Assembly: GCA_021371855.1 (NCBI GenBank)
Contig: JAJFVL010000018.1
Location: forward strand, 310,001-374,000
Source: Bacteroidales bacterium
Lineage (GTDB): Bacteria; Bacteroidota; Bacteroidia; Bacteroidales; VadinHA17
Reading direction: 5' to 3'
DNA: 64,000 nt
Shown: piece by piece, positions 1 to 64,000 of the stretch
Layout of the letters: every line of letters starts with the position of its first letter
Numbering within the stretch: position 1 is the stretch's first letter
The notes under the pieces: generated by a model
What the model saw: only the letters and a program-made list of their open reading frames with translations
Database searches by the model: none
Told to the model about the DNA's origin: nothing
Program-made: the position numbers and the translations under genes

Positions 1-1
1 A

Positions 2-304
2 GTTCGTGCAGTGGATGATTCCGATGTAATAGAAGTTACCGTCACTATTCAAAATTCCGATGGAAAAGAAGTTGAAAGCGGGGCTGCCGTTTTGAAAGAA
101 GGAAGTATTTGGTGGTGTTACCCAGCAACAGTCAACAATGAATCACTCGAAGGAGACAAAATAATTATCCATGTATCCGACATTCCGGAAACCTTACTGA
201 GCAAGAAAGGGGAATTTAATCATTTAGAAAATTTTAAAGAAAATGTGCTTTTCAATTTGAGAAGTCCATTTTTATATGACAGAGGAAGCATACAGCTACC
301 TTAA
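2..304 (+). CDS. C-terminal part of an unrecognised protein (cut by window edge)
   Basis: The frame is open from base 2, so the GTG at 11 is probably internal and the gene starts before the window. About 100 residues are visible, rich in beta-strand-like stretches (VIEVTVTIQNSDGKEVESG) with a WWCYPAT patch, and no signal or membrane segment. The alternation suggests an Ig-like or beta-sandwich end domain, but I do not recognise the family. An inverted repeat follows downstream. Confidence 0.5.
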   Translation, partial: VRAVDDSDVIEVTVTIQNSDGKEVESGAAVLKEGSIWWCYPATVNNESLEGDKIIIHVSDIPETLLSKKGEFNHLENFKENVLFNLRSPFLYDRGSIQLP

Positions 305-382
305 AGGAACCTTAGAGTCAATATACAGAACTACATTATTGTGGAAAAGCCATTGTCCTTGACCACTCCACGCCGGAGTAAA

Positions 383-477
383 TTGACCATACTTGGCCAG
401 GATTAAGTGCTTGTTGTTAAAATATTTATAATAATTGAAATTGAGCCGGCCAGATATGGTCAACTTGTCTGGCTTTT
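383..477 (+). terminator. Inverted repeat and terminator-like hairpin after the first gene
   Basis: TTGACCATACTTGGCC (383-398) is mirrored by GGCCAGATATGGTCAA (448-463) with two mismatches. A shorter hairpin GCCAGA/TCTGGC (449-454/468-473) is followed directly by TTTT. Either fold could end transcription of the upstream gene; they are mutually exclusive. The rest of 305-540 shows no gene. Confidence 0.4.
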
Positions 478-540
478 GCATCATAATTCCCAAATTTAAT
501 TAGACCTAATTTGTTTTTCAAATTATGTCCAGCTATTTAG

Positions 541-909
541 GGGGCTAAGACACTCGTAACCCTTGTCCCCTGCTCTGCAGTATCAGTAATAATACTCGGC
601 CTGGTAGGAAAATACGCAGGTATCTGGTGGGCTCTCGGTTTGTATCTATTTGCCATGATAGTATTATTTATTGCCGGAAAGATATCATCAAAGCTTCTTA
701 TGGGTAAGCCTGTTGAGCTTATTATGGCAATGCCCGACTATAAGACACCACAGTTAAAAACAGTGCTTTACCAGAACTGGGATGCACTTAAAGAATTTAT
801 TTATATTGCCTCCACTATTGTTATTGTCTCCGGTGTACTGACCCACGGCATTAACCTGGAAAGAAGGATGCCGGCTCTGTATTCATTCATATGCCTTAAA
901 AAAGTTTGA
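541..909 (+). pseudogene. feoB: feoB remnant (ferrous iron transporter, gate-domain fragment)
   Basis: The frame is open from 541, directly after an in-frame TAG. It encodes about 120 residues with VPCSA, hydrophobic helices, then MAMPDYKTPQLKTVLYQNW and an IYIASTIVIVSGV helix. This matches the second half of the FeoB membrane domain (PCSA motif, and the 'LPPYRLPTLRNVLLQVW' region). The N-terminal G domain, first gate repeat and proper C-terminus are missing, and the last 25 codons no longer resemble FeoB. The only start (TTG at 640) lies inside a helix. The 3' end overlaps the promoter of the PerR-like gene. It is a relic of an iron-uptake gene beside a peroxide regulator and ferritin. Confidence 0.7.
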
Positions 910-936
910 CTTGCACCTTTTTTTAAAGTAACTTTA
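905..936 (+). promoter_or_regulatory. Bacteroidota promoter for the perR-like gene
   Basis: The -33 box is TTTG (905-908), followed by 20 bases and then TAACTTTA (929-936), seven of eight matches to the Bacteroidota -7 consensus TAnnTTTG. The expected start near 942 falls inside the palindromic operator, so the regulator could repress itself. Confidence 0.65.
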
Positions 937-939
937 TCC

Positions 940-971
940 ATTATCAAATGATAATATCTCTCATTTGATAA
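940..971 (+). promoter_or_regulatory. Palindromic operator (Per/Fur-box-like)
   Basis: ATTATCAAATGATAAT (940-955) has perfect 6-bp arms around a 4-bp centre. A third half-site TCATTTGATAA (961-971) pairs perfectly with TTATCAAATGA (941-951). AT-rich ATTATnnnnATAAT-type sites next to a Fur-family gene are typical of autoregulation. The site lies between the promoter and the start codon at 982. Confidence 0.6.
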
Positions 972-981
972 GTAATCAATC

Positions 982-1407
982 ATGGAAAGAGAAGAAGCAA
1001 GAAACAGACCCGTTGAAAAAAAGCTTAAGGTTACACCTCAACGGATAGCTATACTGCAGGTAATAATTGACAACAAAAGCCACCCGACAGCTGAAGGCAT
1101 TTTTGATTCAGTAAGAGAAACACATCCCAATATTTCATTTGGCACGGTATATAAAGTACTTGACACACTGGCTGATAATGGCCTGATAAAAAAAGTACAG
1201 ACAGAAAAAGATATAATGAGGTATGATGGAGTAAGGGAAAGTCATCACCACCTGTATTGCACGGATTCTGACAGGATTGAGGATTACTTTGATAAAGATC
1301 TGAATGAAATTCTGAAAAGCTACTTTGAAAAGAAAAGCATTAGCAATTTTACGATAGAGGATTTTAAACTTTATATAACAGGAAAGTTCACTGAAGGTAA
1401 ACATTAG
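982..1407 (+). CDS. perR: PerR-type Fur-family peroxide-sensing repressor
   Basis: 141 residues with the Fur fold: a winged helix (VTPQRIAILQVI, then NISFGTVYKVLDTLADNGLI) and a dimerisation domain. The regulatory metal ligands of Bacillus subtilis PerR (His37, Asp85, His91, His93, Asp104) align without gaps, offset by 3, to His34, Asp82, His88, His90 and Asp101. Asp rather than Glu at the last position favours PerR over Fur. The four-Cys structural zinc site is mostly absent: Cys93 remains, position 96 is Ser, and there is no C-terminal CxxC. Catalase and ferritin downstream are classic PerR targets. The upstream promoter and palindrome suggest autorepression. Confidence 0.85.
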   Translation: MEREEARNRPVEKKLKVTPQRIAILQVIIDNKSHPTAEGIFDSVRETHPNISFGTVYKVLDTLADNGLIKKVQTEKDIMRYDGVRESHHHLYCTDSDRIEDYFDKDLNEILKSYFEKKSISNFTIEDFKLYITGKFTEGKH

Positions 1408-1411
1408 ATTA

Positions 1412-1625
1412 ATGAATCTGATAAAGGCTACATTGGTTATCTTAGGAACAATATCCCTCTCGCTGGGTGTTCTTGGAATTATTGTTCCGGGACTGCCAAC
1501 CACACCCTTTCTTTATTACAGTTTTTTCAGTCAGACTTATTGTGGTGGGGTTAGGGCTAACAGGAACACTGATAATGGGTTTAATAGTACCAACAACAGA
1601 AGATTCAGGAAACAGTAAACATTAA
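1412..1625 (+). pseudogene. Collapsed DUF454 (YbaN-like) inner-membrane protein gene
   Basis: Starting 4 bases after the perR-like stop, the first 33 codons give the conserved DUF454 start (LGTISLSLGVLGIIVPGLP, then TTPF). The frame then changes. From about 1521 another frame reads VFSVRLIVVGLGLTGTLIMG and ends at 1625, like the C-terminal helix of the family. The family is usually about 120-130 residues, so roughly 50 central residues are deleted and the halves are out of frame. The intact gene would have been a small four-helix membrane protein co-transcribed with perR and katA. Confidence 0.6.
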
Positions 1626-1629
1626 TTCT

Positions 1630-3096
1630 ATGGCAATGAAAAACAAGAAATTGACAAGCAGTTCAGGGGCTCCGGTTGCGGATAACCAGAACATTATGAC
1701 AGCCGGCAAAAGAGGTCCGGCTCTGTTACAAAGTGTATGGTTTCTTGAGAAACTGGCACATTTTGACCGTGAAGTAATCCCTGAAAGGCGCATGCACGCC
1801 AAAGGTTCAGGTGCATTTGGCACTTTTACAGTAACAAACGACATCACCAGGTATACAAGAGCTAAAATTTTCTCTGAGATAGGGAAAAAGACGGAGTGCT
1901 TTGTTCGTTTTTCTACTGTTGCAGGAGAGCGTGGTGCTGCTGATGCCGAGCGTGACATAAGAGGTTTTGCAATGAAGTTCTATACTGAAGAAGGTAACTG
2001 GGACCTGGTTGGAAACAACACACCTGTCTTCTTTTTAAGAGACCCGCTGAAATTTCCGGACCTGAACCATGCTGTGAAACGTGATCCTAAGACAAACCTG
2101 CGCAGTGCAAAAAACAACTGGGATTTCTGGACGAGTCTGCCTGAGGCGCTCCACCAGGTGACCATTACCATGAGTGACAGAGGCATACCTTCATCATATC
2201 GTCATATGCACGGTTTCGGAAGTCATACATACAGTCTTATCAATGATAAAAATGAGCGTATATGGGTGAAGTTTCATCTTGTCACACAACAGGGAATTAA
2301 AAACCTCACTGACCAGGAAGCTGAAGCAGTGATAGGTAAATGCAGGGAGAGTCACCAAAGGGATCTGTTTGACAGCATTGAGAAAGGTGATTTCCCCAGG
2401 TGGACAATGAAGATTCAGCTGATGACCGACGAACAGGCGCTGAAGTGCAGGTTTAACCCGTTTGATCTCACAAAGGTATGGTCACACAAAGAGTACCCGC
2501 TTATTGAAATAGGCGTTCTGGAATTAAATAAGAACCCTGAGAACTACTTTGCCGATGTGGAACAGGCAGCATTCAACCCTGCAAATATTGTGCCCGGCAT
2601 TGGATTTTCGCCTGACAAGATGCTGCAGGGCAGGTTGTTCTCATATGGCGATGCGCAACGTTACAGGTTAGGAGTAAACCATCACCTGATACCTGTAAAC
2701 AAATCGCGCTGCCCATTCCTGAATATGTTCCATCGTGACGGACAAATGCGTACCGACGGCAATTACGGAGCAACATTGGGGTACGAACCAAACAGCTATG
2801 GTGAATGGCAGGAGCAACCTGAATTTAAGGAACCACCCCTGCCCGTTGACGGGGCTGCTGATTACTGGAGTCACAGGGAAGATGACGATGATTACTATTC
2901 CCAGGCAGGAGACCTGTTCAGACTAATGAATAAGGCCCAGCAGAAGGTGTTGTTTGAAAACACGGCAAGAGCCATGGGCGATGCTCCCAGAGAGATTAAA
3001 ATAAGGCATATCGGCAATTGCCTGAAAGCTGATAAGGCTTATGGCGAAGGAGTGGCAGCATCATTAGGGATTAGTGTTGATGAAGTAATAAAGTGA
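1630..3096 (+). CDS. katA: Monofunctional haem catalase
   Basis: Converts hydrogen peroxide to water and oxygen. The 488-residue length fits the small-subunit (clade 3) catalases. The distal His is His56 in [16 protein letters not shown], the distal Asn is in the VGNNTPVFF motif (130-131), and the proximal haem ligand is Tyr339 in [29 protein letters not shown] precedes the Asn motif. There is no signal peptide, so it is cytoplasmic. It follows the perR-like gene and a decayed DUF454 gene on the same strand, has no own promoter that I can see, and is probably transcribed from the PerR-controlled promoter at 905. All catalytic residues are intact. Confidence 0.97.
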
Positions 3097-3213
3097 ATAA
3101 AACAGATTCCCAAATGCCTTGTTATAAAAATATCCTATGTATAATAACAGACATAAAAAGGTTCTGACGAAAACGAGATGGAATTCAATTACCCACCTTA
3201 AAAAACAATAATT

Positions 3214-3726
3214 ATGAAAATCAACAAAAAAGTAGAAGAGATACTTAACAAACAGGTAAATGCTGAATTCTGGTCAGCATACCTTTATCTTTCAATGTCA
3301 GCATGGTGTGAAAGCCAGGGGCTGAAAGGATCGGCCAACTGGATGCGTGTTCAGTTTCATGAAGAGACATCACATGCACTGAAGATCCAGGATTATGTCC
3401 TCAGCCGCTCCGGTGAGATAAAACTGCAACCGATTAATGCAGTTGAGACCTCATGGAATAACCTTCTTCATCTGTTCGAGGAGACCTACAAGCACGAGTG
3501 TGTGGTAACCGAAATGATAAACAAATGCTATGAGGTTGCTCTTTCAGAGAAGGACTATGCAACTGCAATAATGCTCCAATGGTTTATTGATGAACAGACA
3601 GAGGAAGAAAGCAATGCCCTGGAGATCATTGATCATCTGAAACTGCTCGGTGACAAAGGAGCTGGAATTTACCACCTTGACAGGAGTCTGGAAAAAAGAA
3701 AATTCACAGACGAGACAGCCGAATAA
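3214..3726 (+). CDS. ftnA: Ferritin, FtnA type
   Basis: Oxidises Fe(II) at a di-iron centre and stores it in a 24-subunit shell. Of the 170 residues, the ferroxidase ligands of E. coli FtnA (Glu17, Glu50, His53, Glu94, Gln127, Glu130) all appear, offset by one: Glu18, Glu51, His54, Glu95, Gln128, Glu131. It has no haem-ligand signature of bacterioferritin. It lies 117 bp behind catalase, with an AT-rich imperfect repeat TGTTAT...ATAACA (about 3120-3150) in between that could be a PerR-type site. Catalase plus ferritin is a standard pairing for limiting Fenton chemistry. Confidence 0.97.
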   Translation: MKINKKVEEILNKQVNAEFWSAYLYLSMSAWCESQGLKGSANWMRVQFHEETSHALKIQDYVLSRSGEIKLQPINAVETSWNNLLHLFEETYKHECVVTEMINKCYEVALSEKDYATAIMLQWFIDEQTEEESNALEIIDHLKLLGDKGAGIYHLDRSLEKRKFTDETAE

Positions 3727-3739
3727 AACAATAAATTAT

Positions 3740-3779
3740 GGTGAAAGGCAGTACCTTTATAAGGTATCTGCCTTTCACC
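3740..3779 (+). terminator. Hairpin terminator after ferritin
   Basis: GGTGAAAGGCAG (3740-3751) pairs with CTGCCTTTCACC, extended inward by TACC/GGTA with a single bulged T and a TTTATAA loop. The stem starts 13 bases after the ftnA stop. There is no strong U-tract. Confidence 0.7.
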
Positions 3780-4022
3780 CCTCTATAAAATACTGAATTC
3801 ACAATCACAGGGGTAAACATACCATTTAACATGTTGAACAGTTTTTAAGATATTAAACTACGTCAGCATGGTTATATTTTAAATTTTACGCCACCAAAAA
3901 GAGTTATCCCCTATAATACTCCCTCTTTCCTGTGCCAAATAGGATATTTTCTAAGTTACCTGCTAATTGACCCCCTATTGTGAACGGACTGTTTTTTCTT
4001 TGTAAAAAATCAGGAATATTCC
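3780..4022. other. Gene-free stretch before the palindrome
   Basis: AT-rich spacer with stop codons in all frames. I see no gene, promoter pair or repeat shared with other parts of the window. Confidence 0.5.
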
Positions 4023-4108
4023 GGACTTTTGCGTTAGGGTAATGTGCAAGTATCTATATATAGATAAACTTGCACATTGCCCTAAAGTAAAATACTGCAA
4101 ATAAGTCC
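4023..4108. repeat. Nested 86-bp imperfect palindrome
   Basis: The central arms TTAGGGTAATGTGCAAG (4034-4050) and CTTGCACATTGCCCTAA (4069-4085) match over 16 of 17 bases. Between them lies TATCTATATATAGATA, itself palindromic. Outer arms GGACTTTTGC (4023) and GCAAATAAGTCC (ending 4108) extend the fold with a 2-base offset. It ends one base before a promoter -33 box. It could be a bidirectional terminator, an operator for that promoter, or a small mobile hairpin; no second copy is in the window. Confidence 0.7.
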
Positions 4109-4140
4109 TTTGAATCATTAAAAGAAAATATGTATTTTTG
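4109..4140 (+). promoter_or_regulatory. Consensus Bacteroidota promoter with no ORF downstream
   Basis: TTTG (4109-4112), 20 bases, then TATTTTTG (4133-4140): a complete match to the TTTG/TAnnTTTG consensus with ideal spacing. The expected transcript start is near 4146. The only gene nearby in front of it is on the opposite strand, which supports a non-coding transcript. Confidence 0.65.
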
Positions 4141-4145
4141 AACCC

Positions 4146-4338
4146 AGATCATTTGCGGACATAACTGTACCGAGTGATGACAATAGTGCGTTATTTGAAA
4201 TCGTTACCAAATCATTACCTATAATGGTAATATTACACATAAAGTACTAATATTAAGCTATATGGAGAAAGTTGGTTCACTTCCCTCTTTCTCCGCAGAC
4301 CGGATTGCTCCCGCAGCTTGCTGCGGGATTTTTGTTTT
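4146..4338 (+). ncRNA. Candidate small RNA of about 190 nt (6S-like size, family unproven)
   Basis: Bounded by a consensus promoter and a Rho-independent terminator, with no credible ORF. Foldable segments are a TAGTGC/GTACTA stem (4184-4189 and 4244-4249) enclosing the hairpin ATTACC-TATAAT-GGTAAT (4214-4231), a hairpin GGAGAAAG/CTTTCTCC (4264-4271/4287-4294), and a long-range pairing TGCGGA/TCCGCA (4154-4159/4292-4297) that competes with the latter. One long stem with internal bubbles, closed near both ends, at about 190 nt would fit a 6S-type RNA, but no diagnostic sequence proves it. It could instead be a trans-acting regulator. The exact 5' end is inferred from the promoter only. Confidence 0.5.
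4310..4338 (+). terminator. Rho-independent terminator of the candidate small RNA
   Basis: CCCGCAG (4310-4316), loop CTTG, CTGCGGG (4321-4327), then ATTTTTGTTTT. This is a perfect GC-rich 7-bp stem with a U-tract, oriented on the plus strand, where no ORF precedes it. Confidence 0.8.
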
Positions 4339-4382
4339 ACAGATGTCCGAACCAGGCTTGTCTGAGTAAGGACTGATGTCTT

Positions 4383-4988
4383 TTATTTTGCCAGGCAATT
4401 TATGACATTCAAAAATTCATCCTGATTTTCTGATGTAAAGTCTTTCTCGAGCCAGGTTTCTCTTGTCCAGACACGCATTGTCTTAATCTTTTTTGATTTC
4501 AATTGATTTAATTGGTCCTTCTTCCCAAGTCTTCCATGGAAATAGACTTTTGCAGATGCTTTACAATTAAAATCACATTCGCTTAACAGTTCCATTCCTG
4601 AACCATCAGTAAAAAGTATATTTATTTTATCTCCCTTATCAATGCAGTTCCCTGCTCCAACGACATGGATAACCAGAATCAGGGAGCTTGCTGACCCTTT
4701 CATCATAAATATTCCAAATCCTGATTCTCCGCCATCGGAGGATATTATCAGTGTGTTTTTTGATATACTAATAGTCTCTCCAGTTGCTTCATCAGTTTTA
4801 GTAATAATCCAGTTATTACTGTCTTTAGGATTCAAATCAGTCTTTTTCTTCACTTTAACGTACTTCCAGGTACCGGTTGAATTTAAGATTACTTCCTTTC
4901 CATCAGATGTTGTTGCTTCCAAACTTTGTCCACACAGGCCGATCATCGTGGTCATGATCAGAAATACAGCAATGAAAATTTTCTTCAT
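4383..4988 (-). CDS. Secreted hypothetical protein
   Basis: 201 residues. An N-terminal signal peptide (MKKIFIAVFLIMTTMIGLCG) is followed by SDGKEVILNSTGTWKYV, a short motif seen at the start of many Bacteroidota exported proteins. The rest is beta-rich with cysteines (GNCIDKGDK, ECDFNCKAS, NCLAK) that may form disulphides after export. I recognise no catalytic motif or domain. It is monocistronic and convergent with the candidate small RNA, whose terminator lies 45 bp from its stop codon. Function unknown. Confidence 0.8.
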   Translation of the reverse strand: MKKIFIAVFLIMTTMIGLCGQSLEATTSDGKEVILNSTGTWKYVKVKKKTDLNPKDSNNWIITKTDEATGETISISKNTLIISSDGGESGFGIFMMKGSASSLILVIHVVGAGNCIDKGDKINILFTDGSGMELLSECDFNCKASAKVYFHGRLGKKDQLNQLKSKKIKTMRVWTRETWLEKDFTSENQDEFLNVINCLAK

Positions 4989-5200
4989 GGCAATGAGTTT
5001 TGAAATTTGGAATCTAATGAATAAAGTCCAGACATAAAAGGTCTGTTTAAATCTATCCCCAGCGGTCCGAAGAAACCATATCTCATAAAAAGAAGCGTGG
5101 ATTGCATGCGTTATGATTCAAAAATTAATAAAAGAAATATAAATTAAATGAAAGAAGCAAATAAAAATCGTAAAATTGTGAAATTGAAATAGAATTTGAT

Positions 5201-6028
5201 ATGGTAATTATCATCCAATGCAGAGACCGTGTGGGTCTGGTTGCAGCTATAACATCAGTTTTGGCAAAAGCTGAACTTAACATTGTTTCAATGAGAGAGC
5301 ATGTGGATCTGGAAGAGAAAATGTTCTTTGCCAGGATAGTGGTGGACGGAATTCAATCGCAGCAAAATATTGAAATGGCAATAACTGAAGTCTTACCTGC
5401 CGGCGCCATTGTTAAAGTAAATCCATTGCCAGAAAAAAAGATAGTTGTATTGGTTACAAAAGAATATCATTGTTTAAGCGATATCCTCACACGAAATTAT
5501 TTCAAGACTCTTGGGGCTAAGGTCCTATGCGTAATTGGCAATCACCCTGATCTGCGGAATATTACTGAACAATTTAGTATCCCTTTTCATTTCGTTTCGC
5601 ATGAAAACAAAAGCAAAGAAGACTTTGAAAATGATTTGACAAACATAATCCTTCAGTATGAACCTGATTATTTGATTTTAGCCAAGTTTATGCGTATTCT
5701 GTCGCCCGAATTTATTATGACTTTCAGATTGAGAATTATTAATATTCATCATTCATTTTTACCTGCCTTCATTGGTGCTTCCCCCTACATGCAGGCATTT
5801 AAACGTGGAGTGAAAATAATAGGTGCAACAGCTCATTTCGTAACTGACGATTTGGATGAAGGGCCAATTATTACTCAGACAATTATTCCGGTAAATCACT
5901 CTTTTACACTGACAGATCTGATAAAAGCAGGCAGAGAAAATGAAACTGCTGCTCTTGCCAAAGCCATGCAACTGGTTTTTGAAGACAAGGTTTTTGTTTT
6001 TAATCATAAAACTGTTGTTTTCGAATGA
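5201..6028 (+). CDS. purU: Formyltetrahydrofolate deformylase
   Basis: Hydrolyses 10-formyl-tetrahydrofolate to formate and tetrahydrofolate, supplying formate and balancing the one-carbon pool. The 275 residues comprise an N-terminal ACT domain (about 1-75, starting IIQCRDRVGLVAAI) and a formyltransferase-fold catalytic domain (about 80-270). The catalytic triad is visible as Asn181 and His183 in INIHHSFLPAF and Asp219 in DDLDEGPII. Length is close to the usual 280. It stands alone between a secreted protein and a TPR protein on the other strand. The start ATG lies at 5201 and the ACT motif begins directly after it. Confidence 0.95.
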   Translation: MVIIIQCRDRVGLVAAITSVLAKAELNIVSMREHVDLEEKMFFARIVVDGIQSQQNIEMAITEVLPAGAIVKVNPLPEKKIVVLVTKEYHCLSDILTRNYFKTLGAKVLCVIGNHPDLRNITEQFSIPFHFVSHENKSKEDFENDLTNIILQYEPDYLILAKFMRILSPEFIMTFRLRIINIHHSFLPAFIGASPYMQAFKRGVKIIGATAHFVTDDLDEGPIITQTIIPVNHSFTLTDLIKAGRENETAALAKAMQLVFEDKVFVFNHKTVVFE

Positions 6029-6147
6029 ACTATCCTTGTTGAATACAGTGTTTTTTGATGTTTATCAGTCATTAAATCCAATGACATATTATCACCATCC
6101 ATATTAGCCTTTCGTTTTAATTTTTTATTCGTTCAATATTTTACCCT

Positions 6148-7422
6148 TTACTTTGGAGAATCCGTTTTCAGAAATTCCAGGCGTTTCTCAACTTTTTCAA
6201 TATATTTTGGAGGAAACTTCATCCTGGAACTTCTTTGAGTATTCAGAAATCTCTGGTAATAATAAATTGCTTTCTCCGGGTTCTTTAGTTTTTCATCATA
6301 GATATTGGCAATTATCATATTAAGGTTAGGATCACTATTAATTGCATAAGCCTTAAGATAGCTTTCAATTGCATCCATATTGCTGTCGTTACCTTTTTGT
6401 GATTCAGCGCATAAGACATAAGTAAGTCCTAATTTGGCATTTACCGGAATGAGAATATTTAAAGCTTTTTTATAGTAACAGACACTGTTACTCATGTCAC
6501 TAATTTTGAAATAAGATTGTCCCAGAAAACTACAGGTTTCATAATCAGTAGAATCAGACTTATATGCTTTTAAAAGATAGGGAATTGCTTCCCCGGGTTG
6601 AAGATTGTAACAATAACCTATACCTATTCTCTTTAAATATAGTTTAGAAGAATCTCCTGAAGCTAAAATAACGAGGTAGTCATCCAATGCCCGTTTTGTG
6701 TAGTGCTTTATATAATAGAGCTGAGCTCTTCTTGCGTAGAGGTCAATATCTGTCGAATCAATTTTAATTCCTTTTGAAAGAAGCTGAATCGCAGTATCAG
6801 TGCTTAGAGTTAATGCATATAAGTAGGATAAGTTCTTTATGGCATTAATGTTATTTTTATTAATTGATAAAGATTTTTTAAACAAATCAATGGCTGGGGA
6901 ATAATCTCCTTTTTTTAAGTAGGCCAGACCTGCTCTATCGTAGTAAATATAATTAGTCGAATCTTTTATCAAAAACCGTTTATAAATACTTAGAGCATCA
7001 TCAAATTTGCCTGATTGCATGTAAATATTTGATAAATAAGTTGCAAATATCCAATTTACAGAATCTGTTGAATAGAGTTTAGAAAAAAGAGGTTCAGCCA
7101 TCTTAAGTTTGTCTTTCCCGTAATATCCTTTTGCCAATGAGAAATTATAGACTTTATTATCCGGACAGAGATTGGAAGCCTGATAAAAGCAGTTGAGTGA
7201 AGAATCTTCATTAAGGGTATTCTGGTAAGCGATCCCCATTTTATAATAAATCTCCGGATTCAGACTGTCATGAGTCAATATTAGTTTACAAGTATCTATC
7301 ACCTTCTCATAATTGCCGCGCATCATCATTAAGTCAATTTTAGAATAATCTTGTATATCCTGGGCTACCAAAGGTTTAATTGCAAAAGCAATAATGGTCG
7401 TTACAAAAAATACATTTTTCAT
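6148..7422 (-). CDS. Secreted tetratricopeptide-repeat protein
   Basis: I chose the ATG at 7422 because it begins MKNVFFVTTIIAFAIKPLVA, a signal peptide; the frame runs 11 codons further up without a better start. From about residue 25 to 400 the 424-residue protein is built of TPR helices (NPEIYYKMGIAYQ, YIYYDRAGLAYLKKGDY, DPNLNMIIANIYDEKLKNP), about ten repeats. TPR arrays are protein-protein scaffolds, and this one is periplasmic or outer-membrane-associated. No enzymatic domain is visible. It is convergent with purU. Confidence 0.85.
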   Translation of the reverse strand: MKNVFFVTTIIAFAIKPLVAQDIQDYSKIDLMMMRGNYEKVIDTCKLILTHDSLNPEIYYKMGIAYQNTLNEDSSLNCFYQASNLCPDNKVYNFSLAKGYYGKDKLKMAEPLFSKLYSTDSVNWIFATYLSNIYMQSGKFDDALSIYKRFLIKDSTNYIYYDRAGLAYLKKGDYSPAIDLFKKSLSINKNNINAIKNLSYLYALTLSTDTAIQLLSKGIKIDSTDIDLYARRAQLYYIKHYTKRALDDYLVILASGDSSKLYLKRIGIGYCYNLQPGEAIPYLLKAYKSDSTDYETCSFLGQSYFKISDMSNSVCYYKKALNILIPVNAKLGLTYVLCAESQKGNDSNMDAIESYLKAYAINSDPNLNMIIANIYDEKLKNPEKAIYYYQRFLNTQRSSRMKFPPKYIEKVEKRLEFLKTDSPK

Positions 7423-7802
7423 CCGTATATTTTTTTTAAGGTCGAATGGAACCACGCATGATTAACTTCGCTGAACTCACCGCCGGCTGGCGGTTCGGTT
7501 GTGATTTAGATTAATCCACCGCTGGCACGGATTTGCAATCCGTGGCTTTTACTTTACAGCAAAACTTCCCCGACAAGTCGCGATCGGTATTGTTTTGAAT
7601 CAATCATGTGAGTTTCATAGGTGTAATTTATTTTGAACCAGATTAATAGACTAATTAGATTTTTACAATTTATTTTTCTAATGCAAATTTATAACGAATA
7701 TATTAGTTATGCAACTAAAAAATGAGGTCATTCGAAAATCACAGACAATCATCTTATTGAAACGTTGCATTAAATCTATGAATAGTTACATATATAGGAA
7801 AT
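7423..7802. other. Gene-free spacer upstream of MITE copy 1
   Basis: AT-rich with no ORF of coding character. It holds one REP-like hairpin (7524-7546) and ends in the left target duplication of the mobile element. With that element and a further partial repeat, almost 900 bp between two minus-strand genes contains only repeats. Confidence 0.5.
7524..7546. repeat. REP-like hairpin
   Basis: GGCACGGATT-TGC-AATCCGTGGC, a near-perfect 10-bp stem with a 3-base loop. It resembles the short extragenic palindromes scattered in Bacteroidota genomes. No second copy is in the window. Confidence 0.5.
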
Positions 7803-8165
7803 CATTAGTGTCCACTAAAAATTAAATATCGTTCTTTGAAATCTTGAATAGATTGAGGTTGTAGGGTTTTCTGATAACGTGACGATCTGAAATGAAATAC
7901 TCCTCAGATTCAGTTTAGTATAAAATTACAGTCAATTACTTTAGTCCTTCATTTGAGGGCTAAAGCCCGTACTTTTGGTGTTTCCTGATCCGTTGGCTAA
8001 AGCCAACGGTAATTGAAATAGATTGCAGAATTTTCCAAAATTTCAATATACCAAATTTAATTAAAACGCCTCTAATAGAACTACTTACAAACCAAGATTG
8101 CCAAGATGTCAAAGAACTAAACTGTATACAATTGAAAATCAAATATTCTTAAGTGGACATCTATG
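7803..8165 (+). mobile_element. MITE-like element, copy 1 (shortened)
   Basis: About 90 % identical by eye to the elements at 33876 and 53543. It begins CATTAGTGTCCACTAAAAAT and ends with the complement of CATAGATGTCCACTTAAGAA, an imperfect terminal inverted repeat. A perfect 9-bp direct repeat ATAGGAAAT flanks it (7794-7802 and 8166-8174). At 363 bp it is 43 bp shorter than the other two, lacking one internal CCGTTGGCTTTAGCCAACGG hairpin and adjoining bases. It encodes no transposase. Confidence 0.85.
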
Positions 8166-8241
8166 ATAGGAAATAGTTATTTCTCTTATGTAACTATTTT
8201 TGTTATTTCACTTGACAACTGAATTTTTCAATGCTGAAGGA

Positions 8242-8289
8242 CTACTTTGACAGATTGAAAAATCAACATGTTTTTGCCCTTAATCCCTA
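8242..8289 (+). repeat. Partial copy of the short inverted-repeat element at 53380
   Basis: CTACTTTGACAG followed by a nearly identical run through AAAAATCAACATGTTTTT and CCCTTAATCCCT matches 53386-53432. The second half and the right inverted end are missing, so this is a truncated copy just downstream of the gene ending at 8320. Confidence 0.6.
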
Positions 8290-8319
8290 ATATGATAGAT
8301 TTTTCTCAAGACTGTTTTG

Positions 8320-9360
8320 TCATCTTGATGATGTTGTCTTTGCAACCAGATACTGCAGGTTTCTTTCTTTAAAAAACGTCCTGGTAATGGCTTCGGCATC
8401 ATCCAGGATTGTCTGCATTTTGCGTTGCTTTCTGCCTAACAGGGTATATGCTTTTGCCAGGGCTTCTTCTTCACTGCAGGCAGAACTCTGTTTTATTGCT
8501 TCGCATAAGCCTGTCAGTAATAATCCTTCATCTTTGATGTTACCCAGTTCTGCTATGACCCAGCTAAGGGCCAGGAAATAGTTTTTGCGGACCAGCAAAA
8601 AGGATGTATTGCTTCCGGCAGCCGGTAATTTATTGTAAGGTGAGGTGATGATCTCTTCAGTCAGGTACTTTTTCAGGTGAGCTGCTGCTTTAATATCCGG
8701 GGCATACTGAACAACACCCTGCAAGGCCTGCGGATAGATGCTCAGCCATCGTAATTTGCGTCTGAGTTCATGTACATCTTCTTCTATATTATCAAAGTGG
8801 TAATCGGTTCCGGCAACAAACCTGGTAATGGCAGCAACAGACTCATTATAAAAGTCTGAAATGGCTTCCACCTCTTTGTCGGATTTCAGCCAATCGATCT
8901 CATCAAGTTTGTTGGCTGTCTTTTTTAACCGTTTGTTGTCGCCCGACAGCCAGCCTTTATCGGCTAACACTTCATTCAGTTGTTTAGCTTTTTGTTCCAA
9001 CTGCTCTTCTACAATCTGCCTGCAGCCTTCGGGGATTTGTTTATTAACTGCAAAAGCTTCAGAGAGCCATTGATAATAATCTATTTGTCCAAGTCCATCT
9101 TCGATCAGCTTGAAATGTTCTTTCAGTTTGCCAAACTTTTTGGCATTATGCATGCCTGCATAAATTTTAGCTAAACCTTCGAGCATAAAGAATGGGGTAC
9201 GGGTATTGTTAATGAACAGCCACATAGCCGGATTTTTCTCTTTTCCTGCCTTATCAAGGAGCATTTCAATCTTCTGTGTATAGAAAGTAAATCTGCTTAA
9301 TCCGTTTTTCATGGCGCTTAAATTTTCTCTGATTATTGCTTTACCTTTTTCAGGTTCCAA
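8320..9360 (-). CDS. Hypothetical alpha-helical protein (weak CHAD-like resemblance)
   Basis: 346 residues, cytoplasmic (no signal), almost entirely helical and charged. The segment DVHELRRKLRWLSIYPQAL resembles the His/Arg-rich helices of CHAD domains, which bind polyphosphate, but only one such helix is clear, so I do not assign it. The N-terminal half carries conserved-looking aromatic and Asn motifs (NNTRTPFFMLEGLAKIYAG). The ATG at 9360 is the first in frame and starts MEPEKGKAII. It stands alone and ends next to a truncated repeat. Function unknown. Confidence 0.7.
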   Translation of the reverse strand: MEPEKGKAIIRENLSAMKNGLSRFTFYTQKIEMLLDKAGKEKNPAMWLFINNTRTPFFMLEGLAKIYAGMHNAKKFGKLKEHFKLIEDGLGQIDYYQWLSEAFAVNKQIPEGCRQIVEEQLEQKAKQLNEVLADKGWLSGDNKRLKKTANKLDEIDWLKSDKEVEAISDFYNESVAAITRFVAGTDYHFDNIEEDVHELRRKLRWLSIYPQALQGVVQYAPDIKAAAHLKKYLTEEIITSPYNKLPAAGSNTSFLLVRKNYFLALSWVIAELGNIKDEGLLLTGLCEAIKQSSACSEEEALAKAYTLLGRKQRKMQTILDDAEAITRTFFKERNLQYLVAKTTSSR

Positions 9361-9486
9361 ATATTCTGCCTTGATCTGTTAATCAATCAAATTTATTAAA
9401 TCAATGTGGAATACAATCAATTCCGGCGCTTTTTATCAACATTTAATAATTTTATATCATTGTGTTGGTCGGTTAAATTATATTAG

Positions 9487-9580
9487 GTCCCGGGACATTC
9501 CCATTGGGACATAATATTGGTAGTTACCTTCAGATGTTTTAGCCTGCAATCAAAATATAATTGTATTATATCCCATGGCA
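9487..9580 (+). repeat. Half copy of the 20538-20646 repeat
   Basis: From GTCCCGGGACA through GGGACATAATATTGGTAG to AGCCTGCAATCAAAATATAA and ATGGCA this matches 20550-20646 with scattered differences. The left arm of the palindrome seen at 20538 is missing. Both copies are intergenic. The rest of 9361-9651 holds nothing else that I can name. Confidence 0.6.
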
Positions 9581-9651
9581 ACCACTATCTTCAATTGGGT
9601 ACAGCGACAAATATTTTAAGCGAGGTTGGATTGTTTTTTCATCTCCTGAAA

Positions 9652-11664
9652 CTAATTTACCGGAAAAGCATCAAGTACAATTGTTTCGAAGGGTTGCAGT
9701 TTTAAACTAAATGATTCACCTTTCGCAAATCTCTGCCTTTTCCCATTATACATTCCTGCTTTAGCATTAAAAAAAACATATTCTTTGATTGCATTGCGAG
9801 GATACTCGAAAACCTTTGATGTAATTACTTGAAAGGTCTTTGGGATATCAGAAGGATTACGCAACGACAATATTGCTTTCTGCTGCGACCATGCTGCACG
9901 ACCATATACCTCATCCTTAGCAGGATCGCCACCTATCCAATGTACATCTGTCAAAACCTGTTCATTTTCCCTTGCCCATCTGGCTGCATTGGCCAGACAA
10001 TCCCAAGTTGAAGATTTAAGTTTATGAGGATTAATATAAAGTTCCTGAAGATTACATCCCGATGCAAAAAAGAACCAAATATCATCAGAAATATCTTTTT
10101 CATCCATCTCGAACTTTCCGGGATTACCATGATCTGCAATACATATTCCACCGTTCATTACGGAATTCAAGGGGAATAGAGGATTATTTTTAACAATGTT
10201 ATTATACGTTTCTGCATCACGATAAGTAATCCACTGCTGGCGTTTTGAGCCTTTACCTATCATTTTAGTATCTTCTCCTCCCCGCCAGATATTATCTCCA
10301 TACATTAGCCAATAAACTGAAGGCCATGTACCTACGGTAAGACTTAGGTACAAATCAGGCTTATTCGTCCTTAACTCTTTTTGGAGCCTCAGGAAAGCTT
10401 CCACATCATCCTTATATTCCACGGATTCATCGCCCATTGATCCTAATCCGGCACCTAAACCATCAAACTTGAATATGGATACATTATACTTCTTAATAAA
10501 ACTTTCTGTAACATCTAAAATACGTTTATAGTAGCATGTACCTGCAAGTGAAAATCCGGAGCTATTGGTTTCAAAAGGAGGATTTTGGGTTTTGCCATAT
10601 TTTAACCGCTGTTGTTTTGCTGTATTATAACCACCAAAAGGCGATATCCAAACGCCAATGGTACTGTTATAACTCTTAGCAACTTTCATCAGGTTAGCAA
10701 ATCCCACAGGGAAACCGGAGTGAAACTTCCAAAGAGTAGTATGATCGTCCCATCCATCGTCGAATAAAAATGCTTCCATTTGAATTTTCCGTTTGTTGAT
10801 AAGACTGTCGCCAAAACACCTGATCCTGTCAATGCTTTCATTTTCATTAAATATCCTGTCTTCCCATGCAATATCAAACCATGTATTATTATGAAGTATC
10901 TGGCGGTAAGGATGTGCTCTTTCCCTTTCTACATAATAAAGAAAAGCCCTCCTTAGTTGGTTGGCCGGCGCTACGCCCCATACAGTTGAAATTGTGGGAA
11001 TAAATTCAGGAAGATTAAATGCGGTGTAAGAATCTTTTTCAACAACCTTTGCAAAAATGTGTTCAAGGGAAAAAAACATATTGTTATGCACAACAGGAGA
11101 TCCGTAGACTGTTCCTGTATTACAGATACCGATACTAGTCGGAAGCATCAAAACAATAATTCCTGATATTTTATTTTTATTATTAGCTTTAAACTTAAAT
11201 ATCTGTCTGACATAATTTGAGCCATCTCTTATTTCAACTTCCCAATGCAGGAACAATCCTTCTTTGCGATTTTCAAGATCTACTGAATACTTTTTTCCTG
11301 ATTCTCTACAGGCATAAACCTGAGAACCTACATCTCCTTTTACATCCTGGATAACAGGTAAGTTTTCCAATACAAAATCATTTGAAGAAATGGCACGGTG
11401 TCCCTGTAATTCAATTTCAAATAAAGGAATATTACCCATTTTTATAAGTTCATTTGACTCCTTATCTTTAAATTCCCGAATGTGAATACCTTCGCTATTA
11501 CTTTCAAACCTCATGCTGACAACATTATTTTCTAATACAGTGCAGTTTTCAGTATATTTAATTGTTGCCTTACCTGGAGTGTTCCCGGGATAGGGAATTT
11601 GCGCATTTAAAAGATGATAAATATTCCACAGGATCAAAAAAATGATAATCGATTTATTTCTCAT
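9652..11664 (-). CDS. Secreted GH36/GH27-like glycoside hydrolase (clan GH-D type)
   Basis: 670 residues with a signal peptide (IIIFLILWNIYHLLNA). The N-terminal half (about 30-250) is a beta-sandwich. A TIM barrel follows, with FDDGWDD (301-307), the DDGW motif of GH36/GH27 alpha-galactosidases, and FKFDG with Asp401 as the likely nucleophile. The acid/base is not certain; the Asp in RGGEDTK is a candidate. A C-terminal beta domain ends the protein. Such proteins are often loosely annotated as alpha-galactosidase. It is the last gene behind SusC/SusD on the same strand, after a terminator hairpin, so it is probably the enzyme of this locus. The exact substrate is unknown. Confidence 0.75.
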   Translation of the reverse strand: MRNKSIIIFLILWNIYHLLNAQIPYPGNTPGKATIKYTENCTVLENNVVSMRFESNSEGIHIREFKDKESNELIKMGNIPLFEIELQGHRAISSNDFVLENLPVIQDVKGDVGSQVYACRESGKKYSVDLENRKEGLFLHWEVEIRDGSNYVRQIFKFKANNKNKISGIIVLMLPTSIGICNTGTVYGSPVVHNNMFFSLEHIFAKVVEKDSYTAFNLPEFIPTISTVWGVAPANQLRRAFLYYVERERAHPYRQILHNNTWFDIAWEDRIFNENESIDRIRCFGDSLINKRKIQMEAFLFDDGWDDHTTLWKFHSGFPVGFANLMKVAKSYNSTIGVWISPFGGYNTAKQQRLKYGKTQNPPFETNSSGFSLAGTCYYKRILDVTESFIKKYNVSIFKFDGLGAGLGSMGDESVEYKDDVEAFLRLQKELRTNKPDLYLSLTVGTWPSVYWLMYGDNIWRGGEDTKMIGKGSKRQQWITYRDAETYNNIVKNNPLFPLNSVMNGGICIADHGNPGKFEMDEKDISDDIWFFFASGCNLQELYINPHKLKSSTWDCLANAARWARENEQVLTDVHWIGGDPAKDEVYGRAAWSQQKAILSLRNPSDIPKTFQVITSKVFEYPRNAIKEYVFFNAKAGMYNGKRQRFAKGESFSLKLQPFETIVLDAFPVN

Positions 11665-11859
11665 TTATGCATAATACTATTTTGTACAAAAAATTGATTT
11701 TTTGATAGTTGATAAAAAAACAACAAAGAAATGAAGACATAATCCATTTAAGTTGCAATTGAAGTATTTAATTGAGTAAACAATTATTGCAACATTTCTT
11801 ACCAGTAAAGGACTATATCAGTAGACATTCTTCCCTTTGCAGAGAATTCATTAAAAATT

Positions 11860-11904
11860 TTTACTTGCCGCCCAGAGGAAAATTCCCTCTGGGTTACAAG
11901 TAAA
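11860..11904 (-). terminator. Hairpin terminator after susD
   Basis: Outer arms TTTACTTG (11860-11867) and CAAGTAAA (11897-11904) enclose CCCAGAGG/CCTCTGGG. Read on the minus strand the stem is followed by AATTTTT. It separates the SusD gene from the downstream hydrolase gene, so the latter may be read by partial read-through or its own promoter. Confidence 0.7.
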
Positions 11905-11919
11905 CACTTATTTTATTAA

Positions 11920-13446
11920 TTAATATCCAGGATTCTGTTCAAAGTCTTTTCCTTTTCCTTTATAGTAATCAATTTCGGACTGAAGAATTGGCCACAAATA
12001 GTAATTACTAAGAAATACGTATTTCATACCACTGACAGCGGGAAAGTTATTTAACACTGCTTCAGCAATTTTCCATCGCTTTAGATCGAAATAACGTAAT
12101 CCTGCTTCAAATGCTAATTCTATACGACGCTCGTTCCTGATTTTATCACGCATTTGATCTTTTGACAAACCTGTAGGTAACGGAGGCATATTAACACCAG
12201 GTCTTCCCCTAACCAGGTTCAAAGCATTATAAACTTCAACCGTGGGACCATTTGCTTCGTTTTCTGCTTCAGCAAAACTTAACAAAACCTCGGCATATCT
12301 CATCAAAACAATATCATTTGCACAATGAGAACCTTTCTGTGAATCATTTTTATCTTCTTCCCACACTTTTCTAACGATGTAATTCGTCGTGGTCAATCCT
12401 TTGATCGCTGCTATATTCAGATCAAAAGTCATATACCCGATTTCTCCCCAGGAAGATCCAGGGGTAATAATCGTGTAGAATAATCGCGGGTCCCTGTTTT
12501 TATAGGGATCAGCAGGATTATATAACGGAGACAGGGTTATATCCAATCCATCAATACATTCAAATTTATCAACAAAACTTTGATAAGGATTAATCGGAGT
12601 CCACCAGCCATATACCAATCCATTTTTATGTTCCACATTCGGGGAAAGGTACTTCGTTGAAAACATTATTTCCGGATTATTTTCCTGTCCGCTTTCATAA
12701 AATAATTTTTTAAAATCAGAGAAGAGTGAAAATTTTCCCGATTGCATGATGGATTTACTGAGAGAAGCAGCCTCAGCCCATTTTTCCTGAGAAAGCAGGA
12801 CTCTCGTTTTCATCAGCATGGCAGACCCTTTAACTGCGTGCCCGGTATATAATACATCATCAAGATTTGCAATTGCATAATCTAAATCACTAATAACGAG
12901 AGCGATAACCTCTTCCTGTGTTGACCTCATTTTTAATTCGTCGCCAACAGTATAAGGTTCTGTAATAATTGGCACTCCTCCATACAATTGTTCAAGATAA
13001 AAATAGTTCATCGCACGAAGAAATTTCACCTCTGCCTTCATACCGTTCTTCAACTTTTCATCCATTACGATAGGCTCGACATTTTTTAAAAAGTCGTTAT
13101 ATCTGGCTATCGCCTTAAAAAAGGTAGCATACATACCCGTAATTTTATCTGTCATATAGGGGTTGACTGGCCCTTTGGCCATGGAACGGTATCCATATGT
13201 CCCATCGCGGTCCCATGAATTGTCTGTCAGTCCATCCCATTCAGCATTACGGGCTGAAAACAAAGAATTATTGTAAAGCGTATAATAACAAGCAGCCAGA
13301 CCGGCAGTAGCGTCATTTTTAGTCTTCCAGAATGTTTCTTCGGTAATTTTATCATGTGGTGATTTTTCAAGAAAATCCTTATCACATCCGGAAAAAAGGG
13401 CCAATAGAATTGGCGTAAGATAAATATATCTATATAAATTTTTCAT
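11920..13446 (-). CDS. susD: SusD/RagB-family glycan-binding outer-membrane lipoprotein
   Basis: 508 residues. The lipoprotein signal ends LLALFSGC (lipobox with Cys21), followed by DKDFLEKSPHDKITEETFWKT, the conserved SusD N-terminus. The TPR-like helical core includes MKAEVKFLRAMNYFYLEQLYG. The C-terminal DKIRNERRIELAFEAGLRYFDLKRWK block is the SusD family signature. It forms the lid of the SusC transporter and binds the oligosaccharide at the cell surface. It starts 10 bp after the SusC gene on the minus strand, so the two are co-transcribed. Confidence 0.97.
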   Translation of the reverse strand: MKNLYRYIYLTPILLALFSGCDKDFLEKSPHDKITEETFWKTKNDATAGLAACYYTLYNNSLFSARNAEWDGLTDNSWDRDGTYGYRSMAKGPVNPYMTDKITGMYATFFKAIARYNDFLKNVEPIVMDEKLKNGMKAEVKFLRAMNYFYLEQLYGGVPIITEPYTVGDELKMRSTQEEVIALVISDLDYAIANLDDVLYTGHAVKGSAMLMKTRVLLSQEKWAEAASLSKSIMQSGKFSLFSDFKKLFYESGQENNPEIMFSTKYLSPNVEHKNGLVYGWWTPINPYQSFVDKFECIDGLDITLSPLYNPADPYKNRDPRLFYTIITPGSSWGEIGYMTFDLNIAAIKGLTTTNYIVRKVWEEDKNDSQKGSHCANDIVLMRYAEVLLSFAEAENEANGPTVEVYNALNLVRGRPGVNMPPLPTGLSKDQMRDKIRNERRIELAFEAGLRYFDLKRWKIAEAVLNNFPAVSGMKYVFLSNYYLWPILQSEIDYYKGKGKDFEQNPGY

Positions 13447-13456
13447 AATATATCTT

Positions 13457-16400
13457 TCAAAATTTTAAATCTATTCCAAATGATATTGTTCGTAATGATG
13501 GATAAGCATACAAACTGTTTCCACTTTCAGGGTCACCAAATTTGAAAGGAGTTAACGTAAAAACATTTTCTACTGAAACAAGCAGAGTAATGGACTCAAT
13601 CTGGTACTTTTTAGTAATGGAATTCGGGATTTTATAATCCAAGGTTATATTTTTTAGCCTGAAATAGGAAGCATCCTTCAACCAAAAAGTTGAAACCACA
13701 TTCATGGTTTGATTCCATTGACTTCCATACCAACCACTTCGTAAAACAGGTACATCCGTATCTTTATTTGTGTCGGACCATGCATTTTTCCAATAGGCCA
13801 ATGGAGCATTTCCATTTGCAAAGGGTATAACATCAGTATGATTGATATTCCTTTTAATTCCATAAACTCCCTGAAAAAAAGCGGATAAGTTAAATCCTTT
13901 CCATGAAACATTCATGTTGGTGCCATACTCAAATTTTGGATAATATCCATCGGCATCAATTCGGTCTTCGGCTGTCACCTTACCGTCAGGAACACCATCA
14001 GGTCCACTAATATCTTTGAGCCTGATATCTCCAGGGATCAGGGTTGCCTTGGCTGCCAATTGGTCGGGAGCTGCATTTATTTCATCCTGAGATTGAAATA
14101 ATCCATCAGCTTGATAGACATAATAACGCCACATCTCTTTACCTTCTTTCATCATATTGGTATTCAATTCAGGAGCACCAAATTTCATAAGCTTATTTCT
14201 GTTTCTCGAAAATAAAAAGCTAATACCATAATTAACATCTTGTATATGGTTACGATGCCCAATCATTACATCAAAACCCTTATTTGAAACGACACCCTGA
14301 TTTACTGTCGGGGAATTTAATCCGACATAGCCGGCAAGTTGTGAGCTACGTAAGATTCCGTCTGTTTGTTTATCATACCAGTCAAATGTAATATCCAGCA
14401 ATCCTTTTGAAAAAGTAGCATCAAGTCCTATATCAAAAACTTTGGTTGATTCCCACTTGATTATTTCATTTCCTAAAGTAGTACGTGCTGAACCTGAAAC
14501 TACTGTATTGATAAATGGATATGTGTAACCCAGATTAATGAATGACTGATAAGGATAATCTCCAATGTTGTCGTTACCCATTATACCAACAGAGGCCCTA
14601 AGTTTAAAATTATCGAGCCAATTAACCCTGTTTTTTACAAAAGTCTCTTCGGAAACTCTCCAGGCAGCAGACAGTGATGGGAAAAAACCAAATTTATTAG
14701 CTTTCGGAAATCTGGAACTTCCATCGTATCTACTATTAAATTCAAGAAGATATTTCCCGTTGAAACTATAATTAATGCGGCCAAAATATGACAATAAGGA
14801 GTGTTCTTCGGATACTGTACCGCTATTTGACCAGTTCGAAGTAGATCCGGCATTAATAGCATCCAAAGACAGTGATGGTAAATCCTGTCTGGAAGCACTT
14901 AGATTTTTCCCAAAGTAACTCTCGCCACTAACACCAGCTAAAACATTTAAGCTATGTACCCCTATCGATTTATTATAGTTCAGTGTTGAATATAAGGAAT
15001 TAATTTCCCAATGTGTCATCGTGTTTGTTAGTTTATTGGATTTATTCCCATTCATATAATAATTTACCGAAGGATCATCCCAATAATATATAGGAACACT
15101 GGGTTCCATATATACATTGTCATCATATATAAAGCTTGTTGATCCTTTGGTTGACCATGTCAAACCATCTAAAAGGTTTATATCAATAAAGGCATTTGAC
15201 CTGAGACTTTTTAAATTGTCTGATTTACCAGCAATGGTCACCAACGCTTCCGGATTATAAGCTGCCCACTCATTAGCATATCTTACATAGGTAAATTTTG
15301 TCGGGTCATCTTTTAAAAAAGGAGTATAGGTTGGACGGTTTGATAACAGGGCATACATGAAATTAGCTCCCCCAATAAATGGCTCATAAACCTTTTCGCT
15401 TTTAATATTCGCTGAAAAACCAAATTTCACCCTGCTATTTACTTGAGATTCAAGATTTGCCAGAACATTGTATCTGTTTTTACCAAAATTATCTATTATT
15501 CCATCCTGTGACCAAATCGTTCCGGCAATATAATAGCTTGTATTCCCTGTTGTTCCGGAAAATGAGAGATTATGAGACTTAGCGGCAACATTATTTATAT
15601 ACGCTTTCTCATAATTCATCCATGGATACTCAGCTGATGGGCCAGTTTTGTAGGCATCGATTTGTGCATCTGTATACTTAACTGCACCATTTTTAGAATT
15701 ATCCAATCCAATATTATAAAGCTGCATATATTCCGGGGAATCCCATACTCTATCCTGCATCATATATGGCGTTTGAAAAAGCATTTTGCCTGAGTATCTC
15801 ACAACCAGCTTTTTTTGGTTTTTTCCAGTTTTCGTTGTTACGAGAATCACTCCATTTGCTGCCCGGGCGCCATAAATAGCAGCCGACGAAGCATCTTTTA
15901 AAACTGTCATGTTTTCAACCGAATTAATGTCAATGTCGTTGAAGCTACCAACTATTCCATCAATAACAACCAATGGATTAGAATTTGATGCAAAAGAATT
16001 TAACCCTCTAAGGCTGACATTTATTCCTTCACGTCCTGGCTGTCCTCCATTGGTTTGCGTAATCGAAACACCAGGCATTTGTCCCTGTAAAGCTTGTTCA
16101 ACACTGATAACAGGTCGTGACTCAAATTTTGCTGGATTTATAGTAGAAATAGATCCCGATAAATTAACTTTCTTTTGAGTTCCATACCCTACAACCACAA
16201 TTTCCTCTATTGCAACGGTATTTTCAACAAGAGTAACATTAATGAATGATTTTCCCAATATCGGGATTTCCTGTGTTACCATCCCAATAAACGAAAACTG
16301 TAAGGTTGCATTTTCCGGAACACCAGAAAGAGTATATTTTCCATCCTTATCGGAAATAGCACCATTTGCAGTTCCTTTTACCAATACAGAAACACCGGGT

Positions 16401-16843
16401 AAGGGAGCACCGGACAAATCGGTGACTTTGCCAGAGATAAGATTTTGCTGTTGAGCAATTATGTCAGATTGCCTTTCTTTTGGGAAAATAATTATATGTT
16501 TCCCAATGGTTTGATAATTTATCTCATTCTCAAAAATTTGATCGAGAATGAATTCAATACTCTGATTTTCTGCACTGATATTAACCTTGCGGGAAATATC
16601 TATTTTCTTATTATCGTACATGAATGAATATTCTGTACGGCCTTCAATGTAATTTAACACATCTTCGATACTTGCATTTTGAAGTTCAACGGACAGCTTG
16701 ATATTTTGGGAATAACTATTTCCAAAACTGCTTGTCAACCCAATGAAGCAAATGAGTACAATCATTATTTTCATGATTCTCAATAATTTGAATACAAATG
16801 GATAAAATACACCAAGTCCTCCTGACTCATGACTTTTTTTCAT
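13457..16843 (-). CDS. susC: SusC/RagA-family TonB-dependent transporter with STN signalling domain
   Basis: 1128 residues. A signal segment (about 25-45) is followed by an STN (secretin/TonB short N-terminus) domain at about 50-125, a carboxypeptidase-regulatory-like beta domain (KVTDLSGAPLPGVSVLVKG, about 138-220), the plug with VVVGYGTQKKVNLSGSIS, and a 22-strand barrel ending FGIDLKF. It imports glycan oligomers with energy from TonB. The STN domain marks it as a transducer that signals to the FecR/ECF sigma pair encoded just upstream. A KDASSAAIYGARAANGVILVTTK-like plug motif is present near residue 317. Confidence 0.97.
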   Translation of the reverse strand: MKKSHESGGLGVFYPFVFKLLRIMKIMIVLICFIGLTSSFGNSYSQNIKLSVELQNASIEDVLNYIEGRTEYSFMYDNKKIDISRKVNISAENQSIEFILDQIFENEINYQTIGKHIIIFPKERQSDIIAQQQNLISGKVTDLSGAPLPGVSVLVKGTANGAISDKDGKYTLSGVPENATLQFSFIGMVTQEIPILGKSFINVTLVENTVAIEEIVVVGYGTQKKVNLSGSISTINPAKFESRPVISVEQALQGQMPGVSITQTNGGQPGREGINVSLRGLNSFASNSNPLVVIDGIVGSFNDIDINSVENMTVLKDASSAAIYGARAANGVILVTTKTGKNQKKLVVRYSGKMLFQTPYMMQDRVWDSPEYMQLYNIGLDNSKNGAVKYTDAQIDAYKTGPSAEYPWMNYEKAYINNVAAKSHNLSFSGTTGNTSYYIAGTIWSQDGIIDNFGKNRYNVLANLESQVNSRVKFGFSANIKSEKVYEPFIGGANFMYALLSNRPTYTPFLKDDPTKFTYVRYANEWAAYNPEALVTIAGKSDNLKSLRSNAFIDINLLDGLTWSTKGSTSFIYDDNVYMEPSVPIYYWDDPSVNYYMNGNKSNKLTNTMTHWEINSLYSTLNYNKSIGVHSLNVLAGVSGESYFGKNLSASRQDLPSLSLDAINAGSTSNWSNSGTVSEEHSLLSYFGRINYSFNGKYLLEFNSRYDGSSRFPKANKFGFFPSLSAAWRVSEETFVKNRVNWLDNFKLRASVGIMGNDNIGDYPYQSFINLGYTYPFINTVVSGSARTTLGNEIIKWESTKVFDIGLDATFSKGLLDITFDWYDKQTDGILRSSQLAGYVGLNSPTVNQGVVSNKGFDVMIGHRNHIQDVNYGISFLFSRNRNKLMKFGAPELNTNMMKEGKEMWRYYVYQADGLFQSQDEINAAPDQLAAKATLIPGDIRLKDISGPDGVPDGKVTAEDRIDADGYYPKFEYGTNMNVSWKGFNLSAFFQGVYGIKRNINHTDVIPFANGNAPLAYWKNAWSDTNKDTDVPVLRSGWYGSQWNQTMNVVSTFWLKDASYFRLKNITLDYKIPNSITKKYQIESITLLVSVENVFTLTPFKFGDPESGNSLYAYPSLRTISFGIDLKF

Positions 16844-16937
16844 ATTTTTGTTTGGGTTTTTAGTAGTTTTCTGATTAGGTTAATCGCTAAATTTCTTATC
16901 GGATCACTACGGTTAAAAATCTATTAAACACTTAACT

Positions 16938-16977
16938 GATACAGGCTTACCCAACCAGGTAGGCTTGTATCTTTTTT
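16938..16977 (+). terminator. Hairpin between fecR and susC
   Basis: GATACAGGCTTACC (16938-16951) and GGTAGGCTTGTATC (16958-16971) form a stem with one G-U-type mismatch, followed on the plus strand by TTTTTT. Both neighbours are on the minus strand, where the hairpin separates the regulatory genes from SusC. It may act as terminator or attenuator there, although the U-tract faces the other way. Confidence 0.5.
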
Positions 16978-17008
16978 AGGGGATTGTCTTAAATCATAGG
17001 CAAATTAT

Positions 17009-18001
17009 TTAGTTAATATATTTTATTTCAATATCTTTTCCATTAATTTTGAATTCCAAAGGTGTCATCACCTGCAACATTTCCAAAACCTCCCTGAATG
17101 ATTCGGTCTTTATTTTGAAGGTATAATTATGGTCTCCAATCAGTTGGTTATCAATAGTGATTTGAACCCCATACCAACTTTCGAGCGATTTCATAACCTT
17201 ATCGATCGGTGTATTCCTGAATATCAATTCATTATTTTTCCAGGCAGAAACCACATCCGCATTCTCCTTATTGAAAACAATTTCTCCTGATACTTTATCT
17301 AATGTTGCCTGCTCCCCTTTTGTAAGTCGTTTGATTTCTTTTGAATTGGTAACAATACCAACGATTCCTTCAGCAACAGTAACCGCCTGGAAGTTCTCGT
17401 CAGAATAATTTTTGACATTAAAAGATGTTCCGTAAACATCTATATCAAGATCTCCGCATTTTACCCTGAACTTTTTTGATTTATCTTTATGCACCTCAAA
17501 AAAGGCTTCTCCAGTTAAAATTATTTCTCTCTTTTTTGCATTAAAATCTGTCGGATATCTGAGCTTTGAAGCCGAGTTAAGCCAGACTTTGGAACTATCA
17601 GGTAATGTCACACTGGTTTTTTGACCCTGCAAAGTAACTATCTCTGTATACTGGCAGGATAACCGGTTAAGTTGTAAATAACTATCAATGACACCCCAAA
17701 CCACAAGGCAAAAGATGAGTACGGAGGCAATCGCAACCGCGTACTTAACAATATAAGTTAAGGAGTTAGAAGGAGTTTTTGATAGAATCTTCTGATCGAT
17801 CGCACTCCATGCTTTTTGTTTATCGGGCTTTAATGGCGGAGGTAATACAGTTGATATGGAATAGATATTATAAACCTCATCCAATATTTTCAGGTTACCC
17901 AAATCTTTTCCAACCCAATTTTTAATTTCAGCTATTTCCTCAGGTGTTGCCTGGTTTTGAAAACACTTGTAAAAAATATGCCAGGGAGCTTCTGTTGCCA
18001 T
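17009..18001 (-). CDS. fecR: FecR-family anti-sigma factor
   Basis: 330 residues: an N-terminal cytoplasmic helical domain (1-85, sigma-binding), one membrane helix (about 86-108, VKYAVAIASVLIFCLVVWGVI), a periplasmic FecR domain (VTLPDSSKVWLNSASKLRYP, GEAFFEVHKDKSKKFRV), and a C-terminal DUF4974-type domain (NNELIFRNTPIDKVMKSLE to the end). It holds the ECF sigma factor inactive until the STN domain of the SusC protein reports ligand. Its position between sigma and susC genes fits the fixed order of such loci. Confidence 0.95.
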   Translation of the reverse strand: MATEAPWHIFYKCFQNQATPEEIAEIKNWVGKDLGNLKILDEVYNIYSISTVLPPPLKPDKQKAWSAIDQKILSKTPSNSLTYIVKYAVAIASVLIFCLVVWGVIDSYLQLNRLSCQYTEIVTLQGQKTSVTLPDSSKVWLNSASKLRYPTDFNAKKREIILTGEAFFEVHKDKSKKFRVKCGDLDIDVYGTSFNVKNYSDENFQAVTVAEGIVGIVTNSKEIKRLTKGEQATLDKVSGEIVFNKENADVVSAWKNNELIFRNTPIDKVMKSLESWYGVQITIDNQLIGDHNYTFKIKTESFREVLEMLQVMTPLEFKINGKDIEIKYIN

Positions 18002-18140
18002 TTATGTCTTATTATACTTTACTGGCACATAACATCCAAATAACCCTTATCGAAAAATTCACTTTTTTAAAAATATTGCCATTTTTTTTTATTTATTCGA
18101 TAAAGTTATCGCAAACTAATTATCTTCACCATGAAGCAAA

Positions 18141-18725
18141 TCAGTTAGTTATCAAAAATAAAAACAAAACAAAAATATCATTGTAGTAAGGTCGTAATTG
18201 TTCCCTTAACTTTTTCAAAGCTTTGCCCATTTGCGCCTCAACGGTTTTAACAGAGATCCCAAGTTCTTCAGATATTTCTTTATAAGACATGCTTTTCTCT
18301 TTTCCGAGTATATAAATTTCCCTGCATCGTTCAGGAAGAGAGTCTATAGCCGCATTAATCACATCGCGAAGCTGATTGGAATCCATAACGCTGTCTGGCA
18401 TTTCAATTGATTCCATATCATTAGTATTTAATTTACTAAAAACAAACAGCTTTGTCTTCTCGTTTCGGATGTAATTCAGGCTTCGGTTTTTCGATGCCTG
18501 AAGTAGATAGGATTTTAGCGATGATTCAATTTTTATATTCTCCTTTTTTTCCCACAGGTAAACAAATATTTCCTGGACAATTTCTTCAGTCATTATAGCA
18601 TCATGAAGATATAAGTTAACCCAGTTACATAAATCTGAATAATATTTCTCGAAGAAGAAACGAAAAGCTTCCTTATCTCCTTCTACCATCCTGTTGAAAA
18701 CAAATAATTCTTCGTCTCTTATCAT
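18141..18725 (-). CDS. ECF sigma factor of the FecI type
   Basis: 194 residues from the ATG at 18725 (MIRDEELFVFNRMVEGDKEA). The frame continues 19 codons further up, but that part (GRYGSIFPKKAKSDRS) does not look like a sigma factor. Region 2 is seen in DLCNWVNLYLHDAIMTEEIVQ and VYLWEKK, region 4 in LPERCREIYILGKEKSMSYK and SEELGISVKTVEAQM with its helix-turn-helix. It should activate the susC/susD promoter after release by FecR. The IS982 copy lies about 126 bp upstream of this start, so its native promoter may have been cut off or replaced. Confidence 0.93.
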   Translation of the reverse strand: MIRDEELFVFNRMVEGDKEAFRFFFEKYYSDLCNWVNLYLHDAIMTEEIVQEIFVYLWEKKENIKIESSLKSYLLQASKNRSLNYIRNEKTKLFVFSKLNTNDMESIEMPDSVMDSNQLRDVINAAIDSLPERCREIYILGKEKSMSYKEISEELGISVKTVEAQMGKALKKLREQLRPYYNDIFVLFLFLITN

Positions 18726-18851
18726 CACTATTGACCTGTCTGATTTAGCTTTTTTTGGAAAAATACTGCCATATCTACCCAATACTGCGAAAAATACCCA
18801 ACTGAACTTCTTTCAACTAAATTTTATGTCCTAAAAATAAGTTTAATTTTA

Positions 18852-19750
18852 ACGTGTTGTGCGGTTAAAAGGCCAACGCATATTTTAAGTGATTAATTGG
18901 TTTATCATTCTTTGAATTAATGTATTGCAAGAGAGTAACAGTCGTTCTCTTTCTTGATTTGCTCTTTTGGGTGTTTGTAATTTTATCTGACAAGAATTAA
19001 ACAAATCTAATTGGTAAGTACTTGATAAATAGCCCTTATCAGCAATCAAAGTACATGAGGATAGCCCAGATATCTTAACATTTGACAAATAATGGACATC
19101 ATGAACGCTGGTTTTGGTTATATCCATGCTATGAAAGACCCCTCTGACTGAAGTAACAAGATGAAGCTTGTATCCGTAATAATATGATTTACTAACAGCA
19201 GAATAACCTTTATCCGGTGATGTTTCGAAGTCCTCTTTACATATTTTGCTCTGTTTTTCTCTTACAATCTTGCACACAGGAACAGGGATGGAATCAACCA
19301 GATAGACATCTTTACATTCATTGAGCTTGTCTGCCAGATATTGGTTAAGTTGTTCAATAAATGGATAGAGATGTTTCCGACGTCGATTGAAATTACTACG
19401 GTCAATTAATCTGGGGAAATCATCTTTGTGATCAAATTTGAGTTTGCCCCAAAAGTAGCTTTCACTGTCAATACCAAGTGATTCACCTGTAACTGACAAC
19501 GCAATTATCTCACAATCTGATAGTTTAGGCCTGCTTGGATAGAAAACGAAGTTATCATATTTATTTAAACGATCTTTAAAAACCGATTTGGTAATGTTAA
19601 AGAACTTGTCGAAATTTGTTTCTAAGTTATGCATATTTGATGTGTATTTGTGATGAATTACACTTCTAATATACTGTATATCTGTATTATGCATAACTTT
19701 TAAAATTATAGTTATTAACTTTTTAAATTAATTTTCAACCGCACAACACC
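18852..19750 (-). mobile_element. IS982-family insertion sequence, internally deleted
   Basis: The terminal inverted repeats contain GTGTTGTGCGGTTAAAA (from 18854) and its complement TTTTCAACCGCACAACAC (ending 19749), with one extra G in the right arm. The element is flanked by the direct repeat TTTAATTTTA (18842-18851 and 19751-19760). About 899 bp is short for the family (roughly 1 kb or more), which agrees with the deletion seen in the transposase. The clean target duplication shows a genuine transposition, with decay afterwards or transposition in trans. Confidence 0.88.
18865..19694 (-). pseudogene. IS982 transposase, broken by deletion and frameshift
   Basis: The main frame (18885-19694, 269 codons) shows the IS982 DDE features Asp134 in VYLVDSIPVPVCK and Asp219 in TLIADKGYL, plus KLQTPKRANQ at 239-247. 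After this the family expects about 50-60 residues including the third acidic residue (RKRIET-type motif). Instead the frame runs into unrelated codons and stops. In the neighbouring frame the true family tail is present (TLLQYINSKNDKPINHLKY, then ALAF) and ends at 18865. So the central C-terminal part is deleted, the catalytic Glu is gone, and the two remnants are out of frame. The copy cannot move by itself. Confidence 0.8.
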
Positions 19751-19794
19751 TTTAATTTTATTTTTCAGGCTCTAAGGAGTCCTGCTAATGTTCA

Positions 19795-20224
19795 TTATTT
19801 TTTCTTCATTAAATTGATTTTACCATTATGTTTTTCAAATTTAACCATATCTGCCAGATGAGTAAAACACTCAGACGACCAAATATCCATCTCCTTATGG
19901 TTTTTAATAAAAAGCTTTACATCAGCTTTTCTCATTTCCATGTTGGTTCCGGAAATTTTTTCTTTTAGTAGTTGTATAAAATTATCCCGGAGAAATTCCT
20001 CTTGAAGAGGTGTTTAACACTAACTTATTTTTTGTTTCAGATATTCAAAATTTAAAATAGTGTTGATGCGGACATACCACTCAAAATCGTACCAGTCGCA
20101 TTCTTGTTCTTTGTTTCTTCAGCTTCGAAAAATCAACTCGTGCATCTTCCCTGCATACAGGACAAGCATTGGCTGACAATTTGGATATCAAAATCCTCAT
20201 TGGCAAACGATGTATATCGCGTAA
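19795..20224 (-). pseudogene. AbiEii-type nucleotidyltransferase toxin, heavily decayed
   Basis: Minus-strand fragments in shifting frames match the C-terminal half of AbiEii/nucleotidyltransferase toxins. In order they are PMLVLYAGKMHELIFR, a stop, then CDWYDFEWYVRINTILNFEY plus LKQKI, a stop, then from 20013 LQEEFLRDNFIQLLKEKIS, ADVKLFIKNHKEMDIWSSE and CFTHLADMVKF, ending at 19795. The GRDWYDF(E)W-Y and DV-PFI-D-ELxxWS patterns are typical of the family. The N-terminal nucleotidyltransferase core (GG(T/S)x9-13DxD) is absent. There are at least two in-frame stops and several frameshifts. Confidence 0.6.
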
Positions 20225-20374
20225 TACGACGAATATTCCTTTTTTATGGCTTATCAATCCCCTATTTTTCTCCATCTGAGATACTTTATCCTTGGGATGT
20301 CTGTATCCACTTAATACGGCTTCCATCGCAGAAAAATCGATGGGTATAATTCCAAACTGTTGCAGAATATTCAT
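20225..20374 (-). pseudogene. N-terminal fragment of an AbiEi-type antitoxin
   Basis: The first 50 codons from the ATG at 20374 read FSAMEAVLSGYRHPKDKVSQ and MEKNRGLISHKKGIFVV, which resembles the winged-helix start of AbiEi-like antitoxins (dyk-pkdKIsrLekkG-LIrLKKGlYvv). The frame then continues into sequence derived from the toxin gene. A deletion has therefore fused the antitoxin start to the toxin remnant. Order and orientation (antitoxin before toxin) fit an AbiE operon. Confidence 0.55.
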
Positions 20375-20537
20375 TCATATTCATTCATTAAAAAGATCCA
20401 GCAAATTTAACAACTTTGCACAGATAATCGAATATCAATCTAGTATCTGTGCAAATTTTACTATTTATTTTCATTATTGTCCGGTTAAATGCTATCGTGT
20501 CTCTAAGGGACTTTTTGTTTTACTGCAACTTTTTTTC

Positions 20538-20646
20538 TACCAATATTATGTCCCTAACGGGACAGTCCCATCTGGACATAATACTGGTAGTAACTTTCTG
20601 ATTCTTTAGCCTGCAATCAAAATATAATTGTATTATCCCTGATGGC
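20538..20646 (+). repeat. Palindromic repeat (second, shorter copy at 9487)
   Basis: TACCAATATTATGTCC (20538-20553) pairs with GGACATAATACTGGTA (20574-20589) with one mismatch, around GTCCC/GGGAC inner palindromes. The following bases, including AGCCTGCAATCAAAATATAA, are shared with 9487-9580. It lies 120 bp before the DoxX-fusion gene. Apart from it, 20375-20768 shows only AT-rich spacer. Confidence 0.65.
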
Positions 20647-20768
20647 AGAATAATTTCTATATGTTTTTTAATACTTTCAGGAATTCATATTTTTAACATT
20701 ACTATCAATCATTTATAATGTTTGTCAGAAAATGGTTTTATGAGACAATTTTCAGAAAATAGAAAATT

Positions 20769-22328
20769 ATGATAAATCAAAAAAAAGTCACAGTCGGGAT
20801 CTTTACTCTCCTCAGAATAGTTGTCGGCTGGCATTTCCTTTATGAAGGAGTTGTAAAATTATTTAATCCAAACTGGTCATCTGCTTCTTATCTGATGGAA
20901 TCGAAATGGCTGTTCTCGGGATTTTTCCACTGGCTGATCGGTAACAGCACAGCACTTCAGGTTGTTGATTTTCTCAATATCGTGGGATTGATAATAATAG
21001 GGTCATGTTTATTTATAGGCCTATTCACCCGTGTTGCAAGCTTTTCCGGAGCTCTTCTGCTAATGCTTTACTATATTGCCAATCCTCCATTTATAACTAC
21101 ATCATTACCTTCGACAAGTCATTTTTACATTATCAATTACAACCTCATTGAAGCAGTTGTTCTGGCAGCTGTTGCAACTTTTCCAAAAGATTATCTGTGG
21201 AGCATTCAAAGACTGATAATTTCTTATCATGCAAAACGGAAAGATCAGAAGTTCCCTTCGAGCGATAATCATAAGATCCTGGAAACCACCGACAACACAC
21301 GTCGTGAACTGATAAAAAACCTGGCTGTCCTTCCGCTGTTTGGTGCAGTATTCTTCGGAATGGCAAAAAAAAGAGGATGGATCAGTTATGAGGAAAAAAA
21401 CCTTTCTTCAAAAACCGATGCGGTAAGCAGCCCTTCATTAACACTGGGGAATGTCTTATCTGTCAAAGAACTGAAAGGCAAAGTACCCTCAGGCAAAATA
21501 AAAGACATCACACTAAGCCGTATCATGATCGGGGGTAACCTGATAAGCGGATTTGCTCATGCACGTGACCTGATTTACGTATCGACCTGGCTTAAGAAAT
21601 ATTTTACCGATGAAAAGGTAATTGAAACATTATGGCTCTGCGAAGCCTGCGGGATCAATACAGCTGTTTTCAGGTGTGACGACAATACAATCAGAATGCT
21701 CGGGAAATACTGGAAACGGGGAGGAAATGTTCAATGGCTGGCTCAGACATATCCGAAAGGTGATGATCTTACAAATGTTAAAACAGCAATTGACCATGGA
21801 GCAATAGGTGCATTTGTGATGGGTAATATTGCTGATCAGATCGTTTTCGATAACAAGATTGATGACCTAATAAAGCCTATTGAATTTATCCGGAGTCAGG
21901 GTCTCATAACCGGAGTTGCAGCCCATTCAATAATGGTCCCTAAAGCTTGTGTTGAAAACGGGATAAAACCCGATTTTTACATGAAAACCTTTCACAGCAA
22001 TAAGTACTGGTCAGCTACACCGGTTGATCCGAATGATCCGTATCTGCCGAAACAAGGTAAGGAGCACAACATCTCAAACGACAACATATGGTGCATGTCT
22101 GACAAAGTCACTGCAGATTTTTTCAAAGAGAATACTACACCATGGATCGCATATAAAGTGCTGGCTGCAGGTGCAATAAAACCGGAAGATGGTTTCAGGC
22201 ACGCATTTGAGAGTGGCGCTGACTTTGCCTGCGTGGGGATGTTCGATTTTCAGGTTGTTGAAAATGCAAACATTGCTTTCAATATCCTTAATTCCGTTCT
22301 GAAAAGAGAAAGAAAGTGGTATGCCTGA
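20769..22328 (+). CDS. DoxX-domain membrane protein fused to a TIM-barrel-like domain
   Basis: 519 residues. The first 150 form a DoxX-type four-helix membrane domain (LLRIVVGWHFLYEGVVKLF, VVDFLNIVGLIIIGSCLFIGL, ITTSLPSTSHFYIINYNLIEA). Around 178-200 a NTRRELIKNLAVLPLFGAVF helix follows, with an RR pair like a Tat or anchor segment. From about 245 a soluble domain starts: LSRIMIGGNLISGFAHARD, then alternating strands and helices (NTAVFRCDD, GAIGAFVMGNI, GVAAHSIMVP, TPWIAYKVLAAGAI), compatible with a TIM barrel such as aldo/keto-type or 'radical-free' isomerase folds. The catalytic chemistry is not evident. It is followed by a terminator and opposed by sugar-catabolism genes. The fusion is the notable point. 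Confidence 0.7.
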   Translation: MINQKKVTVGIFTLLRIVVGWHFLYEGVVKLFNPNWSSASYLMESKWLFSGFFHWLIGNSTALQVVDFLNIVGLIIIGSCLFIGLFTRVASFSGALLLMLYYIANPPFITTSLPSTSHFYIINYNLIEAVVLAAVATFPKDYLWSIQRLIISYHAKRKDQKFPSSDNHKILETTDNTRRELIKNLAVLPLFGAVFFGMAKKRGWISYEEKNLSSKTDAVSSPSLTLGNVLSVKELKGKVPSGKIKDITLSRIMIGGNLISGFAHARDLIYVSTWLKKYFTDEKVIETLWLCEACGINTAVFRCDDNTIRMLGKYWKRGGNVQWLAQTYPKGDDLTNVKTAIDHGAIGAFVMGNIADQIVFDNKIDDLIKPIEFIRSQGLITGVAAHSIMVPKACVENGIKPDFYMKTFHSNKYWSATPVDPNDPYLPKQGKEHNISNDNIWCMSDKVTADFFKENTTPWIAYKVLAAGAIKPEDGFRHAFESGADFACVGMFDFQVVENANIAFNILNSVLKRERKWYA

Positions 22329-22333
22329 ACAAA

Positions 22334-22371
22334 AAGCCGGCTCACAGATTTAGTAACTGCTTGCCGGCCTT
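22334..22371. terminator. Hairpin between convergent genes
   Basis: AAGCCGGC (22334-22341) and GCCGGCCTT (22363-22371) form a GC-rich stem between two genes that end towards each other. It can serve both strands. Confidence 0.65.
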
Positions 22372-22404
22372 GTTCTTATTATTCATCCAAAGGAAGGAAT
22401 ATTC

Positions 22405-23247
22405 TTACTTCTTTTTTGTTGAAGCAATTACGCCTCTGAAATAACCTATTGATTCCGCGATTCCCATGAACGGATCTGTCATGTCTTTTTCATGCTCAAG
22501 ACTGCAAACACCTGTGTAACCAACTTTCCGTAACATTTTCACAAAAGCAGGAAAGTCAATAACACCACGTCCAACTTCGAGAGAATAGCCCAATTTGGTG
22601 GTTCCCGTTACATCTTTAATATGAATATCAAAAACTCTGGTATGATACTTTTTGAGATCAGCCACAGGGTCTTTCCCGTTTCTGGTATCATGTCCAACAT
22701 CAAGACACATTCCTATCCTTGGGTCAAGATCTTTGACGTGATCCCACACATCATCAGCGTCCTGATAAATGTTAATATCAGGACCATGAAGGTGGATGGC
22801 ATAATTGAAATTATACTCTTTGACTTTTTTGTCAACATAGGGAAGCAGTTCATAGTTTGGCACACCAACAATCAACTTTACTCCTACCCTTTTTGCATAT
22901 TCAAATGCACGGTCGATTTCTGCTTCTGTTTTCATATAAATTGGGCCGACAGCATAGCCGGTAACCCCTTTTGCTTTCAGTTTTGCATGAAAAGCAGCAA
23001 TTTCTTCGTCTGTGCTTGTAAGAGGAAGATGAAAATCTTTGATACAAAAATAGTGAACATCCATTTTCTGCAATGTCTCCAGAGCTTTGTCAAGATCGAA
23101 CTTTGCAAAAGTGTAACCAGCCATCCCGATTCTGAATTTCTCACCGGTTTCAGGAGCAGGTTGTTGCCCCGGACGCTGTGGCTGCTGAGCATTGACAGTA
23201 AATATTGTCATTACAGCCATCAGCAGAAAAATAAAATATTTCTTCAT
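22405..23247 (-). CDS. Exported sugar phosphate isomerase/epimerase-like TIM-barrel protein
   Basis: 280 residues. Signal peptide MKKYFIFLLMAVMTIFTVNA, then a xylose-isomerase-like (AP-endonuclease-2) TIM barrel. The metal-site pattern is visible: HYFCIKDFHL near the start, YAIHLHGPD (His), RIGMCLDVGHD (Asp, His) and VFDIHIKDV, ending with GYTGVCSLEHEKD (Glu). Enzymes of this fold isomerise or epimerise sugars and keto-sugars. It lies 75 bp downstream of a Gfo/Idh oxidoreductase gene on the same strand. Such pairs are common in Bacteroidota and suggest oxidation-epimerisation of glycosides in the periplasm. Confidence 0.88.
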   Translation of the reverse strand: MKKYFIFLLMAVMTIFTVNAQQPQRPGQQPAPETGEKFRIGMAGYTFAKFDLDKALETLQKMDVHYFCIKDFHLPLTSTDEEIAAFHAKLKAKGVTGYAVGPIYMKTEAEIDRAFEYAKRVGVKLIVGVPNYELLPYVDKKVKEYNFNYAIHLHGPDINIYQDADDVWDHVKDLDPRIGMCLDVGHDTRNGKDPVADLKKYHTRVFDIHIKDVTGTTKLGYSLEVGRGVIDFPAFVKMLRKVGYTGVCSLEHEKDMTDPFMGIAESIGYFRGVIASTKKK

Positions 23248-23322
23248 AACTTTTCCTTGTAAATTTTAATTGATTGTACTTATTTTCAAATTAGTCTCTT
23301 GTTTCCTGACAGGGTCATAACC

Positions 23323-24762
23323 CTATAATTTATAAAATTCTTCCCACCCTTTTCTTGGAGGAGGACCAACCAGTAATTCGTTTGCCAGTTTGTTATTTGT
23401 GATCTTCTTTGTTTTGCGATCGAACATAATTTTTGTATTCAACCGTTGTGCCATTACTCCAAGAGTGAATACCTGGCTCAGAGGACCCGATACTTCAAAT
23501 GACGAACGGCATTTCTCCTCTCCTTTGCAGGCAAGCAGGAAGTTCTTGTAATGATTTGAAGGACTTTTAGGTACTTCGGGTAACTTCGATTCCATCTCTT
23601 TTGCTGATTCAGGCGGAATAATCGACAATGTGCTTCCATGTGAACCACCTTTGAATGTCAGGGTTTTTGAATAAATAATTTTACCGGGATTCAGTTTTGC
23701 AGGCTGAATTTTACCTGTGCTTGTCGGGGGAATGTTCGGATCGAGTTCTGACACACCATAACCCTGTGGCACCTGGGGAATATTATTTACTCCGTCATAC
23801 CATGTTATATCGACAGGAGGCATACCATTTCTTTTCGGGAATTTAAACAGCAAAGTTGAAGATTGCGGATAGAAAAACGGATTATGTCCTTCCAGTTTCA
23901 GAGGATCAACCTCAAAAGGAAGTCCAAGATTCAGAAATTCATGTGCTGTATCGATAAGGTGAGCACCCCAGTCGCCTAAGGCTCCCATACCGAAATCATA
24001 CCAGCAGCGCCACTGACCGTTCACATAATCTTTGTTGTAATCGTGATACTGAGCTGCGGAAAGCCAGATATCCCAGTCAAGAGTATCAGGGACAGGTTGT
24101 CCGGCGGGGAATTTTGATATTTTGGTATCCCATCCATGCCAGCGACGTGAAGAATTCATATGTGCTGTTATAGCAGTAACATCTTTTATAATACCGGCTT
24201 CTTTCCATGCCTTAAACTGGAAATAATTAGCTTCGGAGTGTCCCTGGTTACCCATCTGTGCAGCAACTTTATATTTCTTCTCAGCCCTCATCATCAGTTC
24301 GATCTCATTGAAGGTCCTGGCCAGTGGTTTCTCGACATAAACATGTTTACCCAAGCTCATTGCCAGCATAGTGATAGGGAAATGAGAAAAATCAGGTACA
24401 GCGACAGAAACAGCGTCGATCTGATTGCCCACCTTGTCAAACATCTTCCTGAAATCCTGAAAACGCGGTACATCGGGAAACTTTTTCAGAATGCCCAATG
24501 TATGGGGTGCACCCATATCCACGTCACAAAAAGCAACAAAATTTACCAATCCGGTATTATAAAGTTCGTTGACATCGTCAGCTCCGCGATTACCGATGCC
24601 ACAACAAGCAACATTTACACGATCTCCGGCACTTGCCAGTTTTGAAACCGGAAGTGTTATACCTGATGCCTTTTTTGTAAGTATTGCAGGAAGTGTTACA
24701 ACTGCAGAAAGTGCAACCGCCTGTTTTAAAAACAGACGACGCGATGATTTGTTAGAGTTCAT
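23323..24762 (-). CDS. Exported Gfo/Idh/MocA-family oxidoreductase
   Basis: 479 residues with a twin-arginine signal (SRRLFLKQAVALSAVVTLPA). The Rossmann domain has VNVACCGIGNRGADDV instead of the plain GxGxxG, then VEKPLARTFNEIELMM, the EKP motif with the catalytic-site Lys. The C-terminal domain contains RRWHGWDTKI and WRCWYDFGMGALGDWGAHLID, typical of the exported Bacteroidota/Planctomycetes subgroup. The Tat signal implies export folded with NAD(P) bound. It probably oxidises a sugar, with the isomerase gene behind it acting on the product. Confidence 0.93.
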   Translation of the reverse strand: MNSNKSSRRLFLKQAVALSAVVTLPAILTKKASGITLPVSKLASAGDRVNVACCGIGNRGADDVNELYNTGLVNFVAFCDVDMGAPHTLGILKKFPDVPRFQDFRKMFDKVGNQIDAVSVAVPDFSHFPITMLAMSLGKHVYVEKPLARTFNEIELMMRAEKKYKVAAQMGNQGHSEANYFQFKAWKEAGIIKDVTAITAHMNSSRRWHGWDTKISKFPAGQPVPDTLDWDIWLSAAQYHDYNKDYVNGQWRCWYDFGMGALGDWGAHLIDTAHEFLNLGLPFEVDPLKLEGHNPFFYPQSSTLLFKFPKRNGMPPVDITWYDGVNNIPQVPQGYGVSELDPNIPPTSTGKIQPAKLNPGKIIYSKTLTFKGGSHGSTLSIIPPESAKEMESKLPEVPKSPSNHYKNFLLACKGEEKCRSSFEVSGPLSQVFTLGVMAQRLNTKIMFDRKTKKITNNKLANELLVGPPPRKGWEEFYKL

Positions 24763-24906
24763 AATTTAATTCTATTTTGTTTTAAAATTAATCTTCTGTT
24801 TTGAATTGATGGAGCCCGAATAAAACCTGATACAAATGATAAAACTATTCATTTGCGACCAAAAAAGTCTAATTATGATTAAATAATTTATTGTTTTTAG
24901 CAAATA

Positions 24907-25021
24907 TTAAGAATTCTTAACGCTTTTTCTGATTTTAAAGCCAAAGAATAAGCATCGTTGTACACTTTTGTAATTACTCCCGCATCATTAAATTCTGTTA
25001 TAAATAATTTGTGTAATTTTG
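24907..25021 (+). promoter_or_regulatory. Promoter region of the XRE-cupin operon with a palindrome
   Basis: TTAAGAATTCTTAA (24907-24920) is a perfect 14-bp palindrome between divergent genes and a possible operator for the regulator at 25043. TAATTTTG (25014-25021) matches the TAnnTTTG -7 box; no clear TTTG stands at -33. The implied start near 25027 lies about 15 bases before the ATG. Confidence 0.45.
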
Positions 25022-25042
25022 AAATTCCAAAAAAGTAACATT

Positions 25043-25600
25043 ATGACAGAGCAGACAGAGCAGATAAAACAGATTGCCGAAAGAATAAGAGAGATCCGCG
25101 AGATCTCAGGAATTTCAGCTGAAGCGCTGGCTATTAAACTTGGAATTACAACAGAGACATATTCAAAATACGAAAGCGGGAACACAGATATCCCGGTAGG
25201 AATTGTCTTTAAGATCTCCGAGTTGTTCAATATTGAACTTTCTGTGCTGCTTGGTGGAGATAATCCAAAGCTTCGCATTTATACCGTTGTCAGGAAAGGC
25301 AAGGGACTGAAGCTTGAACGCAGGAAACAATACAAATATGAAAGTCTGGCATATAATTTTATTCACAAGAAAGCCGAACCGTTTATGGTTACTGTCGATC
25401 CCAGAGAATCATTAATGGAATTCCATTCTCATCCGGGACAGGAATTTAATTATGTTGTCAGCGGAAAAATGATGACTGTTATTGACGGTCATGAGATTAT
25501 TCTGAATGAAGGTGATTCAATATATTTTGATTCAGGTTACGAACATGCAATGAAAGCCTTAAACAATGAACAGGTGAGGTTTCTGGCAATAATATTTTAA
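25043..25600 (+). CDS. XRE-family regulator with C-terminal cupin domain
   Basis: 185 residues from the ATG at 25043 ([15 protein letters not shown]); the frame starts 8 codons earlier but this ATG fits the implied transcript start. The helix-turn-helix is at about 10-65 ([20 protein letters not shown]), the cupin at about 110-185 with [20 protein letters not shown] and [14 protein letters not shown] carrying the two His-containing motifs. Regulators of this build sense a small metabolite through the cupin. It lies 20 bp before the acyl-CoA synthetase gene on the same strand, a recurrent pair in Bacteroidota, so it probably controls that gene. Confidence 0.92.
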
Positions 25601-25620
25601 ATTTTAAAGAAAAGGGAAGA

Positions 25621-27282
25621 ATGGAACTTGAGAAATATGTAAACAGGATCGAATTTGATTCATATGAGGATTTTAAAGAAAATTTTAAAATCACAGTCCC
25701 TGATAATTTCAACTTTGCTTTTGATGTAGTTGATGAAATAGCAGCAAAGACTCCCGACAAGACAGCTATGGTCTGGTGCGATGATAAAGGAGAGGAGGCT
25801 ACATTTACTTTCGGGCAGATGAAATACTACAGCGATAAGGCTGCCAATTTTTTCAGATCAAGAGGTATCCGTAAGGGAGATCCGGTCATGCTTATTCTGA
25901 AACGACGCTATGAATTCTGGTTCTGCATTCTTGCCCTGCATAAAATCGGAGCAATTACAGTACCTGCAACACATCTTCTCACAGAAAAAGATATCGTTTA
26001 CAGGAATAATGCTGCAGATATTAAAATGATTGTATGTGTACACGATCCTGAGGTGCTTCAGCATATTGAGAAATCGGAAAGCAAATCACCATCACTTAAA
26101 TACAAAGTGATGGTAGGAGGAAATCGTAAAGGCTGGCTGAATCTTACTGATGAAATTGAAAAGAGTTCTGAGAGCTTTGTCAGACCAACAGGAGATGAAA
26201 CCACATCAAACACCGACATTATGCTCGTCTATTTTACATCAGGCACGACAGGAATGCCTAAGATGGTTAGTCACGACTTTACTTATCCTCTTGGACATAT
26301 CATTACATCCAAGTTCTGGCAAAATGTTCAGGATGGTGGTCTTCATTTAACATTGGCTGATACTGGATGGGCTAAATCGGTATGGGGCAAATTATATGGC
26401 CAATGGTTATCAGGCAGTGCTGTTATGACTTATGATTATGACAAATTTGTTCCAAAAAACATAATGGAAGTCATTGAAAAATACAAAGTTACTACTTTTT
26501 GCGCACCCCCGACCATATACAGGTTTCTTATAAAGGAAGATCTTACAAAATATAATTTAAGTGCTTTAAAATATGGTGTTGTTGCCGGGGAAGCTTTAAA
26601 TCCGGAGGTTTTTAAACAATTTTATGATCAGACAGGCATCAAGCTTAGGGAAGGGTACGGACAAACGGAATTAATTGTTATAGTAGCAACATATCCATGG
26701 ATGAATCCCAAACCGGGATCAATAGGCAAACCTACACCAGGCTATGATATTGAGATTGTTGATGAAGAAGGCAATCCATGTGAAGCAGGAACTGAAGGAG
26801 AGATGATAATACATACATCAAAAGGCAAACCGGCAGGGATGTTTGACGGTTATTACCGTGATGAACAGCTTACAAAAGAAGTGTGGTCTGATGGTGTTTA
26901 CAAAACCGGCGACCTGGCATGGTGCGACGAAGACGGTTATTACTGGTTCGTCGGAAGAGCTGATGATGTAATTAAAAGTTCAGGATACCGTATCGGCCCT
27001 TTTGAGGTTGAAAGCGCTCTGATTGAACATCCTGCTGTACTTGAATGTGCTATTACAGCCGTACCTGATCCCATAAGAGGACAGATAGTGAAAGCTACAG
27101 TTGTTCTTTCAAAGAATTATAAACCCAGCGAAGAACTTGCAAAAGAGTTGCAGGAACATGTTAAAAAGGTTACTGCTCCCTATAAATACCCGCGAGTGGT
27201 TGAATTTGCCGATGAGCTCCCAAAAACCATCAGCGGAAAAATACGAAGAGTTCAGATACGGGATAAGGATAAACAGCAATAG
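25621..27282 (+). CDS. AMP-binding acyl-CoA synthetase (medium-chain/acetyl-CoA synthetase-like)
   Basis: 553 residues of the ANL superfamily: activates a carboxylic acid to the acyl-adenylate and transfers it to CoA. The P-loop is [13 protein letters not shown] (about 200-212), followed by [31 protein letters not shown], hinge and A8 motif [20 protein letters not shown], and the catalytic Lys in [11 protein letters not shown] near the C-terminus. The gene order with the cupin regulator and the length point to the MACS branch rather than acetyl-CoA synthetase proper (which is about 650). Cytoplasmic. The acid substrate is unknown. Confidence 0.92.
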
Positions 27283-27299
27283 GAACTGTCTTTGTACCT

Positions 27300-27459
27300 C
27301 AGCCGCATAGCGGTGACACCCTTGCAGAACGAGACGATGATACAATATCAAAACCACCTGGTGGCGATATTATTCATTCCAGCCGCATAGCGGCGACATC
27401 TTTGTAGAACGAGACGATGATACAATTACAAAGCCACGTAGTGGTGATATTATTCAACC
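27300..27459 (+). repeat. Two tandem 80-bp repeat units with hairpins
   Basis: Units at 27300-27379 and 27380-27459 share CAGCCGCATAGCGG, AGAACGAGACGATGATACAA and GATATTATTCA. Each contains small palindromes (CCGCATAGCGG and CCACCTGGTGG or CCACGTAGTGG, with the arms changed together). The compensating changes suggest that structure matters. It lies between convergent genes. Confidence 0.75.
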
Positions 27460-27484
27460 AGGAACTGTACCTGTTTTATATAAC

Positions 27485-27515
27485 AAGGAACCTTACCGGT
27501 TCCTTATTTTATTTG
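27485..27515 (+). terminator. Rho-independent terminator overlapping the opposing stop codon
   Basis: AAGGAACC (27485-27492), loop TTACC, GGTTCCTT (27498-27505), then ATTTTATTT. The perfect 8-bp stem ends plus-strand transcription of the synthetase operon; its loop contains the stop codon of the minus-strand amidohydrolase gene. Confidence 0.75.
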
Positions 27516-28605
27516 CATTATCGCGATACATTTTTTTCAACACGTTATCGGTGAGATAAAGACCGTACAAAGGCCAATGATAGGCAAACATTTCGGTTTC
27601 ATAAAAGTGCTCATCAGCTGTTTCCAATATTCTGAAAGTCACTCTGTAAAACTTTTCATTAAAAAAATTATCCGTACCATAAACAATTCTGTCCTGATAT
27701 TTCTCAATGAATTCCCTGACAAATTTCGGGATAGGAGCAATTTCGCCATAACGGGCTGAAATATCGGCGAACAGATTCGGATATTTGTCAAAAAAGTCAC
27801 CTAATACTGAAAGATCAGCACAGCAATTAGCTAAGTGAGCGGCTATAAAAGTTGTTTTCGGATGTTTCTTCAAGGTATTTTCCAGACGATCGAGCATCTC
27901 CTCATGACTTTTAGCTCCATATTCGCTTCCTACATGCCATTTTGCGGCATTCATGAGACCATCATTTGTTGAATCGATTTTCTCATACATCCATTTATCT
28001 TCAGAGATATGAAGGTTTACCGGTATTCCCAGCCCGGCACATTTTTCATAAAGGATATCCAGACGCGGATCATCAGGAAGCATTATAACTTTGTTTGAAG
28101 ATGACGGAGGAATGCCTTTTCCTTTAAACATTACTTCGCCAACACCTTTTGCACCTTTCTTAACACATCTTTCGAGTTCCTTAACAGCTTCCGGACCGTA
28201 ACCAGGTTTATCATATCCGGTATAATCAAATCCACACCATAATTCAAACCGGTTCCCGTATCTGGAGTACATCTTCACAAGTGTGTCGAAACCGGCGCCT
28301 GAAGCCTGCGTCAAAACAATGGATTTCTCTATACCACAGGCATCCATTGCTTTGATCCACTTTGCAATATCCTCATCTTTCATGGCATAAACATGCGTAT
28401 GCATATCGATTACGGGATATTTGGCTTTAGCCACATTTGTTACCGGTATATTGTATATTGATACCGGACGAAAATCTTTCAGCTTAAGGTTATTTACATC
28501 CTGTCCCGAAGATGTCATAGTTATGAAAAAATATACAATTGCAACAAAGATTGAACGAAATATATTCACTTCTTTTATTCCGGTTTCACTTAACAGGTTT
28601 TTCAT
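27493..28605 (-). CDS. Exported amidohydrolase (TIM-barrel metal hydrolase)
   Basis: 370 residues. An N-terminal hydrophobic segment (FRSIFVAIVYFFITMTSSG) acts as signal. The amidohydrolase-2 features follow: PVIDMHTHVYAM (HxH metal site, about residue 65), IPVNLHISED (His), TTFIAAHLANCC (His) and DRIVYGTDNFF (Asp near the C-terminus). Members of this group hydrolyse or decarboxylate cyclic and aromatic substrates; the substrate here cannot be read from the sequence. It is followed on the same strand by nothing close, with the GH127-type gene about 100 bp upstream; they may share a transcript. Confidence 0.88.
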   Translation of the reverse strand: MKNLLSETGIKEVNIFRSIFVAIVYFFITMTSSGQDVNNLKLKDFRPVSIYNIPVTNVAKAKYPVIDMHTHVYAMKDEDIAKWIKAMDACGIEKSIVLTQASGAGFDTLVKMYSRYGNRFELWCGFDYTGYDKPGYGPEAVKELERCVKKGAKGVGEVMFKGKGIPPSSSNKVIMLPDDPRLDILYEKCAGLGIPVNLHISEDKWMYEKIDSTNDGLMNAAKWHVGSEYGAKSHEEMLDRLENTLKKHPKTTFIAAHLANCCADLSVLGDFFDKYPNLFADISARYGEIAPIPKFVREFIEKYQDRIVYGTDNFFNEKFYRVTFRILETADEHFYETEMFAYHWPLYGLYLTDNVLKKMYRDNANKIRNR

Positions 28606-28701
28606 CTTTAAGTTAATTTAGGTTAATAAAAATAGTAACATTCAGTCGTGCTCTCTACATGTCTGATTTCTGCAATAAAATGTCAGTTTTACCTGGATAT
28701 A

Positions 28702-31086
28702 TTAAGGGAAGCATGTAAATGATTCGTCCTGAACTTCGAAATATGGCATATACACGAAATCGTTGTTCCCCTTTACCTTAAAATGCAAAGGTTTGCCATC
28801 CGCTGGCGTAAGGCTTTTTATCAGCTTCTCAGGGCTTACTGTCAGTTTAATGTTTTCTGTCTTTCCTTTCACACTTACATAAGCCATTAATACAGGTCCG
28901 TACTCCAGTGCAAAGCGTTCATGATCAGGATCACGCTCTTCCCCTTCATATTTTGTCATTCTGAAATTCATTGGCAAATAGAAAGAGATTACATCTCCAT
29001 TGTTCCAGTTCCTGTCCAAAGAGACATAGGTACCAGGTTTTCCCTTAACAACCTTTTTCCCATTTACCATAACCGGCATTTCACCAGCTGCCCATGACGG
29101 AACACGAATTCTTATCTTCGATTTAACCGGCCGGTCGGCATTTACTGTCAACAGCACTTTCTGATCATAGGGGAACCTTGTATCCATTTTCAATGACATT
29201 GTACCGGTTTGAGTTGGAAACTTAATAGTTGACGAAGCAAACAGGTCAACATATACACCATCGCCGGCAACAGAGTAGATGAATTCCGGCAGCGCACCGA
29301 TCATTCGTGTTCCCTGACCTTCACAGCATGTGCTCATACTGAATGGCTGGCGATTATTTACATCTTTATGGTCGGCCAGGACAGCATGGTAACGAATTCC
29401 TTTATCACCTACCTGGTTAGCTATTAAATTATTATAAATTGATTTCTCTATTTCAGCAACATATTTTTCGTCATCAGGATTCAGCAGGTGAAAACGCTGG
29501 TTCAGGAAAGCCCAGAAAACGCTTCCGCAAAGCTCACCTGTTGACCTGTGCAGATAATATGACTTCGGAGGATAGAGATCTGTTCCTTCACATATTGCAA
29601 TTGATCCTCCCACATGTTCCCAGTTGTTGTGATACAAATCCCATGCGCCGGAAGCAGCATCGAGGTATTTTTTTGCCCCGGTTGCCCGGTACAGGTCGAG
29701 ATAAGGTTCAATAGCTGTAAGCAGGTAATTATGAGGTCTGTCATAAGGATATAACCATATAGCCTTCTCATCTCTGTCAGCCATTTGTTCCATCCAGTAG
29801 TTTTCCTGGAAGTATTGCTGAACCACTTCTATATCTTTTGGTTTTCCCACAGGGGTAAAATACATTCGGGTACTTGGAATTATTCCCTGGGAGCCCTGCC
29901 CTGCACGTCTAAGCATTTCAGGAAGATAGCATGAGGTGTTGAACCAGTCGTAAAAGCCTCTTAAGAGCGGGAAAGCCTTAGTGTTACCGGCATATCCGGC
30001 TTCTATCAGTCCATGTGTTACCCATGATCGTGTATAAGCGCCGTATTCGCCCGCAAAAATCTTGTTTTTCGGATAGGCCATGATGTATCCGTCAGGTTCC
30101 TTACATTCGTCTATAACATCAACTATCCTGTTCATCCTGGTTCTGAGCTCGGCATTTTCCATCCAGCGGAGAGTATTGCCTGCACCCATAAGGAATCGGC
30201 CTGCTTCCTGTCCGGGAAGATCAACAAACCAGAAATTATTCAGTCGTTCCTCCAACGGTTTAACAGGTCTACCTGCTTTTAAATAAAAATTCCTTACCAA
30301 TTCATCGAAAGTGAATGATGATAAGAGGTAAGTGATATTATTTTCCATGGTAGTCTTGAATAGACCATCGCCTAGCTGCACCCCTCCTTTTGGAGCTTGT
30401 GCCTTATAAGCTACCGGATTCCATTTGTCGGAGGGAATAATATTACCTGGATTATTTGTAACAACCCCCTCGCCCTGAGGACGTGTGGGACGGGTTAAAA
30501 CAGAAACTCCCAGGTTCCCCGATTCAGAATCAGAGGCCGGACAACCCTCTGCAATGTCTTTCCCATCTGACATAACCATAATCTTCGACATAGCTAACCG
30601 TTTCTGTCTGAGCTGAAGTGCAGTCAGACGCACGTACCTGGCATTTACTTCCTTCCCGTCGAATGTGCAGATAACATCATATGGATCCTGGAAGATCTCC
30701 CTTGTCCGGTTTTCATACATAACAGCCGTTTTAAAGTCAGGATCGTCTGACATTTCAATTTTAAAACGGGCAGGAAAACCTATAGATTGCACGTAACCCC
30801 AGGGACTGACCTTAGGCAAAAGCTTAATGCCGTCTATTTTTTTCTTTTCGCCAAGGTCGAGCTGCACCCAGCGTATTTCTTCATCTTTTTGTGCAGCTTT
30901 CGATTCATAAGTAGCAGTAAAAAATCTTGCTATACGATCCACTCCCATGCCTGCGTCGCTTCGTTCATCGTGAGGAACATATTTTATCTGGGCAGTAGCA
31001 GACAATAAACCTAAAGCTGTAATTATAAAAAGAGAGCAAAGATGTCTTTTTAAAACATTTAGTGAAAGGGATAAATCTTTTAACAT
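28702..31086 (-). CDS. Secreted GH127-type beta-L-arabinofuranosidase with N-terminal F5/8-type domain
   Basis: 794 residues from the ATG at 31086, chosen because MLKDLSLSLNVLKRHLCSLF leads a signal peptide ending SATAQ. An N-terminal discoidin (F5/8 type C) domain (about 40-180: VQLDLGEKKKIDGIKLLP, RYVRLTALQL) is followed by the DUF1680/GH127 (alpha/alpha) barrel with GRFLMGAGNTLRWM, the Glu in STGELCG and the double Cys in MSTCCEGQGTRM, where a zinc-bound Cys acts as nucleophile in this family. A beta-sandwich ends the protein. It removes L-arabinofuranose units from plant or glycoprotein glycans. Minus strand, upstream of the amidohydrolase. Confidence 0.88.
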   Translation of the reverse strand: MLKDLSLSLNVLKRHLCSLFIITALGLLSATAQIKYVPHDERSDAGMGVDRIARFFTATYESKAAQKDEEIRWVQLDLGEKKKIDGIKLLPKVSPWGYVQSIGFPARFKIEMSDDPDFKTAVMYENRTREIFQDPYDVICTFDGKEVNARYVRLTALQLRQKRLAMSKIMVMSDGKDIAEGCPASDSESGNLGVSVLTRPTRPQGEGVVTNNPGNIIPSDKWNPVAYKAQAPKGGVQLGDGLFKTTMENNITYLLSSFTFDELVRNFYLKAGRPVKPLEERLNNFWFVDLPGQEAGRFLMGAGNTLRWMENAELRTRMNRIVDVIDECKEPDGYIMAYPKNKIFAGEYGAYTRSWVTHGLIEAGYAGNTKAFPLLRGFYDWFNTSCYLPEMLRRAGQGSQGIIPSTRMYFTPVGKPKDIEVVQQYFQENYWMEQMADRDEKAIWLYPYDRPHNYLLTAIEPYLDLYRATGAKKYLDAASGAWDLYHNNWEHVGGSIAICEGTDLYPPKSYYLHRSTGELCGSVFWAFLNQRFHLLNPDDEKYVAEIEKSIYNNLIANQVGDKGIRYHAVLADHKDVNNRQPFSMSTCCEGQGTRMIGALPEFIYSVAGDGVYVDLFASSTIKFPTQTGTMSLKMDTRFPYDQKVLLTVNADRPVKSKIRIRVPSWAAGEMPVMVNGKKVVKGKPGTYVSLDRNWNNGDVISFYLPMNFRMTKYEGEERDPDHERFALEYGPVLMAYVSVKGKTENIKLTVSPEKLIKSLTPADGKPLHFKVKGNNDFVYMPYFEVQDESFTCFP

Positions 31087-31221
31087 ATTATAATCTATTA
31101 ATAATTCCGGTATATATTCGGCAATTTGCAATTAATAAGCATTTACCTATGCAAAATAGAAATAATAGTTGATAAAAGAGGCTTTTTGTAAAAAGTAAAT
31201 TTTGGGGAGGTAAGAAAGGAA

Positions 31222-31322
31222 GGTGCGACGGCATAACGGTGCGACGGTGCAACGGTGCAACGGCAGCAAACAGAAGAATGAATGGTCCCTTCAACCTTTC
31301 AACCTTTCAACCTTTCAACCTT
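31222..31322 (+). repeat. Short low-complexity repeats
   Basis: At 31222-31262 the unit (A)ACGGTGC is repeated about four times, and at 31287-31322 TTCAACC is repeated four times in a row. Similar spacer sequence occurs near 33600-33660. Such runs are common in Bacteroidota intergenic regions and vary by slippage. Confidence 0.7.
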
Positions 31323-31327
31323 ACCAA

Positions 31328-32539
31328 CTACCTTCCCCTGTGCGATTCCACCCGGCTATGGTTGTTTCTGTGCTGTTGCCCGGGCGCTTTGACCGGATTG
31401 TTATCGATCAAAGGGAAAGGATTATCATTGACAACCCGTATTTTCTTTGTAATCAGTTTTTCAATATCCTTCAGATATGGTTTTTCCTCTGCATCGCAAA
31501 AAGAAATTGCAGTCCCGTCAGCGCCTGCTCTTCCTGTTCTTCCAATACGATGGACATATGTTTCGGGAATATTCGGGATTTCATAGTTTATGACATATTC
31601 AAGATCTTCAACATCAATACCCCTGGCCGCAATATCAGTTGCCACCAGCACCCGGGTTGCCTGTGATTTGAAGTTTGACAAAGCACGTTGCCGGGCATTT
31701 TGTGTTTTGTTACCATGTATGGCTTCGGCAGTGATGTTTTTCTTTTTCAACACCTTCACAACTTTGTCGGCGCCGAATTTTGTCCGTGTAAAAACAAGTG
31801 CTGTTTTGATTTTTTTATCATTTAATAATTCAAGCAAAAGAGCATTCTTGTTTCCCTTATCGATAAAATAAACAGATTGATTAACAATGTCTACTGTTGT
31901 TGCCGAAGGGGTAACTTCCACCTTTACAGGCTTATATACAATGGAGCCGGCAAGTTTCACGATTTCAGGAGGCATAGTGGCCGAGAAGAAAAGCGATTGT
32001 CTCTTTTGCGGCAGAGCGGCAATTATTTTTCTTACATCATGAATAAAACCCATGTCAAGCATTCTGTCGGCTTCGTCAAGGACAAAGATCCCAACGTCTT
32101 TCAATGAGATGTATCCCTGGTTCATAAGATCGAGCAACCGGCCTGGTGTTGCCACAAGTACATCTACTCCGTTACGTAATGCGTTGGTCTGCGGATTCTT
32201 GTTCACTCCTCCAAAAACGACAGTACAGGTTATTCCCGTATACCTGCCGTATGCTTTAAAACTCTCTTCTATCTGTATTGCCAGTTCCCTGGTAGGTGTA
32301 ACAACAAGACTTCTTATTTTTCTTTTCCGTTCGAATGATTTGTTATTGCTTAGCAGTTGAAGAACAGGTACTGCAAAGGCGGCAGTTTTTCCGGTGCCGG
32401 TTTGTGCACAGCCTATAAGATCGGTCCCTTTAAGAACAATTGGAATAGCTTGTACCTGGATTGGTGTTGGGGTTGTATACCCCTCTTCTTTTAATGATTT
32501 AAGAATTGGTTCAATAATGTCTAATGATTCAAATTGCAT
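31328..32539 (-). CDS. rhlE: DEAD-box ATP-dependent RNA helicase, RhlE type
   Basis: 403 residues. All helicase motifs are present: Q motif (YTTPTPIQVQAIP), motif I AQTGTGKT, Ia PTRELAIQ, II DEAD in VLDEADRMLDMGF, III SAT, IV to VI including DIAARGIDV and HRIGRTGRAG. A short C-terminal tail is rich in basic residues, as in RhlE. It unwinds RNA in ribosome assembly or RNA decay, often needed in the cold. It is a single gene; low-complexity repeats lie directly after its stop. Confidence 0.95.
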   Translation of the reverse strand: MQFESLDIIEPILKSLKEEGYTTPTPIQVQAIPIVLKGTDLIGCAQTGTGKTAAFAVPVLQLLSNNKSFERKRKIRSLVVTPTRELAIQIEESFKAYGRYTGITCTVVFGGVNKNPQTNALRNGVDVLVATPGRLLDLMNQGYISLKDVGIFVLDEADRMLDMGFIHDVRKIIAALPQKRQSLFFSATMPPEIVKLAGSIVYKPVKVEVTPSATTVDIVNQSVYFIDKGNKNALLLELLNDKKIKTALVFTRTKFGADKVVKVLKKKNITAEAIHGNKTQNARQRALSNFKSQATRVLVATDIAARGIDVEDLEYVINYEIPNIPETYVHRIGRTGRAGADGTAISFCDAEEKPYLKDIEKLITKKIRVVNDNPFPLIDNNPVKAPGQQHRNNHSRVESHRGR

Positions 32540-32704
32540 GTATAAATATTTAAATAAAAAATGTCCGGATCATTAGTTCTAATCCGGATTGAATGGCAGC
32601 AAAGGTAGTCTTAATTAATTTAAGAATTTCAGATAATTTATATAGTACTTATATTGAAGATGATAACAATTAAACCAGAGAGGCTGTAAAGGCTGAAAAT
32701 GCTT

Positions 32705-32742
32705 TAGAGGCTGTATAAACAATCTTGCCTTTAAAGCCTCTA
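32705..32742 (-). terminator. Hairpin after the SDR gene
   Basis: TAGAGGC (32705-32711) pairs with GCCTCTA (32736-32742), with AAAGGC-type inner pairing. On the minus strand it follows the SDR stop codon by about 7 bases and is followed by AAGCATTTT. Confidence 0.45.
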
Positions 32743-32748
32743 TAGCTT

Positions 32749-33528
32749 TTAATGCTTATTCTCCTGTATCATTCTTGCCGCCTTAACTACAAGTGATCGC
32801 GGAACAAATCTGACCAAAGTTGCCAGAAATTTATTTTTCAGTCCGGGAATTGCAACAGATTTTCCCTTCATCATTGCCATGTATCCATATTCTGCAATCT
32901 TTCTTGACGATGGCAGTTTTCGTTGCCTGAGCTCCCTGCGACCGTCTATGGCTGCAGAATGAAAACCGGTTTCAGTCGATCCCGGACATAATGCTGTCAC
33001 CGTTATCCCCTTGTCTGCCACCTCACTGCCGATAGCTTCAGAAAAACTCAGAACAAAAGCTTTGGTTGCAAAGTATACCGACATTGTGGGACCCGGCTGG
33101 AAAGAGGCAGTTGAAGCCACATTCAATATTCTGCCGCTCTTCTTCTTTATCATATCCGGTAAAAAGAGCCATGTAAAATGAATAAGAGTGGTTATATTAA
33201 GGTTGATCATTTTCTCCTGTTTGTCCCAGTCGCTTTCTGCGAAAAGACCTATATCTCCAAGACCTGCGTTGTTGATCAGATAATCGATTGAAATATTGTG
33301 CTGTTTCAACTCATCATAAACCTCCCGGGCTGCATCAGGAAAAAAAAGATCCTTTCCGATAACATGAACTTTTACTTTATACTTTTCCTCAAGTTCGCTT
33401 TTTAATTCATCAAGTTTATTTTTGCGTCGTGCTACAAGGACCAGGTTACCACCTTTTTCTGCGTGTATTCTGGCCAGCTGGTATCCTATTCCACCTGATG
33501 ATCCGGTAATTAATGCTGTCTTGCTCAT
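32749..33528 (-). CDS. Short-chain dehydrogenase/reductase
   Basis: 259 residues of the classical SDR type. The cofactor motif TGSSGGIGYQLA is at 8-19, with ARRKN following beta-2 favouring NADP(H). NNAG is at 86-89, the catalytic Ser at 139, Tyr152 and Lys156 in SVYFATKAF. PGSTETGFH follows. Close to the YqjQ/DltE-like branch of uncharacterised SDRs. Cytoplasmic; substrate unknown. It stands alone on the minus strand before a long repeat-filled gap. Confidence 0.9.
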   Translation of the reverse strand: MSKTALITGSSGGIGYQLARIHAEKGGNLVLVARRKNKLDELKSELEEKYKVKVHVIGKDLFFPDAAREVYDELKQHNISIDYLINNAGLGDIGLFAESDWDKQEKMINLNITTLIHFTWLFLPDMIKKKSGRILNVASTASFQPGPTMSVYFATKAFVLSFSEAIGSEVADKGITVTALCPGSTETGFHSAAIDGRRELRQRKLPSSRKIAEYGYMAMMKGKSVAIPGLKNKFLATLVRFVPRSLVVKAARMIQENKH

Positions 33529-33661
33529 TATAGCTGGATCTAAATTCTGTTTCGATTAAATGTAATACAAATATAACAAAGTTAGTGAAGGTTCAAAATG
33601 GGGTAACGGCACAAAGGTACAAAGGCGCAACGGTACAATGGACATTTTCAACTTTTCAACC

Positions 33662-33818
33662 TTGAGTCCACTCTGAAAAGTCAAAAAATTGTAATTGCCA
33701 CCAAGACTCAAAGACACAAAGGTTCACCAGGTACTTATTTTTAATTGTGTACGCTTTGTGAAACCTGGTGCCTTGGTGCCTTTGTGGCAAGAAAAAGCAT
33801 TTATCGGAATGGACTCAA
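33662..33818. repeat. Long imperfect palindrome
   Basis: Outer arms TTGAGTCCA (33662-33670) and TGGACTCAA (33810-33818) are perfect; inner arms TTGCCACCAAG (33695) and the CTTGG...TGGCAA segment (to 33790) partly pair. The core carries GGTTCACCAGG/CCTGGTG-like pairs. The unit looks like a self-complementary intergenic repeat, perhaps a foldback element; no second copy is present here. Confidence 0.5.
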
Positions 33819-33875
33819 CCTTCAACTTTCAAACATTACAAACTTTGCGAACTTCATGAACTTTATAAACTTTAT

Positions 33876-34281
33876 CATTAGTGGCCACTAAAAATTAAAT
33901 ATCGTTCTTTGAAATCTTGAATACATCGAGGTTGTAGGTTTTTTTGACGACGTGACGATCTGAAATGAAATACTCCTAAGATTCAGATTAGTATAAAATT
34001 ACCGTCAATTACCGTTGGCTTTAGCCAACGGTATATCAAGCTCATTCATATGGACTTTAGTCCTTCATTTGAGGGCTAAAGCCCGTACTTTTGGTGTTTC
34101 CTGATCCGTTGGCTAAAGCCAACGGTAATTGAAATAGACTGCAGAATTCTCCAAAATTTCAATATGTCAAATTTAATTAAAACGCCTCTAATAGAACTAC
34201 TTACAAACCAAGATTGCCAAGATGTCAAAGAACTAAATTATATACAATTGAAAATCAAATATTTTTAAGTAGACATCCATG
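33876..34281 (+). mobile_element. MITE-like element, copy 2 (full length)
   Basis: 406 bp, same orientation as copy 1. It begins CATTAGTGGCCACTAAAAAT; its other end, read inwards, is CATGGATGTCTACTTAAAAA. A perfect 9-bp direct repeat AAACTTTAT flanks it (33867-33875 and 34282-34290). Inside are two CCGTTGGCT(T/A)AAGCCAACGG-type hairpins plus GGACTTTAGTCC and GGGCTAAAGCCC palindromes, as in REP sequences. It has no ORF with coding character; a frame open in the other copies carries a stop here. Confidence 0.88.
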
Positions 34282-34613
34282 AAACTTTATAATCTTTACG
34301 ATAATATACGATAATAAATTACCAGAACATTCTTTTGAAAATAATCTAATTCTTACTAGATTTGACATGCAATGCATTCTGTAGATTAATATTTTGTTGA
34401 GCATCGCGGTACAATAGACACCAACTTTTTGTCAGTCCCATGCTATGAGGCTGAAGTAGCTTAATGATTTATGGAAATAAGTTATTAATAAGCGCATGTT
34501 ATGCATAATAGGTATTTCTGTTATAAGGGTGGAGAGAGAGTTTTGTCGATATTAAGTAAAACTATAGAATTAAACTCAAAAACAAATAAACAATAATCTA
34601 AAACAAAGTTGTT
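34282..34613. other. Gene-free leader before the DUF3857 pair
   Basis: AT-rich; no ORF, and no clear TTTG/TAnnTTTG pair. It must hold the promoter of the gene at 34614, but I cannot place it. Confidence 0.4.
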
Positions 34614-36638
34614 ATGAAAGTCCAGTTCATTACCTTATTGCTAAGTGTTACTCTTCTGACATATGGCCAGTTTACTGAACCAAAATTTGGAAAAATAGAG
34701 GTGTCTGATCTTACAATGTCGAAATATGACAAAGATTCGTCAGCTGATGCTCTTATATTATTCGATAACGGATATTCCAGATTTGTTTTGAATAACGATA
34801 GAAAATTTCAATTTATTTACGATAGACATTGTAGAATTAAAATTTTCAAAAAATCAGCCTTTCATCTTGCAGATATAAGTATCAAACTGTATAAAAATAA
34901 TTCAGGGAAAGAAGTATTATATAATTTAAACGCAGCTACGTTTAATATAGCAGATGGAAAAACGGTAAAAACAAAATTAAAAAGCGACAAGATTTATGAG
35001 GAAGAAGGGGGAAATTATATAGTCAAAAAATTCGCTTTCCCTGAAGTAAAAGAAGGTTCCATTATAGAATTTTCATATACAATTACATCCGATTTTCTTT
35101 ATAATTTCAGGGGTTGGAATTTCCAATACAATTACCCTGCACTTTGGAGTCAATACGAATATAGAATCCCCGAATATTTCATATACCGACAAAACTCAAA
35201 AGGTTATTTACCATTCGATGTGAATAAAAATAAGACTGGTAATGCAACTTACACTATTCACTATGATTCTGAAATTTCTTCAGGATTAGGAGGCGGGCGC
35301 ACATCTGCAGAAAATTACGACATAAAAGCAACTACATCCGAAACTATTCTGGCAGTAAAGGACGTCCCAGCATTCAGATCAGAACCTAATATTGATTGTG
35401 AAGACAATTACATACAGTCAATTGAATTTGAACTGAGCAGTATTCAATATCCTCATGAGATGCGCAAAGATTATACCCAATCATGGGAATCCGTAAATAA
35501 AACTATGAATACTGACGAATACTTTGGTTTGCTATTAAAATCAGATGCATTTATTGACGATACAGTTGCATATTTATGCAAAGGCAAATCCTCGGAAATT
35601 GAAAAAGCTGTTACTATTTATAATTATGTGCAAAAAAGAATGAAATGGAATGGCCATAATAGAATTTGGTCATTAAGAGGCCTTAAAAAGCCTTTTAATG
35701 AATGTGTGGGGAATTCTTCTGAGATAAATCTGTTATTGACTCTTATGCTAAAAACTGCTGGATTAAATGCGAATCCGGTTATGTTCAGCACACGTGAAAA
35801 TGGAAATGCATATTCATTTTATCCAACCATTTCAAAATTTAATTCCATACTTACCAGGATCGAAATTGATGGTAATGCATATTTAGTGGATGCTACTGAT
35901 AAATATTGTCCCTTTGGGGTTCTCCCGGCAGATGATATTAACGGTAAAGGAAGATTGGTGAATAATTTCACAGGCGACTGGGTCAATCTTGATACAAATG
36001 AAAAATACAAAGAAGAAAAACTATATTCTCTGGAGATCAGTCCTGATGGAAAACTTACGGGTTCTATTTCGGGAATCTATGGTGGATATGCCGGAGTTAT
36101 CTATAGAAACTCTTTAAATGCCGAGAAAAACAGTGATGATTTAGTCAGAAAAATGCAGGAAAACTTAAAAGGATTGACAGTTAGTAACTATTCAATTGCT
36201 GACAGATGTAACAATTACTCGCCTGTTTCTGACAGCTTAAGTGTTGAGATTACCGATCAGATTGAGATAATTGGTGATAAAATTTTGTTTAATCCATTGC
36301 TTTTTGAGAGGATTGAACGAAACAGATATACTCTTGAAGAGAGGAAATACCCTGTTAATTATAATTATCCGATTACGGAAACCTATACATTCACTTATAC
36401 TATACCTGCAGGATACGAGGTAGAATCATTGCCACAATCAATCATATTAAAATTGCCGGATAATTCAATTTCAATTTCGTATTATCTGCAAAAGACTGAT
36501 GACCAAATCAAAGTATTGTATAAGAGGAATATTAATAAAATATTGTTTTTGCCTGAAGAGTATAAAAATCTGAAAGATTTATATGATCAGATGGTGAAAA
36601 AACATGCAGAACAGGTGATCCTTAAGAAGACAATCTGA
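34614..36638 (+). CDS. Exported DUF3857 / transglutaminase-like protein lacking the catalytic Cys
   Basis: 674 residues. Signal peptide MKVQFITLLLSVTLLTYG, DUF3857 beta domain (about 55-240: DRHCRIKIFKKSAFHLADI, VKEGSIIEFSYTITSDF), a transglutaminase-like core (about 320-440) and a C-terminal beta domain. Where a transglutaminase carries its nucleophile, this protein reads ECVGNSSEINLLLTLMLKTAG, so the position normally filled by Cys is Ser. TRENG and LVDATDKYCPFG keep the scaffold (Asp retained). It is therefore probably a binding or structural partner rather than an enzyme. It is followed after 81 bp by a paralogue with an intact site. Confidence 0.8.
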   Translation: MKVQFITLLLSVTLLTYGQFTEPKFGKIEVSDLTMSKYDKDSSADALILFDNGYSRFVLNNDRKFQFIYDRHCRIKIFKKSAFHLADISIKLYKNNSGKEVLYNLNAATFNIADGKTVKTKLKSDKIYEEEGGNYIVKKFAFPEVKEGSIIEFSYTITSDFLYNFRGWNFQYNYPALWSQYEYRIPEYFIYRQNSKGYLPFDVNKNKTGNATYTIHYDSEISSGLGGGRTSAENYDIKATTSETILAVKDVPAFRSEPNIDCEDNYIQSIEFELSSIQYPHEMRKDYTQSWESVNKTMNTDEYFGLLLKSDAFIDDTVAYLCKGKSSEIEKAVTIYNYVQKRMKWNGHNRIWSLRGLKKPFNECVGNSSEINLLLTLMLKTAGLNANPVMFSTRENGNAYSFYPTISKFNSILTRIEIDGNAYLVDATDKYCPFGVLPADDINGKGRLVNNFTGDWVNLDTNEKYKEEKLYSLEISPDGKLTGSISGIYGGYAGVIYRNSLNAEKNSDDLVRKMQENLKGLTVSNYSIADRCNNYSPVSDSLSVEITDQIEIIGDKILFNPLLFERIERNRYTLEERKYPVNYNYPITETYTFTYTIPAGYEVESLPQSIILKLPDNSISISYYLQKTDDQIKVLYKRNINKILFLPEEYKNLKDLYDQMVKKHAEQVILKKTI

Positions 36639-36719
36639 CAAAATCTGAATCTGTTTTAATGATCAATAATTATTTAGTAATAATATACTAATTATTTCAT
36701 ATTCATAATATATCTCACT

Positions 36720-38627
36720 ATGTATAAGTATATTATATCTCTTGCAATCATTACATCTTTATCTGTTGCAGATATTTATTCACAGAATTATCCAGTAGTA
36801 AATATTCCTGACAGCTTAAAAGAAAATGCGCACTGTATAATTCGAAATTATACAAGAGAATTTGAATTGCAACTGATAAATAAAGGAGTAGAAAAAAACA
36901 AAATAGTCTATACGATTTTTGATGAAATTGGGGAAGAGATGGCATATATGGTAATTCATTATGACAAGAACTCATCTGTTAGAATCAACCAGATTGAGAT
37001 ATACAATAGTTTTGGGAAAACAATAAGGAAAGTAAAACAATCCGAAATAACTGATTCCCCTTACTTAAGTGGATATACATTATACTCCGATGATAGAATA
37101 AAATATTTTAAACCCGATTATCCAGAATATCCGTATACTATTGAATATGATTTTGAAATAAAATTTGACAATATGATAAGTTACGGATGCTGGAGACCAG
37201 TGAGTTATTATAACATGTCAGTGGAACATGCAAAACTTGTACTTACATATCCAAACGCACTTATCATAAATAAAAAGGAAATAAATATAACTGAAAAGTC
37301 TGTCGAAACCCTGAAGAATACTGATCTGACAAATAAAACATGGGAACTAAATAACTATAAAGCCATTGAAGATGAACCATTTGACAATAGTTTATACGAG
37401 CGTATTCCTTGTGTATATTTAATGCCGTCTGAACTAATCTATGAGAAATATAAAGGTACTGCCACCAATTGGGAAGAGTATGGTAAATGGTTATGCAATT
37501 TATATAATGGTAAAAATGAATTGTCTGACGCTGAAAAATTAAACATAGAAAACCTTGTAAAAGATACTCCAGACACGCTTGAACGAATAAAAATCCTGTA
37601 CAAATACATGCAGGAAAAAACAAGATATGTTAATATATCACTTGGAATAGGGGGATTTCAGCCTTTTGATGCAAAAACAGTTTCCGAAACCGGTTATGGC
37701 GATTGCAAAGCGTTAAGCAATTACTTACACTCCCTGCTTAAATTTATTGGCATAAAGTCGTATCCATCTTTGGTCTCTTGTGGCAGATATATCACCCGTA
37801 TTTTTGATGATTTCCCTAATTTTAGCCAGTTCAACCATGTAATTTTATGCGTTCCAAACTCTAATGATACAATCTGGCTTGAATGTACCGATCAGAAAAT
37901 ACCGTTTGGATTCCTCGGTGATTTCACTGATGACAGGGATGTGCTTCTAATTACTGAGAATGGAGGGATATTTGCACATACCAGGAAATATGAAGCAGAG
38001 CATAATATCAGAATATGTAATTCAGAAATAAAAATTGACTCAGAAGGAACAGCTGCCTTTTCTTTAAAAACCAGTTATCAGGGACTTCAATATTATGATA
38101 TTTTTGGTTTTTTATACTCAAATTTTGATGAACAAAAAAAGTGGCTGTATAAAAATTCACGGTTACCATCTTCACAAATCACTGATTTTTCAATTGACGA
38201 CAACAAAAAAGACATTCCATTTGCCTCAATTAAAGAATCAGTAATATCAAAAAATTATACCTCATTTTCTGGTAAATATATGCTATTGCCACTTAACGTC
38301 ATAAATGTACAGACGACAATTCAGAAAATGCTCAAGACAAGACACTCTGATATAGTAATTCAGAGATCATTCATCGATTATGATACCCTGATTTATCAAA
38401 TTCCAAAAAATTATATAGTTGAGTCTGTTCCTTCAGGTAAAACCATTAATTCAATTTTCGGGGATTACTCATATTCTGTTATTCCGAACGAAAAAGGAAT
38501 AATTTACGTCAGAAAATTCCTTCTGAAACAGGGCAGATATAAACCATCTGAATATAAAGACCTCTATGAATTTTTTCTTTCCATATCAAAGTCAGACAAT
38601 ATTAAATTGATTCTGAAAAAAAGCTGA
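36720..38627 (+). CDS. Exported DUF3857 / transglutaminase-like protein with intact catalytic triad
   Basis: 635 residues. Signal peptide (MYKYIISLAIITSLSVADIY), DUF3857 domain (about 50-230), and a transglutaminase core with Cys in GYGDCKALSNYLHSLLKFIG (near 325), His in FSQFNHVILCV and Asp in LECTDQKIPFG. A C-terminal beta domain follows. Members of this superfamily act as proteases or cross-linkers in the periplasm. It is a paralogue of the gene before it with the same strand and spacing, so they are likely one transcript and may act as a pair. The substrate is unknown. Confidence 0.85.
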   Translation: MYKYIISLAIITSLSVADIYSQNYPVVNIPDSLKENAHCIIRNYTREFELQLINKGVEKNKIVYTIFDEIGEEMAYMVIHYDKNSSVRINQIEIYNSFGKTIRKVKQSEITDSPYLSGYTLYSDDRIKYFKPDYPEYPYTIEYDFEIKFDNMISYGCWRPVSYYNMSVEHAKLVLTYPNALIINKKEINITEKSVETLKNTDLTNKTWELNNYKAIEDEPFDNSLYERIPCVYLMPSELIYEKYKGTATNWEEYGKWLCNLYNGKNELSDAEKLNIENLVKDTPDTLERIKILYKYMQEKTRYVNISLGIGGFQPFDAKTVSETGYGDCKALSNYLHSLLKFIGIKSYPSLVSCGRYITRIFDDFPNFSQFNHVILCVPNSNDTIWLECTDQKIPFGFLGDFTDDRDVLLITENGGIFAHTRKYEAEHNIRICNSEIKIDSEGTAAFSLKTSYQGLQYYDIFGFLYSNFDEQKKWLYKNSRLPSSQITDFSIDDNKKDIPFASIKESVISKNYTSFSGKYMLLPLNVINVQTTIQKMLKTRHSDIVIQRSFIDYDTLIYQIPKNYIVESVPSGKTINSIFGDYSYSVIPNEKGIIYVRKFLLKQGRYKPSEYKDLYEFFLSISKSDNIKLILKKS

Positions 38628-38690
38628 ATTATTCTCTTCAGCCAGTTAAATTTGATCATTAGCACTTAATTATTGTATGGATTTAGCCAT

Positions 38691-38698
38691 TATATTTG
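38691..38698 (+). promoter_or_regulatory. -7 box of the Ntn-hydrolase gene
   Basis: TATATTTG is a full match to TAnnTTTG, 29 bases before the ATG at 38727. A good -33 TTTG at the usual distance is not visible. Confidence 0.4.
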
Positions 38699-38726
38699 AT
38701 TTGTTATTTAATTAATTCTTCTACGA

Positions 38727-39953
38727 ATGAAATTCAGAATATTACTGCTGCTGATGCTCGTTATTGCTGAGTTGAATAATGCTGCTATTGCCTGTACAAC
38801 ATTTATTATCTCGGGGAAAATCACTCCCGACGGGAAACCTCTTTTATTCAAAAACCGTGATACGGACAACATGAACAACTCACTGTTTTTTTTCAATGAT
38901 GGAAGATATGATTATATCGGAATTGTGACCGGTGACAGTTTGTGGAATAAAATGGTCTGGGGAGGCTACAACAGTAAAGGCTTTGCAATAATTAATTCCG
39001 CTGCATATAACAATAATACCGGAGATACCACTAAGTTAGAGGATCAGGAAGGAGTTATAATGAAATTAGCTCTGCAGAATTGCAAAACTCTTCAGGACTT
39101 CGAAAAGCTGCTGGACACCATCAGGAAACCTCTCGGAACAAATACCAACTTTGGTGTCATTGATGCCAATGGCGGAGCTGCATATTATGAAACAGGCAAT
39201 TACAGGTATGTCAAATATGATGCTAATGACCCGTCAGTTGCTCCGGACGGATACCTTATAAGAACCAACCATTCTTTAAGTGGCGACATTAAGGACAGAA
39301 AGGGCATATGCAGATTCAACACAGCATCTCTTGCAATGAGTGAAGCAGCAGCCAAACACCAGGTTACACCTAAATACTTATTTGATCATTTCTCACGGAA
39401 CCTCTCCCACTCTCTTACAAAGACAAATCTATGGGATAATATTCCACTGGATACTACCAGTGATTTCCGTTTCTTTATTGATTATATTCCCAGGAGAATT
39501 ACCGCATCAGCTGTTATGATCGTTGGCGCTCCCAATGAAAAACAGGCTGGGAATGCCGTAATGTGGACAATCCTCGGGTTCCCGCTGACCTCAGTCGCAA
39601 TACCAACATGGATCGAAGGCGGAGATAAGTTACCTGAAACAGCAACCATGAAAGAGAATCTGCATTCACCCCTTTGTGATGCTGCTTTGACACTTAAAGG
39701 AAATTGTTTCCCCGTTCCAGGTGAAGGCCAGAACTATATTAATCTCGCTGTTGTCATCAATAAACAGAATACAGGTTATATGCAGTTGCTAAAACCTATA
39801 GAGGATACGATCTTTATGCGTGCAGACCAGCTTATCATGGCACTGGACAAAGGAAACAAATCAAAATGCGATATTCAGGATTACTATAAATGGCTTGATT
39901 TCTACCTGAATGAATCATTTAAGAAGCTTTTTAATATAGAATTGCTTTTATGA
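38727..39953 (+). CDS. Exported Ntn hydrolase, C45/choloylglycine-hydrolase-like
   Basis: 408 residues. The signal peptide ends AAIA and is followed directly by Cys23 in CTTFIISGKITPDGKPLLF. In this superfamily the N-terminal Cys freed by processing is the nucleophile. KNRDTDN follows, with the Arg and Asp that shape the active site. Further conserved parts are GVIDANGGAAYYETGNYRY and IRTNHSL (Asn/Arg region). Related enzymes hydrolyse linear amides: bile-salt and penicillin amides, N-acyl compounds. Here signal cleavage itself would expose the nucleophile in the periplasm. Substrate unknown; stands alone. Confidence 0.85.
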   Translation: MKFRILLLLMLVIAELNNAAIACTTFIISGKITPDGKPLLFKNRDTDNMNNSLFFFNDGRYDYIGIVTGDSLWNKMVWGGYNSKGFAIINSAAYNNNTGDTTKLEDQEGVIMKLALQNCKTLQDFEKLLDTIRKPLGTNTNFGVIDANGGAAYYETGNYRYVKYDANDPSVAPDGYLIRTNHSLSGDIKDRKGICRFNTASLAMSEAAAKHQVTPKYLFDHFSRNLSHSLTKTNLWDNIPLDTTSDFRFFIDYIPRRITASAVMIVGAPNEKQAGNAVMWTILGFPLTSVAIPTWIEGGDKLPETATMKENLHSPLCDAALTLKGNCFPVPGEGQNYINLAVVINKQNTGYMQLLKPIEDTIFMRADQLIMALDKGNKSKCDIQDYYKWLDFYLNESFKKLFNIELLL

Positions 39954-40028
39954 GTGTCTGTTTTGTGTCATAATTCAAAGCAGTATCTGAATGAGACTAC
40001 TTATAATTTGTGCACTTTGCTTCTTTAT

Positions 40029-40049
40029 CCACCGGAGTTCAAGCGGTGG
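40029..40049. terminator. Hairpin between convergent genes
   Basis: CCACCG (40029-40034) and CGGTGG (40044-40049) with a 9-base loop lie between the ends of two convergent genes. A short tract TCTTTTTG lies further downstream. Confidence 0.45.
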
Positions 40050-40134
40050 TGGAATTTGCGTACTCAGCGGCTAATATGTCTTTTTGTAGTGATCCTCCTT
40101 AAAACATCTCATTTTTTCCCAATGTAATACATTA

Positions 40135-42609
40135 TCAGACAAACAGGTTAAGACCGGCGCTTTCTGTCCGCTCAAGGTACGTGGCTACTCCACCTATCTG
40201 AACACCATCAATAAATTCCTCAGCCTTAACTCCCATAATATCCATCGACATCTGACAGGCTATAAACTCGACTCCATTTTCCAAAGAAGTCTGTATCATT
40301 TTTTCAAGGGCATCAACATGTTTGTCTTTCATTACCATTCGCATCATTTTACTGCCCATGCCTCCCATATTCATTTTCGATAATCCCAGTTTCCTGCTCG
40401 ATGCCGGCATCATCATGCCAAACATCTTCCCGAAAGCATCTTTTTTAACTGCCGGTTTATTAAACCGTTTGATCACATTCAGTCCCCAGAAGGTAAAAAA
40501 TATGGTTACTTTTTTCCCTGAAGCAACAGCGCCGTTGGCAATTACAAAGGTGGCAAGCGCTTTATCAAGATCGTCACTGAAACAGATCAGAGTGGCATTG
40601 TTACCTCCCTTCTGAGAAGCCATATTACCAACAGGTTCGCTCTTTCGGACAATGGCTGTTATTTCAGCGCCATCTCGGGTGAGATCGACCAGTTCGTTTC
40701 CTGTCATATTCGCCCAGGCTTTAACGTCTTTATAAAAGCCGGAATCTGATGCTTTTATACGCACAGCTTCTCCGACAGCAATCTGATCAATCGACTGTTT
40801 GAGTTTCAACACCGGACCAGGACACTGAAGGCCACACGCATTTACATCTTTCAATTTTTCTGTTTCAACAGGCTTGAAAGGAAGCTTTTCAATTCTGCCC
40901 TGGTAAATATGATCATCGTTCCCAATATAATCATTGGCAAAAATATCTTCATTACTCTGCTTCTGGCTGGCGGTTTCAAATGTCTTCAAACCTCCAGAAA
41001 GATTAAATACCTCAGGGAAACCTTTTTGCGTCAGAATCCGACAGGCTACATGTGCCCTTAGTCCTACTCCACAAAAGACTACGATCTTTTTATCATGCGG
41101 AATCTCATCCAGATGAAGCCGCAGCTCATCAAGGGGTATATTCACAGCCCCTTCAATAGAGCCAAGTTGAAACTCATCTTTGGTGCGGATATCCAGTAAA
41201 AAGAGTTCTTTTGCAGGCTCCTGTGATATCGCTCTCCACGATATGTTTCTGGTGATTCCCTCCAGAATATTTTCAGCAACCATTCCGGCAATATTCACCG
41301 GGTCTTTGGCCGAAGAATATGGAGGAGCATAGGCGTGTTCAAGATCAACAAGATCATAGACTGTTGCTCTTTTCTGAATAGCGGTGGAAAAAAGATCGAT
41401 CCGCTTATCAACACCTTCAAATCCAACAATCTGTGCTCCAAGAAGACGACCGTCATCAGGAGCAAAAGATATTTTTATTGACATGGGAACGGCTCCCGGA
41501 TAATACCCGGCATGCGATGAAGAATGTGTAATGGAATCTGTATGAGGAATATTGAGCTTCCCCAGCATTTTACCTGATACTCCTGTCGATGCTACAGTTA
41601 TATCAAACACCTTGGCTATTGCGGTATTGACAGATCCTTTATATGTCCTGTGGTTACCGTTCACCATGTTATCTGCCACAATCCTGCCCTGTTTGTTGGC
41701 AGGCCCCGCCAGGTATGTGATCATCCTGGTCCCGGTAACGGGATTTGTAAATTCAATTGCATCGCCGAGAGCATAGATATCATTGTCAGAAGTTTGCAGA
41801 AACTCATTAACAATGATACCGCCGGTTTCACCAACCTTCAACCCGGCTTCCTTTGCAAGACGGCTATCTGGTCTGACCCCTATAGACAACACAACCATAT
41901 CGGCTTCAATTGTTTTCGAAGAGCCAAGCCTTACAACAATGTGCTCATCGGCCTTCGAGAATGAGGCTACTGCAGTCTTTAAATAAAACTCAACATTTTT
42001 TGTTTTCAGATGCTGATGCACAAGTGCAGCCATTGAATAATCCAATGGTGTCATGACCTGCTCTGCCATCTCTACAATTGTAACCCTCAGTCCGCTTTTA
42101 TGAAGGTTTTCTGCCATCTCGAGCCCTATAAAACCTCCGCCAACAACTACTGCATGATGAGGCTTTTTCTCATCAATATAGTTCTTGATAATATCAGTGT
42201 CTTCAACATTACGTAAAGTAAAAATACCCTCCTGATTTATTCCGGGAAGCTGTGGTTTGACCGGTTCAGCCCCTGGAGACAATACCAGTTTGTCATATCT
42301 TTCTGAATATGTATTTCCGGTCCTCAAATCTTTTACCTGAACTTCTTTATCGACCCTGTTTATAGAGATAACCTCAGACAGGTTCCGGACTTCAAGATTA
42401 AATCTTGTACCAAACGATTCTGGTGTCTGTACAAACAGTTTGTCCCTTTCGGTAATTGTCCCACCAATGTAATAAGGTAGTCCACAATTGGCATACGAAA
42501 TGTACCTGCCTCTTTCAAACATTATAATTTCACTTTCTTCATCCAGGCGTCTTAGACGTGCAGCCGTTGAAGCTCCGCCTGCCACTCCTCCAATAATCAG
42601 GTATTTCAT
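40135..42609 (-). CDS. CoA-disulfide reductase / rhodanese / TusA / DsrE-like fusion protein
   Basis: 824 residues, cytoplasmic. Domains: FAD/NAD(P) disulfide reductase (1-440) with GGVAGGASTAARLRRL and the single redox Cys42 in SYANCGLPYYIGG, as in CoA-disulfide reductases; rhodanese (about 460-545) with the active Cys in VVFCGVGLRAH; TusA/SirA domain with ACGLQCPGPVLKLKQ (CPGP, about 595); and a C-terminal DsrE-like domain (about 665-824: CFSDDLDKALATFVIANGA, TIFFTFWGLNVI). It probably moves sulfane sulfur between persulfide, rhodanese and TusA carriers while reducing CoA- or low-molecular-weight persulfides. This architecture is known in Bacteroidota and Firmicutes; here all four modules look intact. 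Confidence 0.93.
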   Translation of the reverse strand: MKYLIIGGVAGGASTAARLRRLDEESEIIMFERGRYISYANCGLPYYIGGTITERDKLFVQTPESFGTRFNLEVRNLSEVISINRVDKEVQVKDLRTGNTYSERYDKLVLSPGAEPVKPQLPGINQEGIFTLRNVEDTDIIKNYIDEKKPHHAVVVGGGFIGLEMAENLHKSGLRVTIVEMAEQVMTPLDYSMAALVHQHLKTKNVEFYLKTAVASFSKADEHIVVRLGSSKTIEADMVVLSIGVRPDSRLAKEAGLKVGETGGIIVNEFLQTSDNDIYALGDAIEFTNPVTGTRMITYLAGPANKQGRIVADNMVNGNHRTYKGSVNTAIAKVFDITVASTGVSGKMLGKLNIPHTDSITHSSSHAGYYPGAVPMSIKISFAPDDGRLLGAQIVGFEGVDKRIDLFSTAIQKRATVYDLVDLEHAYAPPYSSAKDPVNIAGMVAENILEGITRNISWRAISQEPAKELFLLDIRTKDEFQLGSIEGAVNIPLDELRLHLDEIPHDKKIVVFCGVGLRAHVACRILTQKGFPEVFNLSGGLKTFETASQKQSNEDIFANDYIGNDDHIYQGRIEKLPFKPVETEKLKDVNACGLQCPGPVLKLKQSIDQIAVGEAVRIKASDSGFYKDVKAWANMTGNELVDLTRDGAEITAIVRKSEPVGNMASQKGGNNATLICFSDDLDKALATFVIANGAVASGKKVTIFFTFWGLNVIKRFNKPAVKKDAFGKMFGMMMPASSRKLGLSKMNMGGMGSKMMRMVMKDKHVDALEKMIQTSLENGVEFIACQMSMDIMGVKAEEFIDGVQIGGVATYLERTESAGLNLFV

Positions 42610-42801
42610 TAATCTTCTGCTTTATGTTTTGTTTATACCAAATAACCAACATCATATCAATAATGTTCAAAATAAAATTAAAAAATCACTTATTAACTGG
42701 TCAACCATGATTCAAATCTGAATGAAAAAACCACCAAATCTTAAGCAAGCAATGAGTATTGAATATAATCATTATAATCATAGGAATCTGATGCATTTAT
42801 T

Positions 42802-42809
42802 TACATTTG
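42802..42809 (+). promoter_or_regulatory. -7 box of the Gfo/Idh gene
   Basis: TACATTTG matches TAnnTTTG exactly, 41 bases before the ATG at 42850; no clear -33 TTTG is visible. Confidence 0.35.
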
Positions 42810-42849
42810 TTAATTGTGAAACGATGAATATTATAATTATCATTAACTT

Positions 42850-44139
42850 ATGATGATGGATAGTCACAATACAATAAACAGTCTGAAACCACCATTAAGG
42901 ATTGCGGTAATAGGAGCCGGAGTACGAGGAACGGGTCTGGCAAGAAAAATATCATTATCCGGGTTCTCTGCCGTGGTCGTTGCGGTTGCTGAACCGGATG
43001 ATGAAAAAAGAAAAAACTTCGCCGGAGAATTCAATTTGCCTGACAGCTCAACATTCATCAGCTGGGACGATCTTACAAAGCATTTTGATAATTGTGACGC
43101 GGCGATTATCGCAACATTAGACAATCAGCATACCGGACCAGCCCTTGCCTGCTTAAACCGTGGCTGGCATATTCTGGTGGAAAAACCCCTGACCGATAGT
43201 TTTGAAGACTGTCTGCTGATCGGGAAAGCTCAGAAAGAGAAAAATGCGGTAGTTGCAGTGTGCCATACACTAAGGTTCATGGATGGATACCGCAAAGTCA
43301 AAGAGTTTCTCGACAGTGGAGCAATAGGTCAGATTGTTCACATCGAGCATCTCGAAGGGATAGGGAATCTCCGGTTTGTTCACAATTATGTAAGGGGACG
43401 CTGGGCCAGAGAAAAGAACAACACCTTCCTGATCCTTCATAAATGCTGTCATGATATTGATTATTTATGCTGGCTGATAAAAGAGCAGTGTCGCAGTGTA
43501 TCTTCGTTCGGATCCCTGAAATATTTCACTGAAGCCAACTCACCGGAGGGAAGCAAACATCGCTGTACCGACAATTGCAACCTTGAGAGAACATGTCCTT
43601 ACTCTGCTGTCCGTATCTATGTTGAATCAAACCCCGTAGAGTGGCCAGCAAGGGATATCTGCAAAAAGCATACCCCTGAAGCACTTCTGGAAGAGATAAA
43701 GAATGGCCCTTACGGACTTTGTGCATGGCACGCAGGAAATGATGTAGTTGATCATCAGGTTGTTATAATGGAATTTGAAGGCGGTACTACAGCAACATGC
43801 ACGCTTAGCGGATATTCAGCAACCAATGGCAGAAGAATCCGTCTTCAGGGAACCCTGGGTGAGATACTGTTCGATGAAGCTGAAGGTACTATTTCAACTA
43901 CAAGATTCTCTGAATCCCAAAGTGAAATTATCAGAATATCTTCACCGGAATCGTACCACCCTGAAGACAGGGAAATTGTCGACAACTGGTTATCTGCAGT
44001 AATCTCTTCTACTCCGGTTGCGGTAGACACAAGCGAGGCGCTCCGTACCCTGGCGGTAGTTTTTGCATCCGAAACATCCAGAAAAGAAGACAGGGTTGTC
44101 AATATGAAAGAGTTATATAATATGGTCTATTACAAATAA
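42850..44139 (+). CDS. Gfo/Idh/MocA-family oxidoreductase with a cysteine cluster
   Basis: 429 residues, cytoplasmic (no signal). Rossmann motif IAVIGAGVRGTGLARKI at 18-34, EKP catalytic-region motif in ILVEKPLTDSFEDCLL, and CCHDIDYLCWLI in the C-terminal part. An unusual insert at about 235-260, HRCTDNCNLERTCPYSAVRI, has three Cys and a His that could bind a metal. The same cluster is seen in a subgroup of Gfo/Idh enzymes; a role in structure is likely. Start at 42850 (MMMDSHN) is uncertain by up to two codons. Probably a sugar or inositol-type dehydrogenase. Confidence 0.9.
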   Translation: MMMDSHNTINSLKPPLRIAVIGAGVRGTGLARKISLSGFSAVVVAVAEPDDEKRKNFAGEFNLPDSSTFISWDDLTKHFDNCDAAIIATLDNQHTGPALACLNRGWHILVEKPLTDSFEDCLLIGKAQKEKNAVVAVCHTLRFMDGYRKVKEFLDSGAIGQIVHIEHLEGIGNLRFVHNYVRGRWAREKNNTFLILHKCCHDIDYLCWLIKEQCRSVSSFGSLKYFTEANSPEGSKHRCTDNCNLERTCPYSAVRIYVESNPVEWPARDICKKHTPEALLEEIKNGPYGLCAWHAGNDVVDHQVVIMEFEGGTTATCTLSGYSATNGRRIRLQGTLGEILFDEAEGTISTTRFSESQSEIIRISSPESYHPEDREIVDNWLSAVISSTPVAVDTSEALRTLAVVFASETSRKEDRVVNMKELYNMVYYK

Positions 44140-44200
44140 AAAGCAGCTGTTCTTTAAACACTTTAGATCAAATCATATACAGAACCTCAGTATGTGATTA

Positions 44201-46255
44201 TTATATATCAAATTTCAATTCTATACCAGCTTTTACCCATATTCCGGGTTGCGGGATATTACCGAAATCCATGTAGTCAGAATTTAAGATATTGCTGAAA
44301 TCAATGAACATCTTAAAATCATTTTTAGTATAAAGCAGTTTCGCGTCCAGTAAAAAAAATGGTCTATATACTGTTTCTTCCTTATCAAAAATCTGAGAAT
44401 CAGAATTCCATTTCAAATATCCGCCATTCCTGTCCTGAAAAGAAGCTTTCCATACTATGGCTAATTTTGGAATAATGTTATGAGTAAGATCAAGGGTTAT
44501 TTTGTGTTTTAAATTATCCAATGCATAATAGGATATTGCGTTATTACTATATTTCTGTATCGTTGTATACGAATACGAAAACCTTACATCTTCAATAAAA
44601 GGCAAAACACTTTTAAATAACTTGTCAGTGAGTGATAATGATAGTTCAAATCCATCAGTTGCCAAACTGGTAATGTTTTCGGTCTTCCACTTCTGAAACG
44701 AATCCTGCCAAATCCAATCTATGACATTATCAGCTTTACGATGGAAAAATGAAAATGTGGCATCTACCCCGTTCTTATTATACTTTACCCCTGATTCATA
44801 AGTCCGGGCTTTTTCAGGTTTTAAGCCGGCATTGCCAATATTTTGAGGCCCGTTGTAATAAAGGTCAGTAAAGGTCGGTAGTCTGAGAGAACGGTTCACT
44901 GAACCAAATAACTTAAAGTTTCTATTTAGCTTATAACTAAGGTCAATACCAGGGTAAAACTCTGCTTCATCAAGTTTTGAGTTGGCATTTGCCATAATCC
45001 CAAGAGTAGAATACCAATTACCAATAGTAAGATTATGTTCAATAAAGATACTGGCATTTTCGCGCCAGTCTTTTTTTGTATAATATATACCAGGATCACT
45101 GTGTACCTCAAGAAATTCAGTCGAATCGAGCTGCTTTCCAAGGGTTGTACTGTAGATGATTTCTTTACGGTATTCGGCGCCAATTGAAAATTTACCAGCC
45201 ACAGTTTTAATATTTGTGTTTATTGAAGCACCATACACATCAGTAAAATGAAAATTCTGATATGCCTCCGGATTTAAACGGATAAGTATGTAATGATCGT
45301 AATTTTTTCGCCAAAAGAGGTTTGGAACAATTTTTAATTTACTGCCTAAAGAGGCTCCAATACTCGCCAGATAGGTCCTGGTAGACTCATACTGGTTGGC
45401 ATATTTGGCCGAATAGAAACTATTGGCACCATAATCTTTCTTTGTTAAACCAATCTGATAATGAATATTGTTGTTATTCAGTACTATTTTCCCTGAATAG
45501 TAACCGTTTATGGTGTTATAACCGGTTCCAGAAATATATCCATCTGAACCTGTTTTAGAGACACTTGCAAAGTTATTTAAAATACCTGATTTCCTGTTAA
45601 CAGAAAGCGATCCGCGGTATAATCCAAACATTCCGCCAAGCATGGATGCCTTAATATACCCATCAGGAGAATCACAGGTAACAAAATTTACTGCACCGCA
45701 AAATGCGTTAGTGCCAAAGACTCTTGAAGCCGGGCCTTTTAACACTTCAATGCGATCTACACTCTCTATGTCAATTGGAAGATTTAAATTGTAGTGACCA
45801 GTTTGAGGGTCTGATAAGTTTATGCCGTTTAGAAGCACCAGTGTCTGATCGAACGATCCGCCCTGAATTGAGATATCGGCTTGCACACCGTTTGTACCCC
45901 TTTGTCTGATGTCGACCAATGGCACATTTTCGAGTAACTCGTTTACGCTCAGCTCAGGCGCCTTTTTTACATTACTTTCGGTAATAACTGTGATGTTACG
46001 GGCAATCTGCGAATATACAGTCGTTGTCCGCTGCCCGCTAACCACTACCTCACCAAGGTTAACTTTCATATTGAGATCCAGACTGTCAGTTTGTGCACTA
46101 CACTTTTGTACCGGGTTAGCCAGATTATAAGCAGTACAAAGAACACTGATTTTACATAATAGTTTAAGGCTGTTAAAGGTCGCAAAAGGTTTCCTGGTCC
46201 ATTGCCTGAATGAGTAAACCCGTCTTTCTCTAAACACCTTTTTATACATAATCAA
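44201..46255 (-). CDS. TonB-dependent outer-membrane receptor
   Basis: 684 residues: an N-terminal export segment (about 30-55), TonB box region (LGEVVVSGQRT), a plug domain with RNITVITESNVKKAPELSV and RIEVLKGPASRVFGTNAFCG, and a beta-barrel ending in WVKAGIELKFDI with aromatic C-terminus. It resembles the BtuB/CirA type rather than SusC, lacks the carboxypeptidase-like domain, and has no SusD partner. I looked for a cobalamin riboswitch upstream and saw none. The ligand is unknown: a vitamin, siderophore or metal. Divergent from the Nif3-like gene. Confidence 0.93.
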   Translation of the reverse strand: MIMYKKVFRERRVYSFRQWTRKPFATFNSLKLLCKISVLCTAYNLANPVQKCSAQTDSLDLNMKVNLGEVVVSGQRTTTVYSQIARNITVITESNVKKAPELSVNELLENVPLVDIRQRGTNGVQADISIQGGSFDQTLVLLNGINLSDPQTGHYNLNLPIDIESVDRIEVLKGPASRVFGTNAFCGAVNFVTCDSPDGYIKASMLGGMFGLYRGSLSVNRKSGILNNFASVSKTGSDGYISGTGYNTINGYYSGKIVLNNNNIHYQIGLTKKDYGANSFYSAKYANQYESTRTYLASIGASLGSKLKIVPNLFWRKNYDHYILIRLNPEAYQNFHFTDVYGASINTNIKTVAGKFSIGAEYRKEIIYSTTLGKQLDSTEFLEVHSDPGIYYTKKDWRENASIFIEHNLTIGNWYSTLGIMANANSKLDEAEFYPGIDLSYKLNRNFKLFGSVNRSLRLPTFTDLYYNGPQNIGNAGLKPEKARTYESGVKYNKNGVDATFSFFHRKADNVIDWIWQDSFQKWKTENITSLATDGFELSLSLTDKLFKSVLPFIEDVRFSYSYTTIQKYSNNAISYYALDNLKHKITLDLTHNIIPKLAIVWKASFQDRNGGYLKWNSDSQIFDKEETVYRPFFLLDAKLLYTKNDFKMFIDFSNILNSDYMDFGNIPQPGIWVKAGIELKFDI

Positions 46256-46474
46256 CTGAATATCTGCAATATCAAGTATTTTATTAAACTATATGAAAAT
46301 ATTTACCGCGAATCTAACCAAATTTATTAAATTCCACCTATCATGAAACACTTCTCGTTTTCATTATGCCTGTTTATTAAAAAACATCGGCTGATGTAGA
46401 ATTTATTTAGTCAGGGGTTAGTATTTTTCTTTTACATTTACGAGAAAATAGAAACAACCAAACTAACCATTGTC

Positions 46475-47350
46475 ATGAAAATATTAAAACCCGTTTTTTT
46501 AGTTTTGGCGGCTGTTGTATTTTCATTTCCACTTTTGGCTCAGATCACAGTGGAAGGAAAAAACGTTCCTGCCGGCAAAATAATCTCAGCGATCATTAAG
46601 AACACCGGGGCAAATGAAATCCCAAACACAATAGATGTAATTAAAGAAGGGAATACCTCTACTCCTGTAACAGGAATAGTTACAACCATGTTCGCAACAA
46701 TGGATATCCTGAAGGAAGCTGTTAATAAAAACTGCAATCTTATCATTGTTCACGAACCGCTTTATTACAGTCATCTCGATCAGACAGAACAAATAAAGAA
46801 CAGCCCTGTATTTCTTGAGAAGAAACGTTTCATCAATGAACATAATCTTGTTATCTGGCGCTTTCACGACTATATACATTCAATAAAACCAGATGGAATT
46901 GATACAGGAATGGCAATAAAGTTAGGATGGAAAGATTTTACTATTGAAGGACATCCTGAGCAATTTCTTCTGCCTGAAACAACGCTGAAAGAATTGCTTA
47001 ATCATTTAAAACAAATTTTCCCGAAAAACTCATTTTACGTTATCGAAAATCCTGAAATGAAATTATCGAAAGTAGTACTTGCGGCAGGCGCTCCGGGTTT
47101 TATGGCCCATTACAGATTACTCGAGGACAAAAACGTTGATGTTGTTCTGGCAGGTGAATCGCCGCAATGGGAAACTTATGAGTATATGCGCGATGCTGTG
47201 GCTCAGGGGAGAAATAAAGCTGTTATTTTTCTTGGCCATATTACTTCAGAAGAAGCAGGAATGGATTGGTGTGCTACATGGTTAAAAAGTTTTATAAAAG
47301 ATATCCCCGTCAGTTTTATTGAAAGCGGTCCCTCCTTCTGGTCCTATTAA
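46475..47350 (+). CDS. Exported Nif3-like dinuclear metal-centre protein
   Basis: 291 residues. Unlike ordinary Nif3/YbgI proteins it starts with a clear signal peptide (MKILKPVFLVLAAVVFSFPL, then LAQ). The Nif3 pattern follows: VTGIVTTMFATMDILKEAV, NLIIVHEPLYYSHLD (His metal ligand), RFHDYIHSIKPDGIDTGMA (His, Asp), and near the end LGHITSEEAGMDW (His and Glu). The dinuclear site thus looks intact. Cytosolic homologues are thought to act in GTP-cyclohydrolase-like or metal chaperone roles; the exported form is uncharacterised. It is followed after 93 bp by a ThuA-type lipoprotein gene. Confidence 0.8.
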   Translation: MKILKPVFLVLAAVVFSFPLLAQITVEGKNVPAGKIISAIIKNTGANEIPNTIDVIKEGNTSTPVTGIVTTMFATMDILKEAVNKNCNLIIVHEPLYYSHLDQTEQIKNSPVFLEKKRFINEHNLVIWRFHDYIHSIKPDGIDTGMAIKLGWKDFTIEGHPEQFLLPETTLKELLNHLKQIFPKNSFYVIENPEMKLSKVVLAAGAPGFMAHYRLLEDKNVDVVLAGESPQWETYEYMRDAVAQGRNKAVIFLGHITSEEAGMDWCATWLKSFIKDIPVSFIESGPSFWSY

Positions 47351-47443
47351 TAAATTTAGTGAAAGGATTTCTGATGCTCAACATATACGGGTAAAAGATA
47401 TCCGGATGAATTATTAAAAACAATGACCTGATAAGAAAAAATT

Positions 47444-48286
47444 ATGCTCAGAGTAAACAAAACACAAATACTGACAATTGCTTTCTGCCTGTTCTGTTCT
47501 TGCCAGTTTTCTTCAGGTATAGGTAAGAACCACAATCCAAAGTTCAAAGTCATTGCCTTTTATTCTGCTAAAAACGACAAGGCACATATAAGTTATGTTC
47601 ACGAGGCAAACAGATGGTTTTCCAAAATAGCTCCAAAATATAACTTCGTTTATGATTCGACCAATAACTGGGACAATATGAATCCGGATTTTCTTTCCGG
47701 GTATCAGGTGGTGGTATTCCTGGATACCAGGCCTGATTCTTCATGCCAGCGAGTGGCTTTTAAAAAATATATTGAGAATGGCGGTGCCTGGATGGGATTT
47801 CATTTCTGTGCATTTGCCCTCACCCCTTCAGCGTACCCTCAGAACTGGGACTGGTACCATAACCAGTTTCTCGGTTCAGGGCAATATGCTGGCAACACAT
47901 GGGCGCCAACAACGGCTGTTTTGCGTGTAGAGGACAGGCAACATCCGGCAACAAAAAACCTTCCCGAGACATTCACTGCTTCACCAAACGAATGGTATAA
48001 ATGGGAAAAGGATTTACGTGAAAACCCTGATATTAAAATATTGGTATCAATCGATTCTACAAGCTTCCCTCTCGGCACCGGACCTAAACTTCATGAGATA
48101 TGGCATAACGGTTATTATCCTATGGTATGGGCCAACAAGAATTACAAGATGCTTTATATCAACATGGGGCATAACATTATTGATTATGATAATCATACCA
48201 ATAAAGAACTCTCATTCACCTTTAATAATGAGATTCAGAACAAACTGGTTATTGATGGCTTAATGTGGCTCGGTGGAAGAAAATGA
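47444..48286 (+). CDS. ThuA-domain lipoprotein
   Basis: 280 residues. Signal with lipobox LFCSC (Cys near 26), then a ThuA-type glutamine-amidotransferase-like fold: KVIAFYSAKNDKAHISYV, YQVVVFLDTRPDSS, YIENGGAWMGFHFCAFALTP and HPATKNLP, ending VWANKNYKMLYINMGHN. ThuA proteins occur with sugar-catabolic oxidoreductases and sulfatases; their reaction is not well defined, although some take part in keto-sugar metabolism. It is the middle of a three-gene run (Nif3-like, ThuA, AspT-like transporter). Confidence 0.85.
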   Translation: MLRVNKTQILTIAFCLFCSCQFSSGIGKNHNPKFKVIAFYSAKNDKAHISYVHEANRWFSKIAPKYNFVYDSTNNWDNMNPDFLSGYQVVVFLDTRPDSSCQRVAFKKYIENGGAWMGFHFCAFALTPSAYPQNWDWYHNQFLGSGQYAGNTWAPTTAVLRVEDRQHPATKNLPETFTASPNEWYKWEKDLRENPDIKILVSIDSTSFPLGTGPKLHEIWHNGYYPMVWANKNYKMLYINMGHNIIDYDNHTNKELSFTFNNEIQNKLVIDGLMWLGGRK

Positions 48287-48304
48287 GGAAAAAATTAAAG
48301 ACAG

Positions 48305-49975
48305 ATGGATTGGATAAATGATTTACTATTTAACGAGACAGTTGCACATACTATACTGATTTACTGTTTTGTAATTGTTATCGGAGTAGCTCTGGGCAAA
48401 CTAAAGATATTCGGTATATCTCTCGGAATCACCTTTGTTTTATTCGCAGGTATTGCCGTGGGTCATTTTGGTTTTTCGGCTAACCATCTGGTAGTTGATT
48501 TCATAAAGGATTTTGGCCTTATCCTTTTTGTTTTTTCAATCGGGCTGCAGGTTGGCCCGGGGTTCTTCGCTTCATTCAGGAAGGGAGGACTATCATTGAA
48601 TGTGATGGCAATGGCAATTGTATTTCTTGGCGGGCTCACAACATTGTTAATCCATTATATTACAGGGACATCACTTCCGATGCTGGTCGGAGTTATGTCG
48701 GGCGCAGTTACAAACACTCCCGGATTGGGAGCTGCACAACAGGCTCTTACCCAGATATCCGGATCGCTACCCGGAAACGAGATACCTCAGATCGGTCTTG
48801 GATATGCTGTTGCATATCCGTTTGGAGTCCTTGGAATAATACTTACAATGTTTATTATACGAAAATCGTACAGTGTGAATATTGATAAGGAAATGACTTT
48901 ATACAATCAGAGCCAGCATCCTACAGAAACATTACCTGAAAAAACAAGTATCCTGATAAAAAATCCAAAGGTTTTCGGTAAGACTATAGATAAGATATCC
49001 AAAGGGATTTCTCATGAATTTGTTATTTCCCGCATTATGCACGGCACGGAACTTTTGCCGGCAACCTCTGATATAGTTGTATATGAAAATGACATTGTTC
49101 TTGTAGTGTCTCAAAAGAAAGCAATACCCGATATTGTAAAGGAATTTGGAGTACAGAGTGAGCTGGATCTGGCTACCCAGTCAGGCAAGCTTATATCACG
49201 CAGGGTTATGGTTACAAACAAGGGGGCATTCGGGAAAGAGCTGGGATCACTCAAATTAAGAAACAGATACAACATTAATATAACCAGGGTTTATCGTTCC
49301 GGGATTGAACTTGTTGCCAACCCACATCTGATATTGCAGATGGGAGACAGACTGACTGTTGTAGGGGATGAAAAATCGATGGAAAAAGTAGTTCTGGAAC
49401 TTGGAAATTCTGTAAAAAGGCTGAATGAACCGAACCTGATCCCCATCTTCGTCGGCATTCTTCTCGGGGTAGTACTTGGAAGTATTCCTATTCATATTCC
49501 AGGAGTTGTGCATCCTGTTAAACTCGGGTTAGCCGGAGGACCATTAATTGTTGCCATTTTGCTTAGCAAGTATGGTTATAAATTCTCTCTGGTCTCATAC
49601 ACAACAGCCAGTGCAAATTTAATGCTCCGCGAAATAGGCATTGTACTGTTCCTTGCAAGTGTCGGGATAGTATCGGGTGAAAAGTTTATTCCTACCCTTA
49701 TGTCGGGAGACGGATTTATCTGGATGGGCTATGGTGCAATTATTACAGTATGTCCATTAATGCTCACAGGGTTCTTTGCACGTTCATTTCTTAAAAAAAA
49801 TTATCTGGAAATATGCGGACTGCTTTCCGGAAGTATGACCGATCCTCCTGCCCTCGCCTTTGCTAACAGTATTTCACAGTCTGAAGCTCCTGCAGTAGCG
49901 TATGCAACAGTCTATCCGCTTGTTATGTTCCTCAGGATCTTTGTAGCACAGATGCTGATCCTGCTGTTTGTTTAA
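48305..49975 (+). CDS. AspT/YidE-family membrane transporter with two RCK_C domains
   Basis: 556 residues. Six N-terminal membrane helices (about 10-185), two cytoplasmic TrkA_C (RCK_C) domains in the middle (about 200-370: ISHEFVISRIMHGTELLPAT, RNRYNINITRVYRSGIELV), then further helices (about 380-556). Both halves carry the conserved GxVSGxxTNTPxLxAA-like signature: MSGAVTNTPGLGAAQQAL and LLSGSMTDPPALAFANS. Members exchange dicarboxylates or amino acids (AspT swaps aspartate and alanine), with the RCK domains possibly sensing a ligand. Starts 18 bp after the ThuA gene; one operon is likely. Confidence 0.92.
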   Translation: MDWINDLLFNETVAHTILIYCFVIVIGVALGKLKIFGISLGITFVLFAGIAVGHFGFSANHLVVDFIKDFGLILFVFSIGLQVGPGFFASFRKGGLSLNVMAMAIVFLGGLTTLLIHYITGTSLPMLVGVMSGAVTNTPGLGAAQQALTQISGSLPGNEIPQIGLGYAVAYPFGVLGIILTMFIIRKSYSVNIDKEMTLYNQSQHPTETLPEKTSILIKNPKVFGKTIDKISKGISHEFVISRIMHGTELLPATSDIVVYENDIVLVVSQKKAIPDIVKEFGVQSELDLATQSGKLISRRVMVTNKGAFGKELGSLKLRNRYNINITRVYRSGIELVANPHLILQMGDRLTVVGDEKSMEKVVLELGNSVKRLNEPNLIPIFVGILLGVVLGSIPIHIPGVVHPVKLGLAGGPLIVAILLSKYGYKFSLVSYTTASANLMLREIGIVLFLASVGIVSGEKFIPTLMSGDGFIWMGYGAIITVCPLMLTGFFARSFLKKNYLEICGLLSGSMTDPPALAFANSISQSEAPAVAYATVYPLVMFLRIFVAQMLILLFV

Positions 49976-50052
49976 CCGGAGAACATTTTCATTCTCAGGA
50001 AAGTATTTCATCTTGTTTCTTTTTTTATTTTTATAGAAAATTACAAACCAGG

Positions 50053-53000
50053 ATGAAATTAATATCGCATAGATTGAACTGGTCTATGATGACCATTTTG
50101 TTTTTTGTTTTTTTATGCTGTGAAGATCTGATATGTCAGGTTACAATCTCGGAACAGAAATGGGTACTTCCCACATATGAAGTTAGTCCTCCTGATAAAA
50201 ATCCAATGTTTTTCAAGGGTGAATCATACCAGGGAGCATCCAAATACATATATCCATATGGCCTTAACGATGTGATAGCAAACAACAAACAAGACCATTC
50301 ATGGAAAGCATTAATCCTTGAAAATGAATATATTAAACTTTGTGTAACTCCTGAAATAGGTGGAAAGCTTTACTATGCAACTGATAAGACCAACGGCTAC
50401 AATTTCGTATACAAAAACAATGTTGTGAAACCATCGAATATCGGAATGCTGGGAGCATGGGTCTCGGGAGGAATAGAATGGTGTGTCATTCATCACCACA
50501 GGGCATCTTCCTTTCAGAATGTCGATTATTATCTTGCCGGGAATGAGGATAGCAGCAAAACCATCTGGATCGGTGAAACAGAACCACGCCACAGTATGAG
50601 ATGGACTATAGGAATAACTTCCTACCCAGGTAAATCATATTTCTCGGCTGAGGTAAAAATTCACAACCAGACTCCTTTTACCAATACCTTTTTATACTGG
50701 GCTAATGTTGCAGCCCACACAAATGCGAATTACCAGGTGATATTTCCACCCAGTGTTCAGTACGCCACCTACCATGCAAAAAACAGTTTCACAAAGTGGC
50801 CGATATCGACTGAGATATACAACGGAGAAGACTTTACACCAGGCGTCGATCTGAGCTGGTGGAAAAACTCGATAAATCAGAATTCGTACTTTGCATACGA
50901 CCTAAAGGAAGATTTCATGGGCGGTTATGATCATGGGAAAGAAAGCGGAACGGTCCATATAGGCGATCATAATATTGTAAAAGGGGCTAAATTGTGGGAA
51001 TGGGGATCAGGTCCGGTCGGACAGGCTACCGAAGGAAGACTTACAGAAAATGACGGACCATATGTAGAAATTATGGTTGGCGCATTTTCAGATAATCAGC
51101 CCGATTACAGCTGGATAAGGCCCTATGAAGTAAAAACATTCAAACAGTACTGGTATCCGGTAAAAGGAATTGGGGGATTTAAATATGCCAACCTTAACGG
51201 GGCTGTAAATCTTGAGAAACAAGGAGACAACAAAGTATTCCTGGGATACTACTCAACGCAGAAAGTCCCAAAAGCGAAGATCATCCTGAAAAGAAAAAGT
51301 GAGGTAGTCTTTGAAAAGACCACTGAGATATCTCCTGCTACTGCTTTTGTTCAATCAATAAATATTGAAGGAGAGTTTAATACCACTGATCTCTTCACAG
51401 AAATGATCAATTCAGAGAACAATGAAGTGCTTGTATCGTACCAGCCGGTTGAGATAAAAAAGGAAGAAGGAGTGCCGGAGACTGTCAAAAAACCCGAATT
51501 GCCAAAAGATATTACAACAGTTGAGGAACTTTACCTGACTGGTAGTCGTATTCAGCAGTTCTATAATCCCACATTGAATGAAATGGATTACTACGAAGAG
51601 GCGCTGAAACGAGATCCGTCAGATATAAGAACAAATGTGGCCATCGGCAGTATTCACCTCAGGAATGGAGAATACAATACTGCCAGGAGTTACTTCGGGA
51701 AAGCAATTAAAAGACTCACAAAAGATTACACGAGACCATCCGACTGTGAGGCTCTCTACCTGCAGGGACTGGCATTAAAGGGACTGGAGCTTTATGATGA
51801 GGCTATCGACACCATGTATCGTGCTACCTGGGATTATGCGTATTATTCAGCTGCCTATCTCGAACTTGCAAGAATATCATGTTTAAAAGGCGATTTTCAA
51901 AAAGCACTTGATCAGGTCAGTAAATCACTTTCAGCAAATGATGTTAACAACTGCGCCATCAATCTGAAAGCATCAATACTGAGAAAACTGGGAAACTTTG
52001 AAGGAGCCAACGAAACGCTGGACGATGTGATTAAAAATGATCCCCTCGATTTCAGAGCTGCCAATGAAAAATATCTGATTGCTTTAAAAAATGGAAAAAC
52101 TAAGGAAAGTGAAATAATCCTTGCCGGCTTAAATAAGAAAATGAGGGATTTTGATCAGAACTACCTTGAACTTGCTGTCGGATATCTGAACGATGGTCTT
52201 CAGGCTGAAGCCGAAGATATCCTTTCCCGTTTTAAAGGGAAGGACCAGATGGTTTCATACTATCTGGGGTATATCGAAGATAGAAAGGGGAACAAGCCAA
52301 AGGCAGAGTTGTATTTCAAAGATGCATCAGATCAACCGGTTGATTATGGTTTTCCTTTCAGGCTTGAAGATGAAAAAGTACTCAGACTTGCTTCAGAATA
52401 TCGTCCGGATGATGCCAGGCCATACTATTACCTGGGGAACCTGTTTTACGACAAACAGCCTAAGAGGGCTCTTGAATACTGGGAAAAATCAGTTGAGCTC
52501 GATCCTGCCCTGGCTATCGCATGGAGAAACCTGGGATGGGGATATTACCAGCAATCGCACAATCTTACAAAGGCAATAGCTGCTTACGAAAAAGCTTTTT
52601 CACTAAAAAAAGATGATCCGGTCTATTACGCGGAGCTTGACCCCCTATACGAGATGAGCAACACCCCAATAGAAAAAAGATCAAAACTTTTTGCAGGAAG
52701 CAATGAAATAGTTAAACAGCGCGACGATTCATTTGTCCGTGAAATAATAGTAATGAATCTTGCAGGTGAATACGAAAAAGCAGTTGAATATCTGAGTCAA
52801 AGCAAATTTCATTTCAGGGAAGGAAGCTCCAGGGTCCGCGATATTACAGTTGATGCCCGGCTGCTGCTTGGTAAGAAATATCTCTCAGAAAAGAAGAACA
52901 ACCAGGCCCTGGAACAGTTCATGGCAACAATAGAAAATGCTGAAAATACAAAACCCGGACATAAGACGGAAGACATCAGGGGACCTCAGATCAATTATTT

Positions 53001-53394
53001 CATTGGAATGGCTTATGAAGCACTGGGCAAAAAATCGCTGGCAAAGTCATACTTCAGACTATCAATCGACCAGCCCGTAAAAGAGACAAACTATATCCGT
53101 TATTATCAGGGGCTAAGCTATCTTAAACTTGGCAACAAGGAAAAAGCCTCGGAGTATTTCAATTCCCTGATTGCCGAAGGTGACAAACGGATCAACCAGG
53201 GTTCCCAGATCGATTTCTTTGCCAAATTCGGTGAGCGCGAAGCCGAAAATGTGCAGTTATCAAATGCTTACTTATTAAAGGGACTTGGTTATAAAGGTCT
53301 TGGCGACAGGAACTCCGCAGTGGAAAATTTTAAAAAGGCTCTTGATCTGTCAGCAAGCAATCTTTTTGCAAAGGTCGAATTAATTCTACTTTGA
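50053..53394 (+). CDS. Secreted DUF5107 / tetratricopeptide-repeat protein
   Basis: 1113 residues. A signal segment (about 8-30) leads into a DUF5107 beta-sandwich/barrel domain (about 35-460: ENEYIKLCVTPEIGGKLYYA, GIEWCVIHHHRASSFQNVDY, EWGSGPVGQATEGRL). Proteins of this family are thought to act on carbohydrates, their fold resembling galactose-mutarotase-like enzymes. From about 490 a long TPR array fills the rest (NVAIGSIHLRNGEYNTARSY, YYYLGNLFYDKQPKRALEY, YYQGLSYLKLGNKEKASEYF). The last residues and the stop codon lie inside a mobile-repeat end (53380), so the original C-terminus may have been altered by an insertion. Confidence 0.85.
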   Translation: MKLISHRLNWSMMTILFFVFLCCEDLICQVTISEQKWVLPTYEVSPPDKNPMFFKGESYQGASKYIYPYGLNDVIANNKQDHSWKALILENEYIKLCVTPEIGGKLYYATDKTNGYNFVYKNNVVKPSNIGMLGAWVSGGIEWCVIHHHRASSFQNVDYYLAGNEDSSKTIWIGETEPRHSMRWTIGITSYPGKSYFSAEVKIHNQTPFTNTFLYWANVAAHTNANYQVIFPPSVQYATYHAKNSFTKWPISTEIYNGEDFTPGVDLSWWKNSINQNSYFAYDLKEDFMGGYDHGKESGTVHIGDHNIVKGAKLWEWGSGPVGQATEGRLTENDGPYVEIMVGAFSDNQPDYSWIRPYEVKTFKQYWYPVKGIGGFKYANLNGAVNLEKQGDNKVFLGYYSTQKVPKAKIILKRKSEVVFEKTTEISPATAFVQSINIEGEFNTTDLFTEMINSENNEVLVSYQPVEIKKEEGVPETVKKPELPKDITTVEELYLTGSRIQQFYNPTLNEMDYYEEALKRDPSDIRTNVAIGSIHLRNGEYNTARSYFGKAIKRLTKDYTRPSDCEALYLQGLALKGLELYDEAIDTMYRATWDYAYYSAAYLELARISCLKGDFQKALDQVSKSLSANDVNNCAINLKASILRKLGNFEGANETLDDVIKNDPLDFRAANEKYLIALKNGKTKESEIILAGLNKKMRDFDQNYLELAVGYLNDGLQAEAEDILSRFKGKDQMVSYYLGYIEDRKGNKPKAELYFKDASDQPVDYGFPFRLEDEKVLRLASEYRPDDARPYYYLGNLFYDKQPKRALEYWEKSVELDPALAIAWRNLGWGYYQQSHNLTKAIAAYEKAFSLKKDDPVYYAELDPLYEMSNTPIEKRSKLFAGSNEIVKQRDDSFVREIIVMNLAGEYEKAVEYLSQSKFHFREGSSRVRDITVDARLLLGKKYLSEKKNNQALEQFMATIENAENTKPGHKTEDIRGPQINYFIGMAYEALGKKSLAKSYFRLSIDQPVKETNYIRYYQGLSYLKLGNKEKASEYFNSLIAEGDKRINQGSQIDFFAKFGEREAENVQLSNAYLLKGLGYKGLGDRNSAVENFKKALDLSASNLFAKVELILL

Positions 53395-53531
53395 CAGATT
53401 TAAAAATCAACATGTTTTTACCCTTAATCCCTGGAAGGGAACATGTTGATTTTTCTGCTTTTCACCCTTTAGGGTCGGGGTAAAAAAAGCTGAAAAATAA
53501 TAACTTCATTAACCTGTCAAAGTAGAATTAA
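53380..53531. mobile_element. Short repeat element with 18-bp inverted ends
   Basis: TTAATTCTACTTTGACAG (53380-53397) is perfectly mirrored by CTGTCAAAGTAGAATTAA (53514-53531). Inside, AAAAATCAACATGTT pairs perfectly with AACATGTTGATTTTT around CCCTTAATCCCTGGAAGGG. A truncated relative lies at 8242. At about 150 bp with no coding capacity it is a MITE-like or foldback element. The end of the DUF5107 gene lies within its left arm. Confidence 0.75.
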
Positions 53532-53542
53532 ATTAACTTTAT

Positions 53543-53948
53543 CATGGATGTCCACTTAAAAATATTTGATTTTCAATTGTATACAATTTAGTTCTTTGAC
53601 ATCTTGGCAATCTTGGTTTGTAAGTAGTTCTATTAGAGTCGTTTTAATTAAATATGGCATATTGAAATTTTGGAGAATTCTGCAATCTATTTCAATTACC
53701 GTTGGCTTTAGCCAACGGATCAGGAAACACCAAAAGTACGGGCTTTAGCCCTCAAATGAAGGACTAAAGTCCCTATGAATGAGGTTGATATACCGTTGGC
53801 TTAAGCCAACGGTAATTGACTGTAATTTTATACTAATCTGAATCTTAGGAGTATTTCATTTCAAATCGTCACGTTATCAAAAAACCCTACAACCTCGATG
53901 TATTCAAGATTTCAAAGAACGATATTTAATTTTTAGTGGACACTAATG
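53543..53948 (-). mobile_element. MITE-like element, copy 3 (full length, inverted)
   Basis: 406 bp, reversed relative to copies 1 and 2. It starts CATGGATGTCCACTTAAAAA and ends with the complement of CATTAGTGTCCACTAAAAAT. A perfect 9-bp direct repeat TAACTTTAT flanks it (53534-53542 and 53949-53957). It carries the same internal CCGTTGGCTTTAGCCAACGG, GGACTAAAGTCC and GGGCTTTAGCCC palindromes. Between 53958 and the next gene at 54078 there is only AT-rich spacer. Confidence 0.88.
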
Positions 53949-54077
53949 TAACTTTATAATAAAATGTAGATTTGAGTGAAAAGCATTCTTACGAATTATT
54001 TTATAACCACATAAAAAAATCCAATTGACCAATATTTTACATTCTCAAATTCATATCAAGTATCTTAATCAAAAATT

Positions 54078-56909
54078 ATGATGAATAAGTCTCGCATCTT
54101 TTGCAAAATGTTGCTGTTCATGTCCATTATTGTGACCATCTCAGCTTGTAAAAAATCTTCTGTTAATGACAAGTTTAGTGTAAACTATGAAAAGTATGTT
54201 ATGCCAAACGGTTTGCAGGTTATCCTGCATACCGATCATTCCGATCCGATGATTTCATATGCAATAATGTACCATGTAGGCTCGAGCAGGGAAACTCCGG
54301 GAAAGACCGGATTTGCCCATCTCTTTGAGCATCTGCTTTTCGGAGGTTCTGAAAATGTTCCTGCGGGAAAATTTGACAAGGTTATTGAAAGTTCAGGAGG
54401 AACAAATAATGGATTTACTTCACGCGATATAACCGCCTACTTTGAGATGTTCCCAAAGAATGCTCTCGAAAAAGTTTTATGGCTCGAGTCGGACCGCATG
54501 GGATTTTTCATAAACTCAATCACCCCGCGTGCAATGGCCATTCAGCAGAATGTTGTCCAGAATGAGAAAAGACAGGGTGAAGATAACTCCCCATATGGTT
54601 TTACAGATTATGTTATCAGTAAGAACCTTTACCCTGCCGGTCATCCGTACAACTGGGAAGTGATCGGTGAAATGGAAGATCTTAAAAATGCCACTCTTGG
54701 AGATGTAAAAAGCTATTACGAGCATTTCTACGGACCAAACAATGCAACTCTTGTTCTTGCCGGAGATTTTAATCCCGACTCAGTTAAAATACTGATAAAT
54801 AAATATTTCGGAGAGATTAAATCTCATGGCGTAGTTGCCGGCCGTTCAGCAATGGTTCCATCTCTTAAAAAAACAGTGAAACTTTATCATGAAGATAATT
54901 TTGCCAATGCACCTGAGATCACACTGGTTTGGCCGGCCCCACAGGCATATCAGAAAGATGCTTATGCCCTCGATTTTCTTGCAGGCATTCTAGCTGACGG
55001 AAAGAAAGCTCCATTATACAAAGTTCTTGTAAAAGAGAAAAAACTGACTTCAAGGACTACAGCATACAATAATTCGGGAGAGTTGGCGAGTGAATTTACG
55101 ATCTCTATAAGAGCAAATGAAGGAAAAACTCTTAAAGAAATAGAGGATGCCGTTTTTGAAGCTTTTAACCGTTTCGAAAAAGAAGGAATCACCGAAAAGG
55201 ATGTTGAGAGAATTAAGGCTACATCTGAGAAACGCTTTTACGACGGGCTTAACAGTGTCTTTAATAAATCAATCCAACTTGCCTCTTACAATACATTTCT
55301 GAACGATCCCGGATACATTGAAAAAGATATTGAAAACATCAAAGCAGTAACCATTAAGGATATACGCATGGTTTACGACAAATATATAAAGGGCAAACCG
55401 CATGTTGTAACCAGTTTTGTTCCTAAAGGAAAAACAGATATGGTAGCAGATAATTCGCTTCCAGCAGGAGTCAAAGAGGAAAATATCACTGAAGCAAGCC
55501 AGGTTGAAATTGCTGAAACAGGAACAGAAGGTTTTACAAGGACTCCTTCTTCAATAGACCGCACCACAGAACCACCAGCAGGAGAAGAACCTGATGTTAA
55601 AGTGCCGGAGATATGGAATGCCACATTAGCAAACGGCATACAGGTATATGGCATACAGAATAAAGAATTACCATTGGTCGATATCAATCTGACTATTAAT
55701 GGGGGTGTTAATCAGGACAAGATTGAACTTCCGGGAGTTGCCTCAATGGTAGCGAGTGTCCTTCCGCAAGGTACAAAGAACAGGACACCTGTAGAATTAG
55801 AGGAAGAGACAGAACTTCTTGGTTCGGATATCAATATGAATGCCGGAAGTGAAGCTATTTCAATGAATGCTAGCACCCTCTCGAGAAACTTTGACAAGAC
55901 CATGTCGCTGATGAAAGAGATCCTTCTCGAGCCTCGCTGGGACTCAGCAGAATTTGTCATGGCACAGACACGGACAAAAAACAGCATAATCCAGGCAGAA
56001 GCTCAGCCCAGAAGTGTAGCGGGCCTTGTATTTTTCAAATTGCTTTACGGAAAGGATAATATATTGGGTTACAATTCTAAAGGAACCCGCGAATCGATTG
56101 ACAGGATTAAGCTGGAAGATCTGAAATCTTACTATGAAAATAACTTTTCCCCTTCTGTTACAAAAATTCATGTAGCGGGTAATGTATCAAAAGAGCAGGT
56201 TCTTGCAGCTCTTAAGCCTCTTGAAACTGAATGGAAACCCAAAGAAGTGACGTTAAACAGCTACCCTGTTCCGGCTGGTCCTGAGAAGTCTCAGATATAT
56301 TTTGTTGACATCCCGGGGTCGCGCCAATCTGTTATATACATAGGTTATCTTGCCATGTCGAGGGAAAATCCTGATTATGTACTTGCCGATTTTGCCAATT
56401 ACAGACTTGGAGGAGCATTTTCGAGCATTCTGATGCAAATACTTCGTGAAGAGAAAGGGTTTACCTATGGCGCAAGAAGTTATTTTCAGGAAATGAAAAC
56501 TATTGCCCCTTTTATCGCTTTCGCCAGTGTCAGATCAGACGCAACTTTTGAATCGGTAAAAATATTCAAAGAAGAGATGGAGAAATATCGTAAAGGGATT
56601 TCTGAAGCTGATCTTCAGTTTATTAAAAACTGTATGATCAGATCGAATGCTCTCCGTTTTGAGACAAACCTGGCGCTGGCAGATATGTTGTCAGCAATTT
56701 CAAAGTATGGCTTTCCTGACGATTATGTAAAGAAAGAAGAGAACATAATTAAGAATATTACGATCGATGAACATAAGGCAATCGTGGAAAAGTATATTGA
56801 TCCGGACAGGATGTATTTCGTTATTGTAGGAGATGCGGCAACACAGATGAAGCAGCTTGAAAAGATCGGTTTCGGAAAACCTGTACTTATTAAACTAAAA
56901 GAAGTTTAA
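54078..56909 (+). CDS. Insulinase-family (M16) zinc metallopeptidase, two-domain lipoprotein
   Basis: 943 residues. Signal with lipobox ISAC (Cys23/24, followed by KKSSVN). The N-terminal M16 domain has the inverted zinc motif HLFEH (His81, Glu84, His85) in GFAHLFEHLLFGGSENV, with the third ligand expected at the Glu in VQNEKRQGED. The second half (about 510-940) is a non-catalytic M16 domain with ARSYFQEMKTIAPFIAF. Such clamshell peptidases cut peptides and small unfolded proteins inside an enclosed chamber. Exported to the periplasm or outer membrane. It is followed by TldD and TldE genes on the same strand. Confidence 0.93.
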   Translation: MMNKSRIFCKMLLFMSIIVTISACKKSSVNDKFSVNYEKYVMPNGLQVILHTDHSDPMISYAIMYHVGSSRETPGKTGFAHLFEHLLFGGSENVPAGKFDKVIESSGGTNNGFTSRDITAYFEMFPKNALEKVLWLESDRMGFFINSITPRAMAIQQNVVQNEKRQGEDNSPYGFTDYVISKNLYPAGHPYNWEVIGEMEDLKNATLGDVKSYYEHFYGPNNATLVLAGDFNPDSVKILINKYFGEIKSHGVVAGRSAMVPSLKKTVKLYHEDNFANAPEITLVWPAPQAYQKDAYALDFLAGILADGKKAPLYKVLVKEKKLTSRTTAYNNSGELASEFTISIRANEGKTLKEIEDAVFEAFNRFEKEGITEKDVERIKATSEKRFYDGLNSVFNKSIQLASYNTFLNDPGYIEKDIENIKAVTIKDIRMVYDKYIKGKPHVVTSFVPKGKTDMVADNSLPAGVKEENITEASQVEIAETGTEGFTRTPSSIDRTTEPPAGEEPDVKVPEIWNATLANGIQVYGIQNKELPLVDINLTINGGVNQDKIELPGVASMVASVLPQGTKNRTPVELEEETELLGSDINMNAGSEAISMNASTLSRNFDKTMSLMKEILLEPRWDSAEFVMAQTRTKNSIIQAEAQPRSVAGLVFFKLLYGKDNILGYNSKGTRESIDRIKLEDLKSYYENNFSPSVTKIHVAGNVSKEQVLAALKPLETEWKPKEVTLNSYPVPAGPEKSQIYFVDIPGSRQSVIYIGYLAMSRENPDYVLADFANYRLGGAFSSILMQILREEKGFTYGARSYFQEMKTIAPFIAFASVRSDATFESVKIFKEEMEKYRKGISEADLQFIKNCMIRSNALRFETNLALADMLSAISKYGFPDDYVKKEENIIKNITIDEHKAIVEKYIDPDRMYFVIVGDAATQMKQLEKIGFGKPVLIKLKEV

Positions 56910-57007
56910 TTTACGATCAGTCGGCCTTCATTCATCAGGTCAGCATGTTTTTTTCATATTATAGAATTTTTGTCCTAACTTTATTCGAATAACTTTAAAT
57001 AAATCAA

Positions 57008-58534
57008 ATGAATCTAAAACGTCGCGAATTCATCAAGGTAGGTGGTATTACAGTTGCAGGTTCCATAATCCTTCCAACAATGCTTCATTCATGTAAAGGT
57101 TCCCCTGTATCGGATAGTGCCGGGAGCTATCTGGACCATTTTGAAGTAACACCGGAACAACTGCAAAAGGTTATATCCACAGCTCTGGAAAAAGGAGCAG
57201 ATTATGCTGATCTCTTCTTCGAACACACTCTGAACAACACAAGTGCTCTTGAAGACGGAAAAGTCAACAGTGCTTATTCAAACATTTCCTTTGGAGTCGG
57301 CATCAGGGTACTTAATGGTGACCAGACAGGATATGCATATTCCGAGAATGTTACACTTGAAGATATGCTGAAAGCTGCCAAAACAGCTGCCAATATTGCA
57401 AACAGCTCTTCTGTTGCAAAACCTCTGAATATAACTGAATACCATGCACCGAACTACTACCCGGTAGTAAATTCATGGGAAAGTACCTCAGTTCAAAACA
57501 AGATCCCATTCCTGCAACGCATGAACGATAACGTTTTTGCCGGGGATAAAAGGGTAACTAAAGTTAATGCATTTCTGGTTGATACAACTTCATATATTCT
57601 TTTCTATAATTCAGAAGGACAACTTGCATGGGATTTCCGCCCTATGGCAACACTGTTTGCAACATGCGTTATGGAAGAAAACGGAAGAATAGAGAACGCT
57701 TATGTGACCCGTTCCTTCAGAACCGGATCTGAGTTCCTTACAAATGAACTTGTTGATGAACTTTCAGGCGATGTTGTTAAAAAGACTTCGTTATTATTCT
57801 CCGCCACAAAGCCCAAAGCAGGAGAAATGGAAGTTGTTATGGGTGCCGGTGAATCGGGAATATTGCTTCACGAAGCCATGGGACATGCCTTCGAAGCCGA
57901 TTTTAACCGCAAAAAAACTTCCATCTTCTCTGATAAGATGGGACAAAAAATTGCTGAAAGCTTTGTAAATATCGTTGATGATGGTACCATACCGGGAAAC
58001 CGTGGAACCATAAACTTTGATGACGAAGGTAATCCGACTGAGAAGACTGTACTGGTAAAGGATGGGACCCTGAACAGCTATCTTCACGACAGGATCAGCG
58101 CTAACTATTATAAGGTCAGATCGACAGGTAACGGGAGAAGACAGGATTTCCGCAATATCCCTATACCAAGGATGAGATGTACCTATATGGAGAACGGCCC
58201 TCACAAGAAAGAAGAAATAATTGCCAGCGTCAAAAACGGTATTTATGTAAATAGTTTCAGCAACGGCCAGGTAAATATCGGACCCGGTGATTTTACATTT
58301 TTTGTAAAGTTTGGCTATTTAATAGAAAACGGCAAGTTCACACAACCTATCAAAGACATAAATATCATTGGTAATGGCCCGCAGGCTCTTGCCGATATAG
58401 TAATGGTAGCTGATGATAAAGAACTGTCGAATGTGGGATCTACATGTGGAAAAGACGGACAGGGGGCTCCTGTTACTTTTGGTATGCCAACTGTTAAAGT
58501 TAAAAAGCTTACTGTCGGAGGAATAAATGCCTGA
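57008..58534 (+). CDS. tldD: TldD-family metallopeptidase subunit with an export signal
   Basis: 508 residues. The N-terminus (LKRREFIKVGGITVAGSIIL) is a twin-arginine signal, and TMLHSC could serve as lipobox. The TldD fold follows, with the zinc motif HEAMGHAFEADF: His288, Glu289 and His293 (HExxxH). TldD forms a heterodimer with TldE that digests unfolded peptides; in E. coli it matures microcin B17 and CcdA. Two TAACTTTA boxes upstream at 56976 and 56990 may be promoter elements. TldE starts 24 bp after the stop, but without an export signal. Confidence 0.93.
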   Translation: MNLKRREFIKVGGITVAGSIILPTMLHSCKGSPVSDSAGSYLDHFEVTPEQLQKVISTALEKGADYADLFFEHTLNNTSALEDGKVNSAYSNISFGVGIRVLNGDQTGYAYSENVTLEDMLKAAKTAANIANSSSVAKPLNITEYHAPNYYPVVNSWESTSVQNKIPFLQRMNDNVFAGDKRVTKVNAFLVDTTSYILFYNSEGQLAWDFRPMATLFATCVMEENGRIENAYVTRSFRTGSEFLTNELVDELSGDVVKKTSLLFSATKPKAGEMEVVMGAGESGILLHEAMGHAFEADFNRKKTSIFSDKMGQKIAESFVNIVDDGTIPGNRGTINFDDEGNPTEKTVLVKDGTLNSYLHDRISANYYKVRSTGNGRRQDFRNIPIPRMRCTYMENGPHKKEEIIASVKNGIYVNSFSNGQVNIGPGDFTFFVKFGYLIENGKFTQPIKDINIIGNGPQALADIVMVADDKELSNVGSTCGKDGQGAPVTFGMPTVKVKKLTVGGINA

Positions 58535-58557
58535 TTTAACCTGAAAAAAATTCTGTA

Positions 58558-59874
58558 ATGAATATAAACGAAAAATATACTTTAGCTGACATGGTAATGA
58601 ACCATGCATTAAAGAATGGTGCTGAACAGGTGTCGGTGTCAATTAACGACAGCCGCAGCAGCAACATAGAAGTCCGTGATCAGAAAATTGACAAGCTCAC
58701 AGAATCTATAAGAAACAGCCTGACAATCAAATTATTTGTCGATAAAAAATATTCTGCGCACAGCACAAACAGGATGAAAGAAAAGGAACTCTTTCATTTT
58801 GTTGAAGAGGGCATTGCAGCTACCCGGTTCCTGGCTGAAGATGAATTCCGGTCACTCCCCGATCCTGAACTTTACTATAAAGGCGGTTCAGCTGATCTTA
58901 ATGTAATGGACCCAAAACTTGACTCATTAGAAGCAAAAACAAAAATTGATCTTGCTAATCAGGTTATGAATGAAGCTTTTCAAAAAGACAGCAGGATAAT
59001 CTCTGTAAGCTCTTATTATTCTGATAATATCAGTAACAGGGTCCTTGTTACCAGTAATGGATTTAAAGGTGACTCAAACAGCAGTAATATATCACTTTAT
59101 GCTGACGTGTCAGTAAATGGTGGTAAAGGCCGTCCTTCCGATTACTGGTACGAAAATGCTATATTCTTTGACAAACTGAAAAGGACCGATATTGGAAAGA
59201 AAGCTCTTGAAAGAGCTCTTCAAAAAATCGGACCAAAAAAAATTAAATCAGGGAAATATCCTGTGGTTATTGAAAACCGTACGGTTTCGTCGATACTTAA
59301 TCCGTTATATTCAGCATTGTTCGGTTCAAGTATTTATAAGAAGCAATCTTTCCTTATCGGGAAAGAGAATAAACCTGTCGCCTCTCAAAAATTAACCGTC
59401 ATTGACGATCCGTTCATTCCGTCGGGATTCGGATCTCAGCTTTTTGACAGTGAAGGTCTGGCAGCCGTAAAACGGCCAATCATTGAAGAAGGCATCCTCC
59501 GTAATTATTATATCGACAACTATTATGGCAGGAAGCTGAAAATGAAACCTACTTCAGGCGATACCTCAAATGTTATTTTCACAACCGGAGAAAGGGATTT
59601 GGCCGGAATGATTCAGGAAATAAAAAAGGGTATTCTGATAACCGGTTTTAACGGAGGCAATTGCAATGGTTCAACGGGTGATTTTTCATACGGCATCGAA
59701 GGATTTTTTATAGAGAACGGTAAGATAGTCCATCCTGTCAATGAAATGAATATATCAGGCAACATGAATCATTTCTGGCTAAACCTTGTCGAAACGGGTA
59801 ATGATGTTTTAGAGAATGACTCAATCAAAACACCTTCTATGATGTTCGATAATATTGATTTCAGCGGAATATAG
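58558..59874 (+). CDS. tldE: TldE/PmbA-family peptidase partner subunit
   Basis: 438 residues of the same fold as TldD but without HExxxH, as expected for the non-metal partner. Conserved parts are NSLTIKLFVDKKYSAHSTNR, PVVIENRTVSSILNPLYSAL and GFNGGNCNGSTGDFSYGIEG. There is no N-terminal hydrophobic segment: it starts MNINEKYTLADMVMNHALK. Together with the Tat-type TldD it would form the active heterodimer. If TldD is exported, TldE must be carried along or the signal of TldD is not used. Confidence 0.93.
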   Translation: MNINEKYTLADMVMNHALKNGAEQVSVSINDSRSSNIEVRDQKIDKLTESIRNSLTIKLFVDKKYSAHSTNRMKEKELFHFVEEGIAATRFLAEDEFRSLPDPELYYKGGSADLNVMDPKLDSLEAKTKIDLANQVMNEAFQKDSRIISVSSYYSDNISNRVLVTSNGFKGDSNSSNISLYADVSVNGGKGRPSDYWYENAIFFDKLKRTDIGKKALERALQKIGPKKIKSGKYPVVIENRTVSSILNPLYSALFGSSIYKKQSFLIGKENKPVASQKLTVIDDPFIPSGFGSQLFDSEGLAAVKRPIIEEGILRNYYIDNYYGRKLKMKPTSGDTSNVIFTTGERDLAGMIQEIKKGILITGFNGGNCNGSTGDFSYGIEGFFIENGKIVHPVNEMNISGNMNHFWLNLVETGNDVLENDSIKTPSMMFDNIDFSGI

Positions 59875-59941
59875 GTCTGGCAGATGGTGCGAAGCCCGGG
59901 GTATGAGAAAACGATATTAAAAAGTCAGTATTGTATAAACA

Positions 59942-59949
59942 TAACTTTG
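59942..59949 (+). promoter_or_regulatory. -7 box of the GH2 gene
   Basis: TAACTTTG is a full match to TAnnTTTG, 46 bases before the ATG at 59996. A TTG at 59931 is too close to be the -33 box. Confidence 0.35.
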
Positions 59950-59995
59950 GGTTGTTTAAGATGTCTATTTTATCAATCATCATATTTATAACGAT

Positions 59996-62551
59996 ATGAA
60001 AAGAGTATCGATCTTAGTACTGTTTACGATTGCACTAACAATCTGTATCAGTGAAACATTATGGGCCCAGGAATCGTCGCATTCGAGAGAATCATTTAAT
60101 GAGGGGTGGAAGTTTATAAAGTATTTCAACGCCTCAAACGAAACCGCAAGAACTGACAGAGAACCTGCTAACCTTCAGCTGCCTTCAGCTGACGATAGTA
60201 ACTGGCGCTTGCTCGACCTCCCTCATGACTGGGGGATTGAAGGACCGTTCTCTGACACCCTTTCGAACGAAACCGGTCTTCTTCCATGGAAAGGCATAGG
60301 CTGGTACAGGAAACATTTTGTTATCAGTGAAAATGATAAAGGAAAACGCATATATGTTGATTTTGATGGAGCAATGGCCAATGCAAAAATATGGCTGAAC
60401 GGAAAGTTTGTTGGGGAATGGCCTTATGGTTACGCTTCATTCCGCATGGATCTTACCCCTTATGTCATTACCGGTAAGGAAAATATTATTGCAGTAAGAC
60501 TCGATACAAAGAACTTTGATTCGAGATGGTACCCCGGTGCCGGTATCTACCGGAATGTATGGCTGGTTAAGACCTCCCAGCTGCACATTGCATTCAACGG
60601 AGTATTCTGCACTACTCCCGAGATTAAGAAAGAAAAAGGCATCGTGAGCGTTAAGGCTGAAGTTGAAAATCATTTTAATGAAGCAGTACCTGTTACAATA
60701 AAAGCATCGGTGTATAAACTAAATAATAAACTTGAACCGGCTGCCATACCTGTTACAGAGTCAGTAATTGTGACAGCTACAGTACCCTGCAATAATGAGC
60801 ACGACTTCAGGCTCGACATACCTGTTACGGAACCGGTTTTGTGGGATATCAGCGACCCGGAACTTTACCGTGTAGCTGTGACTGTATTGCAGGGAGCAAC
60901 GGTAACAGATAAATACGAAACTAATTTCGGTTTCAGATCATTGAATTTCACTGCGCGCGATGGGTTTTTCCTAAATGGTAAAAGAGTTGAAATAAGGGGT
61001 GTTTGCAACCACCATGATCTGGGAGCTCTGGGTGCAGCATTCAATACAAGAGCAGCACAGCGTCAGCTCGAGATCCTTAAAGAGATGGGATGTAACGCTA
61101 TCCGGACAAGTCATAATCCCCCTGCCCCTGAACTTGTAGATCTGTGTGACAAGATGGGCTTCCTGATTCAGGTTGAAGCATTTGATACATGGAGAACAGG
61201 TAAAAAAGATAAAGACTATCATATTCATTTTGATGCATGGCATGAAGAGGACCTGAGATCGATGGTACGCCGCGATCGTAATCATCCCTCGGTATTTATG
61301 TGGAGCATTGGAAATGAAGTGCCCGATCAGAACAATCCGGCCCTTGCTAAAGAAATGAACAGCATAATCAAATCTGAAGATAATACGCGTCCGGTAACAT
61401 CAGGGTGTAATGATGGGGAATCAGGAACAAACGGATTTCAGAAATCGCTTGATGTTTTTGGCATTAACTACAATCTCTTCAACTACAAGCGGTTTTTTGA
61501 TCTGAAAGACAATGCTGATCTTGGAATGATCTCAACCGAATCAGCCTCAACCATCAGTTCGAGAGGTGAATACTTTTTCCCGGTTAAACAGGGTAATCTG
61601 TACAATAATCTTCCCGGGAAGGGGATATTTCAGATCTCATCATATGATGTTGCATATCCGTCATGGGCCGCTACTCCTGATCAACAGTGGACTCTTCTCG
61701 ATAAGTTCCCCGCTGTGATGGGCGAATTTGTATGGACAGGCTTTGATTATCTCGGAGAAACCACACCATACTACGACGATGTTACCGACCTCGCAAAAAC
61801 GAAGACACAGGAAAGAAAGGATCATATCAACAAATGGCTGGAACAGCTTGGCACCAGGGAAATACCTTCCCGCAGCAGTTATTTCGGAATAATGGACATT
61901 GCAGGATTCCGGAAAGACCGGTTCTACCTTTACCAGTCACGCTGGAGACCAGACCTTCCGATGGCGCACATTCTTCCTCACTGGAACTGGCCGGAAAGGA
62001 AGGGTCTTGTTACTCCTGTTCAGGTATATACTTCGGGTGATGAGGCTGAACTATTCCTCAACGGGAAATCGCTTGGCAAGAAAAAGAAAGGTGAATATGA
62101 ATACCGTCTCAGATGGGATAATGTTGTTTACCAACCTGGTGAATTAAAGGTAGTTGCATATAACAATGGTCAGAAATGGGCTGAAGATGTTATGAGAACC
62201 ACCGGGAAACCATATCAGGTTTCCGTAACAGCTGACCGTCCGGCGATTAATCCAGATGGGAATGATCTTGTTTTCATAACAGTAAGAGTTGAAGATAAAA
62301 AGAGCCTTCTGGTACCCAGAAGCAACAACCTTGTTAATTTCAGTATTGAGGGACCCGGAAAGATAGTCGCCGTGGATAATGGTGATGCAACAAGCCATGA
62401 TCCTTTCATGATTTCATCAAAAAAAGCTTTTAATGGTTTATGTCTTGTTATTGTAAAAGCTGATAAAGGTGCTACAGGTGCATTTACAGTAAATGCCGGA
62501 TCAAAAGGATTAAAGCCAGCTGCAGTAAAAGTTAAGATAGTTGATGAATAA
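59996..62551 (+). CDS. Secreted GH2-family beta-galactosidase-like hydrolase
   Basis: 851 residues with signal peptide (ISILVLFTIALTICIS-like, ending LWAQ). Sugar-binding domain (about 30-200: YRKHFVI, VDFDGAMANAKIWLNGKFVG), Ig-like domain (about 205-320), GH2 barrel (about 320-620) with the acid/base Glu441 in FMWSIGNEVPDQN and a likely nucleophile Glu515 in MISTESASTISSRGEY; GEFVWTGFDYLGE follows. A C-terminal DUF4982-type and Ig-like part ends the protein. It cleaves terminal beta-linked sugars from glycans in the periplasm. Specificity cannot be told from the sequence alone. Monocistronic. Confidence 0.93.
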   Translation: MKRVSILVLFTIALTICISETLWAQESSHSRESFNEGWKFIKYFNASNETARTDREPANLQLPSADDSNWRLLDLPHDWGIEGPFSDTLSNETGLLPWKGIGWYRKHFVISENDKGKRIYVDFDGAMANAKIWLNGKFVGEWPYGYASFRMDLTPYVITGKENIIAVRLDTKNFDSRWYPGAGIYRNVWLVKTSQLHIAFNGVFCTTPEIKKEKGIVSVKAEVENHFNEAVPVTIKASVYKLNNKLEPAAIPVTESVIVTATVPCNNEHDFRLDIPVTEPVLWDISDPELYRVAVTVLQGATVTDKYETNFGFRSLNFTARDGFFLNGKRVEIRGVCNHHDLGALGAAFNTRAAQRQLEILKEMGCNAIRTSHNPPAPELVDLCDKMGFLIQVEAFDTWRTGKKDKDYHIHFDAWHEEDLRSMVRRDRNHPSVFMWSIGNEVPDQNNPALAKEMNSIIKSEDNTRPVTSGCNDGESGTNGFQKSLDVFGINYNLFNYKRFFDLKDNADLGMISTESASTISSRGEYFFPVKQGNLYNNLPGKGIFQISSYDVAYPSWAATPDQQWTLLDKFPAVMGEFVWTGFDYLGETTPYYDDVTDLAKTKTQERKDHINKWLEQLGTREIPSRSSYFGIMDIAGFRKDRFYLYQSRWRPDLPMAHILPHWNWPERKGLVTPVQVYTSGDEAELFLNGKSLGKKKKGEYEYRLRWDNVVYQPGELKVVAYNNGQKWAEDVMRTTGKPYQVSVTADRPAINPDGNDLVFITVRVEDKKSLLVPRSNNLVNFSIEGPGKIVAVDNGDATSHDPFMISSKKAFNGLCLVIVKADKGATGAFTVNAGSKGLKPAAVKVKIVDE

Positions 62552-62613
62552 AATATTCAAATGGAAAAAGCCATTAACTGCAGAGTCTCTTTTTAATATA
62601 TTTGTTATTCCGG

Positions 62614-63900
62614 ATGGAACTGATGATTGAAGACCAGAAAACTATTATTATTATAGGCGGAGGATTCGGTGGACTGCAACTTGCCCGTCAGCTAAAAAAT
62701 TCCAAATTCAGGATCTTGCTTTTTGACAAACAGAATCATCATCAGTTCCAACCCCTCTTTTACCAGGTTGCAAGTTCACGTCTTGAGCCTTCAACAATTT
62801 CTTTTCCTTTCAGAAAAATATTTCAGAAATTTTCAAATCTTACTTACCATCTTGCAGAAGTAATCAGTATTGACCCAGGCAGGAATGAAATAACCACATC
62901 TGTCGGAGATTTTACCTATGATTATCTGGTTATTGCAGCTGGTTGTAAGACCAATTATTTCGGGAATAAAGAAATTGAGAGAAATTGCCTATCAATGAAA
63001 ACTACCGGTGAGGCAATTGAAATACGCAACAAGATACTTCTCGGATTTGAAAAATACATTTCTGCGAATGAAAATGAGAAGGCCTTATTTCTGAACATCG
63101 TCATCGTAGGTGCAGGGGCCACTGGAGTTGAATTGGCAGGGGCTTTTGCTGAAATGAAGAAAAATATTCTGCCAAAAGATTATCCACATAATGATTTTTC
63201 TGAACTTAAGATAATAATCCTTGAAGGAAGTACTCATACACTTAATAATATGAGTGATACTTCCAGAAATGCTTCAATGAAATATCTTAAAGAGCTTGGG
63301 GTAACCGTAATGACTGAGGTTTTTGTTGAAGGGTATGACGGGGAAACGGTTAAACTCAGCACAGGAGGGATTATTAAGAGCAGGAATGTAATATGGGCAG
63401 CAGGCGTTACGGGAAGTATTATTAAAGGCATTGATAAAGAGAGTACTACAAAATCGAACAGGTACATAGTAGACAGATATAACCGGATTTTGGGTTATAC
63501 TGATATATTCGCCATAGGTGATATTGCTTACATGGAAACTCCGCTTTATCCCCATGGCCATCCACAGGTAGCTAATGTGGCAATAAATCAGGGCAGGAAT
63601 TTAGCTTGTAATCTCAAAGCTGAAAATTCAGGGAAAAAACTGAACGTATATGAGTACAAGGACCTGGGATCCATGGCAACTATCGGGAAACACAGGGCCG
63701 TTGTTGATCTGCCATTTATTCGTATAAAAGGTTACTTCGCATGGTTCATCTGGATGTTCCTGCATCTAATGCTCATTCTGAGTGTGAAAAACAAACTTAT
63801 GATCTTCATCAACTGGGCATGGTATTATCTTACAAAAGATACTTCATTACGGCTTATTCTTGATACTTCCCGTAAAAAAAGCGGTCAGGAAGGTAAATAG
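62614..63900 (+). CDS. ndh: Type II NADH dehydrogenase (NDH-2)
   Basis: 428 residues from the ATG at 62614; a TTG four codons earlier and an ATG three codons later (62623) are alternatives. FAD motif IIIIGGGFGGLQLARQL, NAD motif NIVIVGAGATGVELAGAFA, ATG-type IWAAGV and the second FAD motif DIFAIGDIAYM. A C-terminal amphipathic stretch (YFAWFIWMFLHLMLILSV, then FINWAWYYLT) anchors it to the inner membrane, as in NDH-2. It oxidises NADH and reduces quinone without pumping protons. The product fits a respiring organism with catalase. Confidence 0.93.
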   Translation: MELMIEDQKTIIIIGGGFGGLQLARQLKNSKFRILLFDKQNHHQFQPLFYQVASSRLEPSTISFPFRKIFQKFSNLTYHLAEVISIDPGRNEITTSVGDFTYDYLVIAAGCKTNYFGNKEIERNCLSMKTTGEAIEIRNKILLGFEKYISANENEKALFLNIVIVGAGATGVELAGAFAEMKKNILPKDYPHNDFSELKIIILEGSTHTLNNMSDTSRNASMKYLKELGVTVMTEVFVEGYDGETVKLSTGGIIKSRNVIWAAGVTGSIIKGIDKESTTKSNRYIVDRYNRILGYTDIFAIGDIAYMETPLYPHGHPQVANVAINQGRNLACNLKAENSGKKLNVYEYKDLGSMATIGKHRAVVDLPFIRIKGYFAWFIWMFLHLMLILSVKNKLMIFINWAWYYLTKDTSLRLILDTSRKKSGQEGK

Positions 63901-63919
63901 ATACCGGGGAGGTTGTAAT

Positions 63920-64000
63920 ATGAAGCTAAAAGAAGAAAAGACATCTTCCGATGTCTCTTCTAAATTAAAACCTGAAACCAAATTTTACCGGATAGTGGAG
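63920..64000 (+). CDS. Start of an unrecognised gene (cut by window edge)
   Basis: An ATG at 63920 preceded by GGGGAGG about 7 bases earlier opens a frame that stays open to the window end: 27 hydrophilic codons (MKLKEEKTSSDVSSKLKPET...). The good Shine-Dalgarno-like sequence and the 20-bp distance from the ndh stop support a real gene. Function cannot be told. Confidence 0.5.
   Translation, partial: MKLKEEKTSSDVSSKLKPETKFYRIVE

Follow-up and report, generated by a model that had tools for sequence, protein, structure and literature searches.

Genomic islands that are bounded by a tRNA gene and a displaced fragment of that gene are well known (PMC4383910). In islands of the Islander type, going by the part of that source used here, a restored tRNA gene lies at one end, a displaced 3′ fragment in the same orientation lies at the other, and a tyrosine integrase is encoded between them (PMC4383910); the locus considered here has the same layout. 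Among the mobile elements of Bacteroides, the mobilizable NBU2 targets the 3′ end of a tRNA-Ser gene, and on the portion of the description available to us our locus resembles it in the kind of target, in having a tyrosine integrase and in belonging to Bacteroidota, the likeness being one of description (PMC5704250). An outward promoter at an element end is known from ICEclc, where Pcirc, as presented in the excerpts drawn on, reads over the junction once the element is circular (PMC9286271, PMC13393423). The right end described below likewise carries an outward promoter, recognized in our case by sequence only.

The window, by which we mean the whole analysed stretch of 64,000 nucleotides, corresponds to positions 310001-374000 of contig C12 (C12:310001-374000) in a 4.7-Mb genome. 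On its plus strand, at 4282..4296, lies a 15-nt sequence, TCCCTCTTTCTCCGC, that repeats in direct orientation the last bases of the intact tRNA-Ser(TGA) gene (C12:240944-240958) and which we regard as the attachment core. The two copies are 73,338 bp apart and no third copy is found in the stretch examined. In the window, the core closes a look-alike of the tRNA-Ser acceptor and T arms, GGAGAAA-17 nt-TTTCTCC-GC (4264..4296, plus strand), that is without D, anticodon and variable arms, and it is followed on the same strand (4297..4340) by the 3′ flank of tRNA-Ser(TGA) with its terminator, both displaced. The intact gene, C12:240869-240958, lies on the same strand 73.3 kb away, and its 3′ flank holds a different terminator rather than the usual one, followed by CGTTACCAAATCATTACC and then by a tyrosine integrase. 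The second copy of CGTTACCAAATCATTACC, an arm-type integrase site, is located at 4202..4219 of the window (plus strand); when up to one mismatch is allowed, exactly two copies exist in the 4.7-Mb genome, C12:241075-241092 and C12:314202-314219, one per end. An intact tRNA gene, a displaced 3′ fragment in the same orientation, an internal tyrosine integrase and, as shown below, an empty site, by which a genomic island in a tRNA gene is recognized, are all found here. It is therefore highly probable that this region is the attR of a 73.3-kb element that was inserted by a tyrosine integrase in the 3′ end of tRNA-Ser(TGA) and that bears an outward promoter. The right end itself (attR) spans 4034..4296, and positions 1..4281 are the right-hand 4.3 kb of the element.

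The state of the site before insertion can be read from relatives. A search of 98 genomes, comprising 57 of the same genus together with its own and others, gave matches in 28, its own included. These matches cluster around window positions 4274-4340; elsewhere there are just short and weak ones of about 23-53 query bases, and the body of the unit, 4109-4264, finds nothing longer in any other of the 98 genomes, so that the conservation in relatives expected of a small RNA gene is missing. The counterpart of 4274-4340 in relatives is the 3′ end of a tRNA-Ser gene with its terminator, a tRNA-Ser being present at 18 of the 24 loci examined. In 11 genomes of the same genus, gene g6, tRNA-Ser(TGA) and the terminator seen in our window directly adjoin one another, which constitutes the empty site, and in one of the relatives (G018) genes g0-g6 are all in place beside tRNA-Ser(TGA). 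As gene, tRNA and terminator follow one another without interruption in relatives, it is the element that came between tRNA and terminator. Synteny does not extend to the right flank: in G018 the tRNA has neither g76 nor purU as a neighbour, and all three relatives with a full-length match (G001, G018 and G019) have purU elsewhere. A tRNA-Ser pseudogene that decayed through an internal deletion in place, with no element involved, would explain why GGAGAAA-17-TTTCTCC preserves the acceptor and the length of the T arm. We consider such an origin extremely unlikely, since an intact tRNA-Ser(TGA), lacking the usual terminator and with an integrase downstream of it, lies 73 kb upstream on the same strand, and since the paired arm sites disfavour it as well.

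At the left end of the element, Pfam identifies the tyrosine integrase domains PF00589 and PF13102. The integrase region is split over two reading frames by one frame change and contains one internal stop; unless the assembly is wrong, the integrase is broken, and the element is therefore probably stuck. In this genome, then, the site is probably a relic, although its promoter may still be live. The cargo identified by Pfam includes an AbiEi/AbiEii pair, a protein with a NikR C-terminal domain, DUF3945, a group II intron reverse transcriptase and a Fur-family regulator, the last at 982-1407 of the window (FUR). As regards the comparison with the mobilizable NBU2, no relaxase was found among the 10 proteins tested against Pfam, 8 of them inside the element, out of 68 mechanical gene calls between the ends. 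Base composition does not distinguish the element (0.377, as compared with 0.375 to the left and 0.382 to the right). The Fur-family gene is followed by one at 1630-3096 that we take from its sequence to be catalase-like and by one at 3214-3726 that is presumably, by the same token, ferritin-like. The three are consecutive at the right end of the element (982-3726), and this row is possibly an oxidative-stress cargo. The group II intron reverse transcriptase, with its maturase domain, is also seen inside the element at C12:299936-301402, left of the window (L077).

The initial annotation had presented the locus as an orphan transcription unit that encodes a small RNA, possibly of the 6S type. 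Its description of the parts is accurate. An outward-facing, Bacteroidota-type promoter-like site is present on the plus strand at 4109..4140, with TTTG at 4109-4112, a 20-base spacer and TATTTTTG at 4133-4140, followed by AACCC. About 190 nt past it stands a Rho-independent terminator (4309-4333; stem at 4309-4328, then a T-run), the only one found in the stretch as against 0.5 expected, and between the two no plus-strand ORF of at least 60 aa was found. Four such promoter sites occur in the window, where 2.05 are expected, and at least 4 occurred in 16 of 100 shuffles; taken alone, the motif is not significant and lies within chance for the window. It is regarded as more than a chance occurrence because related element ends share both the motif and its distances to the palindrome and the core that are discussed below. 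A short untranslated transcript of about 190-195 nt is plausible, and for the integrated state it is predicted at 4146..4335 (plus strand), with its start placed from the promoter and its end from the terminator. What has to be given up is the view of the unit as an orphan gene, as its 3′ part is the displaced tRNA-Ser(TGA) end with the terminator and its 5′ part belongs to an integrated element, whose end it forms. A small conserved ORF 3′ of the promoter was considered as well and was rejected: by eye, an ATG is present in, for example, L110 and L158, while the start codon is missing in others, L148 and L154 among them.

The Bacteroidales-1 and 6S-Flavo RNAs are likewise flanked by a promoter and a terminator. 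Both are small RNA candidates of Bacteroidota with lengths similar to that of our unit, according to the part of the source dealing with them (RF01693 and RF01685; PMC2864571), whereas our unit matches neither model and lacks a conserved fold. The size of the unit fits a 6S RNA, and so does its stable fold (z of -4.25 including the terminator and -3.24 without it). Two mutually exclusive pairings that had been pointed out can indeed be read, TGCGGA at 4154-4159 with TCCGCA at 4292-4297, and GGAGAAAG at 4264-4271 with CTTTCTCC at 4287-4294; however, neither this switch nor the nested stems are conserved over 23 related right ends. For these 23 sequences RNAalifold yields no common fold (consensus energy 0.0), and thus the long hairpin with a central bubble that characterizes 6S RNA is not a conserved trait of them. 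Folded singly, they have a mean z of -0.96, with only 4 of the 23, the window among them, below -2; L147 was excluded from this test because the pattern had picked a wrong core in it. The covariance check against Rfam gave no match at the gathering threshold, and a relaxed scan returned no 6S family, all of its matches falling far below their gathering scores. Bacteroidales-1 RNA is absent from the whole genome in a search whose control worked; a search for 6S-Flavo gave no match, but carries no weight, its control having matched nowhere. Among the related ends, one tRNA was the only known RNA in 14 loci. With, in addition, a 3′ end that derives from a tRNA and a locus that is borne by an element and whose body is unmatched in 97 other genomes except for short stretches, we virtually discount a Bacteroidota 6S RNA at this site.

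The upstream part of the unit belongs to a recurrent module, of which 29 instances were collected in Bacteroidales. It consists of a palindrome of about 50 bp, a distance of about 52 bp, TTG/TAnnTTTGAACC and phased GNCA boxes. To obtain this set, 39 candidates were filtered by keeping those whose -7 box continues as TTTGAA, TTTGCACCT or TTTGTATCT, with L092 removed as an evident chance match and L157 added by hand. TAnnTTTGAACC is conserved and the -33 TTG is present in 26 of the 29, and the region where the transcript would start shows a conserved GAACCC...GCAGACA. In our window the palindrome is near-perfect and is a candidate operator (4034..4085, with inner GTGCAAG...CTTGCAC at 4044-4075); its spacing to the promoter is the same in related right ends. 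The GNCA boxes, which an excisionase-type protein may bind, recur in related modules at offsets 10/21/31, about one helical turn apart. The window retains two GACA boxes (4158-4161 and 4179-4182, spanning 4158..4182) at offsets 10 and 31 only, a remnant of three with the middle box missing.

In 24 of the 29 modules a tRNA-like 3′ end lies downstream, with the end of the core 138-175 nt after the -7 box; the 138 nt value is that of L147, which was retained in this count though its core was wrongly picked. The distance is 160-165 nt in 18 of the 24 and 150 nt in three, and no tRNA end was seen in the module of L141. The loose tRNA-end pattern used here has a background of 237 in 3360 random stretches of the same loci, while a stricter core pattern is found in 10 of the 29 modules as compared with 18 of 3360. 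In L110 and L105, where two elements adjoin right end to left end, as well as in our window, the promoter and TTTGAACCC come after the palindrome and are equally far from the core; this arrangement is lacking in four other ends that were read (L102, L111, L107 and L096). The neighbours on the left vary by element and, by eye and annotation, include AbiE-type, HipA-like, TetR and Crp-like genes, and the module therefore belongs to the element end and not to a particular gene. TetR was considered as the partner of the palindrome and set aside, as it stands beside it in L147 and L148 and other neighbours are found in L110, L105, L155, L157 and L150. Searches with the palindrome gave matches in 9 and 19 of 393 genomes. 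The right end of L133 matched 7 plasmid records and that of L110 none; neither IMG/VR, searched exactly with arm motif and palindrome, nor phage records, searched by blastn with right ends, yielded a match. No description of this right-end module was found in the open-licence literature searched, where the letters of the palindrome turned up in just four papers with titles on other subjects; this does not by itself make the module unpublished, and a conserved outward promoter module ahead of the displaced end is not mentioned for Islander islands in the sections of that source used here (PMC4383910).

The geometry of the module bears on whether it is transcribed at all. Among 26 distinct palindromes, TAnnTTTGAA is found on exactly one side in 21 and on both sides in none, and 20 of the 21 have it at 51-53 nt. 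Two of the other 5 have TAnnTTTG at 52 with a different next letter, and three have none at that distance; the palindrome of our own window is not among the 26 because it fails the strict palindrome pattern. The letters conserved between promoter and core are arranged as boxes, namely GNCA, then the arm sites CGTTACC or CGTACCCC, and then the core, and such box-like conservation points to a DNA-bound protein rather than to a structured RNA. The fixed geometry of palindrome, boxes and core and the phasing of the boxes could be taken to mean that the site acts as DNA only, TTG/TAnnTTTGAACC being a site bound by protein within the recombination complex, one that resembles a promoter while nothing is transcribed. 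We consider this unlikely, as both promoter hexamers are correctly spaced in 26 of the 29 modules and as the promoter stands on one side of the palindrome only. An element-borne small RNA acting in trans is distinctly unlikely: while the far-side terminator of our own element would, together with the promoter and the terminator in the window, delimit a discrete RNA of about 200-230 nt in both the integrated and the circular states, and while the start GAACCC...GCAGACA is conserved and the length to the core is nearly constant, the conservation falls on arm sites and on direct repeats that are phased, a pattern to be expected from DNA binding, and the fold results over the 23 right ends given above speak against a shared RNA structure. 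The right end might still yield an unstructured transcript. Similar palindromes were also seen in L152, L153 and L172, where no TTTGAA promoter stands at the customary distance, and that of L153 sits between integrase genes and a helix-turn-helix gene.

The opposite end of related elements is equally recognizable. When GTDB contigs were scanned for exact copies of the arm motif, 15 stretches were obtained. By eye, most of these, with records of Parabacteroides, Apibacter, Tannerella and Dysgonamonadaceae among them, contain a tRNA or the end of one, a terminator and the arm motif, in many cases together with the start of an integrase, the layout being absent from L099, L100, L108 and L112. In named relatives, the same left end is located beside tRNA-Asp, -Ser or -Arg. 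A terminator ahead of the arm motif, between core and integrase, was detected in 9 of 17 left-end loci, our own included, by an exact-stem test whose 8 misses include L099, L100, L108 and L112.

We read the right-end module as an outward-facing promoter that forms part of the recombination site and is probably regulated. RNA polymerase would start near 4146 and transcribe outward across the recombination core. In the integrated state, the untranslated RNA would end at the tRNA-Ser terminator after about 190-195 nt; once the element is excised as a circle, transcription from this promoter would cross the rejoined core into the left end and meet the element terminator within about 80 nt, and the integrase would be reached by read-through only. 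The palindrome may serve as operator and the GNCA boxes may bind an excision factor, which would place promoter and recombination site under joint control. In our element, the integrase has the right orientation for the ICEclc arrangement; in contrast to Pcirc, however, a terminator stands between junction and integrase. As this terminator is met in the circle before the integrase, a simple copy of the Pcirc model is doubtful and the idea that the circle drives the integrase is weakened. Pcirc is, moreover, described as constitutive in the excerpts drawn on (PMC9286271, PMC13393423), whereas here a palindrome precedes the promoter. Of the conceivable uses of the transcription, which range from integrase control and excision sensing to none at all, we rank recombination control and leaky integrase supply first: that integrase is supplied at a low level depending on excision, or that recombination at the right end is controlled through transcription, is a tentative reading, somewhat short of probable. 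More doubtful is the broader proposal of a noncoding right-end module widespread among integrative elements of Bacteroidota, in which operator-promoter and phased boxes serve both outward transcription over the core and assembly of the excision complex, and in which the 3′ end of the RNA, at the host tRNA terminator or at the element terminator, would tell the integrated state from the circular one.

An apparent orphan RNA is in this way turned into a precise island boundary. The signature of palindrome, 52 bp, TAnnTTTGAACC, about 160 bp and tRNA 3′ end can be used to map the right ends of tRNA-targeting Bacteroidota elements, and such units may appear as small RNAs in transcriptome surveys. 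Should the promoter be live, it would give direct access to the coupling of excision to expression in these elements.

Several minor observations concern the tRNA ends. After the tRNA-Ser terminator, a second, imperfect hairpin is found at window positions 4334-4385 (GAACCAGGCTTGTCTGAGTAAG), and it likewise occurs in several genomes of the same genus (L003, L005 and L007), where it is not confined to a single tRNA-Ser gene. Further displaced 3′ fragments of tRNA-Ser, at L019, L004/L029, L006 and L015, suggest that integration into tRNA-Ser(TGA) has happened repeatedly in this genus. One genome of the same genus carries twice, 183 nt apart, a stretch that is closed by the same terminator and has no tRNA (L010 and L030), and Parabacteroides sp. 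PFB2-10 carries several displaced tRNA-Asp ends, some of them in tandem (L122, L130, L133 and L135).
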